Shown one piece after another: positions 1 to 64,000 of a DNA stretch of 64,000 nucleotides. Numbering within the stretch: position 1 is the first letter of the stretch; each line of letters opens with the position of its first letter. The notes beneath the pieces were generated by a model. It made no database searches, was not told the DNA's origin, and saw nothing but the letters and a program-made list of their open reading frames with translations. The DNA lies in NCBI RefSeq assembly GCF_011947195.1, contig NZ_JAATVY010000001.1:434001-498000 (forward strand), in the 5' to 3' direction. Source of the stretch: Planosporangium thailandense. Its GTDB lineage: Bacteria > Actinomycetota > Actinomycetes > Mycobacteriales > Micromonosporaceae. The position numbers and the translations under genes were made by a program.

Positions 1-29
1 CGATCTGGTGGCCGGCCGGGCGTGAGCGG

Positions 30-476
30 TCAGCCGGCGGCCGACCAGCCCTTCCACCGGTCGACGCGGATCGCCACGACGGGACCGGCGGGCGGGTTCT
101 CCCGGTACTGCGGGTAGCGGGCCGCCAGCCGGGCGATCGCGTCGCGCCCTTCGGGCTCGTCCGCCTCGATGATCCGGCCGGTACCGTCGGCGCGCACCCA
201 CCACAGTGCGGTCCAGTCGTCTTCGTAGTGGTCGACCAGGACCGCGACGCGGGGGTTGGCCACGATGTTGGCCAGCCGGCGCAGCGACCGGGACTGCTTG
301 GGCTTGGCGTCGACGGCGCTGTAGATCGTGTCGTGGGAGACGGGCGTGTCGGCGAGGGGATCGCCGGCCAGCGCGAAGACGATCGGCACGACGTGTGGGC
401 GGCCCTCGGCGTCCGCGGTGGCCAGCCGGGCGACCCGGGCCTCCGCGAAACGCCGGCGCGCCTCCTCGTTCGTCAT
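30..476 (-). CDS. PPOX-class F420/FMN-dependent oxidoreductase (TIGR03668-like)
   Basis: A 148-residue split-barrel protein of the pyridoxamine-5'-phosphate-oxidase-like fold. These small enzymes bind F420 or FMN and reduce varied substrates in the actinobacterial cytoplasm. The start reads MTNEEARRRFAEARVARLAT followed by GRPHVVPIVFAL, the usual first strands of the barrel; residues 75-100 (NPRVAVLVDHYEDDWTALWW) are typical of the family. The ATG at 476 overlaps the stop of the upstream luciferase-like gene as ATGA (473-476), so the two are translationally coupled. Sharing a probable F420 cofactor with that neighbour fits a redox pair. The natural substrate cannot be told from sequence. Confidence 0.85.
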   Translation of the reverse strand: MTNEEARRRFAEARVARLATADAEGRPHVVPIVFALAGDPLADTPVSHDTIYSAVDAKPKQSRSLRRLANIVANPRVAVLVDHYEDDWTALWWVRADGTGRIIEADEPEGRDAIARLAARYPQYRENPPAGPVVAIRVDRWKGWSAAG

Positions 477-1315
477 CCTCCGGTGAACTGTTCGATCGCG
501 TCCTCCCACACCTCGAGGGCCTGCTGCACCGGGCCGGCGGGGCCGGATGGCAGCCAGTGCAGCGCACGGCGCACGCCGGCCCGCTCCATGCGCTCGAGCA
601 CGGCGGGGTCGGGTGGGGCGGACAGCATCTGTACCTCGATGGGTCGGTCGGCACGCGACCGGAGTTCGTCGATCCGGCCGTATATGGACTCGTCGCCGCG
701 GTAGTTGGGCATCCAGGCGTCGCCGAACGCGAGTACCCGGTCGAGGACGGTGGGGCCGTCGCCGCCGACGAGGACCGGCGGGTGCGGCCGCTGGGCCGGT
801 TTGGGGTACGACCAGATGCGGTCGAAGTTGACGTACTCGCCGTGGTAGCTGGCCTCGGGCTGGGTCCAGATGGCCTTCATCGCCTCGACGCGTTCGCGCA
901 TGACGGCCATGCGGGTGCGGGGGTCGGTGCCGTGGTTGCGCATCTCCTCGCGGTTCCAGCCGGCGCCGACGCCGAACTCGACGCGTCCGCCGGACAGGTG
1001 GTCCACACTGGCCACCTCTTTGGCGGTCGTAATCGGGTCGCGCTCGACGACCAGGCAGATGCCGCTGCCGACGCGCAGGCTGGTCGTGGCGGTCGCCGCG
1101 GCGGTCAGCGCCACGAACAGGTCGTAGGTGTGCCAGTACTTCCGGGGTAGTGGGGTGCCGGGCGGGGCCTCCGGCCACGGGCTCTCCCGGCTGGCCGGGA
1201 TGTGGGTGTGCTCGGCGAACAGCAGCGCGTTCTGCCCGTGGTCTTCGAGCATCGCCGCGAGCGCGCCAGGACTCATGCCGTCGTGTGTGGGGAAATATCC
1301 GACGCCGAACTCCAT
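473..1315 (-). CDS. LLM-class F420-dependent oxidoreductase
   Basis: A 280-residue luciferase-like TIM-barrel protein (TIGR03619-type). It begins MEFGVGYFPTHDGMSPG and contains LFAEHTHIPASRESPWP, the conserved region VASVDHLSGGRVEFGVGAGWN and PPVLVGGDGP, all usual in F420-dependent luciferase-like monooxygenases or reductases. The frame stays open upstream to 1375, but the N-terminal strand of the family begins at 1315, so that ATG is used. It is the first gene of a two-gene operon with the PPOX-type protein at 30-476, overlapping it by four bases. Substrate unknown. Confidence 0.87.
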   Translation of the reverse strand: MEFGVGYFPTHDGMSPGALAAMLEDHGQNALLFAEHTHIPASRESPWPEAPPGTPLPRKYWHTYDLFVALTAAATATTSLRVGSGICLVVERDPITTAKEVASVDHLSGGRVEFGVGAGWNREEMRNHGTDPRTRMAVMRERVEAMKAIWTQPEASYHGEYVNFDRIWSYPKPAQRPHPPVLVGGDGPTVLDRVLAFGDAWMPNYRGDESIYGRIDELRSRADRPIEVQMLSAPPDPAVLERMERAGVRRALHWLPSGPAGPVQQALEVWEDAIEQFTGG

Positions 1316-1382
1316 TCGTCCGATTTTACGTTCGGACGGGTCGGCTCGCCCGCGGGGCGAAGGGCTGGCGCTCACGGCGCAT

Positions 1383-1410
1383 GGTCAGAAACGCGTGGTC
1401 AGAAACGCGT
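1383..1410. repeat. two perfect tandem 14-bp units
   Basis: The unit ggtcagaaacgcgt occurs twice head to tail (1383-1396 and 1397-1410) and is followed by another gg. It lies between the divergent luciferase-like gene and the ABC operon at 1549, about 70 bases from the start of the former. Tandem direct units of this size in a divergent promoter region may be binding sites for a regulator; no adjacent regulator gene was seen. Confidence 0.55.
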
Positions 1411-1548
1411 GGCGTTATCAGACTGTGCCTGACCTGGTGCTTTATCGTAGCCGGCCGTTCATGGTCTTTTTCTGGCCCATTCGCCGGTGGTGTACAAAGA
1501 TCGGTGGCCAGTGCCGGTCCAGCGCTGGTCCGGTAAGAAGGAGGAACC

Positions 1549-2679
1549 GTGCAAAGCTTGGTTGCCCGGGGGGCGGCCCTAATCGCAGCGTCAACGCTCG
1601 CGCTGGGCGTCGCCGCGTGCTCACCCCCGCCGAAGAAGAGCTCCGGATCGTCGGCTGACGCGGCCAAGGCCACCAGCGTCGCCGACCTGGGCGGGCTCGA
1701 CAAGCTCGTAGCCGCGGCGAAGAAGGAAGGGCAGCTCAACGTCATCGCGCTGCCGCCGGACTGGGCCAACTACGGCGAGATCATCAAGGGCTTCACCCAG
1801 AAGTACGGCATCAAGGTGAACTCGGCTCAGCCGGACGCCTCGAGCCAGGACGAGATCAACGCGGCCAACCAGCTCAAGGGCCAGGCCAACGCGCCTGACG
1901 TCTTCGACCTGGGCGGCGCGGTGGCGTCGGCGAACGTCGCGAAGTTCGCCCCGTACAAGGTGACGACCTGGGGCGACATCCCGGACGCCCTGAAGGACGC
2001 CAACGGCACGTGGGTCAACGACTACGGCGGCTACATGTCGATCGGGTACGACAGTGCCAAGGTCCCCGCCCCGCAGACCGTGACCGACCTGCTCAAGCCC
2101 GAGTACAAGGGCAAGGTCGCCCTCAACGGCGACCCGACGCAGGCCGGCGCGGCGTTCAGCGGCGTGGTCATGGTCGCGCTGGGCAACGGCGGCTCGGCCG
2201 ACGACATCTCCAAGGGCGTCGACTTCTTCTCGCAGCTGAAGAAGGCCGGCAACTTCCTCCCGGTCGACCCGACGCCGGCCACCATCGAGTCGGGCCAGAC
2301 CCCGGTCGTCATCGACTGGGACTACCTGAACGTGGCACAGGGCGCGAAGCTCAAGGGCAAGATGGACTGGAAGACGGTCGTGCCGGACAACGCGGTCCTC
2401 GGCTCGTACTACGTGCAGGCCGTCAGCGCCGACGCCCCGCACCCGGCCGCGGCGCGGCTGTGGGAGGAGTACCTGTACTCCGACGAGGGCCAGAACCTCT
2501 GGCTCAAGGGTGGCGCGCGGCCGGTTCGCGCCGACGCCATGGACAAGGCGGGGAAGATCGACAAGACCGCCTACGACGCCCTGCCGAAGGCCACCGGCAA
2601 GCCGGTGTTCCTCACCGATGAGCAGACCAAGAAGGCCAAGGACTACCTGACCGCCAACTGGGCCAAGGCCATCGGCTGA
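1549..2679 (+). CDS. ABC transporter substrate-binding lipoprotein (iron/polyamine/phosphonate type)
   Basis: A 376-residue exported solute-binding protein. It has a short signal peptide ending in the lipobox LGVAAC (lipid-anchored Cys near residue 24), then LDKLVAAAKKEGQLNVIALPPDWANY, the opening of type II solute-binding proteins of the PotD/AfuA/PhnS group. Later landmarks are PEYKGKVALNGDP and SDEGQNLWLKGGARPV. The start is GTG at 1549 with an aaggagg Shine-Dalgarno seven bases upstream. Two permeases and an ATPase follow at 9 bases or with overlaps, making a complete importer. The ligand (ferric iron, polyamine, aminoethylphosphonate or thiamine are possible) is not decidable from sequence alone. 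Confidence 0.85.
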   Translation: MQSLVARGAALIAASTLALGVAACSPPPKKSSGSSADAAKATSVADLGGLDKLVAAAKKEGQLNVIALPPDWANYGEIIKGFTQKYGIKVNSAQPDASSQDEINAANQLKGQANAPDVFDLGGAVASANVAKFAPYKVTTWGDIPDALKDANGTWVNDYGGYMSIGYDSAKVPAPQTVTDLLKPEYKGKVALNGDPTQAGAAFSGVVMVALGNGGSADDISKGVDFFSQLKKAGNFLPVDPTPATIESGQTPVVIDWDYLNVAQGAKLKGKMDWKTVVPDNAVLGSYYVQAVSADAPHPAAARLWEEYLYSDEGQNLWLKGGARPVRADAMDKAGKIDKTAYDALPKATGKPVFLTDEQTKKAKDYLTANWAKAIG

Positions 2680-2687
2680 CCTTCGAT

Positions 2688-3641
2688 ATGAGCGCAACAG
2701 TTCGCCACCCGGCTGAGCCGGCTCCGGACCCCGCGGCCACCGCGCCCGGGGGCCGGAGCCGGCCCGGCCGGGCGCGCCTGAGCCGCAGCCAGCTGGGCCA
2801 CGCCCGCAGCCTCGTCGGCGTCGTGCCGTTCGTCGCGTTCGTCACGGTGTTCCTGGCCATCCCCACCATCGTCGTGGCGGTCGGCGCGTTCACCGGTGAC
2901 GACGGCCGCCCCACCCTGTCCAACCTGTCGGCGCTCGCCAACGGGTACATCATCGACGCGTTCACGCGCAGCATCCTGCTGTCGGCGACGACCGCCGTCA
3001 TCGGCGCGATCCTCGGCGCGCTGCTGGCGTACGCACTGGTCACGGCGAAGGAAGGCGGGCTGCTGCGGCGGATCGTCACCGCCGCGGCCGGCGTGCTCGC
3101 ACAGTTCGGCGGCGTCACGCTGGCGTTCGCGTTCCTCGCCACCATCGGCTGGTCCGGCTTCGTGACGGTCTTCCTGCGTGAGCACCTCGGCATCGACCTC
3201 TACTCGCACGGCGTCTGGCTGTTCGACCTGCCCGGCCTGGTGCTGGTGTACACGTACTTCCAGGTGCCGCTCATGGTCATCGTGTTCCTGCCGGCGCTGG
3301 ACGGGATCCGGCCGCAGTGGCGGGAGGCGACCGAGAGCCTGGGCGGATCGACCTGGCAGTACTGGCGACGGGTGGCCGGGCCGCTGCTGGCCCCGGCGTT
3401 CCTCGGTTCGACCCTGTTGCTGTTCGCCAACGCGTTCTCCGCGTACGCGACCGCGGCCGCCCTGGTCAGCCAGGGCAGCCCGATCGTGTCGCTGCAGATC
3501 CGGTCCGCGCTGACCAGCGAGGTCGTCCTCGGCCAGCAGAACCTGGGCAAGGCGATGGCGCTCGGCATGGTCGTGGTCGTCGCCGTGGTCATGGCGCTGT
3601 ACGCCCTTCTCCAGCGGAGGACCGCGAAATGGCTGGGCTGA
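2688..3641 (+). CDS. ABC transporter permease (first)
   Basis: A 317-residue inner-membrane subunit with six or so hydrophobic segments after a basic, Pro/Ala-rich cytoplasmic N-terminus of about 35 residues. The EAA loop that docks the ATPase reads WREATESLGGSTWQYWRRVAGPLLAPAF. It starts 9 bases after the binding-protein gene and overlaps the second permease by 13 bases (3629-3641). Order and loop sequence match the PotB/AfuB class of importers. Confidence 0.87.
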   Translation: MSATVRHPAEPAPDPAATAPGGRSRPGRARLSRSQLGHARSLVGVVPFVAFVTVFLAIPTIVVAVGAFTGDDGRPTLSNLSALANGYIIDAFTRSILLSATTAVIGAILGALLAYALVTAKEGGLLRRIVTAAAGVLAQFGGVTLAFAFLATIGWSGFVTVFLREHLGIDLYSHGVWLFDLPGLVLVYTYFQVPLMVIVFLPALDGIRPQWREATESLGGSTWQYWRRVAGPLLAPAFLGSTLLLFANAFSAYATAAALVSQGSPIVSLQIRSALTSEVVLGQQNLGKAMALGMVVVVAVVMALYALLQRRTAKWLG

Positions 3642-4486
3642 CGTTGGGTCAGGCGCCCACGCGGCGCGGGCGGCCGAGCGCCCGCCGGGCCCGCAGGCAG
3701 CGGCTGTTCCGGTGGGTCGTCGTCGCGGTGCTGGCCGTGTTCTTCCTGCTTCCGCTGTTCGCCATGCTGGAGTTCACCACCCGCGGCGCGGGCGGAAAGC
3801 TGTCGTTCGACACCTGGAAGCTGCTGTTCAACTGGGGACAGCTGAGCCAGACCTACCCGGACCTGTCGGCGGGCATCACCGCCTCGGCCGGGCTCGTCGT
3901 GCTCACCGTGGCGCTCATGCTGGTGCTGCTGGTGCCCACCGTGATCTGGGTACGCCTGCGGCTGCCCGGGCTGCGGCGGGTGGTGGAGTTCATCTGCCTG
4001 CTGCCGCTGACGATCCCCGCGATCGTGCTCGTGGTCGGGCTGGCCCCGGTTTACGCCTGGGTCACGTACTTCCTCGGCGGCTCGTCGCTCACGCTCACGT
4101 TCGCGTACACGATCCTGGTGCTGCCGTACGCCTACCGGGCCGTCGACGCCGGGCTGTCCGCGATCGACGTGCGTACGCTCGCGGAGGCGGCCCGCAGCCT
4201 CGGCGCCGGCTGGGGCACCGTGATGTGGCGGGTGGTGCTGCCCAACATCCGCTCGGCGGTGCTCTCCGCGGCCTTCCTCACGGTGGCCCTGGTGCTCGGC
4301 GAGTTCACCCTCGCGTCCCTGCTCAACCGCAGCAACGTGCAGGTCGCCATCAACCTGCTCGGCAAGAGCAGCGCGACGATGTCCGTGGCGGTCTCGCTGG
4401 CCGCCCTGGTCCTCGCGTTCGTACTGTTGCTGCTTCTGTCCCTGGTCGGCCGTGGCCGGCGCCGTGCCCAGGAGGAGACGTCGTGA
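3629..4486 (+). CDS. ABC transporter permease (second)
   Basis: A 285-residue membrane subunit that pairs with the 2688-3641 permease. The EAA loop is LAEAARSLGAGWGTVMWRVVLPNIRSAV. The ATG at 3629 lies inside the end of the previous gene, giving a 13-base overlap; the frame is open further upstream, but that part is an out-of-frame reading of the first permease. The 3' end overlaps the ATPase gene as GTGA. Confidence 0.87.
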   Translation: MAGLTLGQAPTRRGRPSARRARRQRLFRWVVVAVLAVFFLLPLFAMLEFTTRGAGGKLSFDTWKLLFNWGQLSQTYPDLSAGITASAGLVVLTVALMLVLLVPTVIWVRLRLPGLRRVVEFICLLPLTIPAIVLVVGLAPVYAWVTYFLGGSSLTLTFAYTILVLPYAYRAVDAGLSAIDVRTLAEAARSLGAGWGTVMWRVVLPNIRSAVLSAAFLTVALVLGEFTLASLLNRSNVQVAINLLGKSSATMSVAVSLAALVLAFVLLLLLSLVGRGRRRAQEETS

Positions 4487-5559
4487 CCGAATCCGTGCAA
4501 GTGACCGGGGCGGCGGCCGCCGACCGCGGCGGGGTCGCGGTACGCCTGGAAGGGCTGCGGCGCAGGTTCGGCGCCGTGCAGGCGCTCGACGGGCTCGACC
4601 TCGACCTGGCCCCCGGTGAGCTGGTCGCGCTGCTGGGCCCGTCGGGCTGCGGCAAGACGACCGCCCTGCGGGTGCTCGCCGGGCTGGAGGACACCGATGA
4701 AGGGCGGGTGCTGGTCGGTGGCCGGGACATCACCACGCTACCGGCCAACCGCCGCGACATGGGCATGGTGTTCCAGGCGTACAGCCTGTTCCCGCACCTG
4801 ACCGCCCAGGAGAACGTCGAGTTCGGGCTGCGGCTGCGCCGGCGGCAGGCCGGTGACCGGCGCCGTCGCGCGGCCGAGATGCTGGAGCTCGTCGGCATCG
4901 GCAAGCACGCCGGCCGGTACCCGCACCAGCTCTCGGGTGGCCAGCAGCAGCGCGTCGCCCTCGCCCGGGCCCTGGCGATCGAGCCGCAGGTGCTGCTGCT
5001 CGACGAGCCGCTGTCGGCGCTCGACGCCAAGGTCCGCGTCCAGCTCCGCGACGAGATCCGGCGCATCCAGGTCGAGGTGGGCATCACCACCCTGTTCGTC
5101 ACGCACGACCAGGAGGAGGCCCTGGCCGTCGCCGACCGGGTGGGCGTGATGCGCGACGGCCGGCTGGAGCAGCTCGGGCCGCCGTCCGAGGTGTACCTGC
5201 GGCCGGCGACGCCGTTCGTGGCCGACTTCGTGGGCCTGAGCAACCGGCTGCCCGGACGCGTCGTCAACGGCGCGGTCGAGGTGCTGGGCGCCCGGCTGCC
5301 GCTGATCGACCCGTTGGCGGCGCCGACGGGCGAGGTGACCGCGCTGGTACGGCCGGAGGCGGTCGACGTGGTGGTCGACCCGGACGGGCCCGGTCGCATC
5401 CTGGCGGCGAGCTTCCTCGGGTCGATGAGCCGGGCCACGGTGGCGATGCCGGGCGACGTGCTGGTCGTCGCGCAGGTCGCGAGCGCCCGGCTGGGCGAGC
5501 TGACGCCCGGCACGGCCGTACGGGTGGCGCTGCACGAGGTGCCGACGCCGCTCGCCTGA
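4483..5559 (+). CDS. ABC transporter ATP-binding protein (PotA-like)
   Basis: A 358-residue cytoplasmic ATPase for the importer. Walker A is GPSGCGKTT, the Q loop is VFQAYSLFPHLT, the signature is LSGGQQQRVALARAL, Walker B is VLLLDEPLSALD and the switch histidine is in TLFVTHDQEEAL. A C-terminal TOBE-like beta domain of about 110 residues follows (from roughly residue 245), as in PotA and FbpC. The GTG start at 4483 overlaps the permease stop by four bases. A 22-bp perfect hairpin just after the stop ends the operon. Confidence 0.9.
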   Translation: MTESVQVTGAAAADRGGVAVRLEGLRRRFGAVQALDGLDLDLAPGELVALLGPSGCGKTTALRVLAGLEDTDEGRVLVGGRDITTLPANRRDMGMVFQAYSLFPHLTAQENVEFGLRLRRRQAGDRRRRAAEMLELVGIGKHAGRYPHQLSGGQQQRVALARALAIEPQVLLLDEPLSALDAKVRVQLRDEIRRIQVEVGITTLFVTHDQEEALAVADRVGVMRDGRLEQLGPPSEVYLRPATPFVADFVGLSNRLPGRVVNGAVEVLGARLPLIDPLAAPTGEVTALVRPEAVDVVVDPDGPGRILAASFLGSMSRATVAMPGDVLVVAQVASARLGELTPGTAVRVALHEVPTPLA

Positions 5560-5566
5560 TCTTTCG

Positions 5567-5618
5567 GCGATCTTGGACACTTGGCGGGTCTATAACCCCG
5601 CCAAGTGTCCAAGATCGC
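5567..5618. terminator. 22-bp perfect intergenic palindrome, probable terminator
   Basis: Left arm 5567-5588 and right arm 5597-5618 are exactly complementary (22 pairs) around an 8-base AT-rich loop. It lies 8 bases after the ABC ATPase stop and before the aquaporin. There is no U-tract, as usual for actinobacteria. The arm contains GATC near its base and belongs to the six-member palindrome family of this window. Confidence 0.8.
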
Positions 5619-5656
5619 GGAGGTTTCGCGGTGGTGCGGGGTGGAAGAACCACCTC

Positions 5657-6538
5657 ATGTCGGCGCATCTGTCGCGCCGTGTTCTCGCCGAACTGATTGG
5701 GACCGCGCTCCTGGTGTTCTTCGGCGCCGGTTCGGTGGTCGCGGCCATCATCGCCGGGAACGGACGACTCGACTACGCGGCGCTCGGCTTCGTCGGCCTG
5801 ACGTTCGGGCTCGTCATCGCCATCGCGGTGTACGGATTCGGCACGACCTCGGGCGCCCACATCAACCCGGCGGTGAGCATCGCGCTGGCCGCCGTGCGGC
5901 GGTTCCCGTGGCGCGAGGTCCCCGCGTACATCGCGGCCCAACTCGTCGGCGGGGTACTGGGCGGCCTGCTCATCATCGCGGTCTTCGGCCCACGGGCCAC
6001 GGAGATCGGCGGCGTGGGGCTGACCGCGGTCAACCCGGGCGCCAGCTACGGCAGGGGAGTGGTCGCCGAGCTGATCGGCACCTTCCTGCTGCTGCTGGCC
6101 ATCATGGCGCTCGCCGTCGACCGGCGCGCGCCGCCCGGACCGTCCGGCCTGGTCATCGGCCTCGCCGTCGCCACCGGGATCTTCGTCGTCGGCCCGATCA
6201 CCGGCGGCTCGTTCAACCCGGCCCGCACGTTCGGGCCGTACGTGGCGAACAGCATCTTCGGCGGCGTCACCCCGTGGCGGCAGTTCTGGGTCTACGTCGT
6301 CGGTCCGGTTGCGGGGGCCGTGCTCGCGGCGTTCGCCTACGTCGCCGTCGCCCGGCCGGTCCGCGAGGTGCCAGCCGAGGCGGCGCAGGGTGCGGCGGGC
6401 GAGATCGAAGGCCGCCGGCTGCCGACCGGCGAGGTGCCCACGGAGGCGGCGCAGGGCACGGCGGGCGAGATCGAAGGCCGACGGGCGCCGGCCGACCCGG
6501 TCGAGCGCCCCGACGGCCCACGCGACGAGAGAGGGTGA
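5657..6538 (+). CDS. aquaporin / MIP-family channel with repeated C-terminal tail
   Basis: A 293-residue membrane channel for water, glycerol or other small uncharged solutes. Both half-helix signatures are present: HINPAVSIALA (NPA at residues 70-72) and SFNPARTFGP (NPA at 187-189), with six hydrophobic segments. ATG 5657 is used because the longer frame to 5573 would run through the terminator hairpin. The last 55 residues are a hydrophilic tail containing two copies of a module reading EVPxEAAQGxAGEIEGRR, encoded by a 66-bp-period repeat; this tail is not part of the channel fold. The formaldehyde dehydrogenase gene follows after 7 bases, so the two are probably co-transcribed. Confidence 0.88.
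   Translation: MSAHLSRRVLAELIGTALLVFFGAGSVVAAIIAGNGRLDYAALGFVGLTFGLVIAIAVYGFGTTSGAHINPAVSIALAAVRRFPWREVPAYIAAQLVGGVLGGLLIIAVFGPRATEIGGVGLTAVNPGASYGRGVVAELIGTFLLLLAIMALAVDRRAPPGPSGLVIGLAVATGIFVVGPITGGSFNPARTFGPYVANSIFGGVTPWRQFWVYVVGPVAGAVLAAFAYVAVARPVREVPAEAAQGAAGEIEGRRLPTGEVPTEAAQGTAGEIEGRRAPADPVERPDGPRDERG
6365..6484 (+). repeat. 66-bp-period direct repeat inside the aquaporin 3' end
   Basis: Two 54-bp near-identical units (6365-6418 and 6431-6484) are separated by 12 bases. They encode the duplicated EVPxEAAQGxAGEIEGRR module of the aquaporin tail. Differences between copies are few, suggesting recent in-frame duplication. Confidence 0.75.
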
Positions 6539-6545
6539 GCACCCG

Positions 6546-7768
6546 ATGGCAGGCAACCGGGCGGTCACGTACCTGGGCCCCGGCCGGGTGGAGGTGCAGG
6601 ACACCGAGTACCCGGAGTTCGAGCTCAAGGAGGGGCCCGGGGTCAACCCGGTCAACGTGGGTCGCAAGACCCCGCACGCGGCGGTCCTCAAGACCATCGC
6701 CACCAACATCTGCGGCAGTGACCAGCATATGGTCCGGGGCCGTACCACCGCGCCGGTCGGGCTGGTGCTCGGTCACGAGATCACCGGCGAGGTGGTGGAG
6801 ACCGGCTCCGACGTCGAGTTCACCAAGGTGGGCGACCTGTGTTCGGTACCGTTCAACATCTCGTGCGGCCGGTGCCGCAACTGCAAGGCGGGCAAGACCG
6901 AGATCTGCCTCAACGTCAACCCGGACCGGCCCGGCTCCGCCTACGGCTACGTGGACATGGGCGGGTGGACGGGCGGCCAGGCGCAGTACGTGCTCGTGCC
7001 GTACGCGGACTGGAACCTGCTGAAGTTTCCCGACCGCGATCAGGCGATGGAGAAGATCCTCGACCTGGCGATGCTGTCGGACATCTTCCCGACCGGCTAC
7101 CACGGCTGCGTCACCGCGGGCGTGACCACCGGCTCGACCGTGTACGTCGCCGGCGCCGGCCGGTCGGGCTGGCCGCCGCCACGTCGGCGTTCCTGCTGGG
7201 CGCGGCCGCGGTCATCGTCGGCGACCTCAACGAGCAGCGGTTGGCGCAGGCGCGCAGCTTCGGCTGCGCGACCGTCGACGTGTCCAAGGGCGATCCGAAG
7301 GACCAGATCGAGCAGATCCTCGGGGTGCCGGAGGTGGACTGCGGGGTCGACGCCGTCGGCTTCGAGGCGCGCGGGCACGGCAAGGAGGCGGCCACCGAAC
7401 GCCCGGCGACCGTGCTGAACACGCTGATGGACGTCGTACGGGCCGGCGGTGCGATCGGGATCCCCGGCCTGTACGTCACGGGTGACCCGGGCGCGGCCGA
7501 CCCGGCGGCCCGCGAGGGTTCGCTGTCGCTGCGCTTCGGGCTCGGCTGGTCCAAGTCGCTGGCGTTCTTCACCGGGCAGTGTCCGGTGATGCGGTACAAC
7601 CGCCAGTTGATGATGGCGATCCTGCAGGACCGGGTGTCGATCGCCAGGAACGTCAACGCCACCCCCATCCCGCTGGAGGAGGCGCCCCGCGGGTACCAGG
7701 AGTTCGACCGGGGCGCGGCGAAGAAGTACGTCCTCGACGCGAACGGCGTGCTGGGCGCGAAGCGCTGA
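6546..7768 (+). pseudogene. fdhA: glutathione-independent formaldehyde dehydrogenase, frameshifted
   Basis: Zinc- and NAD-dependent medium-chain dehydrogenase that oxidises formaldehyde (and may dismutate it) without glutathione. The first part reads MAGNRAVTYLGPGRVEVQDT, TNICGSDQHMVRG (catalytic zinc region), LGHEITGEVVETG and CGRCRNCKAGKTEIC (structural-zinc cysteines). At about 7160 the Rossmann motif VYVAGAGPVGLAAA is broken. The bases ggcgccggccggtcggg lack one C after GGCC, so the frame shifts to +1 and continues as VGLAAATSAFLLGAAAVIVG to GAKKYVLDANGVLGAKR. With the base restored the product is 407 residues, normal for the family (about 400). Everything after the lesion is well conserved, so either the mutation is recent or the consensus has a sequencing error. 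It sits 7 bases after the aquaporin gene. Confidence 0.85.
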
Positions 7769-7839
7769 GCAGACCATTCTCCAAGATCCACGAGATAGGA
7801 TCGGGGCGTAATGGGCGACCGACACGGTCGGAGTTGGTC

Positions 7840-8664
7840 ATGGTCATCATCGACGCCCTCATCGCCGCCGCCGCCTTCGGCGCGGTGTGGACCGCGGCGA
7901 GCGCGCGGATCGTCAAGCAGTACGAGCGGGGCCTCGTCTTCCGGTTCGGCCGCATCCGGGAAGGTGTCCGGGCGCCGGGCCTGGCGTTGATCACGCCGGG
8001 GCTCGACCGGTTCCGCAAGGTCAACATGCAGATTGTCACGCTGCCCGTCCCCGCGCAGGACGGCATCACCCGCGACAACGTCACCGTCAAGGTCGACGCG
8101 GTCGTGTACTTCAAGGTCGTCGACCCGGTCCGGGCCATCGTCAACGTGCAGGACTACCGTTTCGCGGTACTCCAGGTGGCGCAGACCTCGCTGCGCTCGA
8201 TCATCGGCAAGAGCGATCTGGACGACCTGCTCGCCAACCGCGAGCGGCTCAACCAGGGCCTCGAAATCATGATCGACAGCCCGGCGCTCGACTGGGGCAT
8301 CCACATCGACCGGGTCGAGATCAAGGACGTCTCGCTGCCGGAGTCGATGAAGCGCTCGATGTCGCGCCAGGCCGAGGCGGAGCGGGAACGGCGCGCCCGG
8401 ATCATCTCGGCCGACGGCGAGTTGCAGGCCTCGCACAAGCTGTCGGAGGCGGCGGCCGCCATGCAGCGCACCCCGGCGGCGCTTCAGCTGCGCCTGCTGG
8501 AGACGGTCGTGGAGGTCGCGGCCGAGAAGAACTCGACCCTGGTGCTGCCGTTCCCGGTCGAACTGCTGCGGTTCCTGGAGAAGGAACCCAACGGGGACGC
8601 GGACGTCGCCTCCCTGGCCGATCTCGACGCCGTCAAATCGGCGTCGCGCCGAACGTCCGGATAG
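7840..8664 (+). CDS. slipin / SPFH (band 7) membrane protein
   Basis: A 274-residue stomatin-like protein. One N-terminal hydrophobic segment (residues 1-20, MVIIDALIAAAAFGAVWTAA) is followed by the SPFH core. The core carries the slipin signatures YERGLVFRFGRI, ITPGLDRFRKVN, DNVTVKVDAVVYFKV and LDDLLANRERLN. A helical segment rich in Ala, Glu and Arg follows (SMSRQAEAERERRARIISAD), then PFPVELLRFLE near the C-terminus. Such proteins scaffold membrane microdomains. No NfeD-type protease partner gene is adjacent; the nearest gene is the SDR 11 bases downstream, possibly co-transcribed. Confidence 0.88.
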   Translation: MVIIDALIAAAAFGAVWTAASARIVKQYERGLVFRFGRIREGVRAPGLALITPGLDRFRKVNMQIVTLPVPAQDGITRDNVTVKVDAVVYFKVVDPVRAIVNVQDYRFAVLQVAQTSLRSIIGKSDLDDLLANRERLNQGLEIMIDSPALDWGIHIDRVEIKDVSLPESMKRSMSRQAEAERERRARIISADGELQASHKLSEAAAAMQRTPAALQLRLLETVVEVAAEKNSTLVLPFPVELLRFLEKEPNGDADVASLADLDAVKSASRRTSG

Positions 8665-8675
8665 GAGTGTCCTCA

Positions 8676-9458
8676 GTGCTGGATGACACCGAGGTGCGGG
8701 CGAGCGCACCGGTGCGGACCCTGGAGAACCGGGTTGCGCTCGTGACCGGCGGCTCCGGCGGTATCGGCTCGGCGCTGGTGCGCAGGCTGGCCGGGGCGGG
8801 CGTCGATGTAGCTCTCACGTACAGCGGCCATGCCGAGGACGCCGAGAAGCTCGCCGACGAGGTCCGCGCGACCGGCCGCCGGGCGGTCGTCATGCAGGCC
8901 GACTTCGCCGACCCGGATACGCCGCTGCGCGTGGTAACGCAGGCGGAGGAGCAGCTTCGCGCCGGGCTGGCCATCCTGGTGGCCGCCGCGGGGGAGGCCA
9001 GGGTGACGTCCTGGAAGGAGGTCGACCTCGACCTGTGGGACCGGACCCAGGCGGTCAACCTGCGGGCGCCGTTCTTCCTCACCCAACTCGTCCTGCAAGG
9101 CATGATCGGCCGCGGCTTCGGACGGATCCTGTACTTCTCCTCGATCGCCGCGCACAACGGCGGCGTCGTCGGCCCGCACTACGCCTCCAGCAAGGCGGCG
9201 CTGCACGGGCTGGTGCACTTCCTGGCTCCGCGGGTGGCCGACGAGGGCGTCACGGTCAACGCGATCGCGCCGGCGCTCATCGCCGGTACCCACATGCTGC
9301 CGGCGAACCCGCACGACCCCGAAGCCCTGCCGCTGCCGATCCCGGTCGGCCGGCTCGGCACCACCGACGAGGTGGCCGACCTGGCGCTGGCGATGCTGCG
9401 CAACGGGTACCTCACCAACAAGGTCATCGGCCTGGACGGCGGCCTGTACCCGGACTGA
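8676..9458 (+). CDS. SDR-family oxidoreductase (FabG-like)
   Basis: A 260-residue Rossmann-fold short-chain dehydrogenase. The cofactor motif is VTGGSGGIGSALV, the NAG-type motif is altered to VAAAGEA, the catalytic set is SS in LYFSSIAAHNG with Y-x-x-x-K in HYASSKAALHG, and the C-terminus is VIGLDGGLYPD. GTG 8676 has an ataggag Shine-Dalgarno eight bases upstream. It follows the slipin by 11 bases. Substrate not recognisable. Confidence 0.88.
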   Translation: MLDDTEVRASAPVRTLENRVALVTGGSGGIGSALVRRLAGAGVDVALTYSGHAEDAEKLADEVRATGRRAVVMQADFADPDTPLRVVTQAEEQLRAGLAILVAAAGEARVTSWKEVDLDLWDRTQAVNLRAPFFLTQLVLQGMIGRGFGRILYFSSIAAHNGGVVGPHYASSKAALHGLVHFLAPRVADEGVTVNAIAPALIAGTHMLPANPHDPEALPLPIPVGRLGTTDEVADLALAMLRNGYLTNKVIGLDGGLYPD

Positions 9459-10260
9459 CCCGGCACAGCGCGGCCGCGACCGCGCGCACCGCCACCGCGC
9501 GCAGGTGCGCGTCGCGCCGGACCCGCCAGCTCAGCTCGAGATGGACGAAGGTGGTGCCGAGGCGTACGGCGGTCGACGCCTGGACGTTCCCGATGCCCTC
9601 GAGCCGGCCCCGGCTGTCCCGCCACGGCTCGCAGGTGGCCAGGCCGGCCTCCCGTAACGTCGTGGCCACCCGTACCGCCGCGGGCGTCGCCGTCCGGGTG
9701 CCCGTCGAGACCACAGCGTCCAGGCCGGGGAGGCTGGCGTCGGCGAAGCCGTGCAGTTGTATCTGGGGCAGGCGCCGGTTGGCCGCCTCCGCTGCCAGGG
9801 CGTGGAACAGGGACCGGTCGTTGTGGGCGGCATCCGCGGCCCCGTTGCCGGCCCGGCGGTGCGCGCCGGCCACCACCAGGATCGCGCCCGGGGCGAGCCG
9901 GAACAGGTGGACGCCGATCCGCTCGGTACGCAGGTCGGAGTTGGGGTGCGGCACCTCGACGGCCAGGCGTACGGGCACCGACGGGTCGACCAGCACGACG
10001 CCGGCGGCCCGGCCGTCGTCCGGCCGGCCGGCGTACATCGTGTACCGGCGGCCGGTGGCGGCGTCCACGCCGCCGGAGCCGGAGAAGCCGAGTGCGACCA
10101 GTGCGGTGGACGCCGCGTACGGGTCGCTGCCGGGCGCCGTGAGGTGGGTCATCGCGGTCGCGGCCAGTCGCCGCTCGGCCGGCGACGGGTCGCGGTACGG
10201 GCCGGCCGGATCAAGCGCCGCCGCGAACGCGGCGACGTGTTCTTCGAGGTCGCAGCCCAC
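9424..10260 (-). CDS. conserved protein of unknown function with metal-hydrolase-like motifs
   Basis: A 278-residue cytoplasmic protein with no signal peptide. Conserved-looking stretches are AVEVPHPNSDLRTE, GAILVVAGAHRRAG, AAHNDRSLFHALA and QIQLHGFADASLPG. The spaced His, Asp and Glu residues (EVPHPNSD, GAHRR, AHND, LHGF) suggest a metal-dependent hydrolase fold distantly like poly-gamma-glutamate hydrolases or N-formylglutamate amidohydrolases; this is inference. It is convergent with the SDR gene and overlaps its end by 35 bases. Start GTG 10260. Confidence 0.65.
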   Translation of the reverse strand: MGCDLEEHVAAFAAALDPAGPYRDPSPAERRLAATAMTHLTAPGSDPYAASTALVALGFSGSGGVDAATGRRYTMYAGRPDDGRAAGVVLVDPSVPVRLAVEVPHPNSDLRTERIGVHLFRLAPGAILVVAGAHRRAGNGAADAAHNDRSLFHALAAEAANRRLPQIQLHGFADASLPGLDAVVSTGTRTATPAAVRVATTLREAGLATCEPWRDSRGRLEGIGNVQASTAVRLGTTFVHLELSWRVRRDAHLRAVAVRAVAAALCRVSPGTGRRPGR

Positions 10261-10308
10261 CGATCGAAAGCCTACGCCGGACGGCCGTGAGCCCGTGACG
10301 GCCGTTCG

Positions 10309-11817
10309 CTACCGGTGCAACGAGGCGGTGCTCACCGACCCGGTGCCGCGCGACGAGGTACCGCTCGAGCCGGTGTCGGCCGAGGAGGCGCCGCCCGACC
10401 CGGTGCCACCCGAGGAGCCACCCGTCGAGCCACCCGTCGGGGTGGGGTCGGCGTTGGCGGGCGGCGTGGCGGTCGCGGACGGCGCGGGCGCGTCGCTGGT
10501 GGCCGGTGCCGACGGCTGGCCGGTCGGTCGCGGCCGGGCGGACGTCGTCGGGGCCGGCGTGGGGGTGGCGCCGCTGGCCGGTGCCGTCGACGGTGGCGTG
10601 GTCGGCGCGGATACCGGTGCGCTGGCCCGTACGGGGACCGCGGTCCGGCTGCCGGTACGGATGGACGGTTCGGGGCCGGCGCTCGACGGATTACCGACCG
10701 GTGCGAGGGGCGCGCCACTCTGCTCGGACCGTTCGGTGGGGCCGGCTCCGGCGGGCGGCTGGGAGCCGAGCAGGCCGCCGAGGCCCGCCAGTCCGATCAG
10801 CGCGGCGGCCGCGAGGCCGGCCACCGCGAGCACGACGCTCCTGCGCGGTCCCCGGCGCGGCGCACGCGGCGTGGCGTCGGGCAGGGCCAGCAGGTCGGGC
10901 GTGGTCGGCGGGCCCGGCTCGGCGTTGCGCGCCGTCTCGCCGGGCACCTTCCAGGTGACCGGCGTCGCCGCCCGGCGAGCCACGCCGGCGTCGACCCTGA
11001 TCGCGCGGGCCGCCGCGGCGAGCGCGGCGGCGGTGGGGTAACGGTCTGCCGGGTTCTTGGCCAAGGCCCGGGCGACCAGCATCTGGATCCCCGGCGGCAC
11101 GTCGGCCGGCAGCGGGGGCGGCGCGTCGGTGACGTGCTGAAGGGCGATCTCCAGCGGGCCTTCGCCGGTGAACGGTGGCCTGCCCGCCAGGCAGTGGTAG
11201 GCCACGGCGCCGAGCGCGTAGATGTCGGTGGCGGCCGAGACCGGGCGGCCGGATGCCTGCTCGGGAGCCATGTACATGGCGGTGCCGAGGATGGCGTTGG
11301 CCGTGGTCACCTGGGTGACCGCCGGTGAGCGGGCGACGCCGAAGTCGACGAGCTTCACCGTTCCGTTGGGCTGGACCAGCAGGTTGGCCGGCTTCACGTC
11401 ACGGTGGACGATCCCATGCATGTGCGCCGCGTGCAGGGCGTCGGCGGCCTGGGCGACGACGGACATCGTCTCGGCTACCGGCAGGCGGCCGGCGTCGGCG
11501 ATGCGCCGGGACAGCGGCTCTCCGTCCACATACGCCATGACCAGGTACGCGACCTTGCCGCCCGCGTCCAGTTCGCTACGGCCGTAGTCGTACACGTTGA
11601 CGACGTTGGGGTGCGCCAGCGAGGCCATCATCCGCGCCTCGGCGCGGAACCTGGCGTCGAAGCCGGGGTCCCGGAGCAGCGCCGGGCGCACCACCTTCAC
11701 GGCTACCGTGCGGCCGAGGGAGACGTCGGTGGCCCGCCACACCTCGCCCATCCCGCCATCGGCGATGGGCTCGTCCAGACGGTAACGACCGCTGAGCAGG
11801 TCACCTGTACAAAGCAC
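10309..11817 (-). CDS. Ser/Thr protein kinase (PknB-like, transmembrane)
   Basis: A single-pass membrane kinase. The catalytic domain occupies about the first 265 residues: LLSGRYRLDEPIADGGMGEVW (P loop), VAVKVV (catalytic Lys), HGIVHRDVKPANLL (catalytic loop), VDFGVAR (DFG) and GTAMYMAPEQASG (activation/P+1 loop). A juxtamembrane stretch follows, then one helix (SVVLAVAGLAAAALIGLAGL), then about 150 outer residues made almost entirely of Pro, Ala, Thr, Ser and Gly. No PASTA repeats are present, so the ligand is unclear. The frame begins at ATG 11850. GTG 11817 is preferred because a G-rich Shine-Dalgarno precedes it and family members start just before the GRYRL motif. Confidence 0.9.
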   Translation of the reverse strand: MLCTGDLLSGRYRLDEPIADGGMGEVWRATDVSLGRTVAVKVVRPALLRDPGFDARFRAEARMMASLAHPNVVNVYDYGRSELDAGGKVAYLVMAYVDGEPLSRRIADAGRLPVAETMSVVAQAADALHAAHMHGIVHRDVKPANLLVQPNGTVKLVDFGVARSPAVTQVTTANAILGTAMYMAPEQASGRPVSAATDIYALGAVAYHCLAGRPPFTGEGPLEIALQHVTDAPPPLPADVPPGIQMLVARALAKNPADRYPTAAALAAAARAIRVDAGVARRAATPVTWKVPGETARNAEPGPPTTPDLLALPDATPRAPRRGPRRSVVLAVAGLAAAALIGLAGLGGLLGSQPPAGAGPTERSEQSGAPLAPVGNPSSAGPEPSIRTGSRTAVPVRASAPVSAPTTPPSTAPASGATPTPAPTTSARPRPTGQPSAPATSDAPAPSATATPPANADPTPTGGSTGGSSGGTGSGGASSADTGSSGTSSRGTGSVSTASLHR

Positions 11818-11947
11818 GCACCCCCCGTACCCACTCAGGGGGTTTCTCATTCATGGATGTGGCGCCGATTACCGAGTGTAGGCCGGCTGCGGCGGGGTAG
11901 CGGGCGAACCGTCCGCGAATCGGCGTCATCCCACTGAGGAGTCGAAG

Positions 11948-12526
11948 ATGGCTGTGAAGCTGGCGGAGCGAAACACCGTCCTCAGATCGATGCACGACAT
12001 AGGACTCGCCGAGTGGTTCGGCGGCTCGCTCATGGGCGTGATCGGCCTCAACGGCGCGGCGGCCAACGTCCCTGACCGCACCGAGCGGCTGCGGGTCGCC
12101 TCGATCGGCTGGGACCGGTGGACCCCGATGAACGCCGCCGCGATCGGGGCGCACCTGATCGGGTCGGCCGGCATCCTGGCCAACGAGCGCCGGCGGGTCA
12201 CCGGCCAGAAGGGCGTCGGCGCGATGAGCGCGACCAAGACCGGGCTCACCGCAGCGGCGCTGGGCGCGACCGCGTACAGCCGGATGCTCGGCCGGAAGCT
12301 GGAGAAGGCCGGCCGGGTGCCGGTCGAGGGCGTCACCGAGCCGGCCCCCGACACCCCGTCAGAGATCCGCCAGGCCCAGCGGCGCCAGAAGATCGCGCAG
12401 TGGGCGGTCCCGCTCCTCACCGGCGCCGTCATCGTCATCAGCGCTTTCGCCGGTGAGCAGCAGAAGCCGGGTTCGGTGGCGCGCGGCATCATGTCCCGCC
12501 TCGGCGACCTGGTCACACCCGACTAG
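11948..12526 (+). CDS. hypothetical membrane protein
   Basis: A 192-residue protein, not recognised. It has moderately hydrophobic stretches at about 20-45 (GLAEWFGGSLMGVIGLNGAA), 65-85 and 145-165 (AVPLLTGAVIVISAFAGEQ), so two to three membrane passes are likely. A gagg Shine-Dalgarno precedes the ATG. It is divergent from the kinase gene and 36 bases ahead of the beta-propeller dehydrogenase gene. Confidence 0.75.
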   Translation: MAVKLAERNTVLRSMHDIGLAEWFGGSLMGVIGLNGAAANVPDRTERLRVASIGWDRWTPMNAAAIGAHLIGSAGILANERRRVTGQKGVGAMSATKTGLTAAALGATAYSRMLGRKLEKAGRVPVEGVTEPAPDTPSEIRQAQRRQKIAQWAVPLLTGAVIVISAFAGEQQKPGSVARGIMSRLGDLVTPD

Positions 12527-12562
12527 CCGCGCGCCGCGTCGCAGCCGCCGGAGAGGACGACG

Positions 12563-13999
12563 ATGACGGCGCTACCGACGGTCTTCGCCCCGCCGGAGAC
12601 CCTGCGACGACTTCCGACACCGGCCCGCCCCCGGGTGGACCCGGCCGACGTGGTGGTGCCCGACGGGTACGACGTCGACGTGGTCCTGGCGGGGCTGTCG
12701 ATGCCGACCGGCATGGGCTTTGCCGACGACGGCACGCTCTACGTGCTCGAAGGCGGGAGTACCTGGCCGACCAGGCCGTACCTGCCGGCGCGGATCCTGC
12801 GGCTGGATCCGTCCGGCGACCTCGCGGCCATCGGCCAGGAGCCGCTGGGCGGGCCGCGCGGCGTCGCGGTCCACGGCGGTTACGTGTACGTCGCGGCGAA
12901 GGGCGGCTACCACTCGCGGATCGTCCGCTACGACCGGTACACCGACGAGCGGGCCGTGGTCGTCGACGGTCTGCCCGACGGCGGTTGGCACGAGCCCGGC
13001 GGGCCGGTGTTCGGACCGGACGGGCTGATGTACTTCGCGCAGGGGTCGGTGTCGCAGAACGGGGTGGTACTGCCGCAGGGCTACCTGGTCGACCTCGCCC
13101 GGCATCCGGAGGCCCACGACGTGCCGGGGCAGGACGTCGTCCTCACCGGCAACAACGTCGACACGTACGACCCGACCGCGCCGTACCCGTACCTCGTCAG
13201 GACCGGCCCGTTCAAGCCGTTCGGGGTGGGCGCCCAGCAGGGTGAGGTGGTGAAGGGAGCGCTGAAGTGCAGTACGGGCGTCTGGCGCTCCCACCCCGAC
13301 GGCAGCGGGATGGAGCTGCTGGCCTGGGGGGTGCGCAACCCGTACGGGATGGCGTTCAGCGAAGACGGTGACCTGTACGTCTGCGACAACGACTTCGAGG
13401 AGTACGGCGACCGGGCGATCGCGAACGACCCGGACCGGATCTGGCTCATCCGCAACGCCCGGACCCCGCACGGCTCGGTCGCCACGCCCGACTGGTACGG
13501 CTTCCCGGACATCTGCGGCGACGGTCTGCCCGGGTGGGACGACAAGCACCTGCCGCAGCGCGGCCGGCCGGCGCAGCGGCTTCTCGCCGAGCATCCGGTC
13601 TGGGCCGGGCCGCCGGTCTTCTTCGAGGCGCCGCACTCGGCGATGGCGAAGATGGACTTCTGCCGGTCCGACGCGTTCGGCCGCCGGGGCCGGTTGTTCG
13701 CGTCCGAGTGGGGCAGCCTCGCCCCGATGAACTCCCCGCGACCGCAGGATCTCGACCACGGATTCCGGGTGATCGCCGTCGACGTGGCTCACGGCACGGC
13801 CGAGAGCTTCGTGCGCAACCGGCACCCGGGACCGGCGTCCGCCCAGGGTACGGGCGGCATCGAGCGCCCCGTCGACTGCAAGTTCCACCCGGACGGGCGG
13901 AGCCTGTACGTGCTCGACTTCGGCGTCTCGCAGGTGGATCAGAGCAAGCAGCTGTCGTACGGCCACACCGGCGTGCTCTGGCGGATCACCCGACGGTAG
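12563..13999 (+). CDS. glucose/sorbosone dehydrogenase-like beta-propeller protein
   Basis: A 478-residue protein of the soluble glucose/L-sorbosone dehydrogenase superfamily, normally a six-bladed propeller using PQQ or binding calcium. Repeated blade motifs can be seen: PTGMGFADDGTLYVLEGG, GPRGVAVHGGYVYVAAKGG, GPVFGPDGLMYFAQGS, GVRNPYGMAFSEDGDLYVCDND and DCKFHPDGRSLYVLDFG. The N-terminus has no signal peptide, which is unusual for enzymes needing periplasmic PQQ, so the cofactor and location are open. The stop is 11 bases before the next small gene. Confidence 0.8.
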   Translation: MTALPTVFAPPETLRRLPTPARPRVDPADVVVPDGYDVDVVLAGLSMPTGMGFADDGTLYVLEGGSTWPTRPYLPARILRLDPSGDLAAIGQEPLGGPRGVAVHGGYVYVAAKGGYHSRIVRYDRYTDERAVVVDGLPDGGWHEPGGPVFGPDGLMYFAQGSVSQNGVVLPQGYLVDLARHPEAHDVPGQDVVLTGNNVDTYDPTAPYPYLVRTGPFKPFGVGAQQGEVVKGALKCSTGVWRSHPDGSGMELLAWGVRNPYGMAFSEDGDLYVCDNDFEEYGDRAIANDPDRIWLIRNARTPHGSVATPDWYGFPDICGDGLPGWDDKHLPQRGRPAQRLLAEHPVWAGPPVFFEAPHSAMAKMDFCRSDAFGRRGRLFASEWGSLAPMNSPRPQDLDHGFRVIAVDVAHGTAESFVRNRHPGPASAQGTGGIERPVDCKFHPDGRSLYVLDFGVSQVDQSKQLSYGHTGVLWRITRR

Positions 14000-14010
14000 A
14001 GGGGAGCCGC

Positions 14011-14553
14011 ATGCCACTCCTGGTCGAGCTCGGCGAACGAACCTGGACCGGGCAGCTGGAGCGGGTCGAGCCGTGGCTGGCGACGACCGTGGTGTCGCAG
14101 GGGGCGTTCCGCCGGATGCTCGAGGACACCGCGTACGAGGTCGGCGAGCCGCACATCCGCAAGTGGCTGGGCGACATGCTGGACGCGGCCCGCGAACACG
14201 AGCGGCTGATCGACGAGCTGTACGTGGCGTTCCGCCTGGATCCGGCCCGTCGCCCCGCGCTGGGCGGGGCCAGCGCCGCGCTGCTCGCCAAGGCCCGCGA
14301 GATCGGCGCCCACGTGGAGGGGCTGGCGGGCGGCCTGCGCGGCGGCGCGTGGCGCAAGCTGCGCGAGCTCACCCTGGCCAACCTCGACTCGACCACCGCC
14401 TTCGGGATCGTCGAACAGCTCGGGCTGGCGCTCGGCATCCCCCTGGTCGTCGACCTGGTGGTGCCGGTGGTCGGGCGCAAGTCGCAGCACCAGTTGGTGC
14501 TGCGCGAATGCCTGCTGGAGATGGCCCCGAAGGCTATCTTGTATGGCGCCTAG
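14011..14553 (+). CDS. hypothetical protein
   Basis: A 180-residue, largely helical soluble protein that I do not recognise. Visible features: charged helices (YEVGEPHIRKWLGDMLDAAREHERLIDELY), an Ala/Gly-rich centre and a hydrophobic C-terminal third (GIPLVVDLVVPVVGRKSQHQL). A gaggggag Shine-Dalgarno precedes ATG 14011. It probably shares a transcript with the beta-propeller gene and is closed by the palindrome at 14559-14608. Confidence 0.7.
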   Translation: MPLLVELGERTWTGQLERVEPWLATTVVSQGAFRRMLEDTAYEVGEPHIRKWLGDMLDAAREHERLIDELYVAFRLDPARRPALGGASAALLAKAREIGAHVEGLAGGLRGGAWRKLRELTLANLDSTTAFGIVEQLGLALGIPLVVDLVVPVVGRKSQHQLVLRECLLEMAPKAILYGA

Positions 14554-14558
14554 CGCCG

Positions 14559-14608
14559 TGATCCTGAAGGATTTTCCGTGCTCCGACACGGAAAATCCTT
14601 CAGGATCA
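14559..14608. terminator. 22-bp perfect palindrome between convergent genes
   Basis: Arms 14559-14580 and 14587-14608 pair perfectly with a 6-base loop. It lies between the ends of the plus-strand gene at 14553 and the minus-strand GH43 gene at 14621, so it can serve both directions. Each arm carries GATC near its base. Confidence 0.8.
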
Positions 14609-14620
14609 TCGGGGCGTCCG

Positions 14621-16840
14621 CTACGGCTGGTAGATGCGCACGTAGTCGAACTGGGCGGTCACCGCCGGCTGGGCGCCGCCGTGGGCGACGAGCCCGATCC
14701 TGGGCGTGACGTCGGCCGGGAACGTCCAGACCCCGCTCCACGTCCAGTGCCGCCCGTCCGCACTGGACGCCGCCCGGAACCGGTGCTCTCCGGTCTTCGG
14801 GTCGGTCGTGTGCACCAGCCGCAGCCAGGTGGTCGTGGCCGGGGTGCCGAGCGTGACGCCGCCATAGGACAGCTGCCCGGCGTACGGCATCTCGTGGCCG
14901 TACTCGATCTGGCGGGTGTTCCAGATCGCCACCTGACACAGCCGGACAAAGTCGTCGTCATTCGCGTACGCGACGAGCCCCGCCTGCTGGTAGTTGCGGA
15001 CCGTGTTCTCGCCGAGGTCGAGGGTCACCTTGGTCTCGACCGTGTAGTCGCCGGCCGGCGCGTCGCGCAGCAGCACCCCGGCGCTGTTGGCCGTACCGGT
15101 GAGGTCGGCGTTCTCGACCGGCCAGTTGAGCTGGCCGCCGGCGACGGTGACGGCGTTGTCCCGGCGTACCCAGGACCAGCCCGGGCCGGGGGCGCTGCCG
15201 GTGAACTCGTCGGCGTACACGAGGTGCCCGGTGCGCGGCGCCGCCACGGTACGGGTCACCGGCCGGTACAGCTTCGCGGCGCTGACGTTGTCGACGTCAG
15301 CCCGGCCGCGCCCGGCGATGCCGAGCCGCCCCTCGGTGACGTTGGGTGGCAGGGTCAGCGTGACGGAGACGATCGGGCCGCTCTGGCGCGCCTCGGTCAG
15401 CGCGGCGGTGAGCTGGCCGTGGCGTACCTCCACGGCGACGTTGTGCCAGGTGCCGTAGTCGAGCCCGGCCGGTAGCGCGACCGCGGCGCGCCGCCCGGCT
15501 CCCGCGTCGACGACGAGAAGGCCGGCGGCCCGGTCCAGCCAGGCGGTGGCGGAGCCGACGACCACCCCGGCCGCCGCGCCGGCAGTCGGCCGCAGGTCGG
15601 CCTCGACGCGTACGTCCCCCTCGACCCGCTGGTCGCGGTACGCCACCCCGGTGCCGGTGGCGTACCCGTCGGTCACCTGCCAGCTCGACGGCAGCCAGCC
15701 CGGTCGGGTCGCGAAGGTCTCGTCCCCGGCGGTCACGGGCGCGGGCTGCGGGGTGTCCGAGGCGCCCGCGCCGGCCCGTACGGTCGGCCAGCCGTCGATC
15801 CAGTCCAGCCGGTCCAGCAGCATCGGCCGCCGGTTGATCCCGTACGGCTGGTCCAGGTACGGGCTGTTCCGGTCGATCGCGTGGTAGACCAGGTAGTCCT
15901 GGCCGGACAGGTCCGTGACGAGTCCGTTGTGCCCGGTGCCGACCCACCGGTTGCCGTTCTGAGTGACAACCGGGGTGCCACCGACCCGGGAGGCGGTCAG
16001 CGCCACGCCGTTCGCGTCCACGAACGGGCCGGTCGGGCTGGTGGCGCGGCCCACCGACACGGAGTACCCGGTCGTGGGGCCGGCGCAGCAGTTGGCCGAC
16101 GAGGCGAACAGGTAGTAGTACCCGTCGCGGTGGACCACGTACGTGCCCTCGTACTTGTTGTCGATCGCGACCATGGTCGCGGCACCGACGGCGTGCAGCC
16201 CGTCGGCCGACAGCCTGGTCACGTAGACGCCGCCGTAGTAGCTGCCGTAGTACAGGTACCGGGTGCCGTCGGAGTCGGTGAACTCGGCCGGGTCGAAGGT
16301 CCACAGGTACCCGCCACCGCCACCGGGACGCGGCGCGATCACCGGCTGGGGCTCGGCGGTCCACGGCCCGGAAGGCGTCGGCGCGGTGGACACCCCGATC
16401 GCGGAGCCTCCGGGCGCGGTCGTGGTGTCGGTGACCGTGTAATACATGACGTACCGGCCGTCGAGGTAGCGCACGTCGGGCGCCCAGTACGACGCGTCCG
16501 CCGCCGCGAACGGCGGGCGGCTGTTCGCGGCGCCGAGCGCGTCACCGGCGAACGTCCAGGTGGTCAGGTCGGACGAGCGGCCGACCGGGACGCGGTGCGG
16601 CGTGCCCTCGCCGGAGCGCAGCGGGTCGGAGGTGCCGTAGGCGTACCAGTAGCCGTCCTGCCCACGGATCACGGTGGGATCGGCGAAGGTGTCGGCGAAG
16701 CCGCTCGACACGGGGTTGGTGTAGGTGGCCGCCCGCTGAGTCGACGCGGCCGACGCGGCTGACGCGGTCAGTGCCGGTAGCGCTATGGCGGGCAGGGTCA
16801 GGGCAAGTGCCAGTGCGGATCGTCGGAACACTCGGTTCAC
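14621..16840 (-). CDS. secreted GH43 arabinan/arabinoxylan hydrolase
   Basis: A 739-residue exported glycoside hydrolase. The signal peptide (residues 1-32) ends ALTASAASA. The GH43 five-bladed domain spans about 38-390. Candidate catalytic residues are Asp54 in FADPTVIRG (base), Asp183 in WTFDPAEF (pKa modulator) and Glu231 in YEGTYVV (acid). Two concanavalin-like beta-sandwich modules follow (about 400-540 and 555-739, the latter DUF1349-like). GTG 16840 overlaps the upstream permease stop as GTGA, so the enzyme is the last gene of the arabinose-oligomer importer operon. Its likely role is to release arabino-oligosaccharides outside the cell for uptake. Exact linkage specificity is inferred from context. 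Confidence 0.87.
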   Translation of the reverse strand: MNRVFRRSALALALTLPAIALPALTASAASAASTQRAATYTNPVSSGFADTFADPTVIRGQDGYWYAYGTSDPLRSGEGTPHRVPVGRSSDLTTWTFAGDALGAANSRPPFAAADASYWAPDVRYLDGRYVMYYTVTDTTTAPGGSAIGVSTAPTPSGPWTAEPQPVIAPRPGGGGGYLWTFDPAEFTDSDGTRYLYYGSYYGGVYVTRLSADGLHAVGAATMVAIDNKYEGTYVVHRDGYYYLFASSANCCAGPTTGYSVSVGRATSPTGPFVDANGVALTASRVGGTPVVTQNGNRWVGTGHNGLVTDLSGQDYLVYHAIDRNSPYLDQPYGINRRPMLLDRLDWIDGWPTVRAGAGASDTPQPAPVTAGDETFATRPGWLPSSWQVTDGYATGTGVAYRDQRVEGDVRVEADLRPTAGAAAGVVVGSATAWLDRAAGLLVVDAGAGRRAAVALPAGLDYGTWHNVAVEVRHGQLTAALTEARQSGPIVSVTLTLPPNVTEGRLGIAGRGRADVDNVSAAKLYRPVTRTVAAPRTGHLVYADEFTGSAPGPGWSWVRRDNAVTVAGGQLNWPVENADLTGTANSAGVLLRDAPAGDYTVETKVTLDLGENTVRNYQQAGLVAYANDDDFVRLCQVAIWNTRQIEYGHEMPYAGQLSYGGVTLGTPATTTWLRLVHTTDPKTGEHRFRAASSADGRHWTWSGVWTFPADVTPRIGLVAHGGAQPAVTAQFDYVRIYQP

Positions 16841-17676
16841 CCCTTGAGTCCACTGTGGGCGACGCTCTGGATGACGTGCCGCTGCGCGACGATGAACAGC
16901 GCGATCACGGGTACGCTCGCGACCACCGCGCCGGCCATCATGATGGGATAGTTCGTCGTGGCGGCGTTCTGCAGCGTGCCGAGGCCCGCCGGCAGCGTCT
17001 CGTGCGCCGGGTTGAACAGCACGTAGATCGGCCAGACGAAGTCGTTCCAGTTGGTCAGGAACGACAGCACCGTCAGGGTGGCCAGCGCCGGACGGGCCAG
17101 CGGCAGCACGATCCGGGTGAAGATCTGCCACCGGTTCGCGCCTTCCAGCAGCGCTGCCTCCTCCAGCTCCAGCGGCAGCGACAGGAAGAACTGGCGCAGG
17201 AAGAAGACGCCGAACGCGCCGCCGGCGCTGGGCACGATGACCGCCAGCAGGCTGTCGAGCCACCCGAGCCTGCTGACGATGAGGTAGTTGGGGATCAGGA
17301 ACAGGAACGGCGGCACGAACAGGGTGCTGACAATGACGCCGAAGATGAGGTTGCGCCCGGGGAAGCGCATCCGCGCCAGCGCGTACGCGGCGAGCGCGTC
17401 GAACGCGACGATCAGCGCCGTGTTGCCGACGCCCGCGGCGAGGCTGTTGACGAACCAGCGCAGCACCGGGGTCTCCGACGCGGTCGTCAGCACCCGGCTG
17501 TAGGCGTCGGCCGTGAACGGGCGGGGCAGCCAGGACAGCGGCAGCGCCGTGGCGTCGTTGTTCGTCTTGAACGACGTGCTCACCATCCACAGCAGCGGCG
17601 CGACGAAGATGACGGTGAGCACGAGCAGCACCAGATAGAACAGCACCCGGCCGGGCGTGACCCGTACGCGTGTCAT
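16837..17676 (-). CDS. carbohydrate ABC transporter permease (MalG-type)
   Basis: A 279-residue membrane subunit with six hydrophobic segments. The N-terminus is VLFYLVLLVLTVIFVAPLLW and the EAA loop is ELEEAALLEGANRWQIFTRIVLPLARPAL. It overlaps both neighbours by four bases (ATGA at 17673-17676 with the MalF-type gene, GTGA with the GH43 gene), showing tight translational coupling. No ATPase gene lies in the operon; such CUT1 importers usually borrow a shared MsiK-type ATPase. Confidence 0.9.
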   Translation of the reverse strand: MTRVRVTPGRVLFYLVLLVLTVIFVAPLLWMVSTSFKTNNDATALPLSWLPRPFTADAYSRVLTTASETPVLRWFVNSLAAGVGNTALIVAFDALAAYALARMRFPGRNLIFGVIVSTLFVPPFLFLIPNYLIVSRLGWLDSLLAVIVPSAGGAFGVFFLRQFFLSLPLELEEAALLEGANRWQIFTRIVLPLARPALATLTVLSFLTNWNDFVWPIYVLFNPAHETLPAGLGTLQNAATTNYPIMMAGAVVASVPVIALFIVAQRHVIQSVAHSGLKG

Positions 17677-18617
17677 GAGCCCTCCCTCCGCTGCAGCAGC
17701 CGGATGTTGAGCACGCTGACCGCCATCAGGACCACGGCGAGGATGTAGCTCATCGCGGCGGCGACGCCCTGGCGGTTGCTGCCGAAGCCGGTCTGCGCGA
17801 CGAGCATGATGGCCGTGCGGGTGGTGGTCCCCGGTGCGCCGTGGGTGAGCAGGTACGACTGGCCGAACATGTTCGCCGACGCGAGGATCGTCACGGTCAG
17901 CACGAACATCAGCACCGGTCGCAGACCGGGCAGCGTCACGTTCCAGAACTCGTCCCACCGGGACGCGCCGTCGACGCGGGCCGCCTCGTACAGCTCCACC
18001 GGGATGTCCTGCAGCCCGGCCAGGTAGATGATCGCGTTGAAGCCGAGCGTCCACCACACGGTCATGCCGACCAGCGACACCCACGCCCACGGCACGGCGG
18101 TCGTCCACGGGAACGGGTGCCCGAGGTAGTAGTTCACCAGGCCGATGTTCGGGTCCAGGATGAACCGGAACAGCACGCCGACCACGGCGACGCCCAGCAC
18201 GTACGGTGCGAAGAACACCGCCCGGAAGAACGACCGGCCGGGGAAGGTCCGGTTGAGCAGCAGCGCCACCGCGAGCGGGCAGACCAGCAGCAGCGGCACG
18301 CTCAGCACCGTGAAGATGCCGGTGGCCGCCATGGCGCGCCAGAAGTCGCCGCTGTCGCGCGAGCCGGGCGTGAACAGGTCGACGTAGTTGCCGAAGCCCA
18401 CCCACGGCTTGCCCGGCAGCAGGTAGTTGTAGTCGTGCAGGCTGACCCAGAAGCCGAACACGCCCGGGATCAGCACGAAGCCGACGAACAACACCAGGTA
18501 CGGCAGCAGGAAGAGGTACGGCGTGAGCAGGCCACCGCGCCGCACGCCGCCCCGGGAGGGCTCACGTCCTCCCGGAGCCGCGCGCGCCGGGGCCGACCGG
18601 GCGTCGGTGACGGCCAT
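17673..18617 (-). CDS. sugar ABC transporter permease (MalF/UgpA-type)
   Basis: A 314-residue membrane subunit of the CUT1 importer. It has a 30-residue basic N-terminal extension, then LLTPYLFLLPYLVLFVGFVL and five further hydrophobic segments; the EAA loop reads PVELYEAARVDGASRWDEFWNVTLPGL. Only two bases separate it from the binding-protein gene, and it overlaps the next permease by four. Confidence 0.9.
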   Translation of the reverse strand: MAVTDARSAPARAAPGGREPSRGGVRRGGLLTPYLFLLPYLVLFVGFVLIPGVFGFWVSLHDYNYLLPGKPWVGFGNYVDLFTPGSRDSGDFWRAMAATGIFTVLSVPLLLVCPLAVALLLNRTFPGRSFFRAVFFAPYVLGVAVVGVLFRFILDPNIGLVNYYLGHPFPWTTAVPWAWVSLVGMTVWWTLGFNAIIYLAGLQDIPVELYEAARVDGASRWDEFWNVTLPGLRPVLMFVLTVTILASANMFGQSYLLTHGAPGTTTRTAIMLVAQTGFGSNRQGVAAAMSYILAVVLMAVSVLNIRLLQRREGS

Positions 18618-18619
18618 CG

Positions 18620-19963
18620 TCAGATCCCGTACTTCTTCTTGTTGTCCTGAAGGATCTTCGTCGCGCGCTGCGCGGAGGACTGCAGCGCGGCGGCCGGGTC
18701 CTGCTTGAGCAGCACGGCGTTGTTGACGCTGTTGTACAGCTCGGTCAGCACGTCGCCCATGCCGGGAATCGACGGCGGGTAGTGCACGTACTGCACGTCC
18801 GCGGCGAAGGACTGCAGCGCCGTCATCGACTTGAACTCCTGGCTGTCGACCAGGTCCTTGCGGGCCGGCACCTTGGCGCTCTGCGCCCAGATGTTCGCGT
18901 TCTTGGTGAACCAGCTGATGAAGTACCGGCTGGCGTTGGCCTTGTTGGCGTCGTTGCTGGTCTTGCGCGGGAGTACGAACTGGTGCGAGTTCCCCCAGAC
19001 GCCGCCGTTCGGGCCGATCTTCGGAAGCGGGGCGGTGCCGATCTCGAACGTCTTGAGCGTCGCGACGTCGTTGACCTGCCAGATGCCCTGCCAGTTGAAG
19101 ACGTTCTTGCCGTTCTTCAGCGCCAGGTAGTCGGCGTCCTGGCCGACGTTCGCCGGGCTGTAGCCCTTCTTGACCAGGTCGACCATCCAGGTCAGCGCCT
19201 GGACTCCGGCGTCGGAGTCCCAGGTGGCCTTGGTGACGCCGGAGTCGAAGATGTCGCCGCCGAACTGCCACAGCAGCGACTCGAACATGAAGCCGCCGGT
19301 GAACTGGAACGGCGGCACCCAGGAGCCCTGGATGCCCTTACCCTTCAGGATGTCCAGGGCCGCCATGTAGTCGTCTTTGTTCTGCGGCGGCTTGTTCGGG
19401 TCGAGCCCGGCCTGCTGCATGACGGTCTTGTTGTAGAACAGGCCGAGGTCGTGGACGTCGATCGGGATGCCGTAGCGCTTGCCCTTGTACAGACCGCCCT
19501 TCCACACCGCGGGCGAGAAGTCCGACTCCTTGAGGTCCAGCGCCTTGGCCACGTCGTCGAGCGGCACGATGACGTTCTGGGCGGCCTGGGTCGGCATGTC
19601 GTCGAGGTGCATCGCGGCGACGTCGGGGCCGTTGCCGCTCTGTACCGCGGCGGGCAGCTTGGAGAAGAAGTCCTCCCACCGGTAGATGTTCATCTTGACC
19701 TGGATGTTGGGCGTCGCCGAGTTGAACTGGTCGACCATCTTCTGGGCGGTCTGGCCGTCGCTGCCGGTGAAGCCGTTCCAGAAGACGATCTCCACCTTCG
19801 GGCCGTTGTAGTTGGCGCCGCCGTTGCCGCCGGCCGGCGCGCTCGCGGGCGGGGTGCTGGTGCCGCCGCACGCGGCCAGCGCCATCGCGGAGCCGACGCC
19901 GCCACTCAGGGCGAGGAAGCGTCTACGGGACAGGGCGTCGGATCTCGGGCTGTTCTCGGGCAT
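18620..19963 (-). CDS. sugar ABC transporter substrate-binding lipoprotein
   Basis: A 447-residue family 1 solute-binding protein. The N-terminus has a twin-arginine-like SRRRFLALSGG followed by the lipobox ALAACGG (Cys about residue 32), so Tat export and lipid anchoring are likely. The mature part contains VEIVFWNGFTGSDGQTAQKMVDQFN and GNGPDVAAMHLDDMP, standard for CUT1 binding proteins. With the GH51 and GH43 genes around it, arabino- or arabinoxylo-oligosaccharides are the probable ligand (inference). Confidence 0.9.
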   Translation of the reverse strand: MPENSPRSDALSRRRFLALSGGVGSAMALAACGGTSTPPASAPAGGNGGANYNGPKVEIVFWNGFTGSDGQTAQKMVDQFNSATPNIQVKMNIYRWEDFFSKLPAAVQSGNGPDVAAMHLDDMPTQAAQNVIVPLDDVAKALDLKESDFSPAVWKGGLYKGKRYGIPIDVHDLGLFYNKTVMQQAGLDPNKPPQNKDDYMAALDILKGKGIQGSWVPPFQFTGGFMFESLLWQFGGDIFDSGVTKATWDSDAGVQALTWMVDLVKKGYSPANVGQDADYLALKNGKNVFNWQGIWQVNDVATLKTFEIGTAPLPKIGPNGGVWGNSHQFVLPRKTSNDANKANASRYFISWFTKNANIWAQSAKVPARKDLVDSQEFKSMTALQSFAADVQYVHYPPSIPGMGDVLTELYNSVNNAVLLKQDPAAALQSSAQRATKILQDNKKKYGI

Positions 19964-20002
19964 CCTGGCTCCTTCGCAGGGGTGTGTGCCGCAGGGTTCG
20001 CA

Positions 20003-21517
20003 TCAGGCGGATTCGGTGGTGGTCAACTCCAGGACGTTCCAGGAGGTCGGTGGCAGGGTGACGGTGAGCGTTCCGCCGTCCAGGCGTGCTCCGTCGCCCG
20101 GCCGGGGCACCACCCGGTCGGGGTGGGCCAGGTTGTTCGTGGCGCGTACGTCGTCGTCGGCGAGCACGAGGTGCCGGCCGGTCCGCAGCGGACCGAACGC
20201 GCGCGCGTCGACCGACAGTTCGAGCGGTCCGGTGCGGTCGCGGTTGACCGCGAACAGCGCGATCCGGCCGGACTCGGCGTCGTAGCTGGCGGCGGCGGTC
20301 ACCGCCGGCACCGGGCCGTACGCCCTGGTGTCGATGTGCGGTGCGACCGGCTCCACCCGCAGCGCCTCGCCGCGGGCGAGCGCGGCGGCCTGGGCGAACG
20401 GGTAGAAGGTCGGCTGGCGCCAGGCGGGCCCGCCCGGCTCGGTGCGGATCGGGGCGATGATGTTGACCAGCTGTGCCTGGCAGCCGACGGCGACCCGGTC
20501 GGCGTGCGACAGCAGCGAGATGAGGTACGAGCCGACGACGACCGCGTCGGCGACGCTGTACTCGTCCTCGATGAGTCGGGGCGCCTGCCGCCATTCGAGG
20601 GCCGCCTCCCCCGGGAAGCGGCTCTGGTACCAGACGTTCCACTCGTCGAACGAGATCCGCAGCCGCTTCCTGCTGCGCAGCTTCGCCTTGACGTGGTCGG
20701 CGGTGGCGATCACCTCCTCGATGAAGGCGTCCATGTCGACGGCGGAGGCGAGGAAGCTGTCCAGGTCGCCGTCGTGCTCCTCGTAGTAGGCGTGCATCGA
20801 GACGTAGTCGACGAGGTCGTAGCAGTGTTCGAGGACGGTCGCCTCCCAGCCGCCGAACGTCGGCATGTGCCGGCCCGAGCTGCCGCAGGCGACCAGTTCG
20901 ATGGTCGGGTCGAGCCGGCGCATGGCGTTGGCGGTCTCGGCCGCGCGCCGGCCGTACTCCTGGGCCGTGAGGTGGCCGATCTGCCAGGGCCCGTCCATCT
21001 CGTTGCCCAGGCACCACAGCTTGATCCCGTACGGGTCGGTGTCGCCGTTCTTGACGCGCAGGTCGGATAGTTGGGTGCCGCCCGGGTAGTTGCAGTACTC
21101 CAGCAGCTCGACCGCCTCGGCGAGGCCCCGGGTGCCGAGGTTCACCGCCAGCATCGGCTCCGCGCCGACCTCGCGTACCCAGGCCATGTACTCGCCGAGG
21201 CCGAACTGGTTGGTCTCGATGGAGCGCCAGGCCAGGTCGAGGCGGGTGGGTCGGGTCTCGCGGGACCCGATGCCGTCCTCCCACCGGTGGTTGGACACGA
21301 AGTTGCCGCCGGGGTACCGCACCACCGTCACGCCCAGCTCGCGGGTCAGCTCGACGACGTCCTGGCGCAGCCCGAGCTCGTCGGCGCGGGGATGGCCCGG
21401 CTCGTAGATGCCGGTGTAGACACATCGGCCCATGTGTTCGACGAAAGAGCCGAACAGTCGTCGGTCGATCGTGCCGATGCGGAACGCTGGATCGAGCGTG
21501 AGGTGCGCTGTTTTCAC
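20003..21517 (-). CDS. intracellular alpha-L-arabinofuranosidase, GH51
   Basis: A 504-residue cytoplasmic enzyme that removes terminal arabinofuranose from imported oligosaccharides. The clan GH-A acid/base is Glu173 in CLGNEMDGPW and the nucleophile is Glu292 in RISFDEWNVWY; both positions and the total length match characterised GH51 enzymes (about 500 residues, E175/E294 in the Geobacillus enzyme). There is no signal peptide. Start GTG 21517 was chosen because a ggtggagg Shine-Dalgarno precedes it; the longer frame to 21583 would run through the operator. First gene of the operon, divergent from the LacI regulator. Confidence 0.93.
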   Translation of the reverse strand: MKTAHLTLDPAFRIGTIDRRLFGSFVEHMGRCVYTGIYEPGHPRADELGLRQDVVELTRELGVTVVRYPGGNFVSNHRWEDGIGSRETRPTRLDLAWRSIETNQFGLGEYMAWVREVGAEPMLAVNLGTRGLAEAVELLEYCNYPGGTQLSDLRVKNGDTDPYGIKLWCLGNEMDGPWQIGHLTAQEYGRRAAETANAMRRLDPTIELVACGSSGRHMPTFGGWEATVLEHCYDLVDYVSMHAYYEEHDGDLDSFLASAVDMDAFIEEVIATADHVKAKLRSRKRLRISFDEWNVWYQSRFPGEAALEWRQAPRLIEDEYSVADAVVVGSYLISLLSHADRVAVGCQAQLVNIIAPIRTEPGGPAWRQPTFYPFAQAAALARGEALRVEPVAPHIDTRAYGPVPAVTAAASYDAESGRIALFAVNRDRTGPLELSVDARAFGPLRTGRHLVLADDDVRATNNLAHPDRVVPRPGDGARLDGGTLTVTLPPTSWNVLELTTTESA

Positions 21518-21539
21518 GACGGGGACCTCCACCGTAAGG

Positions 21540-21578
21540 TTGACAAGAGTTTTACAACGTTGTGTACATCGTTGTAAA
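21540..21578. promoter_or_regulatory. LacI-type operator in the divergent promoter of the arabinan locus
   Basis: A perfect inverted repeat tttacaacg (21551-21559) / cgttgtaaa (21570-21578) flanks a 10-base centre. It also contains the 10-bp palindrome acaacgttgt (21554-21563), a typical LacI-family site with a central CG. On the minus strand tttaca (21578-21573) and tgtaaa (21556-21551) are spaced 16 bases like -35/-10 boxes, so a bound repressor would block the arabinofuranosidase promoter. TTGACA at 21540-21545 may be a -35 box for the regulator on the plus strand. Confidence 0.75.
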
Positions 21579-21689
21579 GACATCCTGCGATCCCCTGGCT
21601 ATGCTCGGGGGCCGCCGGCAGGAGTGGTGCCGGGCGCCGGATACGGTCCAGGTCCGGTGCCGTCGCCGCGTGCACAAGGAGGGTCGCGG

Positions 21690-22703
21690 ATGGCAGCCAG
21701 CATCAAGGACGTGGCCGCACGCGCCGGCGTATCGGTCAAGACCGTGTCGAACGTGGTGAACGGGTACCAGTTCGTCGCGGCGGGCACGCGGGAGAAGGTC
21801 CAGCGGGCCCTGGACGAGCTGGGCTACCGGCCCAACCTCTCGGCGCGCCGGCTCCGCGGCGGCCGTACGGGCCTGATCGCCCTCGCCGTACCCGAGATCC
21901 GCGTGCCGTACTTCGCCGAACTGGCCGCCCAGTTCGTCCAGCTGGCCAAGGAGTACGGCTGGACCGTGCTCATCGACGAGACCCAGGGCGCCCTCGACAA
22001 CGAGCGGGAGGTCGTCGAGGGCATCAAGTCCCACCTCATCGACGGCCTCATCGTCAGCCCGCTCGCCCTCACCGCGAAGCACATCGAGGCCCGCCGGGAC
22101 CGTACGCCACTGGTGCTGCTGGGGGAGCGGCTCACCCACGCGCCCGTCGACCACGTCAGCATCGACAACGTCGCCGGCGCCCAGGCGGCCGTGGCCCACC
22201 TCGCCGACCTCGGCCGTACCCGCATCGCGGCCATCGGCAGCCAGCCGCACATCTCCGGCGGCACCGCGGCGCTGCGGCTCAAGGGGTACCGCCAGGCGCT
22301 GCGGCGCGCCCGGCTGGCGTACGACCCGGCGCTCGTCATGCCCGTCACCCGGTTCCACCGCGCCGACGGCGCGCGGGCGATGCAGGCCCTGCTCGACCTC
22401 GAGCAGCCACCCGACGCGGTGTTCTGCTTCAACGACCTGATGGCGCTCGGCGCGATCCGGACCCTGCTGGCCCGCGGTTGCCGGGTGCCGCAGGACGTCG
22501 CCGTCATCGGCTTCGACGACATCGAAGAGGGCCAGTTCAGCACGCCCACGCTGAGCACCGTGGCGCCCGACAAGGAGCAGATCGCCCGGCTGGCCCTGCG
22601 GCTGGTGCACCAGCGCATCGGCGCCCGCGACGACGCGCAGCCGCAGGAGGAGACGGCCGACTTCCGCCTGGTCGTACGGGAGAGCACGGCGCCCGCCGGG
22701 TAA
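21690..22703 (+). CDS. LacI-family transcriptional regulator of the arabinan locus
   Basis: A 337-residue repressor. The N-terminal helix-turn-helix with hinge is ASIKDVAARAGVSVKTVSNVVNGYQFV...RPNLSARRLRGG, followed by a periplasmic-binding-protein-like effector domain ending in the FCFNDLMALGAIRTL and VIGFDDIEEGQFSTPTLSTV regions. A strong aaggaggg precedes ATG 21690. Divergent from the GH51/ABC/GH43 operon with a matching operator between them, so it most likely represses the operon until an arabinose-containing sugar binds. Confidence 0.92.
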   Translation: MAASIKDVAARAGVSVKTVSNVVNGYQFVAAGTREKVQRALDELGYRPNLSARRLRGGRTGLIALAVPEIRVPYFAELAAQFVQLAKEYGWTVLIDETQGALDNEREVVEGIKSHLIDGLIVSPLALTAKHIEARRDRTPLVLLGERLTHAPVDHVSIDNVAGAQAAVAHLADLGRTRIAAIGSQPHISGGTAALRLKGYRQALRRARLAYDPALVMPVTRFHRADGARAMQALLDLEQPPDAVFCFNDLMALGAIRTLLARGCRVPQDVAVIGFDDIEEGQFSTPTLSTVAPDKEQIARLALRLVHQRIGARDDAQPQEETADFRLVVRESTAPAG

Positions 22704-22800
22704 CCCGTCCGGGGGACCGACCCTGTTTCGCCGCCCCGCGCCGCGCCGATATCCCTCATGTAGGCCGATGCGTGAATCGCTGGCGAAGGGCGGGACCACG

Positions 22801-24801
22801 ATGAGGTCAGTCAGAAGATCGGCACGGTTCGCGCTCGTCCCCGCCGCCGTCGCCGGCCTGGCCGTGACGGGCGTCGCGCAGCCCGCCCGCGCCGGCATGA
22901 CACCGGACCCGGCAGCGCCCGCCCGCGCCGGCACGACACCGGACCCGGCAGCGCTGACCGCCAACTGCGCGCCGTACCCCGGCGGGGTAACCGTCTGCCC
23001 GTCGGAGGTGGCGAGCTTCGACGGCACGCCGCTCGACGTGGACGTCACCCTGCCGATGGCCGGTACCGGCGCGCGACACCCGCTCATCGTGCTGCTGCAC
23101 GGCTTCGGCAACAACAAGCACGAGTGGGAATCCACATCGGACGCCGGCGACGGGGCCGACAAGTACGACTGGAACAGCCACTGGTTCGCCGAGCACGGCT
23201 ACTACGTCCTCACGTACACCGCGCGCGGTTTCAAAGACAACGGCACCACCGCCAGCTACCAGCCGGCCACCCCGGCCGGCACCGCGCCGACCTGCCTCCC
23301 GCCGGGCGGCTCGGCCTGCCCGCCGGCCGGCACGATCCGGGTGAAGAACAAGGACGTCGAGATCCGCGACACCCAGTGGCTGGCGGCGCTCACCGCGAGC
23401 GCGTTCACCGATCTCGACCGGGACCGGGTCGCCATCAGCGGCGGATCCTACGGCGGCGGCGAGAGCTGGCTGCAGGCCGCCGCGCAGGCCGGGCGGGCCA
23501 GCTGGACCGACTTCCCGGGCCTGCCCGAGCTGCACCTGCGGGTCGCGGTGCCCAAGTACCCGTGGACCGACCTCGCGTACTCGCTCATGCCGAACGGGCA
23601 CGGGCCGGACCTGTACTCCTCCGCGCAGGGCGCGCCCGACACCCTCGGCGTCGGCAACCCGGTCGGGGTCGCCAAGCTCAGCTACATCAACGGCCTGTAC
23701 GCCTTCGGCACCACCAACGGCGTGTTCGACGAGGGCTCGACCGGCCCGCAGACCAACGGCCCGGAGCCGTTCACCGCCTGGCTGAACCGGATGGCGGCCG
23801 GGGAGCCGTACGACGCGCCCGGCCGGGTCGACGACGCGATCGTCGGCCAGCTGCGCACCGCCTTCAGCGGCTGGCACTCCGCGTACTACCAGCCCGGCTG
23901 GCGTACCGGGCGCGCGGCCGGCCGGGAGCCCGCGGTCTTCTCCGTCTCCGGCTGGACCGACGACCTGTTCCCGGCGGTCGAGTCGTTCCGGATGTTCAAC
24001 TACCTCAAGTCGCTCGACCCGCTGTGGCCGGTGTCGGTCGCCGTCGGCGACGTCGGGCACGCGCGGGCGCAGAACCCGCCGGCCGCCTGGCGCGCCATCA
24101 ACGCGCAGGCGTGGGCGTTCCTGCAGAACAACATCGGCGGCAGCCACCCGCAGCAGGGGAGCGTCTCGAGCTTCCCGACCGTGTGCGGCGGCAGCGCGAC
24201 CGCCGCCGACCGCATCTCGGCGTCGACCCCGGCCGGCCTCGGCAAGGGCACCCTGACCGTCGCCTACGGCGACACGGCTGTCCTGACCCCAACGGCGGGC
24301 GTCAGCGACCCGAACGGGCCGGCCACCGACGCCGTGGCCGGCGGGTACCTCGCGCCCAGCGGTGACACCTGCCGCACCTCGGCGGGGCCGCTCGTGCCAG
24401 GCGACGGCTACAGCGCGGTGTCGCAGCCGCTGGCCGGGCCGCAGACCTTCGTCGGGATCGGCTACGTCCAGGCCGGGTACACCGCGCTACCGGCGCTGCC
24501 TACCGCCGTGCTCGCCGCGCGCGTGTGGGACGTCAAACCCGACGGCAGCGCCGTACTGGTCAGCCGGGGCGTGTACCGATTCGACTTCAACGGGTACGAC
24601 GCGACCACGGGGACCGTACGGGTGCCGCTGTACGGCAACCACTGGGCGTTCGGCGCAGGGGACCGGGTACGGCTGGACCTGGTCCAGGTGGACCAGCCCA
24701 CGTACCGGGCGCCCAACCCGGTGGTGACCAGCACCCTGAACCTGTCCGGCATCCGGCTGGTGCTGCCGGTGCGGGAGAGCGGCGCGACGGTTGTTCCATG
24801 A
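22801..24801 (+). CDS. secreted CocE/NonD-family (X-Pro dipeptidyl-peptidase-like) hydrolase
   Basis: A 666-residue exported serine hydrolase. The signal peptide covers residues 1-31 (ALVPAAVAGLAVTGVAQPARA). The alpha/beta-hydrolase core has LIVLLHGFGNNKHEW (oxyanion strand), the nucleophile elbow GGSYGGGESW, the Asp region SGWTDDLFPAVE and the His region GDVGHARAQNPP. A C-terminal jelly-roll domain (from about 455) resembles that of X-prolyl dipeptidyl peptidases and cocaine esterase. Substrate unknown; peptide or ester. The mature N-terminus carries a duplicated 12-residue piece. ATG 22801 has an aagggcggg Shine-Dalgarno; the frame is also open to 22768. Confidence 0.85.
   Translation: MRSVRRSARFALVPAAVAGLAVTGVAQPARAGMTPDPAAPARAGTTPDPAALTANCAPYPGGVTVCPSEVASFDGTPLDVDVTLPMAGTGARHPLIVLLHGFGNNKHEWESTSDAGDGADKYDWNSHWFAEHGYYVLTYTARGFKDNGTTASYQPATPAGTAPTCLPPGGSACPPAGTIRVKNKDVEIRDTQWLAALTASAFTDLDRDRVAISGGSYGGGESWLQAAAQAGRASWTDFPGLPELHLRVAVPKYPWTDLAYSLMPNGHGPDLYSSAQGAPDTLGVGNPVGVAKLSYINGLYAFGTTNGVFDEGSTGPQTNGPEPFTAWLNRMAAGEPYDAPGRVDDAIVGQLRTAFSGWHSAYYQPGWRTGRAAGREPAVFSVSGWTDDLFPAVESFRMFNYLKSLDPLWPVSVAVGDVGHARAQNPPAAWRAINAQAWAFLQNNIGGSHPQQGSVSSFPTVCGGSATAADRISASTPAGLGKGTLTVAYGDTAVLTPTAGVSDPNGPATDAVAGGYLAPSGDTCRTSAGPLVPGDGYSAVSQPLAGPQTFVGIGYVQAGYTALPALPTAVLAARVWDVKPDGSAVLVSRGVYRFDFNGYDATTGTVRVPLYGNHWAFGAGDRVRLDLVQVDQPTYRAPNPVVTSTLNLSGIRLVLPVRESGATVVP
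22885..22956 (+). repeat. 36-bp tandem duplication in the hydrolase gene
   Basis: Two adjacent 36-bp units (22885-22920, 22921-22956) differ at only a few bases and encode ARAGxTPDPAAx twice, just after the signal peptide. An in-frame slippage duplication is the simplest explanation. Confidence 0.7.
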
Positions 24802-24851
24802 TCGTGAAGACTTCGCGGGGCTATAACCCCCCCGAAGTATTCACGATCATG
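24797..24851. terminator. near-perfect 24-bp palindrome, probable terminator
   Basis: Arms 24797-24820 and about 24828-24851 pair at 22 of 24 positions around a short loop containing ctataa, the same kind of loop as the 5567-5618 hairpin. The left arm contains the stop codon of the secreted hydrolase (24799-24801). GATC lies near the base of the stem. Confidence 0.75.
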
Positions 24852-24864
24852 GCAAGGTGCGGGC

Positions 24865-25389
24865 ATGCATGCGACGTTGCGCGGCGCGCTGGTAACGCTG
24901 CGGCCCGCCACCGCCGGCGACATGCCCGAGCTGGCCCGGATCCGGGCCACACCGGAGGTGTACCGGCGGTGGCGCGGCGGCGAGGACCTGCGGTCGGCGG
25001 TGGCCGACGATCTCGACGATCCGGGCGGGCATCCGCTCGTGATCGAGCACGGTGACCGCGTGGTCGGCTACATCCAGTGGAGCGCCGAGGACGACCCGGA
25101 TTACCGGCACGCCAGCATCGACATCTACCTGGATCCCGCGGTGCACGGTCGCGGCCTGGGCACGGACGCCGTCCGTACCCTCGCCCGGCACCTGATCGCC
25201 GACCACGGCCACCACCGGCTGGTGATCGACCCGGCGGCCGACAACGCCGCCGCCATCCGGTGCTACGCCAAGGTCGGATTCCGGCCGGTCGGGGTCATGC
25301 GCCGCTACGAGCGCGGGCCCGACGGCGACTGGCACGACGGGCTGCTGATGGATCTGCTGGCCGACGAGCTCACGATCCGGGAGGACTGA
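24865..25389 (+). CDS. GNAT-family N-acetyltransferase
   Basis: A 174-residue acetyl-CoA-dependent acetyltransferase of the RimJ/AacA type. It begins LRGALVTLRPATAGDMPEL; the acetyl-CoA loop is AVHGRGLGTDAVRTLARHLI and the C-terminal part NAAAIRCYAKVGFRPVGVMRRYE is standard. Aminoglycoside 6'-acetyltransferases share this layout, but resistance cannot be claimed from sequence. It follows the palindrome by 13 bases and converges with the next gene. Confidence 0.85.
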   Translation: MHATLRGALVTLRPATAGDMPELARIRATPEVYRRWRGGEDLRSAVADDLDDPGGHPLVIEHGDRVVGYIQWSAEDDPDYRHASIDIYLDPAVHGRGLGTDAVRTLARHLIADHGHHRLVIDPAADNAAAIRCYAKVGFRPVGVMRRYERGPDGDWHDGLLMDLLADELTIRED

Positions 25390-26233
25390 ACCACGGGTTG
25401 CCGACGCGGGTGAAGTACCGGTCGGCGATGTGGTTGAGGACGCGGCGCGCGTCGCGGAACCGGTCGGCGACCTCCGCCACGACGGCGAGCTGCGCGGTGG
25501 TGACGGGCGCCAGCTCGCAGGCGCGCCGGTACCAGCGCTGCCCCAGGTGTTCCAGCAGTTGGATCGGTGGCGCGGCGACCAGCCCGGTCTCGTCCGCGGT
25601 GGCCAGGCCGGCCGCCCGCATCAGCCGCGCCGCGTCGAACGGCCCGAACGCGTGGAGCTGGGCGTAGTCGGGGAAGACGCCGGTCAGGAACAGCGCGACG
25701 TCACCCAGCCGCCGGTACAGCCCGGGCTGGTACGCCGGCAGCGCCTGCTCGGCGACCTGGGCCAGCCGGATCGGGTCCAGCTCGCTGTAGCGCTGGGCGC
25801 GCCAGCCGCGCGCCGTCCGGGTCCAGTACCGGCCGCTGGCCACCCGTACGAACGAGGCCAGCAGCTCCGCCAGGAACAGCCGGCGGATCGGGTCGGTGAG
25901 GAACTCGCGCAGCCGCGGCGCGTCGAACACCGGTACCCGCTGGCGCGGCGCGGTACGTTCGGCCACGAACCGCGCGGCTGTCATCTCCCGCGCCGCCTGT
26001 TCGACGGCGACGAGGAACGCGAAGAACGGCGAGACGCCGATGAGGCCGGCCGGGTCCGGGCCGTACACCCGGTCGAAAAGCTCCGGACGGTCGAACAGTT
26101 CCACCATGGTCGCCGGGCGCCAGCGCAGGTCGCCCGCGTGCCCGGGATCGAGCCCCACCGAGGAGGCCAGTACCCGAAGATCCGCCTCCGTGAGGTGCTC
26201 CAGATAGGCCCTGCCAGCGCGCTCGGCATCCAT
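25370..26233 (-). CDS. hypothetical protein
   Basis: A 287-residue soluble protein, not recognised. It is rich in amphipathic helices (LRVLASSVGLDPGHAGDLRW, VFDAPRLREFLTDPIRRLFLAELLASF) and contains a conserved-looking ELDPIRLAQVAEQALPAYQPGLYRRLGD region. No signal peptide or membrane segment. The 3' end overlaps the GNAT gene by 20 bases tail to tail. Confidence 0.7.
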   Translation of the reverse strand: MDAERAGRAYLEHLTEADLRVLASSVGLDPGHAGDLRWRPATMVELFDRPELFDRVYGPDPAGLIGVSPFFAFLVAVEQAAREMTAARFVAERTAPRQRVPVFDAPRLREFLTDPIRRLFLAELLASFVRVASGRYWTRTARGWRAQRYSELDPIRLAQVAEQALPAYQPGLYRRLGDVALFLTGVFPDYAQLHAFGPFDAARLMRAAGLATADETGLVAAPPIQLLEHLGQRWYRRACELAPVTTAQLAVVAEVADRFRDARRVLNHIADRYFTRVGNPWFSPPGS

Positions 26234-26297
26234 GTCCCCACGTTATGTCGCGTCGTCGTGGCCGCACCACCGCTGCGGACGGGCCCGGGCCGGCGGG

Positions 26298-27362
26298 TCA
26301 CCGCGCGCCGGTCGAGCCCCGTTCATGCAGGCGGGCGGGGACGTACACCGGTCCGGTCGCCGGCTCGCCGTTGAGGCGTGCGATCAGCAGCTGTACGGCG
26401 GCCTTGCCGGTCTCCTCGGGTTCGAGGTCCAGGGCGGTGATCCCGGGTGTGGCGAGCCGGGTCTGCTGTGCGTCGGAGCCGGCGGCGAGGAGCAGGTCCC
26501 GCGGTACCGCGACGCCGAGGTGCTGTGCCTCGGCCAGTACGCCGGCCGCGTGCCGGCCGGTCTGGCAGTAGATCGCGTCCGGTCGGGTCTTCGGGCCGTC
26601 CAGCAGTTGCCGCGCGGCGTCCCGGCCGCCGTCCTCGCCGGTCGCCTCCGGCACGCGCAGGACCCGGACCGGCAGGTGGTGCCGGCCGGCCCAGGCGCGG
26701 TAGGCGCGCTCGGCGTCGACGTTCCACGCGTTGTCGTCGGTGCCGGCGATGAACGCGACCCGTTCGGCGCCACGCTGCCGCATGAGGTCGAGCACCCGCT
26801 GGGTCTCGTGCACGTCGTCGGAGCCGACCCAGTCGGTGAAGTCCGGCCGCCCGGGGTCACGGCCCACCGTGACGACCGGTACGCCGGCGTCGAGGAGCCG
26901 GGCGAGGGCCTGGTCGTCGCGTACCGGATCGCCGATGACGTAGCCGTCCACGCCGTGTGCGGACGTGGGGATCCCCGGGCGGGTCAGGTCGGGCACGAGC
27001 ATGAGGCCGAGGCCGTGGTCGAGCGCGGTCACCGCCGCGGCGCCGGCGAACCGTACGAAGTAGTCGACGCCGACGGGCAGGTAGGAGCCGATCGCGTCGA
27101 GCGGGCGCATGTCGAGCCCGAGGACGCCGGTGCGCCCGCGGCGTAGCCCACGCGCCATGGGATGGGCCCGGTAGGCCAACCGCTCGGCGACGGCGAGCAC
27201 GCGGCGGCGGGTCGCCTCCGACGCGGTGCCCTTGCCGTTGAGGGCGTGGGACACCGTCGTGACCGAGACGCCCGCCTCGCGCGCCACGTCGCGGATCGTC
27301 GCGCGCCCGGCTCGAGATCGCTGCTCGGGCATCTCAGGGATCCGGGACGGCTGTTCAGGCAT
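26298..27362 (-). CDS. LacI-family transcriptional regulator (peptide importer locus)
   Basis: A 354-residue repressor with HTH TIRDVAREAGVSVTTVSHALNGKGTAS at about residues 22-50 and a sugar-binding-like effector domain with GVDGYVIGDPV, GAERVAFIAGTDDNAW and PDAIYCQTGRHAAGVL. It is divergent from the oligopeptide ABC operon with a perfect operator between them. ATG 27362 is used; ATG 27332 is an alternative. LacI proteins usually sense sugars, so control of a peptide-type importer is noteworthy. The importer may carry glycosides or oligosaccharides, as some family 5 binding proteins do. Confidence 0.88.
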   Translation of the reverse strand: MPEQPSRIPEMPEQRSRAGRATIRDVAREAGVSVTTVSHALNGKGTASEATRRRVLAVAERLAYRAHPMARGLRRGRTGVLGLDMRPLDAIGSYLPVGVDYFVRFAGAAAVTALDHGLGLMLVPDLTRPGIPTSAHGVDGYVIGDPVRDDQALARLLDAGVPVVTVGRDPGRPDFTDWVGSDDVHETQRVLDLMRQRGAERVAFIAGTDDNAWNVDAERAYRAWAGRHHLPVRVLRVPEATGEDGGRDAARQLLDGPKTRPDAIYCQTGRHAAGVLAEAQHLGVAVPRDLLLAAGSDAQQTRLATPGITALDLEPEETGKAAVQLLIARLNGEPATGPVYVPARLHERGSTGAR

Positions 27363-27380
27363 GCTCGAAAGACTACTCCC

Positions 27381-27403
27381 AAAACCTTTTCATAAAAGGT
27401 TTT
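27381..27403. promoter_or_regulatory. perfect 10-3-10 palindromic operator
   Basis: aaaaccttttcataaaaggtttt is an exact inverted repeat with 10-base arms and a cat centre. It lies 18 bases upstream of the LacI start and 87 bases upstream of the binding-protein gene. Its strong A/T content in a high-GC genome marks it as a selected site; the nearest candidate ligand is the LacI protein encoded alongside. Confidence 0.75.
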
Positions 27404-27490
27404 ATGCGATAGCGTCCCCGCGTACCGCGCCGCGCGGGCCGTCCGGCCCGGAGCTCTAACCTGCTAAAACTGCCGTGTTCGGAGGATCAG

Positions 27491-29119
27491 ATGCGTGTCC
27501 GTGTGACGGCGGTCCTCGCCGTCTCGCTCAGCCTCGGGCTCGTCGCGTGCAGCGGCGCGAAGACCCCGGCGGCCGACAACCACAAGCTCGACGATCTCCT
27601 CGTCACCACACCGGCCGCCAAGGGTGAGCTGGACAAGGCGACGTGGAACCTGCCGTTCGGCGAGCCGGCGTCCCTCGACCCGATCAAGGCGTTCAACTAC
27701 CCGGAGAACACGGTCGTCGCCAACTTGTGCGAGGGCCTGATGCGGCTCGACCCCGACTACTCGATGAAGCCGAACCTGGCGGAGAAGGTCGAGTCCCCCG
27801 ACCCGCGGACCTGGGTCTACACCCTCCGGGACGGGGTGAAGTTCTGGGACGGCGAGCCGATGACCGCCGACGACGTCGTCTTCAGCCTCAAGCGGCACCT
27901 CGACCCGAACGAGGGCAGCTACTGGGCGTCCGACCAGATCACCGGCAACATCGAAGCGATCGAGAAGACGGGCGACCGGCAGGTCACCATCCGGCTCAAG
28001 AAACCGGACGCGACGCTCAACTCGTACCTGGCCACGCCGGTCGGCGTCGTCGTCGAACAGAAGCAGCGGGTCGCGGCCGGCGCGAAGTACGGCACGCCGG
28101 AGGGGCTGGTCATGTGCACCGGCCCGTACAAGGTCGCGTCGTGGGACAAGGGCTCCAAGATCTCGCTGGTGCGCAACGACGGGTACTGGGACGCCCAGCG
28201 CAAGGCCAAGACCGCGCAGGTCGACCTGCAGTTCATCGTGGACCCGGGCGCGATCGCGAGCGCCCTCGACACCGGCGCCATCGACGGGTCGTACGACGTC
28301 CCGGTCGGCGCGGTCGACAAGCTGTCGGCCTCGAAGGCCGGCAAGCTGTACCTGGGCAAGTCACTGCAGATGGTGGCGGTCATCAGCACCGGCAGCGGGC
28401 CGCTCGGAGACCCCAAGGTGCGGCGTGCGCTGGCCCTCGCCACCGACCGGGAGGCGATCGCACGGACGGTGTTCGCGAACACCGCCCGCGTCTCCCGTTC
28501 GCTGGTCCCGCAGGGTGGCTGGACCTACGGCGACAGCGTCTTCGGCCCGGCCTACGAGGCCCTGCCGGACACCGCGAAGAACGTCGACGAGGCGAAGAAG
28601 CTCCTCGCCGGAGTGAAGGTCGGCACCGCCCCGATCACCATCGCCTACCCGGGTGAGCGGCAGTTCTACGCCGACATCCTGTCGGAGATGTCCAACGCCG
28701 CGCGACAGTTGGGCCTCACCATCCAGCCGAAGGCGGTGCCCAGCGCCCAGTACGGCGCCTTCTTCTCCGACCCGAAGGCCCGCGAAGGCTACGACGGGTT
28801 CATGACGACCAACTACATGGACATCCCGGACCCGCTCGCCTTCCTGCGCACCATCGCGGCCAAGGGCGGCTCGCAGAACTTCAACGGCTACACCGACCCA
28901 CAGGTGGAGAGCCTCATCGACCAGGCGGCGGCCACCTCCGACGGCGACGCCCGGGCCAAGCTCGTCGCCGACCTTCAGGTGAAGGTCATGGACCAGATGC
29001 CATGGATCCCGATCGCCGCACCGGCGGTCCGGCTGTTCCTCAACAAGCGGGTGACCGGGGTTCCGGCCTCGTTCGTCTACCTCTACTACCCCTGGGCCGC
29101 CGACCTCGGCTCGGCCTGA
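27491..29119 (+). CDS. ABC transporter substrate-binding lipoprotein (family 5, peptide type)
   Basis: A 542-residue oligopeptide-type solute-binding protein. Signal peptide and lipobox LGLVACSG (Cys near residue 19), then WNLPFGEPASLDPIKAFNYPENTVVANLCEGLMRLD and LRDGVKFWDGEPMTADDVVFSLKR, the classic family 5 signature. The C-terminal region PWIPIAAPAVRLFLNKRVTGVP also fits. A ggagg Shine-Dalgarno precedes ATG 27491. First gene of a six-gene unit reaching 33975. Confidence 0.92.
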   Translation: MRVRVTAVLAVSLSLGLVACSGAKTPAADNHKLDDLLVTTPAAKGELDKATWNLPFGEPASLDPIKAFNYPENTVVANLCEGLMRLDPDYSMKPNLAEKVESPDPRTWVYTLRDGVKFWDGEPMTADDVVFSLKRHLDPNEGSYWASDQITGNIEAIEKTGDRQVTIRLKKPDATLNSYLATPVGVVVEQKQRVAAGAKYGTPEGLVMCTGPYKVASWDKGSKISLVRNDGYWDAQRKAKTAQVDLQFIVDPGAIASALDTGAIDGSYDVPVGAVDKLSASKAGKLYLGKSLQMVAVISTGSGPLGDPKVRRALALATDREAIARTVFANTARVSRSLVPQGGWTYGDSVFGPAYEALPDTAKNVDEAKKLLAGVKVGTAPITIAYPGERQFYADILSEMSNAARQLGLTIQPKAVPSAQYGAFFSDPKAREGYDGFMTTNYMDIPDPLAFLRTIAAKGGSQNFNGYTDPQVESLIDQAAATSDGDARAKLVADLQVKVMDQMPWIPIAAPAVRLFLNKRVTGVPASFVYLYYPWAADLGSA

Positions 29120-29176
29120 CCACGATCGGGGCCCGGGACGCAACGGCGCGTCCCGGGCCCGCCGGACGGAGGCCCT

Positions 29177-30124
29177 GTGCTGCGCTTCGTGATCCGGCGG
29201 CTGGGCGCGCTCGCCGCCACGCTGCTCGTCTCGAGTTTCATCATCTACGCGGCGATGTACGCCGCGCCCGGCTCGCCGGAGAGCTTCCTGGTCCGCGGCC
29301 GGACCGTCAGCCCGGAGGTGCTCGCGTCGATCCGGGTGCAGTACGGCCTGGACGAGCCGTTCCTGGTCCGCTACTGGCACTGGCTGACCGGCGTGCTCAG
29401 CGGAGACTTCGGTGAGTCGCTGGCGACCCGGCAGGACGTCGCGTCGCTGCTGGCGTCCCGGATCCCGACCACGCTCGGGCTCACCGCGTACGCGGCCCTG
29501 CTGATCGTGGTGTTCGGGGTGGTCGCCGGGGTGGTCGCGGGGCTGCGCGGGGGCGCCCTCGACACGGCCGTCCTGCTCGGCTCCAGCGTCGGATTCGCGA
29601 TCCCGACCTTCTTCGCGGCCGTCCTCCTCATGAGCGTGTTCGCGGTGACGCTCGGCTGGTTCCCCGTCTTCGGGGCCGGGGCGGGCCTGTCCGGCCGGCT
29701 CCTGCACCTGACGCTGCCCGCGGTGGCCCTCGCGCTGCCGGCGATCGCCGTCGTCGCGCGCATCACCCGTACCGCGGTGGTCGAGGAGCGCGACACCGAG
29801 CACGTGTCCGTCTCGTTGGCGCGCGGTGTCCCCTGGCGTGTCGTCGCGCGCCGGCACATCGTCCGCAACGCGATGCTGCCGGTGACCACGATCGTCGGTG
29901 TGAACGTCGCCGCCCTCGTCGCGGGCGCGGCGGTCGTCGAGCACGCGTTCACCCTCGACGGCATCGGCAGCCTGCTCATCGATGCCGTGCAGCAGAAGGA
30001 CTTCGCGGTCGTACAGGCCGTCGCGCTGGTGCTGGTGGCGGTGTTCGGCGTGGTCAACCTCGTGATCGACGTGCTGTACGCGGTGATCGACCCGCGCGTT
30101 CAACTCGGAGGTGAGAGCGCGTGA
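29177..30124 (+). CDS. peptide ABC transporter permease (DppB-type)
   Basis: A 315-residue membrane protein beginning MLRFVIRRLGALAATLLVSSFIIYAAM. It contains DEPFLVRYWHWLTGVLSGDFGESLATRQDV, the extracellular loop typical of DppB, and the EAA-type loop SLARGVPWRVVARRHIVRNAMLPV. GTG 29177 follows a ggacggagg Shine-Dalgarno; its end overlaps the DppC-type gene as GTGA. Confidence 0.92.
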   Translation: MLRFVIRRLGALAATLLVSSFIIYAAMYAAPGSPESFLVRGRTVSPEVLASIRVQYGLDEPFLVRYWHWLTGVLSGDFGESLATRQDVASLLASRIPTTLGLTAYAALLIVVFGVVAGVVAGLRGGALDTAVLLGSSVGFAIPTFFAAVLLMSVFAVTLGWFPVFGAGAGLSGRLLHLTLPAVALALPAIAVVARITRTAVVEERDTEHVSVSLARGVPWRVVARRHIVRNAMLPVTTIVGVNVAALVAGAAVVEHAFTLDGIGSLLIDAVQQKDFAVVQAVALVLVAVFGVVNLVIDVLYAVIDPRVQLGGESA

Positions 30125-31011
30125 GCGCCGAAACGCTGACCGGCGTCGAACCCCTCGCCGTGACGTCCAGCCGGCAGCGCCGGTCGGGCCGGGGCACGGT
30201 ACGGCGGCTCGGTCCGCTCGGAGTCGCCGCCGTCGTGATCGTCGGCCTGCTCGTCCTGGCCGCGCTGCTCGCGCCCCTGATCGCGCCGTACGACCCGGCG
30301 ATCGGCAGCGTCGTCGAGCGCTACCAGGCGCCTGGCGCCGCGCACGTGCTCGGTACCGACCAGTCTGGTCGCGACCTGCTGTCCCGGCTGCTGTACGGCG
30401 CGCGGACCAGCCTGACCGGCGCCGCCGTCGTCGTGTTGCTCGCGGCCGCCGGCGGCACCGTACTGGCGCTCGTCGCCACCTGGTTCGGCGGGCGCGTCGA
30501 CGCGCTCGTCGGTCGCCTTCTCGACCTGCTGTTCGCCTTCCCGAACCTGCTGCTGGCGATCCTCGTCGTCGCGGTGTTCGGCACCGGCCTGACGCAGGCC
30601 GCGGTCGCGCTCGCGGTGGCGTACGTGCCCTACACCGCCCGCGTGCTGCGCAGCGTCGCGCTGCGGGAGCGGCGGCTGGCGTACGTGCAGGCGGCCGAGC
30701 TGCAGGGGCTGTCCGGGTTCGTGGTGACCGGGCGGCACCTGCTGCCCAACATCGCCCCGCAGATCCTCACCGGGGCGGCCATCAACTTCGGGTACGCGAT
30801 GATCGATCTCGCCGCGCTGTCGTTCCTCGGCCTCGGCGTGCAGGCACCGACCGCCGACTGGGGGCTGATGGTCTCGCAGGGGCAGGATTCGCTGTTGCAG
30901 GGCTACCCCGGGCAGAGCCTGCTCGCCGGGGCGTGCATCGTCGTCGCGGTCGCAGCCTTCAGCGTCATCGGTGAGCGACTCGGCGGCCGCCGGGCGGGTG
31001 GTCGGGCATGA
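30121..31011 (+). CDS. peptide ABC transporter permease (DppC-type)
   Basis: A 296-residue membrane protein. A hydrophilic N-terminus of about 35 residues precedes the first helix. HVLGTDQSGRDLLSRLLYGARTSL is the DppC hallmark, followed by the EAA-type region QAAELQGLSGFVVTGRHLLPNIAPQIL. Overlaps its neighbours by four bases on both sides. Confidence 0.92.
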   Translation: MSAETLTGVEPLAVTSSRQRRSGRGTVRRLGPLGVAAVVIVGLLVLAALLAPLIAPYDPAIGSVVERYQAPGAAHVLGTDQSGRDLLSRLLYGARTSLTGAAVVVLLAAAGGTVLALVATWFGGRVDALVGRLLDLLFAFPNLLLAILVVAVFGTGLTQAAVALAVAYVPYTARVLRSVALRERRLAYVQAAELQGLSGFVVTGRHLLPNIAPQILTGAAINFGYAMIDLAALSFLGLGVQAPTADWGLMVSQGQDSLLQGYPGQSLLAGACIVVAVAAFSVIGERLGGRRAGGRA

Positions 31012-32009
31012 GCCTGCTGGAGCTTGACGACATCCGGCTCGACCTGCCCCATCGGGGCGGCGACCGTGCCCTGCTGCGCGGTGTGTCGCTGCGGGTGGCG
31101 CCCGGCGAGGCGATCGGCCTGGTGGGTGAGTCCGGCTCGGGCAAGTCGATGACCCTGCGGACGGTGCTGCGCACCGAGCCCGCGGGCGCGAGGGTGACCG
31201 GCCGGGTGCTGCTCGACGGTACGGACGTGCGGAGCCTCGACGCGGCGGCGCTGCGCCGGTTGCGCGCCCGGGACCTCGCGATGATCAGCCAGGACCCCCG
31301 GGCGGCGCTGAACCCGGTACTGCGGGTCGCGGAGTTCCTCGTCGAAGGGCTCTGCGACGCGCGCGGGGAACGCCGCGGCACCGCGGAACGCCGCGTCCGC
31401 GACCTGCTCGCCCAGGTCGGGATCGCCGACGTCGACCGCTGCATGGACTCCTACCCGCACCAGCTGTCCGGCGGCATGCTGCAGCGGGTCGTCATCGCCG
31501 CCGCCGTGGCCGGCTCGCCACGGCTGCTGCTCGCCGACGAGCCGACCACGGCGCTCGACGTGACGACGCAGTCGGAGGTCATGGCGATCCTCGACGAGCA
31601 GCGCCGCGAACACGGCATGGCGATGCTTTTCGTCACCCACGACCTGGAGCTGGCCTCGGCCGTGTGCGACCGGATCGCGGTGCTGTACGCCGGCCAGATC
31701 GTCGAGATCGGCACCCCGGCACAGCTGCATTCGGCGCCGCGTCACCCGTACACCCGGCTGCTGCTCGACTCGCGGCCGAGCCTCACCGCGACCACCCCGA
31801 CGCTCCCCGTCATCCCGGGGCGGCCCGTCGCCGCGTACGAGGTGGGGGCCGGCTGTGCCTTCGCGACCCGCTGCCCCTGGATCGCGCCCCGGTGCCGCGA
31901 CGGTGCGGTCCCGCTCGTCGAGGGCGACGGCCGCGCCGTGCGCTGCCACCGCAGTGATGAGCTTCGCGGGGAGCTGGTCCGTACGAGCGCGCCGGAGGTG
32001 ACAGGGTGA
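31008..32009 (+). CDS. peptide ABC transporter ATP-binding protein (DppD-type)
   Basis: A 333-residue ATPase: Walker [14 protein letters not shown] loop [16 protein letters not shown], signature [15 protein letters not shown], Walker [13 protein letters not shown] and switch His in LFVTHDLEL. The C-terminal Cys-containing region ([19 protein letters not shown]) is the OppD/DppD extension, which binds an iron-sulfur cluster in some homologues. ATGA overlap with the permease. Confidence 0.93.
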
Positions 32010-32863
32010 GCGGCACGACAGGGAACGTCATCGAGATCACCGGGCTGTCGAAGCGGTTCACGACGGGCCGGGGCGGGCAGCGCCGGAGCGTCGACGCGCT
32101 CGTCGACGTCACTCTGACCGTCGCCGACGGCAGCTGCCTCGCGGTCGTCGGGGAGTCGGGATCCGGCAAGACGACCCTCGCCCGCATCCTGGTCGGCCTC
32201 GAAGGCGCGGATGCCGGACAGGTCGTGCTCGCCGGTCGCCCGGTCGCGCAGCGACCCCGCCGGGCGGAGCGGCGCGCCCGCGCCCGGGACATCCAGATGG
32301 TGTTCCAGGACCCGAACGGGTCGCTGAACCGCCGTCGCACGGCCGGGTCGGCGATCAGTGAGGTGCTGACCGCCCACCACCGGGTGCGCGGTGCCGAGCT
32401 ACGTCGTCGCGTCGACGACCTGCTCGATCAGGTGGGCCTGCTCCCGGCGCACGCCCGGGCGCTGCCCGGCGAGCTCAGCGGTGGGCAGCGGCAGCGCGTT
32501 GCGATCGCGAGGGCGCTCGCCGCCGAGCCGCGCGTCCTCGTCCTCGACGAGGCGGTCGCCGCGCTCGACGTGTCGGTGCAGGCCCAGGTCCTGAACCTGC
32601 TCGCCGAGCTGCGGCGGGTCCGCCGGCTGACGTACCTGTTCATCACCCATGACCTGTCGGTCGTGCGGCAGGTGAGCGAGCAGGTCGTCGTCATGCGGCG
32701 GGGCGAGATCATCGAGCGTGGGAGCACCGAACGGGTGCTCGACCAGCCGCAGCACCCGTACACGATGCTCCTGCGCGACAGTGCGCCCCGGCCGGGGTGG
32801 CGACCCCGGCGCGCGCTCGGTCGCGGGGAGCCCCGGGCCGAGGACATGGAGGCCGCACGGTGA
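32006..32863 (+). CDS. peptide ABC transporter ATP-binding protein (DppF-type)
   Basis: A 285-residue second ATPase: Walker A GESGSGKTTLAR, Q loop MVFQDPNGSLNRRRT, signature LSGGQRQRVAIARAL, Walker B VLVLDEAVAALD (Ala-Val instead of the usual Pro-Thr/Ser after DE) and switch His FITHDLSVVRQ. Slightly shorter than typical DppF (about 320) because the C-terminal Cys-rich extension is absent. GTG 32006 overlaps the DppD-type stop; the end overlaps the C45 gene. Confidence 0.92.
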   Translation: MSGTTGNVIEITGLSKRFTTGRGGQRRSVDALVDVTLTVADGSCLAVVGESGSGKTTLARILVGLEGADAGQVVLAGRPVAQRPRRAERRARARDIQMVFQDPNGSLNRRRTAGSAISEVLTAHHRVRGAELRRRVDDLLDQVGLLPAHARALPGELSGGQRQRVAIARALAAEPRVLVLDEAVAALDVSVQAQVLNLLAELRRVRRLTYLFITHDLSVVRQVSEQVVVMRRGEIIERGSTERVLDQPQHPYTMLLRDSAPRPGWRPRRALGRGEPRAEDMEAAR

Positions 32864-33975
32864 ACGATTCGAGGTACCTGCGGCTCGACGCGGCCGACCC
32901 GTGGCGGCGCGGCCACGACCGCGGTGTCCGCACCGCGTCCGAGATCGCGGCGGCCTGGGCCACGTACTCGCGGCTGTTCGCGGTCACCGCGGCGGCGGCC
33001 GGTGTGACGCTCGACGTGCCCGCGCTCGCCCGCGCGACACTTGCGGCGACCCGGTCCTGGGCGCCCGATCTCGCCGAGGAGATGCGGGGCGTCGCCGACG
33101 GCGCGGGTGTACCACTGTGGACGATCGCCGCGCTCAACGCGCGTACCGAGATCCTCGCCGTCGCCGACGCACCGCGCGCGGGGGAGTGCTCGACAGTCGT
33201 CCTCACCGGTGCCCGTACCTTCGGCGGGCAGACCTGGGACTGGCACGACGAACTGGCCGGCTCCTGGCACGTGCAGTCGGTCCGCGGCGACGTCCTGGGC
33301 TTCGCGGGCGTCACCGAGTACGGGATGCTGGCGAAGATCGGCCTCAACGAGGCCGGCGTGGGGATCCTGTTCAACATCCTCGGGCACGTGGACGACGGTG
33401 CGACCGGCGTGCCCGTGCACCTCGTCGTCCGCCGGGTCCTCGGCACCGCCGCGTCCCTCGACGACGCGGTGGCGATCCTGCGGCAGGCGCCGGTCTCGGC
33501 GTCCACCGTCATGACCGTCGTGACCCCCGACCGCTCCGCCTGCGTCGAAGTCAGCCCGGCCGGTGTCGCCGTGATCCCGCCGGACGACGAGGGTTGGCTG
33601 CTGCACACCAACCACTTTGTCGACCCCGTGCTCGCCCGCGGCGATCTGCGCGGGCGGCGGGAGCCCGAGACGTACGACCGGCTGCGCCTGCTGTCCGCGC
33701 GGGTCCGTGACCGGTCCGGCCTCGACGGCGTGGACGACCTGGCCGCGCTGCTCACCGCCCATCCCGACGATGGCGCCGAGGCGTGCTGCCATCCGCCGGC
33801 GGGTGGCCGGATCGGCACCAGGTGGGCGACGCTCGCCACCATCGCGGTGGAGCCGGCGGCGCGGCGGCTCATGGTGCACAGCGGTGGTCCGTGCACCGCG
33901 ACGCCGTCCACCTGGCTGCCGGTCACGGTACCGAGCGGCGGCGACGGTACGAGCGTGAGCTTCGGCGGAGACTAG
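32860..33975 (+). CDS. C45-family autoproteolytic acyltransferase/hydrolase (isopenicillin N acyltransferase-like)
   Basis: A 371-residue Ntn-hydrolase-fold protein. The family self-cleaves before a cysteine that then becomes the N-terminal nucleophile; here Cys110 in RAGECSTVVLTG fits, close to Cys103 of the Penicillium enzyme. FGGQTWDWHDELAGSWH and GMLAKIGLNEAGVGILFNIL are further family signatures, as is HTNHFVDP near residue 245. Bacterial members hydrolyse or transfer acyl groups on amino acids, peptides or beta-lactam-like molecules. Overlap with the DppF-type gene as GTGA places it in the importer operon, so it probably deacylates the imported compound. Confidence 0.85.
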   Translation: MNDSRYLRLDAADPWRRGHDRGVRTASEIAAAWATYSRLFAVTAAAAGVTLDVPALARATLAATRSWAPDLAEEMRGVADGAGVPLWTIAALNARTEILAVADAPRAGECSTVVLTGARTFGGQTWDWHDELAGSWHVQSVRGDVLGFAGVTEYGMLAKIGLNEAGVGILFNILGHVDDGATGVPVHLVVRRVLGTAASLDDAVAILRQAPVSASTVMTVVTPDRSACVEVSPAGVAVIPPDDEGWLLHTNHFVDPVLARGDLRGRREPETYDRLRLLSARVRDRSGLDGVDDLAALLTAHPDDGAEACCHPPAGGRIGTRWATLATIAVEPAARRLMVHSGGPCTATPSTWLPVTVPSGGDGTSVSFGGD

Positions 33976-34106
33976 GCGCGTACCCACAGGTCGTGCGGCC
34001 GGCGACCGGGCCGGAAGCCGTGCGCCTCGGCCAGGGCGGTGCCGCGGGGGAAGTCGCGGGCCAGCGCGTCCCACGACCATTCGCTGTGTACGTGCCCGCC
34101 GGCGGG

Positions 34107-34189
34107 CCACGATCCGCGCAACATGTCAGACATTGCTGCCTCCCAACGTCGGGAGGCAGCAATGTCGCACGAGTTGCGCGGATCGTGGG
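34107..34189. terminator. 38-bp long palindrome between convergent genes
   Basis: Arms at about 34107-34144 and 34151-34188 match at roughly 34 of 38 positions around a 6-base loop. It lies between the C45 gene and the NCS1 permease, which converge. Its inner part (attgctgcctc / gaggcagcaatgtcgcac) recurs in the palindrome at 62592-62677, so the two share ancestry. Confidence 0.75.
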
Positions 34190-34197
34190 GCCGGCGG

Positions 34198-35682
34198 CTA
34201 CCCGATCTGCTCCTGGGCGCGTACGCGCCGGCGGCCGAGCGCCAGGTAACCGGCGAACCCGATGACGAACGCCGCTGCCACGCCGAGGTTGGCGTAGGCC
34301 CACGCGCCGCTCTTGCCACCGAGGCCGAGCACCGACAGCAGGTACCCCTGCCAGGACAGCCAGCCGGCGTACGTGTTGGTCACCAGGCCCCAGCCGATCA
34401 CCGTGCCGACGACGACCAGCCCGATCGCGACCGGGTTGGTCGCCCCGTATCGGCCCTCGGTCCGGTACAGGTCGGCGTCGGCGTACGCGGCCTTCCGCAG
34501 GGCGAGGTCGGCCACGAAGATTCCGCTCCAGGCGGCGATCGGCACGCCGAGGGTGATGAGGAAGCCCTGGAACGGGTTGAGGAAGTTGTCCGCGACCCAG
34601 ACGACGTAGATGGTGCCGAGGATCATCAGTACGCCGTCGATGCCGGCGGCTGTCCACCGGGGCACCCGCAGGCCGAGGGTGAGCAGCGTGAGCCCGGACG
34701 AGTAGATGTCGAGCACCGCACCGCCGATCAGGCCGAGGATCGCCACGAGCGCGAACGGCACCAGGTACCACGTCGGCAGGAGCGTGGTGAGCGCCCCGAT
34801 CGGGTCGCCGCCGATCTTCGTGTTGAGGTCGGAGTCGGAGCCGGCGAGCAGCAGGCCGAAGACGACCAGGACGACCGGGGCGACGCTCGCGCCGAATGTC
34901 GTCCAGCCGACCACGCCCCGGCTCGACGCGGTACGCGGCAGGTACCGCGAGTAGTCGGCGCCGGAGTTGGCCCAGCCGAGCCCGAACGCGGTCACGGCGA
35001 AGATGAGGGTGCCGATGAACGCCTGGGCGGAGCCGCCGGGCAGCGCCGACACCTTCGACCAGGAGATGTGGTCCGCGGTCAGGGCGATGTAGCCGACGGT
35101 CAGGACGGCGGTCGCGATCGTGATGATGCCCTGCAGGCGCATGATGGCGTCGAAGCCGAGGATCCCGGCGAGCATGATGACCAGCGCCACCACCAGGAAC
35201 GCGATGATCTTGGTGGCGGAGCCGTCGCCCCAGCCGAGCCGGCCGAACACCGTCGCCGTGGCGAGGGTGGCGAGCGCGACGAGCACGATCTCCCACCCGA
35301 CGAGCAGGATGTAGCTCAGGGCTGCCGGCAGGGCGTTGCCCCGCACCCCGAACGCGGCCCGGCTGAGGATCATCGTGGGTGCGGAGCCGCGCTTGCCGGC
35401 CAGCGACACGAAGCCGACGAGCAGGAACGACAGCACGGTACCGATCAGCCCGGCGATCGTCGCCTGCCAGAACGAGATGTTGAACCCGAGGAAGAACGAT
35501 CCGTAGCTGATGCCGAAGACGGAGACGTTCGCGGCGCACCACGGCCAGAACAGGTCACGTGGCCGGCCCTTGCGCTCCGACTCGGCGATGACGTTGATGC
35601 CGTTGACCTCGACGGACAGCCCGGCAGGTCCGCTGCCGGCCGGCGCCGGCACGGTACCCGTGGGCCGAGGCTCTGTGGTCAT
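34198..35682 (-). CDS. NCS1-family purine/cytosine permease (CodB-like)
   Basis: A 494-residue transporter with about 12 hydrophobic segments. It begins with a hydrophilic stretch and VEVNGINVIAESERKGRPRDLFWPWCAANVSVFG, which is typical of NCS1 nucleobase:cation symporters, then GKRGSAPTMILSRAAFGVRG. The last bases overlap the neighbouring phosphorylase gene as ATGA (35679-35682), so uptake and phosphorolysis are co-expressed. Substrate likely a purine or cytosine-type base or nucleoside. Confidence 0.9.
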   Translation of the reverse strand: MTTEPRPTGTVPAPAGSGPAGLSVEVNGINVIAESERKGRPRDLFWPWCAANVSVFGISYGSFFLGFNISFWQATIAGLIGTVLSFLLVGFVSLAGKRGSAPTMILSRAAFGVRGNALPAALSYILLVGWEIVLVALATLATATVFGRLGWGDGSATKIIAFLVVALVIMLAGILGFDAIMRLQGIITIATAVLTVGYIALTADHISWSKVSALPGGSAQAFIGTLIFAVTAFGLGWANSGADYSRYLPRTASSRGVVGWTTFGASVAPVVLVVFGLLLAGSDSDLNTKIGGDPIGALTTLLPTWYLVPFALVAILGLIGGAVLDIYSSGLTLLTLGLRVPRWTAAGIDGVLMILGTIYVVWVADNFLNPFQGFLITLGVPIAAWSGIFVADLALRKAAYADADLYRTEGRYGATNPVAIGLVVVGTVIGWGLVTNTYAGWLSWQGYLLSVLGLGGKSGAWAYANLGVAAAFVIGFAGYLALGRRRVRAQEQIG

Positions 35683-36500
35683 GGGGTTCCCCCTGGTTGG
35701 CAGGTTGCCTGTTCGAGCACCGTGCGGATCACGGCGCCCAGCTTGGTGGCGGAGGCGGCGGCGACCGCGACCACCTCGGTGGGATCGGTCGGCTCGCTGT
35801 CGAGCTCGATCGCGGTGACCACGGACAGCCCGAGCAGTTCCAGGCCGGCCTCGCGGGCGGCGATCGCCTCGATCACGGTGGACATGCCGACGACGTCGGC
35901 GCCGAGGGTACGCAGCATGCGTGCCTCCGCCGGCGTCTCGTAGTGCGGACCCGGCAGGAACGCGTACACGCCCTCCACCAGGTCGGGGTCGGCGGCGAGC
36001 GCCAGGCCGCGCAGGCGGGGGCTCCAGCAGTCGGACAGGTCGACGAAGCGCGGACCGCGCAGCGGCGAGACGCCGGACAGGCTGAGATGGTCACGGATGA
36101 CGACCCCGGTGCCCAGGCCCCACTCGGGGCGCAGCGAGCCGTTCGCGTTGGTGAGGACCGCCGTACGGCAGCCGCTCGACGCGGCGGTGCGCACGGCGTG
36201 CGCCACCGGATCGACGCCGAGCCCTTCGTACAGGTGGGTGCGGCCGAGAAAGCACAGTACGCGGGCGTCGCCGAGCGGGTAGGACCGGACGAGCCCGAGG
36301 TGGCCGTCGGCCACCGGCGGATGGAACCCGGGCAGCTCCGCGACGGGTAGCTCGGCCGCCGGGGACCCGAACGCGTCCGCGGCGGGGGCCCAGCCGCTGC
36401 CGAGCACGACGACCGCGTCGTGGCGCGGGCAGGACGTGGCCTCGGCCAGCGCCGCCGCGGCCTCCACCGCGAGCTCGTACGGATCGCGTGAACCCTGCAC
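35679..36500 (-). CDS. purine nucleoside phosphorylase (trimeric type)
   Basis: A 273-residue cytoplasmic enzyme that splits purine nucleosides with phosphate into base and ribose-1-phosphate. VVVLGSGWAPAADAFG, SYPLGDARVLCFLGRTHLYEG, VLTNANGSLRPEWGLG, FLPGPHYETPAEARMLRTLGADVVGMSTVIEAIAAREAGLELLG are the signature stretches. The frame stays open to 36584, but GTG 36500 has a perfect gaggagg five bases before it and gives normal family length. Divergent from the ADP-ribosylglycohydrolase gene. Confidence 0.9.
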   Translation of the reverse strand: MQGSRDPYELAVEAAAALAEATSCPRHDAVVVLGSGWAPAADAFGSPAAELPVAELPGFHPPVADGHLGLVRSYPLGDARVLCFLGRTHLYEGLGVDPVAHAVRTAASSGCRTAVLTNANGSLRPEWGLGTGVVIRDHLSLSGVSPLRGPRFVDLSDCWSPRLRGLALAADPDLVEGVYAFLPGPHYETPAEARMLRTLGADVVGMSTVIEAIAAREAGLELLGLSVVTAIELDSEPTDPTEVVAVAAASATKLGAVIRTVLEQATCQPGGTP

Positions 36501-36540
36501 GCGCACCTCCTCGGGCCACCGTGCCCCGCTTGACACCGCA

Positions 36541-36600
36541 CCCATGATCAGCTTCTGTGTACTGGACATGTTTATACAGGTCAAGTGGGAAAACTAGGGC
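36541..36600. promoter_or_regulatory. divergent promoter of the purine island with a degenerate palindrome
   Basis: On the minus strand TTGACC and TACACA are spaced 17 bases apart upstream of the phosphorylase gene. Within this stretch gacatg-tttata-caggtc (about 36566-36583) is an inverted repeat with one mismatch, in an A/T-rich patch. It could be a regulator site controlling both divergent units. No regulator gene is adjacent. Confidence 0.45.
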
Positions 36601-36610
36601 AGTGGGATGA

Positions 36611-37624
36611 GTGGTGACTGACCGGTACGACCGGGCCCTCGGCGCGCTGACCGGGCTCGCGCTCGGCGACGCTCTCGGCATGCCCACCCAGCTGCTGTCG
36701 CGGCCGCTGATCCGGGCGCGGTACGGCGAGCTGACGTGGTTCCTCGACGCTCCCGACGACAACGAGATCAGCCGGGGTACGCCCGCCGGGCGGGTCACCG
36801 ACGACACCGACCAGGCCCTGATCCTGGGCCGGCTGCTCGTGGCGGGCGGTGGCCGGGTGGACCCGCGCCGGCTGGCCGACGAACTGCTGTCGTGGGAGGC
36901 CCGGATGACGGCGCTCGGCTCGGCGGATCTGCTCGGCCCGTCGACGCGTCGCGCCCTGCAGCTTCTCGCCCAGGGCGCCCCGATCGGCGAAGCCGGCCGG
37001 TGGGGTGACACCAACGGGGCCGCCATGCGGGTCGCGCCGGTCGGCGTCGTGTACCCGCCGGACCCGGTCGACCGGCTGGTCGACGCCGTGGCCGACGTCG
37101 ACCGCGTCACCCACGACACCACCGTGGCCAACGCCGGAGCCGCCGCCGTGGCCGCCGCGGTGAGCGCCGGAATCGACGGCGCCTCGCTGAGCGAAGCGGT
37201 CACACATGGCATCGAGGCCGCCCGGGTAGGTGCCACCCGCGGACAGTATGTGCCGGGCGCCGACGTCGCCGCGCGCATCGAGTGGGCGCGCGACCTGGCA
37301 GCCGCCAGCCCGGAGCCGCTCGATGTCATCTACCGGCTCGTGGGCACCGGGGTGGCGACCCAGGAGGCGGTACCCGCGGCGTTCGCCGTGCTGGCGGTGT
37401 GCCCGGCCGACCCGTTCCAGGCCTGCCTCGCGGCCGCGAGCCTGGGCGGCGACTGCGACACGGTCGCGGCGATGGTCGGCGCGATCAGCGGCGCCTGCCA
37501 CGGGTACGCGGCCCTGCCGCCCGACGCGGTGGCGACCCTGAACGCGGCGAACCCGACGCTGAACATCCCCGAGCTCGCCGGACAGCTGCTCGAACTGCGC
37601 GACCGCCTAGAATCCCGGTCGTGA
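36611..37624 (+). CDS. ADP-ribosylglycohydrolase-family protein
   Basis: A 337-residue all-helical metal enzyme of the DraG/ARH family, which removes ADP-ribose from proteins or hydrolyses related N-glycosides. Metal-binding motifs are ALTGLALGDALGMPTQ, VTDDTDQALI (DDTD) and the C-terminal GGDCDTVAAMVGAISGACHG; WGDTNGAAMRVAPVGVVYP is also typical. Setting beside a PfkB kinase and opposite a nucleoside phosphorylase and permease suggests it works on a small nucleoside or ADP-ribose-like substrate rather than on protein (inference). GTG 36611 or the next codon (36614) may be the start. Confidence 0.88.
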   Translation: MVTDRYDRALGALTGLALGDALGMPTQLLSRPLIRARYGELTWFLDAPDDNEISRGTPAGRVTDDTDQALILGRLLVAGGGRVDPRRLADELLSWEARMTALGSADLLGPSTRRALQLLAQGAPIGEAGRWGDTNGAAMRVAPVGVVYPPDPVDRLVDAVADVDRVTHDTTVANAGAAAVAAAVSAGIDGASLSEAVTHGIEAARVGATRGQYVPGADVAARIEWARDLAAASPEPLDVIYRLVGTGVATQEAVPAAFAVLAVCPADPFQACLAAASLGGDCDTVAAMVGAISGACHGYAALPPDAVATLNAANPTLNIPELAGQLLELRDRLESRS

Positions 37625-38568
37625 TCCCCGCGCCGGGCCGGCTCGTACTCGTCGGCAGCGTCATCGTCGACGTCCTCATGTCCGTGCCCGCGCTGCCCGA
37701 CCGCGGCGGCGACGTCCTCGCCTCGGGCGCGGGCGTCCAGGTCGGCGGCGGGTTCAACGTCCTCGCGGCGGCCCGGCGGCTGGGGCTGCCGTCGGCGCTC
37801 GCCGGCCGCGTCGGCGACGGGCCGTTCGGCGCGCTGGTCACCGCGGCGCTCGCGACCGAGGGGATCGAGCGGCTCCTGCCGCCGGGGCGCGGGGACACCG
37901 GCTTCTGCGTGGGGCTGGTGGAGCCGGACGCCGAGCGTACGTTCGTCACAAGCCCCGGCGTCGAGTCCGAGCTGACCGGTCGGGACCTGGCCGGGGTCGA
38001 GGTCCGCGCGGACGACGCGCTCTACGTGTCCGGGTACGACCTGTGCTACCCCGTCACCGGGCCGGCGGTCGCCGCCTGGTGCGGCGGCCTCGCCGACACG
38101 CCGGTCGTGCTGGATCCCGGTCCGCTGGCGGCCGACATACCCGTGCGGGTGCTCGGTCCGGTGCTCGAGCGTACGGGTGTGCTCACGCTCAACGAGCGGG
38201 AGGCGCGCCTGCTCACCTCGGTGTCCGACGTGGACGAAGCGGGTCGGGCGCTGCGCGACCGGCTTCCGTCGTCGTCCGTGCTCGTCGTGCGCCGGGGCGC
38301 CGCGGGCTGCAGCGTGTACCTGCCCGGCCACGCCGAGCCGCGGCGCATTCCCGCACCGGTGGTGACGGCGGTGGACACCACCGGCGCCGGGGACGCCCAC
38401 ACCGGTGCTTTCCTCGCCGAACTGCACCGGACGGGTTCGGTGCTCGACGCCGCCCGGAGCGCCAACGCCGCGGCGGCGCTGGCCGTCACGCGCGCCGGTT
38501 CGGCCACCGCGCCGCGCCGTGCCGAACTCGACCGGATGCTCGCCGGCTGGGACGTTTCGGTCGCATAA
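37621..38568 (+). CDS. PfkB-family sugar/nucleoside kinase
   Basis: A 315-residue ribokinase-like enzyme. GSVIVDVLMSVPALPDRGGDVLASG and QVGGGFNVLAAARRLG form the N-terminal PfkB signature; DTTGAGDAHTGAFLAEL is the C-terminal signature with the catalytic Asp in GAGD. GTG 37621 overlaps the ADP-ribosylglycohydrolase stop (GTGA), so the pair is coupled. Probable substrate is ribose or a nucleoside released by its neighbours; this is inference. Confidence 0.88.
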   Translation: MIPAPGRLVLVGSVIVDVLMSVPALPDRGGDVLASGAGVQVGGGFNVLAAARRLGLPSALAGRVGDGPFGALVTAALATEGIERLLPPGRGDTGFCVGLVEPDAERTFVTSPGVESELTGRDLAGVEVRADDALYVSGYDLCYPVTGPAVAAWCGGLADTPVVLDPGPLAADIPVRVLGPVLERTGVLTLNEREARLLTSVSDVDEAGRALRDRLPSSSVLVVRRGAAGCSVYLPGHAEPRRIPAPVVTAVDTTGAGDAHTGAFLAELHRTGSVLDAARSANAAAALAVTRAGSATAPRRAELDRMLAGWDVSVA

Positions 38569-38643
38569 AGGTGGATCCTGACGGGCGTCTCGCTCGAAAT
38601 GGCATCAGCTGAAAAACCGGTCTTGCCCACCCTGCACATCACG

Positions 38644-38673
38644 TTGACGTCCATCAATTGATGTAGTTAATGT
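38644..38673 (+). promoter_or_regulatory. promoter with palindrome in the spacer, upstream of the DUF4360 gene
   Basis: TTGACG (38644-38649) and TAATGT (38668-38673) are separated by 18 bases. The spacer contains the perfect 12-bp palindrome catcaattgatg (38652-38663), where a bound regulator would block polymerase. Transcription would start near 38680, giving a 40-base leader with a ggaggg ribosome site. Confidence 0.6.
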
Positions 38674-38722
38674 CCGTGCCACACATACCTCTTCACATGG
38701 CGGGGATCGGGAGGGAAGACCA

Positions 38723-39355
38723 ATGTTCAATGCATTGGCAATTGGCAGCATGCTGCTTTCTTTTGCTGTCCCGGCGGCACCGGCGTTCACCACTCCGCCG
38801 CCGCCCGACAAAATTGTCATCGACGTCGCCACCGTGAACGGCTCGGGCTGTCGCCCCGGTTCCGCGGCGGTCGCCGTCGCGCCGGACAACACGGCGTTCA
38901 CCGTGACGTACAGTGAGTACCTCGCCCAGGTCGGCATCGGCGCCAAGCCGACCGACTTCCGCAAGAACTGCCAGCTCAACCTCATCGTGCACGTCCCGCA
39001 GGGCTTCACGTACGCGATCGCTCAGGCCGACTACCGGGGCTTCGCGCACCTGGAGAAGGGGGCCACCGGCCTGGAGCGGGCCAACTACTACTTCCAGGGC
39101 CAGTCGCAGACCGCGTATGTACAGCATCCCTTCTCCGGGTCCTACAACGACGACTGGCACACGACCGATTCGGTCGATGCCACGGCGCTCGTTTTCAAGC
39201 CCTGCGGCGAGGAGCGCAACCTGAACATCAATACCGAACTCCGGGTCGCGGCCGGTAGTTCGGATCCGTCGAAGACGAACAGCTTCATGTCGATGGACTC
39301 GACCGACGGCGCCATCAACACTATTTACCACTTCGCCTGGAAGTCGTGCCCGTAA
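38723..39355 (+). CDS. secreted DUF4360 protein
   Basis: A 210-residue exported protein. A short signal peptide (MFNALAIGSMLLSFAVPAAPA) is followed by the DUF4360 domain: DKIVIDVATVNGSGCRPGSAAVAVAPDNTAFTVTYSEY, then RKNCQLNLIVHVPQGFTYAIAQADYRGFAHLEKGATG and a C-terminal WKSCP. Four cysteines in the mature part could make two disulfides. The family is common in actinobacteria and fungi, and its function is unknown. Strong Shine-Dalgarno ggaggg precedes ATG 38723. Confidence 0.88.
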   Translation: MFNALAIGSMLLSFAVPAAPAFTTPPPPDKIVIDVATVNGSGCRPGSAAVAVAPDNTAFTVTYSEYLAQVGIGAKPTDFRKNCQLNLIVHVPQGFTYAIAQADYRGFAHLEKGATGLERANYYFQGQSQTAYVQHPFSGSYNDDWHTTDSVDATALVFKPCGEERNLNINTELRVAAGSSDPSKTNSFMSMDSTDGAINTIYHFAWKSCP

Positions 39356-39372
39356 CGAATATCGGCGATCGG

Positions 39373-39414
39373 GTGAAGGTTTCGGGGATCCGTCGCGATC
39401 CTCGAAACCTTCAC
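39373..39414. terminator. 18-bp palindrome after the DUF4360 gene
   Basis: Arms 39373-39390 and 39397-39414 pair at 17 of 18 positions around a 6-base loop; GATC lies next to the loop rather than at the base. Placed 18 bases after the DUF4360 stop and before the methyltransferase-like gene. Confidence 0.7.
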
Positions 39415-39462
39415 GTCGGCGACCGTTGGCCGGTGGCCGGTTGTCTGGAAAGCTTGGTGTCG

Positions 39463-40104
39463 ATGAGTACCCCGTCGCGTGACTGGTACGCCTGGCATGC
39501 CCCGTACGACGAGCCGGGGTCGCCGCGCCACCGCCGGCTCCGCATCGTCCAGGGACACATCAGAGCCTGGCTGGGGGAGCGCGCCGGCCGGTCGCCGCGC
39601 GTGGTGAGCGCGTGCGCGGGTCAGGGCCGCGACCTAATCGAGGTGCTGGCGGGCGCGCCCGACGGCGCGGCGGTACGGGCGCGCCTGATCGAACTCGACC
39701 GCCGCAACGTCGACGTCGCGCGGAGAACGGCGCGCGACGCGGGGCTCGCCGGCGTGGAGGTCGTCTGCGCGGACGCCGGACTCACCGACGCGTACGTGGG
39801 TGCCGTGCCCGCCGATCTGGTCCTGATGTGCGGCGTGTTCGGCAACATCAGTGATGGCGACGTACGCCGGACCGTCGGACATCTGCCGCAGTTGTGCGCG
39901 CCGGACGCGACCGTCATCTGGACCCGCACCCGCCGTTCTCCGGACCTCACGCCCGCGATCCGGTCCTGGCTGCGGCTCGCGCGCTTCGTCGAGCGGTCGT
40001 TCGACGCGCCGGCCGACGCGCTCTTCTCTGTCGGTGTGCACCGGTTCGCCGGGGCGCCGCAGCCCGTGGCACCGGGGCGCCGGATGTTCGAGTTCGTCAC
40101 GTGA
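39463..40104 (+). CDS. class I SAM-dependent methyltransferase-like protein
   Basis: A 213-residue Rossmann-type protein. Motif I is RVVSACAGQGRDLIEVL (SACAGQGRD in place of the usual GxGxG), the acidic loop after strand 2 is ARLIELDRRNVDVARRTARDAGL and motif IV is ADLVLMCGVFGNISDGDV. The substrate is unknown. ATG 39463 gives MSTPSRDWYAWHAPYD; in-frame GTG 39457 is possible. The frame is open to 39346 but that part runs through the palindrome. Converges with the next gene, overlapping by 8 bases. Confidence 0.8.
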   Translation: MSTPSRDWYAWHAPYDEPGSPRHRRLRIVQGHIRAWLGERAGRSPRVVSACAGQGRDLIEVLAGAPDGAAVRARLIELDRRNVDVARRTARDAGLAGVEVVCADAGLTDAYVGAVPADLVLMCGVFGNISDGDVRRTVGHLPQLCAPDATVIWTRTRRSPDLTPAIRSWLRLARFVERSFDAPADALFSVGVHRFAGAPQPVAPGRRMFEFVT

Positions 40105-40666
40105 CGACGCGCGTGACCACCCAGTGGTGCTTACCGAGCCGGCGGGTCCGTGCGAACCCGTGCCGTTCGAACATCGCCACCGTGCCGTTGTGCAGAAACG
40201 AGGCGGACGCGGACCGGCCGTCCACGTCTTCGGGGTAGCTCTCGACCGTTCCTCCGCCGAGCCGGGCGATCTCCTGTAGAGCGCCGTCGAGCGCGGCGGA
40301 GGCGACCCCTCTGTGCCGGTACCCGCGATGGACGAAGAAGCACGTGATCCGCCAATCCGGAAGGGCGCTCAGGCCGTCGAGGTAGGCGCGACGGTGCTTG
40401 ATGCGTGGCAGTTCGTCGGTGGGACCGAACTGGCACCAGCCCACGCAGTGCGGGCCGTCGTACACGAGGGCGGCGTGCGCCCGACCTTCCCGTACCCGGC
40501 ACTCCTTCTCGGATCGGTTCTGCGCCGGGGTCTTCGTGCGCCCCACGCCCTCGGCGTGGAAGGCCATGCACCAGCAGCCGCCCCATACCCCGTTGTGACC
40601 GTCGACCAGTCGCGCGAAGTCGGGCCAGGTGGTCTCGTCCAGAGGTTTCACCTGGAAGTCCGTCAC
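40097..40666 (-). CDS. GNAT-family N-acetyltransferase
   Basis: A 189-residue acetyltransferase. Notable N-terminal GVWGGCWCMAFHAEG, a Cys/Trp-rich patch seen in a subgroup of GNAT proteins, then CFFVHRGYRHRGVASAALDGALQEI (acetyl-CoA binding) and SASASFLHNGTVAMFERHGFARTRRLGKHHWVV. Substrate unknown. Start GTG 40666. Confidence 0.83.
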   Translation of the reverse strand: MTDFQVKPLDETTWPDFARLVDGHNGVWGGCWCMAFHAEGVGRTKTPAQNRSEKECRVREGRAHAALVYDGPHCVGWCQFGPTDELPRIKHRRAYLDGLSALPDWRITCFFVHRGYRHRGVASAALDGALQEIARLGGGTVESYPEDVDGRSASASFLHNGTVAMFERHGFARTRRLGKHHWVVTRVVT

Positions 40667-40874
40667 GCCGGCAGCCTAACCGGGTGTGTCCCATTTCCCA
40701 GCGCCTCCGGCCCTGGAGCGGCACCTGTTCGGCTCGGATGCCGAGCGACGGCACTTCCCGACCGCCCCGGTCTGCGGAAAGATCTGAACCGTGACAGCGC
40801 GCGCTGAGGTCTCGCAGGCGTCAGCTCGGGAAAGGTCATACGTGCGGTGATGACCCAGGGAAGGCGGTCGTGAA

Positions 40875-41444
40875 ATGAGCGGCAAGGTTGTCGTGAACCG
40901 GTGTATGTCGCTTGACGGCTTCATCGCCGGCCCCGGCCATTCGATGGACTGGGGAGGTGATCGCGATCTCGCCGACTTCGTGGCACCGGACGATTTCGCG
41001 GAGATCGCAGCGGCCACCGGCGCCATGCTCGTCGGCCGGCGGACGTGGGAGGTAGGCGACCGGATGCAGGCCGAGAAGCCGGACAGCGCCGACTACCCCT
41101 TCTCCGGACCCATGTTCCTCCTCACCCATAGACCACTGGAGCCGCCGAACCCGAACGTCACGATCCTCACCGGCGACATCGGCGAAGCGGTCGCCACGGC
41201 ACTGGACGCGGCCGGCGGTAAGAACCTCGAAATCCTCGGCGCCGACGTGGCCGGCCAGTGCCTGCAGCGGGGGCTCGTCGACGAGATCCTGGTGTATGTA
41301 CTGCCGGTTCTGCTCGGCGACGGCATCCGCTTCTCGGCCCCGGGCCTTGCCAGGACAGACCTGGAACCAATCAGCAGCACGCGGTCGGACGACGCCACCA
41401 TCCTCCGCTTCCACGTCCGCAAGCAGTCCGACCAGACTGTCTGA
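40875..41444 (+). CDS. dihydrofolate reductase-family (RibD C-terminal-like) protein
   Basis: A 189-residue NADPH-binding protein: VVVNRCMSLDGFIAGPGHSMDW at the N-terminus, AMLVGRRTWEVGD, then LEILGADVAGQCLQRGLVDEILVYVLPVLLGDGIRFS, the RibD C-terminal signature. These single-domain members are probable oxidoreductases with unknown substrate. Stop at 41444; a short hairpin (41461-41479, ccggggt/accccgg) follows. Confidence 0.87.
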   Translation: MSGKVVVNRCMSLDGFIAGPGHSMDWGGDRDLADFVAPDDFAEIAAATGAMLVGRRTWEVGDRMQAEKPDSADYPFSGPMFLLTHRPLEPPNPNVTILTGDIGEAVATALDAAGGKNLEILGADVAGQCLQRGLVDEILVYVLPVLLGDGIRFSAPGLARTDLEPISSTRSDDATILRFHVRKQSDQTV

Positions 41445-41768
41445 TGGCACCGGATCCCGCGCGCCGGGGTCACCCCGGCCGACGCGCTGTAGAGATCACT
41501 GCACGTTGCGCGGGGACCCGCACACCGGGTCCAGGATCCCAACGACTCGGGCAGGAACCGCCACTGGTGCCGACCGACCCTGCTACGGCAGCCGCGGCCG
41601 AATAGGAAACATCATCCTGAGTTATCCATCGAAATCAAAAAGATTATGTATGGTGTCGCGCGGTCGCGGCTACCGGGGCAATTCCCGCCACGGATTAAGC
41701 ATTCTTTAGACGCGTATTAAAGCCGCATTGAGCGGCGCGTGAGTGCGCTGATTAACAAGGTGTGGGGG
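41445..41768. other. non-coding interval, no gene seen
   Basis: The first half has ordinary GC with only antisense frames of no coding character and one 7-bp hairpin near 41461-41479. The second half (about 41600-41760) is markedly A/T-richer (for example tcgaaatcaaaaagattatg) and leads to the riboswitch promoter. I see no RNA gene here. Confidence 0.5.
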
Positions 41769-41797
41769 TTGGCACGCCGAGTGCCCGCCAGTAATCT
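41769..41797 (+). promoter_or_regulatory. promoter of the c-di-AMP riboswitch transcript
   Basis: TTGGCA (41769-41774) and TAATCT (41792-41797) are spaced exactly 17 bases, matching housekeeping sigma promoters. The start of transcription would be near 41804, just before the riboswitch aptamer. Confidence 0.65.
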
Positions 41798-41818
41798 CAA
41801 CGCGTCTGTTCCGGTCGT

Positions 41819-41978
41819 TGGTCATCGCAGGTGGCGCCGGTGCAGACCCGCCGAATCGCGCAATGCGAGCCGGGGACCCACCGTACGTCTGGGGTGAATC
41901 CGCGGGCTGCTGGCCAGCGGTAGGGCGACCTACGCGCCCGAATCCGTCAGCTAACCCGGTAGGCGGCAGCGTAAGGAG
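41819..41978 (+). ncRNA. cyclic di-AMP riboswitch (ydaO/yuaA type)
   Basis: The stretch contains, in order, the conserved blocks of the ydaO-yuaA aptamer: agccggggaccca (41868-41880), ggggtgaatc (41891-41900), gtagggcgacc (41920-41930), cccgaatccgtcagctaacc (from 41937), taggcggca (41960-41968) and gtaaggag (41971-41978). The last block supplies the Shine-Dalgarno for a 29-codon frame at 41988. In actinobacteria this riboswitch normally turns off cell-wall hydrolase and resuscitation-factor genes when c-di-AMP is high. The nearest sizeable downstream gene is the exported C39-like peptidase at 42346. Confidence 0.85.
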
Positions 41979-41987
41979 ATCAGATCA

Positions 41988-42077
41988 ATGCACGTCTGCC
42001 CATCCATCGATTCTCGCCACGTCGCCAGCCGTGCCGGCCGGGCGCTCCGGGTCGGCGGAGTTCATTTGCTCCGCTGA
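41988..42077 (+). CDS. 29-residue ORF directly behind the riboswitch
   Basis: ATG 41988 lies nine bases after the aaggag at the end of the riboswitch, an ideal ribosome site. It encodes a 29-residue basic peptide starting MHVCPSIDSRHVASRAGRAL and ending in TGA 42075-42077. It does not resemble a signal peptide and I recognise no family. It may be a leader peptide, or the remnant 5' end of a gene the riboswitch once controlled. Confidence 0.4.
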   Translation: MHVCPSIDSRHVASRAGRALRVGGVHLLR

Positions 42078-42345
42078 AAGCGGCCCGTCAGGTCACGCCA
42101 GCCGCCTGTGTCGCGATGCCAATCGTCTCGCGGTCCTAGCGGTCGGCGTTCCCGCCGTTTTTGTCACGTGCCCCGACCGGACCGACGCTCGGTCCGCCTT
42201 CGGGCACGCACCGGACGCCGCGCGTCAACCGTCTCTTTAGGACGCGAGTCTGCGCCGCGCATCCCTGCCCGTCCGCAGTGATGCGCGAATCGGCTCACCC
42301 AGCCGCTGTACGTCATTCACGGTCGGCAAATCGTTGGAGAATTGA
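42078..42345 (+). other. untranslated interval between riboswitch ORF and C39 gene, with hairpin
   Basis: No convincing gene. A two-part hairpin spans 42167-42208: outer stem cgtgccc/gggcacg, inner stem ggaccga/tcggtcc with a 3-base loop. It could terminate or attenuate the riboswitch transcript before the C39 gene. The frame of the C39 gene is open here in pieces separated by TAG 42238-42240 and TGA 42343-42345, with no family resemblance. Confidence 0.45.
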
Positions 42346-43218
42346 GTGAAGTCCTCGCGTACCCACCAGCCCGCCCGCCACGCCGCGCCGTCGCGCCTGC
42401 CTCGCGTGGTGACCATCTCGGGTGCCCTCGTCGCCGCTGCCGCGGCGGCCGGCATCATGCTCAGCCAGGTCGACGACCCGCAGGCGGCCAGCGCCTCCGT
42501 AACCAGGAACGTCGCGAAGGTCGTCCGCGTCGACGACGGCCGGGCCGCACGCGGCCAGGCCCGCGCGGTCGCACCGGCCCCCTCGGCGACGTCCGCCCAG
42601 GCGCCGGCGGCATCCGCGCCCTCTTCCGCGTCGCCCTCTCCGGCCGCGCCCGCGTCGACCCATCCCGCCGCGCCCGCGTCGCCGTCGCCGTCCGTGCCGT
42701 CCGTGCCGGCGTCGAAGGTGCTCGACTACCAGTTCCAGCTGCAGCCCAACTACTACTACTGCGGACCCGCCGCGACCCGGATCGCCCTGAGTGCCACCGG
42801 CCACATCCTCAGCTTTGACGCGATCGCCAAACTGCTGCACACGACGACCAGCGGTACGGACTCCGCCAACGACACCACCCGTGGTCTCAACACCGTCCTC
42901 GGCGGCAACGTGTACCAGACGAGGGAGATCCCGGTCTCCCCGGCGACGCCGGCGCAGATGGACCAGCTGCAGGCCGACGTCGTACGCGCCATCACCGGCG
43001 GGCGGGCCGTCGTCACCAACATCGTCCACTCGGTGACGGACACCTCGGGTACCCGGCACACCTACGACGGTGGCCACTACGTCACGATCGTCGGGTACAA
43101 GGACGACGGTCGCACGGTGAAGATCGCTGACCCGGCCAACCCCAACGGTGACGGTACGTACTGGGTCACCACCATCGACATGGCGAACTGGATCGCGACC
43201 CACGGTTACTCGTACTGA
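42346..43218 (+). CDS. exported C39-like peptidase with low-complexity linker
   Basis: A 290-residue protein: N-terminal membrane or signal segment (about residues 21-40, VVTISGALVAAAAAAGIML), a Pro/Ala/Ser/Thr-rich linker (75-122), then a papain-like C39_2 domain. The probable triad is Cys139 (NYYYCGPAAT), His244 (DGGHYVTIVGY) and Asp262 (KIADPANPNGDG). Such domains cleave peptides outside the cell or act on cell-wall bridges; the substrate is unknown. GTG 42346 has ggaga five bases upstream. It lies downstream of the c-di-AMP riboswitch and is followed by a strong double terminator. Confidence 0.87.
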   Translation: MKSSRTHQPARHAAPSRLPRVVTISGALVAAAAAAGIMLSQVDDPQAASASVTRNVAKVVRVDDGRAARGQARAVAPAPSATSAQAPAASAPSSASPSPAAPASTHPAAPASPSPSVPSVPASKVLDYQFQLQPNYYYCGPAATRIALSATGHILSFDAIAKLLHTTTSGTDSANDTTRGLNTVLGGNVYQTREIPVSPATPAQMDQLQADVVRAITGGRAVVTNIVHSVTDTSGTRHTYDGGHYVTIVGYKDDGRTVKIADPANPNGDGTYWVTTIDMANWIATHGYSY

Positions 43219-43238
43219 TCGTCCTTGAACGGCTGACA

Positions 43239-43314
43239 GCGAACGGGCGCCGCTCCTTCCGTGGGGTGGCGCCCGTTCGCCGTTGTCGCCACCTGCGCCG
43301 GCCCTGGCCGGCGC
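43239..43314 (+). terminator. two consecutive terminator hairpins
   Basis: First hairpin: 13 perfect pairs, 43239-43251 with 43268-43280. Second: nine pairs, 43295-43303 with 43306-43314. They follow the C39-like gene by 20 bases and separate it from the next gene. Confidence 0.8.
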
Positions 43315-43418
43315 TTAATGGAAAGTTTATTTCCTGTCGCTGAACCGAGCCGTGACCGCTGTCCGTACTGCCGAGTAGTCCTGCCGACGAACCAGGTGCG
43401 AAGGTGAAGGAGCAGCGA

Positions 43419-44324
43419 GTGTCCCGACTTAGCGCAATCAGCCCAGCCCGGCAGCTCACCGCCGTCATCGGCACTGCCGTGGTGCTCGGAAGCGGAATCT
43501 TCTTCCTCAGTACCCACGCGGGCCATGCAGCGGAGTCGTGTCAGGGCCTGGATACGGCCCTGCAGAACAACCTGAACTTCATCGCCAACCAACAGGCGAA
43601 TCCGGACGCGCAGTCGGCCGCCCGGATCGCCAACCGGCAGGCGGTGGTCGACCAGATCCAGCAGCGCCGCAAGGCGGCCGGCTGCACCAACAACGTCGTG
43701 GCCGGCAACGCCAACGCCGGCAACGCCAACGCGGGCAACCAGGGCAGCGGTGAGAACTGCGCCGGGCTCGACCAGGCCCTGCAGAACAACCTCAACTTCA
43801 TCGCCCAGCAGAAGGCCAACCCGGATGCCCAGTCCGCCGCCCGGATCGCCAACCGACAGGCGGTGGTCGACCTGATCCAGCAGCGCCGCAAGGCGGCCGG
43901 CTGCAACGGCGCCGGCGGCAACGCGGGGAACGCGGGCAACGGCAACGCAGGTAACGCCGGGAACGCAGGTAACGCCGGCAACGGCAACGCCGGGAACGCC
44001 GGGAACGCAGGTAACGCCGGGAACGGTAACGCGGGCAACGGTAACGCCGCTGCTGGGACCGCGAGCCCCGCGAAGGGGGACGTGGTCTGCCAGGGTTCGA
44101 CGGTCACCCTCTCCGGTGAGGGTGGTGCACCGGCCGCGTCCAGCAACCAGTTCCCGATCGGCACCAAGCTGAAGGTCACGAACCTCGACAACAACAAGTC
44201 GACGACGGTGGCGGTCACCTCGGTCTCCGGTAGCTGTGCTCTGCTCAACAATGCCGCCTTCGAGCAGGTCCGCGAACCCGGAAAGTTCCTGATCCGCCGC
44301 GCCGTGATCGAGCGCGTCGGCTGA
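43419..44324 (+). CDS. exported repeat protein: two Cys-bounded helical modules, Gly-Asn-Ala linker, degenerate DPBB domain
   Basis: A 301-residue protein. A signal or anchor segment (residues 12-37) is followed by two nearly identical 49-residue modules (41-89 and 114-162). Each starts CxGLDxALQNNLNFIA, contains ANPDAQSAARIANRQAVVD and ends IQQRRKAAGC, so each is bracketed by a Cys pair and looks like a two- or three-helix hairpin. A spacer of NAGNA type separates them. Residues 163-210 are almost pure Gly, Asn and Ala. The C-terminus (223-301) resembles an RlpA-type double-psi beta-barrel (NQFPIGTKLKVTNLDNNKSTTV), but the DRGPF catalytic-type segment is replaced by SVSGSC. Probably cell-wall-associated; function unknown. 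GTG 43419 has aaggag seven bases upstream. Confidence 0.8.
   Translation: MSRLSAISPARQLTAVIGTAVVLGSGIFFLSTHAGHAAESCQGLDTALQNNLNFIANQQANPDAQSAARIANRQAVVDQIQQRRKAAGCTNNVVAGNANAGNANAGNQGSGENCAGLDQALQNNLNFIAQQKANPDAQSAARIANRQAVVDLIQQRRKAAGCNGAGGNAGNAGNGNAGNAGNAGNAGNGNAGNAGNAGNAGNGNAGNGNAAAGTASPAKGDVVCQGSTVTLSGEGGAPAASSNQFPIGTKLKVTNLDNNKSTTVAVTSVSGSCALLNNAAFEQVREPGKFLIRRAVIERVG
43539..44048 (+). repeat. 147-bp duplicated module and gcaacg-rich microrepeats
   Basis: The 49-codon modules at 43539-43685 and 43758-43904 are highly similar in DNA, indicating fairly recent duplication. 43905-44048 is built from 9-base units encoding Gly-Asn-Ala in varying order, a likely hotspot for length change. Confidence 0.75.
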
Positions 44325-44360
44325 CGCGGCGCCGCGCGGAGGCGCGGCCGGCACACATCA

Positions 44361-44405
44361 CATCGGGCGCAGCCCGCCGACCGGTTCGGCAGGCTGCGCC
44401 CGATG
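44361..44405. terminator. bidirectional terminator hairpin
   Basis: Fourteen perfect pairs (44361-44374 with 44392-44405) enclose a second short stem (gccga/tcggc). It lies between the DPBB-domain gene and the small minus-strand gene ending at 44434, which supports the reality of that gene. Confidence 0.75.
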
Positions 44406-44433
44406 TCGTTCCGTCACCACCTCCGGGCAACGG

Positions 44434-44646
44434 CTATCCGTCGTCACGGCGGGCACCGCCGGTCGGTGGGACGTCCGCCACCTGGTGGCCGGTGGCGTCG
44501 ACGAGTCCGGGCGCCATGCTTCCGTCGTGCGCCCGCTGGGCGTCCCTGGTCTCCCGCAACTCCTCGTCGCTGCGCGGATCGATTGCCCGACCCTGCGTCG
44601 GCCCGTCCGGCACACCCGTGTCGACCCGGTCGTCGTGGTGGTCCAT
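44434..44646 (-). CDS. small acidic hypothetical protein
   Basis: A 70-residue hydrophilic protein beginning MDHHDDRVDTGVPDGPTQGR, rich in Asp, Gly and Arg, with no hydrophobic segment. A cgaggagga Shine-Dalgarno stands six bases before ATG 44646, and a bidirectional hairpin follows its stop. The frame is open upstream to 44814, but the ribosome site decides for 44646. No family recognised. Confidence 0.5.
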   Translation of the reverse strand: MDHHDDRVDTGVPDGPTQGRAIDPRSDEELRETRDAQRAHDGSMAPGLVDATGHQVADVPPTGGARRDDG

Positions 44647-44952
44647 GTGTCCTCCTCGGGAAAGCCGGCAGATGGTCCATTGTTCGTCATACCCGGCATC
44701 GGGGCGGGCATGCCGGCACGCCGCCGCCGGTCCGGCCCCTCGTGCTGTGCCGGCATCCGGGCGGGCGTTCCGGCACGTCGATCGACCGGGTGCCCGCTCG
44801 TTTGCAGGTTTCATGCACGTGCGGCCGTCTATTCAGATGCGCAATTGGCGTCGCTGCTCGTTGTCGTGCTGCCGAATCAGCGCATATTAATTGGCACCCG
44901 GTTTAAATATTCTGACCCGGCGCGGTGGCGTTTGTAGTTGTGCACGTAACAC
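44647..44952. other. intergenic, no gene seen
   Basis: Divergent spacer between the small acidic protein and the subtilisin inhibitor gene. It contains imperfect repeats of gccggcac/gtgccggc around 44708-44782 and an A/T-rich block (attaattggcacccggtttaaat split across 44885-44910) that may carry regulatory sites. No frame has coding character. Confidence 0.4.
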
Positions 44953-44981
44953 TTGACCCGACTATTGCCGCTCGCTAGTTT
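44953..44981 (+). promoter_or_regulatory. promoter of the subtilisin-inhibitor gene
   Basis: TTGACC (44953-44958) and TAGTTT (44976-44981) are spaced 17 bases. The leader to ATG 45076 would be about 88 bases and ends in acgaggaggt. Confidence 0.6.
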
Positions 44982-45075
44982 CGACGCTGGCACGTATGCC
45001 AATGTATGGATTGGCGGCAGGCTCCACGAGAAGCTCGCCGTCGCCGAAACCAAACCTTTCACGAGGAGGTTGACC

Positions 45076-45537
45076 ATGTTTGCACGACGGCGTCTACTCG
45101 CGGGCGCAGTCGCTACGGTGGCACTGACCGCTGGCCTGGTGGGCCAGTCGTCGATCGCCGCGGCCTCGACCGGATCCGACGCGGCAGCGTCGGCCGGCGC
45201 CGCCCGGTCGGGCGTCTCGGCCCGTCCGGCGCCGACGGTGCTGTGGCTGACGGTCGCTCACGGCGAAGCGGCCGCACCGGTCACCCGGCTTGCCGTGCTG
45301 ACCTGCGATCCGGCTGGAGGTAACCACCCGGCCGCCGCGAGCGCGTGCGAAGAACTGAGCGCCGCCGCCGGCGACATCGCCAACATCTCGCAGGATTCCG
45401 GCTTCTGCACCATGATTTACGACCCGGTGACGGTCACCGCGCAGGGTTGGTGGCAGGGCCGCCCGCTCACCTATCGCGCCACGTACGCTAATACCTGCAT
45501 GCTGCACCGACAGACACGGTCTCTATTCCGTTTCTGA
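45076..45537 (+). CDS. subtilisin inhibitor-like (SSI) secreted protein
   Basis: A 153-residue exported serine-protease inhibitor. Signal peptide residues 1-30 (LLAGAVATVALTAGLVGQSS). The SSI domain has four cysteines at 77, 91, 111 and 141 (two disulfides) and the reactive loop FCTMIYDPV, so P1 is Met113 and P1' Ile114, close to the Streptomyces inhibitor's CPMVYDPV. WWQGRPLTYRATYANTC is also diagnostic. Met at P1 predicts inhibition of subtilisin-like proteases. A strong gaggaggt Shine-Dalgarno precedes ATG 45076. The emfourin-like gene follows after 54 bases. Confidence 0.93.
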   Translation: MFARRRLLAGAVATVALTAGLVGQSSIAAASTGSDAAASAGAARSGVSARPAPTVLWLTVAHGEAAAPVTRLAVLTCDPAGGNHPAAASACEELSAAAGDIANISQDSGFCTMIYDPVTVTAQGWWQGRPLTYRATYANTCMLHRQTRSLFRF

Positions 45538-45591
45538 GCCCGGTGTGATCGCCGGCCGTTTCGGACCGCCGGCATCGTCTTCGTCGTCGAT

Positions 45592-46062
45592 GTGAAGCAA
45601 ACCATTTTTGGGAAGGCTGGCTTTAGCGTGCGTATTTTCAGGACCTCTCTCGTCGGTCTGTTCCTGGTGCTGGGGCTGCTCTGCGCCGAATTCACGGGAT
45701 CGGGAGCGATGCCGGCATCGGCCGCGCCCCCGGCATTGCGCGTCGTGTCGGTCGAACTGGATCGTTCCGGTGGTTTCGTCGGCACCAGTGACCACTTCGT
45801 CGTTCCGGGTGACAGTCCGCATGTGGAGGCCGCCCGGCTCATGCAGGCTGCCGGCAGCCCCCGGTTCCTCGCGTTGCGGGACGCCTACCTCGACAACCCC
45901 TGCTGCGACCGCTTCAGGTACGTGGTCACGGTGCACTACGAGGGCCATGTCGACAAGCGGGTCAGGGCCATCGAGGGCGCGCCCGGACTGCCCGCCGTCC
46001 TGTCCGACGTCATCGACCTCACCATCGAGATCGGACAGGCCGCGGCACCGAACCGGCGGTGA
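45592..46062 (+). CDS. secreted protein resembling emfourin (protealysin inhibitor)
   Basis: A 156-residue protein with an N-terminal hydrophobic segment (about residues 18-36) and likely signal cleavage after PASA. The mature part has the pattern of emfourin-type metalloprotease inhibitors: VVSVELDRSGGFVG near the start, DRFRYVVTVHYEG in the middle and LPAVLSDVIDLTIEIG at the end. A CC pair in NPCCDRF is unusual. If right, it would inhibit thermolysin-like proteases, complementing the serine-protease inhibitor upstream. Assignment is by pattern only. Start GTG 45592, or GTG 45628 (VRIFRTSLVG). Confidence 0.6.
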   Translation: MKQTIFGKAGFSVRIFRTSLVGLFLVLGLLCAEFTGSGAMPASAAPPALRVVSVELDRSGGFVGTSDHFVVPGDSPHVEAARLMQAAGSPRFLALRDAYLDNPCCDRFRYVVTVHYEGHVDKRVRAIEGAPGLPAVLSDVIDLTIEIGQAAAPNRR

Positions 46063-46066
46063 GTCT

Positions 46067-46167
46067 CCGCCGGCCCTGCGCTGGGGCGGGGCCGGCGGGC
46101 CGGTCAGTTCCTGGGAAACCCCACCCAGATGCGGACCCGGTACGCGATGATGGCGTACCGGGTCCGC
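46067..46167 (+). terminator. two terminator hairpins after the inhibitor genes
   Basis: Ten pairs at 46067-46076/46089-46098, then fifteen perfect pairs at 46131-46145/46153-46167 with a gatgatg loop. They close the inhibitor pair and rule out the longer LysE start at 46129, which would lie in the second stem. Confidence 0.75.
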
Positions 46168-46239
46168 GCCCGTGTAACCGCTGGTCGTGGCCAAGAACAC
46201 GCTGGTCTGCCGGGTCACGCGGCGGTGAGGATGGGGCGC

Positions 46240-46917
46240 ATGCTGGGCATTACCAACATCTGGACGTACCTGCTCGGTACGGTGGCGATCGTCCTGCTTC
46301 CTGGGCCGAACTCGATGTACGTGCTGTCGGTGGCTGCCCGGCGAGGCGTACGCGCCGGGTACGCCGGTGCGTGCGGCGTGTTCATCGGCGACGCGGTGCT
46401 GATGACGCTGTCCGCCGCCGGGGTGGCCTCGCTGCTGCGCGCCGAGCCGGCGCTGTTCACGATCGTCAAGTACGCGGGCGCCGGATACCTGTGCTGGATC
46501 GGCGTGAACATGCTGCGCGCCGCGTGGCGGCGGTGGCGCCGCCCCGCGCCGGTCAGCCCCGCACCGGCCCGTACCGAGACGACGGTCGTGACCGCGTCGC
46601 AGGTGGCCGAGGAGCGCGACCCGTTCCGGCGGGCGCTGGTCGTCAGCCTGCTCAACCCGAAGGCGATCCTGTTCTTCGTGTCGTTCTTCATCCAGTTCGT
46701 CCAGCCCGGTTACCCGCACGCCTGGCTGTCGTTCCTGCTGCTCGGGTCGATCGCGGAGCTGGTGAGCGCGGCGTACCTCACCACGCTGATCTTCACGGGC
46801 AGCTACCTGGCCAGCCAGTTCCGCCGTCGCCGTGCGCTGTCCACCGCGTTGACGGCCGGGGTCGCCGCGATCTTCGTCGGCTTCGCGGTCAAGCTCGCCA
46901 CGGCGTCGCTCAGCTGA
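46240..46917 (+). CDS. LysE-family amino-acid exporter (LeuE-like)
   Basis: A 225-residue membrane protein with six hydrophobic segments. The start MLGITNIWTYLLGTVAIVLLPGPNSMYVLSVA aligns with the LeuE N-terminus (NYWTYLVG...PGPNTLFVL). GVFIGDAVLMTLSAAGV and FRRALVVSLLNPKAILFFVSFFIQFV are standard LysE/RhtB motifs. Exports small amino acids or related metabolites. ATG 46240 was chosen over 46129 because upstream codons fall in a terminator. Ends tail to tail with the MFS gene (8-base overlap). Confidence 0.9.
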   Translation: MLGITNIWTYLLGTVAIVLLPGPNSMYVLSVAARRGVRAGYAGACGVFIGDAVLMTLSAAGVASLLRAEPALFTIVKYAGAGYLCWIGVNMLRAAWRRWRRPAPVSPAPARTETTVVTASQVAEERDPFRRALVVSLLNPKAILFFVSFFIQFVQPGYPHAWLSFLLLGSIAELVSAAYLTTLIFTGSYLASQFRRRRALSTALTAGVAAIFVGFAVKLATASLS

Positions 46918-48154
46918 CGGCTGCGGGTGCGGCCGCTGCCGCTTCCGGCTGCGACCGGTTTCGGCGGGCCCGGGTGACGACGCCGGGGACGGCCGCACCC
47001 ACCGACACGAACAGCGCGGCCATGAGCAGCCATCCGAGCAGGCCCAGGTCGAGGGCGAGCCAGGTCAGCACCGCAGGGGCGAGCATGCGGCCGAACTGCA
47101 TGCCCATCGAGTAGGTCGCCTGGTACTGGCCCTGCGCGTGGGCCGGGGCCAGGCCGAAGGAGATGCCCCAGCCGGCCGCGGACTGGCGTAGCTCGCCGAT
47201 GACGTGGACCAGGGCGCCTGCGAGAAGCAGCGCGCTCGCGGCCCAGGCGGGCACGCCGGCGCTGGCCGCGAAGATGACACAGGCCACACCGATGAACAGC
47301 CCCGCGCCGCGCGCCGCCCGGGCGGCCGCGTCGACGTCGTCGGTGCCGCGGGCCGCCCGTACCTGCAACGCCACGACCATCGTGGTGTTGACCAGGAGGA
47401 TCACGGCGACCAGCCAGCGTGGCGCGTGGGTGCGGGTGGCGACCCACAGGGGCAGCACGAGGTCGATGATGTTGAAGTGCATGGACATGATCCCGTCCAG
47501 CGCCACGTACGCCAGGAACGGCCGGTCCCGCAGCGCGACCAGGCGTGGGCCGCGTGGGGCGGGCTGCGGGTCGATCGCGGGCAGCCGGGTGGCGACGATC
47601 GCCGCGACCGCGAAGCTGACCGCGTTACCGGCGATCACCAGGCGGTACCCGGTCGGCGTGTCCGCGGCGAGGGCGACGCCGGCGAGGGTGGTGCCGATCG
47701 AGATGCCGACGTTGGTGGTCGCACGCAGGTAGGCCCGCGCGCGTACCCGCTCTGTGACGGGGATCGTGCCGGCGATCAGCCCGCCGCGCGCGCCGCGTTG
47801 ACCGGCGTCGGCGAGCGCGGTCAGCGCGGCGAGCAGCACGAACGAGGCGAACGAGTGGACCGCGAGCATCGCCGCCGACAGCACCGACAGCACCGCGTAG
47901 AAGGTGACCTGCACGCCCCGCGGGCCGCGCCGGTCGGCCAGGTACCCCATCGGGGTGCTCGCGATCAGGCACACCCCTGACGCGGCGGTCAGGCCGAGCC
48001 CGACCTGCGTCGCCGAAAGGCCCACCACACGGGTCAGATAGAGAGCGCTGCTGGCCAACCAGAGCCCGTTTCCCGCCGTGTTGACCAACGTGCAGACGGT
48101 CAGCACCCGGACGGGGCCGGGGGTGGGCAGCAACCTCTTCAGCATGCCGACCAT
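46910..48154 (-). CDS. MFS transporter
   Basis: A 414-residue major-facilitator protein with about 12 hydrophobic segments. It carries ADRRGPRGVQVTFYAVLSV, a variant of the loop 2-3 motif, and GYRLVIAGNAVSFAVAAIV. The family includes drug and metabolite efflux pumps. The start is ATG 48154 or ATG 48145. A perfect 22-bp palindrome ends one base upstream of ATG 48154, so expression is probably repressor-controlled and the message may be nearly leaderless. Confidence 0.88.
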   Translation of the reverse strand: MVGMLKRLLPTPGPVRVLTVCTLVNTAGNGLWLASSALYLTRVVGLSATQVGLGLTAASGVCLIASTPMGYLADRRGPRGVQVTFYAVLSVLSAAMLAVHSFASFVLLAALTALADAGQRGARGGLIAGTIPVTERVRARAYLRATTNVGISIGTTLAGVALAADTPTGYRLVIAGNAVSFAVAAIVATRLPAIDPQPAPRGPRLVALRDRPFLAYVALDGIMSMHFNIIDLVLPLWVATRTHAPRWLVAVILLVNTTMVVALQVRAARGTDDVDAAARAARGAGLFIGVACVIFAASAGVPAWAASALLLAGALVHVIGELRQSAAGWGISFGLAPAHAQGQYQATYSMGMQFGRMLAPAVLTWLALDLGLLGWLLMAALFVSVGAAVPGVVTRARRNRSQPEAAAAAPAAVS

Positions 48155-48155
48155 T

Positions 48156-48177
48156 AAACAGTACGCGCGTACTGTTT
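48156..48177. promoter_or_regulatory. perfect 22-bp palindromic operator (TetR-like)
   Basis: aaacagtacg-cg-cgtactgttt is exactly self-complementary over 22 bases, with the AGTACGCGCGTACT core seen in many TetR-family operators. It sits immediately upstream of the MFS pump start and 134 bases upstream of the divergent YbaB-like gene. No TetR gene is adjacent in this window. Confidence 0.75.
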
Positions 48178-48311
48178 TTGCTCCGTTTTTCGGTGACGCA
48201 GCTCTCGCCGTCGATGGCGTCCCCGCCGGCCGCCGTTCGGTCGCGACCGGGCAGCGGGCGGGGATGGCGGTCGCTACGCTGCCGTCGTCTACGTGGACGG
48301 GGGAGGTTGGC

Positions 48312-49130
48312 GTGGACGATCGCAGGTGGGACGAGCTTGCCCGGCTCCGCGACGAGGCCGGCGACACGGTGCGGCTGCTGGCCGCGGCGCACCAACCCGA
48401 CGCCCGGTTCACCGCCGGTGACGCCACCGGAGCGGTGACGGTCGCCGTCGACGGTGACGGCCGGATCCGCGCCGTCACCGTCAACGGTGGATGGCGCGGC
48501 CGCGTCGGGGCGACCGGCCTGGCCGACGCGGTGCGCGACGCGGTACGGGCCGCCGGGACGGCGCGGCTGCGGGCCTGGAGCGCGGCGGTCGAGGCGGGGG
48601 CCGGCCCACCCGGCGCCGACGCGGGGGCCGGCCCACCCGGCGCCGACCTGGCGACCGACGCGGATACCGCCAGGGTCTTCGCGCGGCGGCTCGCCGAGGC
48701 CACCGACGGCGTGCCGGTGGACGCGGCACGCGGATGCGAGGTGCTGCGCGAGATCCTGTCCATGCTCACCGCCATCGACGAAAGCCTTGACGAGCTGTCC
48801 ACCCACCTCCGGCTCGGCGCCGAACGGGTGTCCACCGGCCGCAGCGGCGCCGGGCACGTCGAGGTCCGCATCGACGGCTCCGGCGCCCTGGTCGCCGTCG
48901 ACGTCGACCAGCGGTGGCTGCGCGACGCGGCCGAGACCCGCATCGCCCGCGAACTCGGCGAGGCGTTCGAGTCGGCGTACGGGGCCGCCGCCGCACACAG
49001 CCCGCGCAGCCTGATCGCGCGCAGCCCGCTCGGCGTGCTCCAGCCGCTGGCGGCAGATCCGGCGCTGCTCGCGCAGCGGCTGGGCCTGCACGCCGGTGGA
49101 CCGTCCCCGGCCGGCCTCGGGCGACCGTGA
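48312..49130 (+). CDS. YbaB/EbfC-like protein with two domains
   Basis: A 272-residue cytoplasmic protein. Two YbaB-type beta-hairpin motifs can be seen: GAVTVAVDGDGRIRAVTVNG (residues 40-60) and GHVEVRIDGSGALVAVDVDQ (about 182-202), each flanked by helices. In actinobacteria such genes often precede WXG100-type secretion substrates and may act as chaperones or nucleoid-associated partners. A gggggagg Shine-Dalgarno precedes GTG 48312. Contains a 27-bp tandem duplication. Overlaps the next gene as GTGA. Confidence 0.8.
   Translation: MDDRRWDELARLRDEAGDTVRLLAAAHQPDARFTAGDATGAVTVAVDGDGRIRAVTVNGGWRGRVGATGLADAVRDAVRAAGTARLRAWSAAVEAGAGPPGADAGAGPPGADLATDADTARVFARRLAEATDGVPVDAARGCEVLREILSMLTAIDESLDELSTHLRLGAERVSTGRSGAGHVEVRIDGSGALVAVDVDQRWLRDAAETRIARELGEAFESAYGAAAAHSPRSLIARSPLGVLQPLAADPALLAQRLGLHAGGPSPAGLGRP
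48594..48647 (+). repeat. perfect 27-bp tandem duplication
   Basis: Units 48594-48620 and 48621-48647 are identical and encode the AGAGPPGAD linker twice inside the YbaB-like gene, between its two domains. The absence of any difference suggests recent slippage. Confidence 0.8.
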
Positions 49131-49495
49131 CGACGGCGGGCGCGGGGTCACCGACCGCGGAGCAGGTCCGCGTGGCGATCGAGCGGCTGCGCGCGGACGC
49201 GCGGATGTGGCGCGGCACGGCCGCAACGGCAGGGACGGCCCGCGCCGCGGGTGCCGGGCTGGACCTGGGCGAATCGCAGCTGTCCTGGGCGAGCCGCCCG
49301 ACCGGGCTGCTGGACACCTACCGGGAGGCGCAGCGCAAGACACTGCGGTTGCTGGACGAGGCCGAGCGCAGCCTGGACGACCTGGGCGCGGCGCTGGACC
49401 GGGCGGCTGACGGCTACGAGCGGGACGAGCGTGACGCCGTTCACCGGATGAGCAACCTCTACCGACCCAGCGAGCAGAGGACGGTTCGACGATGA
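49127..49495 (+). CDS. type VII secretion target-like (EspC-type) helical protein
   Basis: A 122-residue helical protein, SPTAEQVRVAIERLRADARMWRGTAATAG at the N-terminus (contains W-R-G, a WXG-type turn) and a charged C-terminal helix (EAERSLDDLGAALDRAADGYERDERDA). The final YERDERDA resembles the YxxxD/E export signal of ESX substrates. It overlaps both neighbours by four bases. Secretion is inferred; no EccC or other core ESX gene is in the window. Confidence 0.7.
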   Translation: MTTAGAGSPTAEQVRVAIERLRADARMWRGTAATAGTARAAGAGLDLGESQLSWASRPTGLLDTYREAQRKTLRLLDEAERSLDDLGAALDRAADGYERDERDAVHRMSNLYRPSEQRTVRR

Positions 49496-50280
49496 CTTCG
49501 CCCGTACCCGCTGCCGAGGAGGCGGAGCTTCTCCAGCGGCTGACGGACCTGCTGGACACGGTCCGACGCAAGACCACGGAGCTGGTCGACACCGTCGACC
49601 GGACGCTCCGCGCGCTGCCGGCCGCCGTCGCGGCGCCGATCCTGGCGGCCACGCGGCGGCTGGTGGACCTGGTGCGGCAGGCGTACGACGCCCTCACCGA
49701 GATCCTGGGCAGCATGGGTTCGCCGTCGACGCTGTGGCGCCACGCCGCCGCCTGGAGCGACAACGTCGGCGGCCCGGTCAGCGGACTGGCGTCCGACGCG
49801 GACCTCGACCGGGTCCAGGCCGACGACAGTTGGACCGGGGAAGCGGCCGACGCGTACCGGAACGCGCTGGGCCCGCAGAAGGCCGCTCTGGCCGCGGTCA
49901 AGGCCACACTCGCCGACGGCATCGCGACCGCGCTGTCGGAGACGGCCAAGGCGATCGTGGTGTTCTGGGGCCTGCTCGTGGCGGGGCTGGCCGCCCTGGT
50001 CACCGGGATCATCGGCGCCATCGCCTCGAGCGCGACCATCGTCGGCCTGCCCGCCGGCCCGTTCGTCGCGGCCGGCGCGGCGGCCGCCTTCCTCGCGTGC
50101 TTCTTCGCCGGTGGAATGAACCTGCGCAGCGCCGCGGCGGACCAGAACGTCAGGCTCCGGCAGCGGCTCGACGACGACACCAGCTTCCGGGACGGGCACT
50201 GGCCCCGGCCGGCCGCCGACCCGTCGGACGGCTCGATCGGCGACGGCACACCCAGCGGCTGGCGCCTCAAGGGCGCGTGA
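49492..50280 (+). CDS. WXG100-like protein with hydrophobic C-terminal half
   Basis: A 262-residue protein. The first 150 residues are helical with DDSWTGEAADAYRNAL, a clear WXG turn between two helices. Two hydrophobic stretches follow (IVVFWGLLVAGLAALVTGIIGAIASS and GPFVAAGAAAAFLACFFAGG), then a hydrophilic tail. This combination of WXG and membrane helices is common in Micromonosporaceae type VII-associated operons. Third gene of the YbaB trio (ATGA overlap). Confidence 0.75.
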   Translation: MTSPVPAAEEAELLQRLTDLLDTVRRKTTELVDTVDRTLRALPAAVAAPILAATRRLVDLVRQAYDALTEILGSMGSPSTLWRHAAAWSDNVGGPVSGLASDADLDRVQADDSWTGEAADAYRNALGPQKAALAAVKATLADGIATALSETAKAIVVFWGLLVAGLAALVTGIIGAIASSATIVGLPAGPFVAAGAAAAFLACFFAGGMNLRSAAADQNVRLRQRLDDDTSFRDGHWPRPAADPSDGSIGDGTPSGWRLKGA

Positions 50281-50678
50281 CCGGTCACGTCCCGGCCGAC
50301 CGGTGTCCACCTTCCGTGGGTGGCGGCGGGGCCGATGGTTGTCGCCCGCCCGGCGTGCAACGGCCGTCCGGCAAGGGGACGCCGGGTTGCTGAACGGATG
50401 CAATGCTCTACGGCGTCGGAGGCACGACGGCGCTCCGATGAGCGAGCTGAGATCCGTCAGGCGTACCTGGTCGCCCGAGGCCTGGCGGGGAGTGAGAGGC
50501 GAAACCCGCGCTCTGAAACGTCAGTCCCCGTGCCGGGGCCGCGGAGCGCGGTCAAGCGGCCAGGTCAACCGTTGACCTGCCGTTTTCCGAGCCACAGCGC
50601 GCCATGGCCGGGGAGGCTCCGTGGGCGGTGACCCATCGCACGCGGAGCCGATCGAGAGGCCATCGGAGCTACAACTTC
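50281..50678 (+). other. intergenic leader of the arginine decarboxylase operon
   Basis: About 400 bases with no convincing gene. It holds the palindrome at 50561-50579 and ends with a short leader to ATG 50679. No clear terminator for the upstream trio was seen. Confidence 0.45.
50561..50579. promoter_or_regulatory. 9-1-9 perfect inverted repeat upstream of the decarboxylase
   Basis: caggtcaac-c-gttgacctg has perfect 9-base arms around one base and contains TTGACC, so it may overlap a -35 element. It lies 99 bases upstream of the decarboxylase start and is a good candidate operator. Confidence 0.6.
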
Positions 50679-51185
50679 ATGTTCAACTCAGCGGTTTACG
50701 ACCAGATCCCTGTCGTCCGTGCCACGGGGACCGGCGGCACCACCCTGTCGGCGTTCCACGACGCCCTCGTCGCTGTCGACCTCGGGTTCTACAACCTGGT
50801 CCGGCTGTCCAGCGTGATCCCGCCGAACACGGGTGTCGACACGACCGGAAAGACGCCGGTGCCGGTGGGGCAGTGGGGTGACCGGCTCTACTGCGTCTAC
50901 GCGCAGCAGAGCGCGACCTCCCCGGGCGAGCAGGCGTGGGCCGGCATCGGATGGGTGCGGCGCCACGACGGCGGCGGCGGGCTGTTCGTCGAGCACGAGG
51001 GCACCAGCGAGGGGTTCGTGGTCAACGCGATCCGTACCAGCCTGCGCGACCTCGTCGCCGGCCGGGAGGACGAGTTCACCGCGCCCGAGTGGGCGGTCAA
51101 CGGCGCGGTCTGCACCGACCAGCCGGTGTGTTCCCTCGTGGTCGCCGCGTACGAGACGGCGCCGTGGGTGGGGATCGTCCGATGA
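50679..51185 (+). CDS. pyruvoyl-dependent arginine decarboxylase
   Basis: A 168-residue proenzyme. The family cleaves itself between two serines; the second becomes a pyruvoyl group that decarboxylates arginine to agmatine. Here ATGTGGTTLSAFHDALVAVDLGFYNLVRLSSVIPPNT matches the archaeal enzyme's G-x-T-x-L-x-AF and N-L-x-R-x-SS-x-x-PP pattern, with cleavage predicted between Ser44 and Ser45. GGLFVEHEGTS supplies the conserved acidic motif. ATG 50679 is preferred (ggag 12 bases upstream); the frame is open to 50604. The gene is coupled by ATGA to two acyltransferase-like genes, so the amine product is probably acylated. Arginine as substrate is inferred from the family. Confidence 0.85.
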   Translation: MFNSAVYDQIPVVRATGTGGTTLSAFHDALVAVDLGFYNLVRLSSVIPPNTGVDTTGKTPVPVGQWGDRLYCVYAQQSATSPGEQAWAGIGWVRRHDGGGGLFVEHEGTSEGFVVNAIRTSLRDLVAGREDEFTAPEWAVNGAVCTDQPVCSLVVAAYETAPWVGIVR

Positions 51186-51793
51186 AGCTCACCATCGAGA
51201 CCGTTCTAGGCGCGTCCGCGACCGCGGCCTTCTACCCGCTGTACGTCGCCGCGTTCGAGCCCATCCGCACCAGGGCCGCCGCCCGCCACCTGCTGACCGC
51301 CGAGGAGTTCGAGGCGGAGATGGCCGATGAGCGGATCGACAAGTACGTCGTATGGGACGACAACGGCGAACCCGTGGCGCTGTCCACCCTGACGACGGAC
51401 CTCGCGGCGGTGCCCTGGGTCAGCCCGGAGTACTTCGCCGCGCGCTACCCGGACCGGGTCGCCCGCCGGGCGGTCCACTACCTCGGGTACACGCTGGTCC
51501 ACCCCGACCACGCCCGCAACGGCGTGTTCAACCTGATGATCGAGGCGATCGAGCGGCGCTGCGCCGACGCGCGCGGGGTGATGGCGTTCGACGTCTGCTC
51601 GTACAACGACGCGCGCAGCGTCGGCCGCCGGATCGAGCGGCTGGGCCGGTACGACGGGGTGACCCTGTCGGCGGTGGACGTGCAGACGTACTACGCGGCG
51701 ACGTTCGACGCGCCGCTGCCCGAGGCCGAAATCGAGGCGCCGCGGCCCGCGGCCACCGTCGACACGTCGCTGACCGCTGGCGCCGCCCGATGA
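51182..51793 (+). CDS. GNAT-like acyltransferase (decarboxylase operon)
   Basis: A 203-residue protein with a GNAT-type core: LTIETVLGASATAAFYPLYVAAFEPIRTRAA at the N-terminus, AVHYLGYTLVHPDHARNGVFNLMIEAIERRC as the acyl-CoA-binding strand-loop-helix, and a C-terminal tail rich in Ala and Pro. DVCSYNDARSVGRRIERLG follows where GNAT proteins close the active site. ATGA overlaps on both sides (51182-51185, 51790-51793). Probable role: transfer of an acyl group to the amine made by the decarboxylase. Confidence 0.72.
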   Translation: MKLTIETVLGASATAAFYPLYVAAFEPIRTRAAARHLLTAEEFEAEMADERIDKYVVWDDNGEPVALSTLTTDLAAVPWVSPEYFAARYPDRVARRAVHYLGYTLVHPDHARNGVFNLMIEAIERRCADARGVMAFDVCSYNDARSVGRRIERLGRYDGVTLSAVDVQTYYAATFDAPLPEAEIEAPRPAATVDTSLTAGAAR

Positions 51794-52596
51794 ACGCCGG
51801 GGTGAGCGTCGGGCCGCAGCGGGCCGGGGAGCGCCGCACGGCAGACGGCGATGTCCGCGTCGTCAGCCTCGCCGACCGTCCGGGGCTGGTGGCGTCCATC
51901 CCGGACGTGCTCGCCTCGCGTTGGCCGATGTTCATGCTCGCCGGCCGTCCGGGTCACGACGTCGATCTCGTCGAACTGGTGATGCGCACTCCCGTGCACC
52001 AGGTGGTGCTGCTCGACGCCGCCGACGAGGTGCTCGGTGCGGGGCTGTCGGTGCCGCTCGACTGGGACGGCACGACCGAGGGGCTGCCGGCGGGCTGGGA
52101 CGGCGCGGTGCAGGCGAGCGCCGACCTGCTGGCACGCGGCGGCACGCCGAACACGGCGTGCGCACTGTCGATCACCCTCAAGCCGACGGCGGCGGGGCGG
52201 GGGTACGCGTCGAGCATGATCAACGCGCTCAAGCGGGCCGCCGCGACGGCCGGAGCCTCCGCGCTGATCGCGCCGGTCCGCCCGGTCCTCAAAACCCGGT
52301 ACCCGCTGACGCCGACGGCGGACTACCTCACCTGGCGCACCGACGAGGGCGAGGTCTTCGACCCGTGGCTGCGGCTGCACCTCGGGCTCGGCGGGACGGT
52401 ACGCGGCGTCGCGTACCCCTCGATGACGATCACCGGCAGCATCGCGGAGTGGCGCAGTTGGGTCGGGCTGGCCCTGCCGGGCAGCGGCGAGTACGTGATC
52501 CCGGGCGGCATCGCGCCGCTGGTCGTCGACCGGGTGGCGGACACCGGCGTGTACCGGGAGCCCAACGTCTGGGTGGTGCACGACACCGAAAGCTGA
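51790..52596 (+). CDS. acyltransferase-like protein (decarboxylase operon)
   Basis: A 268-residue soluble protein. HQVVLLDAADEVLGAGLSVPLDW and ACALSITLKPTAAGRGYASSMINALKRAAATAG look like GNAT strands 2-4 with the AGRGYA acyl-CoA loop; then SALIAPVRPVLKTRYPLTPTADYLTWRTDEGEVFDPWLRLHLGLGGTVRGVAYPSMTITG. This second part resembles GNAT-related acyltransferases acting on larger amines. Substrate unknown. It is the last gene of the three-gene operon; the GGDEF-EAL gene begins 81 bases later. Confidence 0.7.
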   Translation: MNAGVSVGPQRAGERRTADGDVRVVSLADRPGLVASIPDVLASRWPMFMLAGRPGHDVDLVELVMRTPVHQVVLLDAADEVLGAGLSVPLDWDGTTEGLPAGWDGAVQASADLLARGGTPNTACALSITLKPTAAGRGYASSMINALKRAAATAGASALIAPVRPVLKTRYPLTPTADYLTWRTDEGEVFDPWLRLHLGLGGTVRGVAYPSMTITGSIAEWRSWVGLALPGSGEYVIPGGIAPLVVDRVADTGVYREPNVWVVHDTES

Positions 52597-52677
52597 CGGT
52601 CGTTTTCGGTTCATCGCGGGGCGTACCTGCCGATCAAGGTCGTAAGGCACCACTCGCGAGAACCAAGGGAAGACCGC

Positions 52678-55002
52678 ATGCTCCGGCTCAGCCGTACCCC
52701 GAGCCCGGCGTCGCCGCCCGGGCCTCGATCCGCGGTGCCCGCCTGGGCCTTTCTGGCCTTCGGCGGGCTCGCGGCCGTGCTGTACGCCGTTGTGCCGGTC
52801 GCGCTGACCCCGCCGCTGTTCCTGGCCGTGGCGGTGGCCTCCATCGTGGCCACCGCCATCGGCGCGCGCCGGCATCAGGTCGCGGGCGTCCGGCGCCCGT
52901 GGTGGGCGATGGTCGCCGCGGAGACCCTGTTCCTCGGCGGCGCGGTGCTGCGGGCGGTCATCCCGGGCGTCGACGCCACCCCGCCCGGCCCGGCGGCGCT
53001 CATCCCGGACGTGCTGGTCGTCCCTGGTTATCTGTGCTGGGCGTACGCCGTCATCGACATGCTGCGTCGACGCCGGCCCACCAAGGCCGACCCGGCCGCC
53101 GCCGACGCGCTCCTCATCGGGCTCGGCGCCACGCTGGTCGTCTGGGTGTTCCTGCTGGGGCCGCGCATCGCCGCGGCGCCGGAGTCCACCGCCTCGCAGG
53201 TCGCGGCCGCGTTTTTCCCCGTCGTCGACGTGGTGCTGATGGTGTTCGCGGCACAGTTGATGTTCGCCGACGCCGCCCGGGTGCCGGCGCTCTGGCTGCT
53301 CGGCGCCTCCGCGACGGTCATGTTCGTCGGCGATCTGATGTACGCGGTCCACGAGGACGGCGTGGATTCGGGCAGTCCGCTGGTGCGACTGTTCGACATC
53401 TTCAGCCTGCTGGCGTACGCCATGATGGCCGCCGCCGCGCTGCACCCGACCATGCGTACGCTCACGGAGCGACAGTCGGTCGCCCTGCGCTACTTCGGGA
53501 TCGTGCGTACCGCCGGCATCGCGACCGTCCTGGTCACGCCGACCGTCCTCGCCATGGTGGCCCCGCCGTCGACCGGCTGGAACGGCGCGGTGCGGCTGGC
53601 GCTGTCGTTCCTGCTCACGGTGACGGTCGTCATCCGCCTCGTGCGGGCCAACAACTCCCAGACCCGCGCCGAGCGGGCGGCCCGGCACCGGGCGACGCAC
53701 GACGCCCTCACCGATCTCCCCAACCGGGAACTGCTCACCGAGACCATCTCGCGCCTGTCCGAGGCGGACGAGGGGCAGGAGATCACCCTGCTCTTCATCG
53801 ACCTGGACCGGTTCAAGATGGTCAACGACAGCTGGGGCCACGCGGTCGGCGACGAGCTGTTGTGCGCGGTCGCGGCCCGGCTGCGCACCGCCGTGCGCGG
53901 CGAGGACCTGGTGTGCCGGGTGGGCGGCGACGAGTTCGTCGTCCTGATCGCGTCGACGACCGACTCCTCGCAGGTGGCGTCCCTGACCGAACGCCTGCTC
54001 GACGACTTCGCCGAGCCGTTCGACCTCTCCGTGGGCAGCGTCGTCATCACCCCCTCGATCGGCGTCGCGTCCTCGGACGGGGCCACCGAGGCGCTCGAGC
54101 TGATCCGGGACGCCGACACGGCGATGTACAAGGCGAAAAGCTCCGGGCGCAACGGGTACGCGTTCTTCGACCAGATCCTGCACGAGCAGGTGCGCACCCG
54201 GGTCGAGATCGAACAGGCGCTGCGCGGCGCGTTGGACCGGGGCGAGCTGTCGGTGCACTACCAGCCGATCGTCGACCTGGCCAACGACGAGCTGACCGGT
54301 TTCGAGGCGCTGATGCGCTGGGATCACCCGCAGCTGGGCCGGGTGTCACCGCTGGAGTTCATCCCGATCGCGGAGGACACCGGGCTCATCGTGGAGTACG
54401 GCGCGTGGCTGCTGGAGGAGGCGGCGAACCAGCTCGTCCGCTGGCGTGCGGCGCGGGCCGATGATCTCCCGCCGCTGCACATCTCCGTGAACATCTCGGT
54501 CCGCCAGCTGCGCGACTCGGCGCTGGTCGGCGTCGTGCGCCGGGCGCTGCGCCGCACCGGCCTACCGGCCTCGACGCTGTGGCTGGAGATCACCGAGTCC
54601 GGCGTGATGGAGGACCCCGAGACCGCTCTGGCCACCCTGCGGGCGCTGCGCGCGCTCGGCGTCAGGCTGGCCATCGACGACTTCGGTACCGGGTACGCGT
54701 CGCTGAACTATCTGCGGTCCATCCCGGCCCGGATCGTGAAGATCGACCGGTCGTTCGTGGCCGGTGTCGGCGAGGGCAGCCACAACGAGGCGATCGTGAA
54801 GGCCGTGGTCGCCATGGCGCACGCGCTGGGCCAGCGGGTCGTGGCCGAGGGGGTCGAGACGGTCGTGCAGCGGGACTGGCTGCGTGCGTACGGCTGCGAC
54901 CTGGTGCAGGGCTGGCTCTACGGCGCGCCGCGGTCGGCGGACGCGCAGGTCGCCTGGATGGACCGGACCGCGACGGCGCTGCAGCTCGATCACCTTTCGT
55001 AG
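52678..55002 (+). CDS. membrane GGDEF-EAL protein (c-di-GMP turnover)
   Basis: A 774-residue bifunctional-type protein. N-terminal half (1-325) has about eight to ten hydrophobic segments, a membrane sensor without a recognised family. GGDEF (residues 416-420, VGGDEFVVL) shows an intact diguanylate cyclase site; EAL (543-545, TGFEALMRW) with DDFGTGYASLNYL and VAEGVET shows an intact phosphodiesterase domain. Both activities may be present, or one may be regulatory. It lies directly after the decarboxylase operon, but its own gggaag ribosome site and 81-base gap leave co-transcription open. Confidence 0.93.
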   Translation: MLRLSRTPSPASPPGPRSAVPAWAFLAFGGLAAVLYAVVPVALTPPLFLAVAVASIVATAIGARRHQVAGVRRPWWAMVAAETLFLGGAVLRAVIPGVDATPPGPAALIPDVLVVPGYLCWAYAVIDMLRRRRPTKADPAAADALLIGLGATLVVWVFLLGPRIAAAPESTASQVAAAFFPVVDVVLMVFAAQLMFADAARVPALWLLGASATVMFVGDLMYAVHEDGVDSGSPLVRLFDIFSLLAYAMMAAAALHPTMRTLTERQSVALRYFGIVRTAGIATVLVTPTVLAMVAPPSTGWNGAVRLALSFLLTVTVVIRLVRANNSQTRAERAARHRATHDALTDLPNRELLTETISRLSEADEGQEITLLFIDLDRFKMVNDSWGHAVGDELLCAVAARLRTAVRGEDLVCRVGGDEFVVLIASTTDSSQVASLTERLLDDFAEPFDLSVGSVVITPSIGVASSDGATEALELIRDADTAMYKAKSSGRNGYAFFDQILHEQVRTRVEIEQALRGALDRGELSVHYQPIVDLANDELTGFEALMRWDHPQLGRVSPLEFIPIAEDTGLIVEYGAWLLEEAANQLVRWRAARADDLPPLHISVNISVRQLRDSALVGVVRRALRRTGLPASTLWLEITESGVMEDPETALATLRALRALGVRLAIDDFGTGYASLNYLRSIPARIVKIDRSFVAGVGEGSHNEAIVKAVVAMAHALGQRVVAEGVETVVQRDWLRAYGCDLVQGWLYGAPRSADAQVAWMDRTATALQLDHLS

Positions 55003-55019
55003 TTTGGTCGACCCGGCCG

Positions 55020-55982
55020 TCAGCCGCTCAGGGCACGGCGCATCGCCGCCGCGGTCTCCTCGGGCGCGGTGGGGTTGACGGCGACCCCGGTGGCGATCTC
55101 CAGCCCGCCGGGCGTGGTGACCCGCGGGTACAGGGTGACGTACCACCGGTACCAGTCCCGTGCGGTCGGGCTGTTCGCCGGCCCGTCGTGGACGACGAGG
55201 TTGTACGCGGGGTCGTCGAGCACGCCGGCGAGGGCCGTCAGGACGCGGGGCAGCGTCCGGGCCAGGGCGGCGATGGCCGGATTCGAGGCGTTCGCGAGGT
55301 CGGCGCTGTCGTCGGCGGGCAGCAGGACCGTCTGGTGCGGCACCGCCGCGGCGCGCGGCTGCCAGACCAGCACGCCGTCGGCGTCGCTGACGACCCGGAG
55401 CCCCTCGGCGCGCTCGGCGGCCGCGAGGTCGTCGTGCAGGCGGCGTCCGGTTCGGGAGAAGTGCTCGCGGGCGCGCTCCCACCGCCGGGTCAGCCCCGGC
55501 GGGGCCTGGTCGAGCGCGACGATCTGGGTGTGCGGGTGGCGCAGCGACGCACCCGCGCGCTCGCCGTGGTTGCGGAACACGCTGACGGCGGCCGGCTGCC
55601 GGGTGGCGAGCGCGCGGCAGCGCTCCCGGATCGCGAACAGGACCGTCGCGAGCTCGTCCGGCTCGGCCGAGCGCGGATCCCAGTCGTGCCGGTCGGACTC
55701 GATCACCACCTCGTGCGCGCCGGTGAAGGGCAGTGCGTCCGGGCCCGGTCCCGCGCCCTCCCCGTCGGTGGCAACCAGGGCGTACAGGTTGGGCACCACC
55801 CGTACCTGCCAGGCGTCCGTCGCGGCCGGCACGCGCAGCACCTCGGGCGGCGTCATCGCCTCGTTGCCCGGGCAGAAGGGGCACGGCGCGGGCCCGCTCG
55901 GCCGGTCGACCGGGCGGCCGGCGCGGCGGGGCGCGATGACGCTCCAGTCACCGGTCTCGGAATCAACCCGCGCTTCTACCAT
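55020..55982 (-). CDS. galT: galactose-1-phosphate uridylyltransferase
   Basis: A 320-residue HIT-superfamily enzyme of the Leloir pathway. Zinc ligands Cys34 and Cys37 (APCPFCPGNE), the substrate region VRVVPNLYALV, VFRNHGERAGASLRHPHTQIVAL with the active-site HPHTQ, and a second half ending GLEIATGVAVNPTAPEETAAAMR. ATG 55982 is the start; the frame is open to 56084 but no domain lies there. Slightly shorter than E. coli GalT (about 350) as usual in actinobacteria. No galK or galE adjacent. Converges with the GGDEF-EAL gene (17 bases apart). Confidence 0.88.
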   Translation of the reverse strand: MVEARVDSETGDWSVIAPRRAGRPVDRPSGPAPCPFCPGNEAMTPPEVLRVPAATDAWQVRVVPNLYALVATDGEGAGPGPDALPFTGAHEVVIESDRHDWDPRSAEPDELATVLFAIRERCRALATRQPAAVSVFRNHGERAGASLRHPHTQIVALDQAPPGLTRRWERAREHFSRTGRRLHDDLAAAERAEGLRVVSDADGVLVWQPRAAAVPHQTVLLPADDSADLANASNPAIAALARTLPRVLTALAGVLDDPAYNLVVHDGPANSPTARDWYRWYVTLYPRVTTPGGLEIATGVAVNPTAPEETAAAMRRALSG

Positions 55983-56162
55983 CGACCTAACCAGTTCTGT
56001 CCGTTGATGCTTCTGGTGCGAACGCTGTGCGGGGATCGTACGGCCCGCGCCGGGCCGGGCGGGGCACTTCTCCGCCGCGAGCACGGCGCGCGTCCCGGCC
56101 GGCCGCCCGTGTTTGATCGATCGCAGCGGGGGAAGCAGACGCTGTCAGCCGGAGAGCCACAC

Positions 56163-57986
56163 ATGCGTCTGCCGTACCGCACCCGCGAAGCCGAGCCGCC
56201 CGCCCGCCGTACGCCGTCCGACGGGTCGGCCGTGACCCGGCGGCGGCTGCTGGGGGCAGCGGGGCTGCTCGCGGTGGCCGGCGCTACGGGAACCCGGGCC
56301 CGACCGGCGCGGGCGCCGGCCGGTGACCCTCCCGCCGGCCGCGGTCGGCCGGCGGTGACCGCCGGTCAGGCGGTCCCGGCGGTGTCCAACGCCCGCCAGT
56401 GCGGTCTCGCCGGTGACGGCGTCACCAACGACCAGCCGGCGCTGCAGGCGCTCGTCGACGCCCTCGGCGCCGCGTACGCCGCCGACGGTCTCGGGCGCGT
56501 CATCTACTGCCCGCCGGGCGAGTACTCGATCCGCGACGCCGGCACGGTGTGGCGCAGCGGCGTGTCCCTGGTCGGCGCCGGCCCCGGTGTCACCAGGTTC
56601 CTGCTGTCCAACTCCGGCAACCGCGCCGACCCGACGCCGCTGGCGTTCTTCACCACCCTGCAGCACGGCGCCACCCGGGCCAACCACCTCACCGACTGCG
56701 CCTTCGAGCGGTTCGAGATCGACGGGTCTCGGGTCCTGCTCGCCGGCTACAACGTGCTCGCCAAGGGCCTCGGCATGCAGTACATGCTCCGGGCCCGCTT
56801 CCGCGATCTGTACATTCACGACACCGCGGCCAGTGGGCTCGGCTGCGACTTCCTCCAGGACACCACGATCGAGAGCGTGGTCGCCGAGCGGTGCGGACGG
56901 CTGAATCCCGGCACGAACATCGGCGGCGCCGGGTTCGGCATCGGAATCGGTGGCTGGGGCCCGGTCGAGCGCCTCGCGATCGCCGACTGCACCGCGCTCG
57001 GCAACGGCACCAACGGGTTCTTCGTGGAGCTGCAGAAGAGCTGGTGGACACCGCCGCGGGGGATCCGGGTCGTCGGCTGCCACGCCGAGGGCAACTACTA
57101 CGGCATCTCCGACTGGGGTGCCGACGGGATGACCGTCTCCGCCTGCACGATGACCGCCAACCTCGTCGCCGGGTACGACGTCTCGGCGCACGGCACCACC
57201 CGCGTCGGCGGGCGGGGTGGGATCGTCACCGACTGCGTCATCGACCGCAACGTCCACCACGGCGTGGTCATCGGCAACACGCCGGGCCGGTACGCGTTGC
57301 GCGGCAACCGCATCAGCGCCAACGGCTGCCACGGGTACCTGCAGTACAACCTGCGCACCGGCGACCGGCGACCGGCGGCCCTGATGGCGCTCGACGGCAA
57401 CGAGATCTGGGACAACGGCCTCGACGGGATCCGCGCCGACGCGGCGACGGTCGACGCCGCGCTCGTCGACAACCGGATCGAGGGCAACGGCCGGCGGGCC
57501 GCAGCCGCGGCGTCCGGGGGCGGGCGGACCGTCTCCTACACGGCGATGTCCATGGTGGACAAGAATGCGCGCTGGCTGCCCGACGGGCACCTGGGCAAGT
57601 GGCTGCGGGTCGGCGACCAGCGCGCGGTCGTCACCGGCAATACCGCCACCGAGCTGACCCTCGCGCCGTGGCGTACCGGCGCGACGACGGCGTGGCCGAC
57701 CGGCACTCCGTCCGCGGGCGACCGGTACAGCCTGCCGGCGGCGCCGCCGGCGCGCGCCGGGGTCACGCTGGCCCGACCGACCGACCGGCCGACGATCCGG
57801 GGCAACCGGATCTGGGACAGCCGGGCGCGCAAGACGCAGACGTACGGGCTGTGGGTCACCGACAGCGGCACCTGCGTCTCGGGCTGGGTCGCCGACAACG
57901 ACCTGGCGGGCAACGGGCGCGCGGCGGTCCGCTTCGACACCGTGCCGGACGGTGGGCGGTGGCGCGACAACGTCGGCCTCGCCTGA
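56163..57986 (+). CDS. secreted right-handed beta-helix protein (pectate lyase 3-like)
   Basis: A 607-residue exported protein. Twin-arginine signal VTRRRLLGAAGLLAVAGA (about residues 24-45). After a linker, the pectate-lyase-superfamily start NARQCGLAGDGVTNDQPALQALVDAL is followed by many parallel beta-helix rungs (for example CDFLQDTTIESVVAERC, RIEGNGRRAA, NDLAGNGRAAVRF). Could be a polysaccharide lyase, epimerase or tailspike-like hydrolase; the catalytic residues are not recognisable. Tat export suggests cytoplasmic folding. Confidence 0.83.
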   Translation: MRLPYRTREAEPPARRTPSDGSAVTRRRLLGAAGLLAVAGATGTRARPARAPAGDPPAGRGRPAVTAGQAVPAVSNARQCGLAGDGVTNDQPALQALVDALGAAYAADGLGRVIYCPPGEYSIRDAGTVWRSGVSLVGAGPGVTRFLLSNSGNRADPTPLAFFTTLQHGATRANHLTDCAFERFEIDGSRVLLAGYNVLAKGLGMQYMLRARFRDLYIHDTAASGLGCDFLQDTTIESVVAERCGRLNPGTNIGGAGFGIGIGGWGPVERLAIADCTALGNGTNGFFVELQKSWWTPPRGIRVVGCHAEGNYYGISDWGADGMTVSACTMTANLVAGYDVSAHGTTRVGGRGGIVTDCVIDRNVHHGVVIGNTPGRYALRGNRISANGCHGYLQYNLRTGDRRPAALMALDGNEIWDNGLDGIRADAATVDAALVDNRIEGNGRRAAAAASGGGRTVSYTAMSMVDKNARWLPDGHLGKWLRVGDQRAVVTGNTATELTLAPWRTGATTAWPTGTPSAGDRYSLPAAPPARAGVTLARPTDRPTIRGNRIWDSRARKTQTYGLWVTDSGTCVSGWVADNDLAGNGRAAVRFDTVPDGGRWRDNVGLA

Positions 57987-58001
57987 CTCGGGCGGGGCCG
58001 G

Positions 58002-59219
58002 TCAGCTCCCGTGACCCGGGCCGACCCCGCCCAGGTACGCCTCGACCTCGCCGGCGACCGTCGCGGCGTCCTGCGGGAACCCGCGCAGGATGCTGGAGCC
58101 GCGGCAGACCAGCCAGCGCAGCCCGACGTACCAGACGCCGGGCGCCGCCGCGGCGGTGCCGTCGTGCCGGGGCTGCCCCGCCGGCCCGACCAGGCCGGGG
58201 TCGACCCAGGAGAAGTCGCCGTCGAATCCGGTGCACCACACGACGCTGGTGACCTCCTCGGCGCGCAGATCGAGGGTCGCCGGCGGGCTGATCTCGACGG
58301 GCGTGTCGGTCGGATCCGCCTCGGCGGGCGGCAGCTCCCCGCCACGGCGCCGGGCGAGGTCGTCGACCAGCCCGCGCGCCCAGGCGGCGAACGCGTCGCC
58401 GGCGGCGATGTTGGCGTGGACGCTGTCGTCGAAGGTGAGCCGGTCGCCGGCGATCGCGACCGGGCGCCCGACCAGCGTGACGCCCCGGCGCGCCAGCGCC
58501 TGCAGACTCAGGCTGTGACCGCCGCCCCCGATCACCGGATTCGGCGCCCGCAGGAGCGACGGGTCCGTCAGATCGCCCGGCCGCTGGTCGTAGAACCCCA
58601 ACTCGACCAGCCATTCGTACGTGCCGCGCCCCCGGTACCGGCACGGAAGGCGGCCGACCGGACTGGTCGCGAGCAGGACCCGCCGTCCGCCGCCCAGCAG
58701 GTCCGCGGCGATCTGGCAGCCCGACTGGCCGCTGCCCACGACGAGGACGGACCCCGCCGGCAGGAGCCCGGGGGTGCGGTAGTCGCCCGCGTGGTACTGC
58801 GCGACGCGGGCGGGTACCGCCCGTGCCAGCGCCGGCACCTTCGGCGTGTTCTGGTCACCCGTGGCGACCACGACCGCGCGGGCGCGCAGGTCGCCCGCGG
58901 CGGTCCGCAGGACCCAGCCGGCACCGGCGCGCGCCAGCCGTGCGACGGGTGTGACTTCCCGGATCGGACAGTCCGCGGCCAGCGTCTCGAGCCGCTCGAC
59001 GACCTCCGCGCGGGTCGCGTACGACTCCCGCTCCTGCGCGCCGAGCGCCGGGTTCATCCAGCCGGGCGTGTTCAGGCGGAAGGAGCCCCACCGCTGGGTA
59101 CGCCAGGTCTCGCCGGCCCGCCCGCGCTCGAGCACGACATGCGCGACACCACGGGCGGCGAGCGCGGCGCTCGCGGACAGCCCGGCCGGCCCCGCGCCCA
59201 CGACCACGCAGTCGAACAC
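58002..59219 (-). CDS. FAD/NADPH-dependent monooxygenase (flavin-containing, CzcO-like)
   Basis: A 405-residue class B flavin monooxygenase-type protein. FAD-binding GAGPAGLSASAALA at residues 8-21, NADPH-binding VVGSGQSGCQIAADLL near 160 and VVATGDQNTPKVPAL between them. SVVWCTGFDGDFSWV near residue 330 is the usual C-terminal flavoprotein motif. Substrate unknown. Start ATG 59219; 118 bases separate it from the divergent formate dehydrogenase gene. Confidence 0.87.
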   Translation of the reverse strand: MFDCVVVGAGPAGLSASAALAARGVAHVVLERGRAGETWRTQRWGSFRLNTPGWMNPALGAQERESYATRAEVVERLETLAADCPIREVTPVARLARAGAGWVLRTAAGDLRARAVVVATGDQNTPKVPALARAVPARVAQYHAGDYRTPGLLPAGSVLVVGSGQSGCQIAADLLGGGRRVLLATSPVGRLPCRYRGRGTYEWLVELGFYDQRPGDLTDPSLLRAPNPVIGGGGHSLSLQALARRGVTLVGRPVAIAGDRLTFDDSVHANIAAGDAFAAWARGLVDDLARRRGGELPPAEADPTDTPVEISPPATLDLRAEEVTSVVWCTGFDGDFSWVDPGLVGPAGQPRHDGTAAAAPGVWYVGLRWLVCRGSSILRGFPQDAATVAGEVEAYLGGVGPGHGS

Positions 59220-59336
59220 CGTCGGACGCCTCCGGATCGGTCGTACGGCGGTCCGGAGTCAAGCCTAGTCCGCGCCGGCCGACGGTAATGCCACCAGCAA
59301 GATTACGAACACGGACGGTGTGGTAAGCATGATCCC

Positions 59337-62300
59337 ATGGGCGTACGTACCTGGATCGAAGGCTGGCCGGTCTACCGGCAGCTGACCGGCACCGATCCGC
59401 TCGGACGGGGAGCGGCGGCGATGTCGCAGCGCTCCGCCGGTCTGGCTCCGCGCACCGGGGCGGCCGACTCGATGGCCCGGTCGGTCTGCCCGTACTGCGC
59501 GGTCGGCTGCGGCCAGCGGGTGTACGTCAAGGACGGCCGGGTCACCCAGATCGAGGGTGACCCGGACTCGCCGATCTCGCGGGGCCGGCTGTGCCCGAAG
59601 GGCTCGGCGAGCAAGAGCCTGGTCACCAGTCCGCTGCGCCAGACGAAGGTCCGGTACCGGCGGCCGTACGCGACGGAGTGGGAGGACCTGGATCTCGACA
59701 CGGCGATGGACATGATCGCCGATCGGGTGATCGCGGCGCGGGCGGAGACGTGGGAGGACGTCGACGACGAGGGCCGGCCGCTCAACCGGACGCTGGGGGT
59801 CGCCAGCCTGGGTGGTGCGACGCTCGACAATGAGGAGAACTACCTCATCAAGAAGCTGTTCACCGCGATGGGCGCGATCCAGATCGAGAACCAGGCCCGG
59901 ATTTGACACTCCGCCACCGTCCCCGGTCTGGGGACCAGCTTCGGTCGCGGCGGCGCCACCAACTTCCAGCAGGACCTCGCCAACGCTGACTGCATCATCA
60001 TCCAGGGCTCCAACATGGCCGAGGCCCACCCGGTCGGGTTCGGCTGGGTCATGGAGGCCAAGCGGCGCGGCGCCCGGGTGATCCACGTCGATCCGCGGTT
60101 CACGCGGACCAGCGCGGTGGCCGACACGTACGTGCCGATCCGGGCGGGCACCGACATCGCGTTCCTCGGTGGGGTGATCAACTACATCCTGAGCAACGAG
60201 CTGGACTTCCGCGAGTACGTGCTGGCCTACACCAACGCGGCGGCGATCGTCAGCGAGGACTTCCGCGACACCGAGGACCTCGACGGCCTGTTCTCCGGCT
60301 TCGATTCCGAGACCCGCACGTACGACCCGTCGAGCTGGCACTACGAGGGGCTCGAACACCACGGGGAGCGGCACGACCAGCACATGCAGCGGGAGACCGC
60401 GAGCGCGCAGCAGCACCAGGCCCACGGACCGTCGGTGCCCGCCGCCCCCGCCCGGGACGAGACGCTCCAGCACCCGCGCTGCGTCTACCAGCTCCTCAAG
60501 CGGCACTACGCCCGCTACACCCCGGAGATGGTCGAACAGACCTGCGGCATCCCGCGGGAGAAGTTCGAGGAGATCGCCCGCGCCTGGGCGGGGAACTCCG
60601 GCCGGGAGCGCACCACCTCGCTGGTGTACTCGGTGGGCTGGACCCAGCACAGCGTGGGCGTGCAGTACATCCGCACCGGCGCCATCATCCAGCTGCTGCT
60701 GGGCAACATGGGCCGGCCGGGCGGCGGCATCATGGCGATGCGCGGTCACGCCAGCATCCAGGGCTCGACCGATATCCCGACGCTGTTCAACCTGCTGCCG
60801 GGCTACCTGCCGATGCCGCACCACGAAAAGCACGCGACGTACGCGGACTGGGTGGACAGCATCCGCCACCCCGACCAGAAGGGCTTCTGGCACAACGCCG
60901 GGGCGTTCTGCGCGAGCCTGCTCAAGGCGTACTGGGGTGACAAGGCGACGCCGGACAACGACTTCTGCTACGGGTACATGCCGCGCCTGACCGGCGACCA
61001 CGGCACGTACCAGCAGGTGCTTGACATGATCGACGGCAAGATCAAGGGGTACTTCCTGCTCGGGCAGAACCCCGCCGTCGGCTCGGCGCACGGCAAGGCG
61101 CAGCGGCTGGGCATGGCCAACCTCGACTGGCTGGTCGTCCGCGACCTGTTCGAGATCGAGAGCGCCACCTGGTGGAAGAACAGCGTGGAGGTCGAGACCG
61201 GCGAGATCGTGCCGGAGGAGTGCCGCACCGAGGTGTTCTTCATCCCGGCCGCGTCCCACGTGGAGAAGGAGGGCACCTTCACCCAGACGCAGCGGCTGGT
61301 GCAGTGGCGGGAGAAGGCGCTCGACCCGCCCGGCGACGCGCGCTCCGACCTGTGGTTCTTCTACCACCTCGGCCGCATCATCCGGCGGAAGCTGGCCGGC
61401 TCGACGCTGCCACGTGACCGGGCGATCCTCGACCTGGCCTGGGACTACCCGACGCACGGCGAGCACGACGAGCCGAGCGCCGAGGTGATCCTCAAGGAGA
61501 TCAACGGGTACGAGGTGGCCACCGGCCGTCCCCTGTCGACGTTCATGGAGCTGCGCGACGACGGGTCGACCGTCGGCGGCTGCTGGATCTACACCGGCGT
61601 CTACGCCGACGGCGTCAACCAGGCGGCCCGCCGCAAGTCCCGGCACGAACAGGACTACGTGGCCGCCGAGTGGGGCTGGGCGTGGCCGGCCAACCGGCGC
61701 ATCCTGTACAACCGCGCCTCGGCCGACCCGGAAGGCCGGCCCTGGAGCGAGCGCAAGGCCTACGTGTGGTGGGACGCCGACAAAGGCGAATGGGTCGGGC
61801 AGGACGTGCCGGACTTCGAGAAGAAGAAGCCGCCGTCGTACCGGCCACCCGAGGGTGCGACCGGCGTCGAGGGCCTGGCCGGCGACGACCCGTTCATCAT
61901 GCAGGGCGACGGCAAGGGCTGGCTTTTCGTGCCGGCCGGGCTCATCGACGGCCCGATACCGACGCACTACGAGCCGGTCGAGTCGCCGGTGCGCAACCCG
62001 CTGTACGGCCAGCAGGCCAACCCGACGCGCAAGGTGTACGAGCGGGCGATCAACCCGATGAACCCGAGCGGGCCGGACGCGCACGCCCAGGTGTTCCCGT
62101 ACGTGTTCGCGGTCAGTCGGCTCACCGAGCACCACACCGCCGGTGGCATGAGCCGTACCGTCGCGCACCTGGCCGAGCTGCAGCCGGAGATGTTCGTCGA
62201 GGTGTCGCCGGAGCTGGCCGCCGAGCGCGGACTGACCCACCTCGGCTGGGCGCACGTCGTCACCGCGCGGGCGGTCGTCGAGGCGAAGGTGCTGGTCACC

Positions 62301-62588
62301 GACCGGCTCACCCCGCTGCGGGTGGAGGGCCGGACGATCCACCAGATCTGGCTGCCGTACCACTGGGGACGGGAGGGCCTGACCACCGGTGACTCCACCA
62401 ACGACCTGTTCGGCATCAGCCTCGACCCCAACACGCTGATCCAGGAGAGCAAGGTCGGCACCTGCGACATCCAGCCAGGGCGCCGGCCCACCGGGAAGGC
62501 GCTGCTGGCGTACGTGGCCGACTACCGGCGGCGGGCCGGCGTGACCGACGACCCGCACCCGCCGGTCGTCACGGCGGGGGAGGGCTGA
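59337..62588 (+). CDS. fdh: selenocysteine-containing formate dehydrogenase, alpha subunit
   Basis: A 1083-residue molybdopterin enzyme if TGA 59904-59906 is read as selenocysteine (residue 190). Frames on both sides are in phase, and the junction reads ENQARI-U-HSATVPGLGTSFGRGGATN, the classical formate-dehydrogenase active site (Sec196 in E. coli FdnG). The 4Fe-4S motif is Cys51, 54, 58 and 86 (CPYCAVGCGQ...GRLCPKG). AEAHPVGFGWVMEAKRRGARVIHVDPRFTRTS continues the MGD-binding domain, and the C-terminal dinucleotide domain runs to the end. A SECIS hairpin with the GGTCT loop lies 12 bases after the TGA. No Tat signal, so it is probably cytoplasmic. No beta subunit, FdhD or sel genes are adjacent. 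No good Shine-Dalgarno; ATG 59337 is the only sensible start. Confidence 0.93.
59919..59935 (+). promoter_or_regulatory. bacterial SECIS element
   Basis: Six perfect pairs gtcccc/ggggac (59919-59924 with 59930-59935) hold a five-base loop ggtct, the loop used by SelB in the E. coli fdhF and fdnG elements. The stem starts 12 bases after the in-frame TGA, the expected distance. Confidence 0.85.
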
Positions 62589-62591
62589 GCG

Positions 62592-62677
62592 CCCCAAGAT
62601 CCCGGCACTGTTGCACACATTGCTGCCTCGGCGCGCGCTGAGGCAGCAATGTCGCACATATTGCGGGGATCTTGGGC
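62592..62677. terminator. 38-bp long palindrome between convergent genes
   Basis: Arms at about 62592-62629 and 62640-62677 pair imperfectly; the inner part (attgctgcctc / gaggcagcaatgtcgcac) is the same as in the 34107-34189 palindrome. It fills nearly the whole gap between the formate dehydrogenase stop and the methyltransferase stop. GATC lies near the base. Confidence 0.75.
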
Positions 62678-63468
62678 TAGCGGCGGCCGATGACGACCGT
62701 CGCCGCCAGCTCGTCGTCGCTGGCCACCGACGGGGTGAGCCCGGCGGCGGACAGCGTGTCGACGGCCGCGTCCACCTGGTCCGCGCCGACCTCCGACAGC
62801 AGATGGCCGCCCGTCGCCAGCCAGTCGCGGGCCCCCGCGGCCACCCGGCGCAGGACGTCGAGGCCGTCACCGCCGCCGTCGAGCGCCACCAGCGGCTCGT
62901 GCAGCCGCGCCTCCGGCGGTAGCAGGGCGACCGCACCGGTCGGTACGTAGGGGACGTTGGCGACAAGCACGTCGACCCGGCCGCGCAGTCGGGCCGGCAG
63001 CGGGGCGTACAGGTCGCCGGCGTACACGTGGCCGTCGAAGGCCGCGAGGTTGCGCCGGGCGCACGCGACGGCGGCCGGCTCGATGTCCACCGCGTACAGG
63101 TCGACATCACCGACGAGCGTCGCCACCGCCACGCCCACCGCACCCGAGCCGCAGGCGAGGTCCACGACGACAGATCCCGGCCCGGCGAGCGCCGCGGCCC
63201 GGCGTACGAGCAGTTCGGTGCGCTGGCGTGGCACGAAGACGCCGGGGTCGACCGCGATGCGCAGGCCGCAGAACCCGGCCCAGCCGACGATGTGCTCCAG
63301 CGGCAGCCCGGCCACCCGCTGCTCCACCAGGCTCAGCAGCGTCGCCGGCGTCGTCGCGGCATCGATCAGCAGCTGTGCCTCGTCCTCGGCGAACACGCAG
63401 CCGGCGGCGCGCAGCCGATCGACGATCGCGGCCGGGCTCGGCGCCGGCGTGGAGCGGGAGGTCGACAT
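62677..63468 (-). CDS. putative protein N5-glutamine methyltransferase (PrmC/HemK-like)
   Basis: A 263-residue class I methyltransferase. The helical N-terminal domain contains RVAGLPLEHIVGWAGFCGLRIAVDPGVFVPRQRTELLV, the PrmC substrate-recognition pattern; motif I is VVDLACGSGAVGVAVA and the catalytic NPPY is replaced by NVPY (VLVANVPYVP). Family members with NPPY methylate the GGQ glutamine of release factors; this one is a divergent paralogue, so its substrate is uncertain. Start ATG 63468. Confidence 0.82.
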   Translation of the reverse strand: MSTSRSTPAPSPAAIVDRLRAAGCVFAEDEAQLLIDAATTPATLLSLVEQRVAGLPLEHIVGWAGFCGLRIAVDPGVFVPRQRTELLVRRAAALAGPGSVVVDLACGSGAVGVAVATLVGDVDLYAVDIEPAAVACARRNLAAFDGHVYAGDLYAPLPARLRGRVDVLVANVPYVPTGAVALLPPEARLHEPLVALDGGGDGLDVLRRVAAGARDWLATGGHLLSEVGADQVDAAVDTLSAAGLTPSVASDDELAATVVIGRR

Positions 63469-63513
63469 TGGTCGCCGACGTTACCCGAGGCTCCCCACCT
63501 GCTCAACCGTGGC

Positions 63514-64000
63514 TCACTGGGCGGTGGGTGCCCGACCGGCGCGCTTCTGCTCGTACATCCGTTGGTCGACGAGGGTCATGGCGGCGATCAGTTCGTCCGC
63601 CTCCAGCGGGAGGACGACCAGCCCGTGCGAGGCGTTGACCGGAAGGCGGTCGTCGTCCTCGCTCAGCGCCCGCGCCACGACGGCCATCAACTCCTCCGGA
63701 CCGCCGATGTCCGAGGCCCGGGCGAGCACGCAGAACTCGTCACCGCCGATCCGGTACGCCGCGCCGATCCCGGAGACCGCGTCCGCCAGCGACTTGCCCA
63801 GGCGTTTCAGCAGCGCGTCGCCGGCGGGATGGCCCAGCGTGTCGTTGTAGGCCTTGAAACCGTTGAGGTCGCTGAGGGTGAGGTAGAGCGGCTCGTCCGG
63901 GGTGCACTTCGGCAGGTGCACGGCGATATCCGCCTCCAGGCTGCGGCGGTTGCGCAGTCCGGTGAGGGCGTCGGTGTTCGCCGCCTGTACCAGCGCGGAC
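63514..64000 (-). CDS. GGDEF-domain protein, cut by the window edge
   Basis: At least 161 residues of a diguanylate cyclase; the 5' end lies beyond 64000. The visible part begins with the domain start (NTDALTGLRNRRSLEADIAVHL), then LSDLNGFKAYNDTLGHPAGDALL and YRIGGDEFCVLAR with an intact GGDEF site. It ends VDQRMYEQKRAGRAPTAQ, the normal end of the domain. No inhibitory RxxD is evident in the visible part. Synthesises c-di-GMP. Confidence 0.87.
   Translation of the reverse strand, partial: SALVQAANTDALTGLRNRRSLEADIAVHLPKCTPDEPLYLTLSDLNGFKAYNDTLGHPAGDALLKRLGKSLADAVSGIGAAYRIGGDEFCVLARASDIGGPEELMAVVARALSEDDDRLPVNASHGLVVLPLEADELIAAMTLVDQRMYEQKRAGRAPTAQ

Follow-up and report, generated by a model that had tools for sequence, protein, structure and literature searches.

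A four-gene operon of the soil actinobacterium Planosporangium thailandense, headed by a predicted riboswitch, may encode a hitherto undescribed signalling circuit based on a small molecule. We analysed a 64,000-nucleotide stretch of this genome (i.e., "the window"; the genome around it comprises 7.0 Mb in 114 contigs), in which genes for a divergent pyruvoyl decarboxylase (G1) and two GNAT-like proteins (G2 and G3) are followed by a gene for a GGDEF-EAL protein with a transmembrane (TM) N-terminal domain (G4) (Table 1). In our preferred reading, to which we assign a probability of roughly 40%, the locus is a c-di-GMP-linked signalling operon under the control of the aptamer, and a product of G1 and the GNAT proteins is read by G4. 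Among the literature matches listed, the titles and abstract openings held no prior description of this gene set; subscription journals lay mostly outside the coverage.

Table 1. Features of the operon and its leader (positions within the window)
Feature	Position	Strand	Basis
G1, divergent PvlArgDC-family pyruvoyl decarboxylase	50679-51185	+	Pfam, alignment, tree
G2, GNAT-fold protein with a non-canonical P-loop	51182-51793	+	Pfam, structure model, alignment
G3, GNAT-like protein; family common in Micromonosporaceae, fused to G2 in L070	51790-52596	+	Pfam, model, neighbourhoods
G4, ~10-TM N-terminal domain followed by GGDEF and EAL	52678-55002	+	Pfam, hhalign, motifs
Predicted c-di-GMP-II-type riboswitch aptamer, closest Rfam family RF03169	50434-50517	+	Rfam score, leaders of relatives
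Perfect 9-1-9 palindrome in the leader	50561-50579	no strand	Sequence; not conserved in L002/L003

The open reading frame coordinates place ATGA at both the G1/G2 and the G2/G3 junctions, in agreement with the first-pass annotation of this DNA, which had described a run of three overlapping genes at positions 50679 to 52596. On the basis of these overlaps, the three proteins would be made in matched amounts. The start codon of G1 (ATG at 50679) coincides with the aligned starts in Planosporangium flavigriseum (locus L003) and a Dactylosporangium MAG (L002). A gap of 81 bases separates G3 from G4, and the c-di-GMP enzyme that had been noticed downstream is indeed a GGDEF-EAL protein. G4 is a member of the same unit as G1, G2, and G3. 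The c-di-GMP link is a core property of the locus and not a bystander. No sigma-70 promoters or terminators were detected in a scan of positions 50280 to 52720, and no PHROGs matches were obtained for G1, G2, or G3 at an E value of ≤0.01.

G1 scored 70.6 bits against the Pfam family PvlArgDC (PF01862; cutoff, 22.7 bits), which upholds its initial designation as a pyruvoyl decarboxylase. A Ser-Ser pair forms the processing site, and the catalytic residues look complete. The processing Ser, the Asn (N47 in Methanocaldococcus jannaschii), and the Glu (E109) were present in all 40 aligned rows of the G1 family when inspected by eye (four short rows and two rows without a hit were dropped, and L091 and L092 were omitted as duplicates of L114 and L115), and the same residues were invariant in a separate alignment of 17 rows. 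According to a passage in PMC2720952, the carboxylate of Glu109 facilitates cleavage in the PvlArgDC family. Entries from M. jannaschii were matched in the G1 search, and G1 has in common with the classical enzymes (i.e., those of M. jannaschii and AaxB of Chlamydia) the PF01862 domain, the Ser site, and the conserved Asn and Glu. It differs from them in belonging to a separate clade, in carrying His for Asp at one position, and in having GNAT and signalling genes as neighbours. The phylogenetic tree set the 30 proteins of the G1 clade apart from 10 classical PvlArgDC proteins with support of 100/100.

The exchange of Asp for His concerns the position of D35 in M. jannaschii, which we take to be the guanidinium ligand. 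His was found there in 20 of the 40 rows in all, G1 of the window among them, and Asp in the other 20, which include all 10 classical rows. Agmatine is a doubtful product because of this exchange, and the substrate of G1 in this clade, judged from its sequence, may well not be arginine. The scores of G1 against the arginine decarboxylase equivalogs were far below the cutoffs as well (39.8 bits for TIGR00286, with a cutoff of 106.95, and 25 bits for PRK12398, with a cutoff of 207). Given the exchange and these scores, the suggestion that the locus converts arginine to an acyl-agmatine is unsupported, and we do not prefer acyl-agmatine to other amines as the product. PF01862 was detected in 27 of 300 genomes of the bacterial family (28 places) and in 20 of 396 genomes of the phylum (19 above the cutoff).

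G2 matched the Pfam GNAT family with 20.7 bits, exactly at the cutoff of 20.7, and Acetyltransf_1 was found at an E value of ≤0.01 in only two of nine G2 relatives. Searches with G2 and G3 returned no PDB sequence below an E value of 0.5 and no NCBIfam entry at an E value of ≤1. The AF2 model of G2 (pLDDT, 80.4) has a GNAT fold, as had been expected of an acyltransferase, and its best structural match was SpNatD (Z, 13.8 over 148 residues; rmsd, 2.6). The canonical acyl-CoA P-loop of GNAT proteins reads R/Q-x-x-G-x-G/A. The corresponding residues of G2 in the window are ARNGVF, and the last position, inspected by eye, is Phe in 43 of 55 G2 relatives and Gly or Ala in none of the 55. In view of this departure from the canonical motif, the catalytic acyltransferase role that had been proposed for G2 is unsupported. 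Matches to the G2 family occur in 114 of the 300 family genomes and are strongly structured by genus.

G3 scored 16.5 bits against Pfam GNAT, below the cutoff of 20.7. Almost all of its best 50 Foldseek rows were GNAT folds, with a low-confidence model (pLDDT, 53.9) as the query; a placement of G2 or G3 outside acyltransferase folds, which the first-pass annotation had named as refuting its proposal, was not seen in these models. The matches included agmatine and polyamine N-acetyltransferases, from which we do not argue for a substrate because the model is too poor. A profile comparison of G2 with G3 gave no significant match. Relatives of G3 were found in 140 of the 300 family genomes (versus 27 with PF01862) and mostly occur without G1; G3 therefore looks like a recruited component. 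In locus L070 (genome G076), G2 and G3 form one open frame (8530-9762, minus strand) upstream of G1. The G3 family is widespread (L162 to L167 are among its places), though its member in the window had no Pfam or NCBIfam match above the cutoff.

We examined 15 loci with both G1 and G2 (the window, L002 to L009, L059, L060, L066, L070, L076, and L114), with genes taken from mechanical, uncurated open reading frames and from an in-house gene finder based on codon-position GC. All three genes were present at 6 of the 15 loci, counting the G2-G3 fusion of L070, and the trio thus recurs beyond the window, as the first-pass annotation required of its proposal; the N-terminal type of G4 was also found at 6 of the 15. 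Pairs of G1 and G2 recur in several actinobacterial families beside genes for GGDEF-EAL, GGDEF, or histidine kinase proteins. In Nocardioides, Propionibacteriaceae, and Isoptericola (L005 to L009), a kinase gene lies just upstream of G1 or overlaps it, and a response regulator gene directly follows G2 at L005, L007, and L008 (kinase and regulator neighbours were checked with Pfam for L005, L008, and L009). The order at L114 is G1-G2-GGDEF. Overall, 12 of the 15 loci had a GGDEF/EAL or kinase core no more than 2 kb from G2, and the other three (L059, L060, and L070) had no sensor within 4 kb. Where G2 stands without G1, 27 of 40 loci had such a core at the same distance. These 40 loci comprise an initial set of 20 (11 places found in the phylum search and 9 in the family search), of which 17 had the core, and 20 others distributed over the family list, of which 10 had it. 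The 13 lone-G2 loci that lacked the core all belong to one genus, g29. For PF01862 genes without G2, the core was found at none of 15 loci within 4 kb of that gene. The loci are related by descent, which makes these neighbourhood counts non-independent, and the GGDEF/EAL background is not negligible; we therefore attach no probability to them.

G1 and G2 are not always found together. An adjacent G2 gene was present at 9 of the 28 family PF01862 places, and none was seen at the other 19 (15 with flanks of ~8 kb and 4 with flanks of 1.5 kb), from which it follows that the decarboxylase has a use without G2. One of these 19 places, L057, encodes a more classical-looking decarboxylase. In genus g29, genes near-identical to the G1 gene of L070 stand without G2 (L068, L071, and L073). 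These lone g29 genes and the 19 places without G2 are the main fact against an obligate trio. In the G2 tree, 13 of the 15 G1-linked G2 proteins fell into one clade (98/96) and those of L059 and L060 elsewhere, so the pairing of G1 with G2 probably arose at least twice.

The GGDEF, EAL-type, and RxxD I-site-like motifs of G4 are intact (with the I-site motif and spacing as generally known), and this fits a working c-di-GMP enzyme. Its ~10-TM N-terminal domain (window positions 52678 to 53661) occurs in 12 copies in this genome, which means that the domain is not a dedicated receptor; two copies submitted alone had no Pfam match. The same genome contains 77 GGDEF matches and 22 EAL matches. According to hhalign comparisons, the N-terminal TM domains of eight of nine groups of sensor proteins are related to each other (probability, ~88 to 100), with GGDEF-EAL, GGDEF, or kinase domains as outputs. 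Of the 27 sensors found near lone G2 genes, 21 fall into these eight groups. The ninth group (H), composed of HisKA_7TM kinases beside distant G2 relatives, proved unrelated to the other TM domains and was set aside. Distant G2 relatives also stand tail to tail with histidine kinase genes in other actinobacterial families (L122 to L126), and the kinases of L122 and L125 are of the HisKA_7TM type according to Pfam.

An alignment of the window leader with those of L003 and L002 revealed a near-invariant block 5' of G1. Rfam assigned this block, which had escaped the first-pass annotation, to c-di-GMP-II-GAG (RF03169) with 35.6 bits (E, 2.6e-5 for 471 bases searched and 9.3e-5 in a search of the whole genome), and its 3' end lies ~160 nt before the start of G1. 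Because the score of the window copy falls short of the gathering score of 40 bits, we label it c-di-GMP-II-type and not a certified member of RF03169. The leader of the L002 locus (L010) reached 40.8 bits, above the gathering score. That of the L003 locus (L011) scored 34.8 bits against the parent family c-di-GMP-II in one run and 37.6 bits against the GAG family in another. At the L076 locus (L015; genome G028), the leader matched part of the model with 27.7 bits (E, 0.4), and its letters are nearly identical to those of the other three operon leaders. We infer from these sequences a predicted c-di-GMP-II-type riboswitch, the ligand of which would be c-di-GMP.

Across the four operon leaders, pairing is maintained in 91 of 92 cells, with a seven-pair pseudoknot (strands GGUCGCC/GGCGAAACC) among the elements counted, and the main hairpin has one compensatory pair (U-A, U-G, or G-C). 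Sliding the partner strands lowered pairing to 34 to 45%; shuffles failed to separate the aptamer pairing (138/500), the four rows being near-identical. Free folding of the leader was uninformative (z, -0.35) with a fold model that excludes pseudoknots. When the four leaders were aligned with 12 other RF03169 copies, hand-picked from 30 fetched and with copies that have a GGTCACC core under-represented, 26 columns were invariant. The operon-linked copies thus have the aptamer core, pseudoknot, and helices of c-di-GMP-II-GAG riboswitches and differ from them in carrying GAGA, versus CAGU in 9 of the 12 other copies, and in preceding decarboxylase and GNAT genes. No such genes were noted by eye 3' of the 30 other copies. 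RF03169 was detected above the cutoff in 55 of the 300 family genomes, and the genome of the window has a second, stronger copy elsewhere (47.6 bits). Many of the 30 copies (L168 to L197) lie ahead of genes for predicted secreted or surface proteins or for collagen-like repeats, and some lie ahead of genes for nucleotide-sugar-type enzymes, as judged by eye from the N termini.

The aptamer core motif was found within 700 bases 5' of G1 at 4 of the 15 G1-G2 loci (the window, L002, L003, and L076). These are four of the five loci with the order G1-G2-G3-G4, the exception being L004. No aptamer was detected at L004, with its complete set of four genes, at L066, L070, L059, or L060, or at the G1-G2 loci of other families. 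Rfam searches gave no match at an E value of ≤1 on L005, L007, L008, L009, and L114 (L006 was left out) and no c-di-GMP element at an E value of ≤0.5 on L058, L059, L060, and L067.

The leader also contains the perfect 9-1-9 palindrome to which a regulatory role had been attributed. The palindrome itself is real: 0.01 matches were expected in the window even with three mismatches allowed. Its inner 17 bases occur at a single site in the genome, and the palindrome is not preserved in the two aligned relatives, L002 and L003, whereas the riboswitch-type aptamer is kept in them. The role as a regulator is therefore unsupported, and we dropped the palindrome as an operator candidate from the evidence.

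The combination of a pyruvoyl decarboxylase with a GNAT partner recalls PanD and PanZ. According to passages of PMC4410942, the GNAT protein PanZ acts on the pyruvoyl enzyme PanD as both an activator and an inhibitor, in a manner that depends on CoA. By analogy, G2 (perhaps with G3), instead of acting on the amine as an enzyme, could be a CoA-binding GNAT protein that triggers the maturation of G1 or inhibits it. Such control would suit the adjacency of G1 and G2 across several families, the non-canonical P-loop of G2, and the presence of a G2-family match somewhere in all 27 family genomes with PF01862 (lists compared by eye). We nevertheless consider it unlikely, since G2-family matches occur in more genomes than those of G1 (114 versus 27 of 300) and often lie beside a sensor gene without an adjacent G1, 19 of the 28 family PF01862 genes have no adjacent G2, and G1 appears to have a complete processing site and a complete set of catalytic residues. 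G1 also belongs to another pyruvoyl family (PvlArgDC) than PanD.

A second alternative is that G2 acts on the 10-TM GGDEF/EAL or kinase protein itself, either regulating it or serving as its protein acyltransferase, and that G1 and G3 are accessory metabolism recruited in some lineages. The frequency of sensor genes near lone G2 genes (27 of 40 loci), 21 of which fall into groups whose TM domains are related, is in line with this. We hold it to be doubtful, given that G1-G2 adjacency is seen in two distinct regions of the G2 tree and that the sensors, with their different output domains, share the TM part. Ordinary polyamine metabolism, in which agmatine from G1 is acetylated by the GNAT proteins for storage or detoxification and c-di-GMP serves only for biofilm-related control of expression, appears quite improbable. 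In its favour are the membership of G1 in PF01862, three matches to the ureohydrolase (arginase/agmatinase) family, of which two are strong, at other places in the genome, and the agmatine and polyamine N-acetyltransferases that the weak G3 model retrieved in the fold search. The Asp-to-His exchange at the guanidinium position of G1, the lack of a polyamine enzyme among six window proteins scanned around G1, and the kinase and response regulator neighbours in other families count against it.

If the locus is instead the c-di-GMP-linked signalling operon that we prefer, its parts would work together as follows. The c-di-GMP-II-type leader riboswitch would set the expression of G1, G2, and G3, and probably of G4. 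After cleaving itself to yield a pyruvoyl enzyme, G1 would decarboxylate an amino acid, and the amine would be acylated, otherwise processed, or bound by G2 with G3. The 10-TM domain of G4 would then read the resulting molecule, and G4 would make or destroy c-di-GMP, which the riboswitch would sense in turn to close the loop. Outside this bacterial family, G1 and G2 are paired with a histidine kinase gene or with a gene for a GGDEF protein that has a related TM domain. The data themselves comprise gene order, conservation, the sequence and pairing of the aptamer, the fold of G2, and motifs, from which the catalytic steps, the ligands of the aptamer and of the 10-TM domain, and the loop are inferred. 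A bolder version, which we regard as a long shot, is that Actinomycetota possess a new class of cell-cell or self-sensing signal, an N-acyl amine made by the pyruvoyl decarboxylase and a GNAT synthase and passed by 10-TM receptors to c-di-GMP or a phosphorelay, with riboswitch feedback.

Two known systems invite comparison. NspS-MbaA of Vibrio cholerae and Sinorhizobium meliloti reportedly links polyamines with c-di-GMP, NspS being a periplasmic binding protein. The operon described here differs in having candidate synthesis genes in the same operon, a 10-TM sensor part, and a riboswitch-type element at its head. LuxI-type acyl-homoserine-lactone synthases share a GNAT-like fold with G2, and LasI matched the G2 model (Z, 12.4 over 158 residues; rmsd, 3.5). 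G2 differs from them in having no LuxI-family Pfam match, and LasI, at rank 34, was tied with many other GNAT proteins.

If the preferred reading is true, amine metabolism would be tied to c-di-GMP in filamentous actinobacteria by one operon, in which a producer, a sensor, and an RNA sensor of a second messenger are combined. It would also provide functions for a PvlArgDC clade so far uncharacterised, for a GNAT family found in 114 of the 300 family genomes, and for the 10-TM domain. The reading can be tested directly with a few proteins and one RNA.

Another cyclic dinucleotide element was observed in the window. A c-di-AMP (ydaO/yuaA) riboswitch at positions 41839 to 41980 (plus strand; 93.1 bits) was the sole Rfam match above the gathering score in the window, and a similar c-di-AMP riboswitch lies 3' of the lone G1 gene in L067 (8711-8852).
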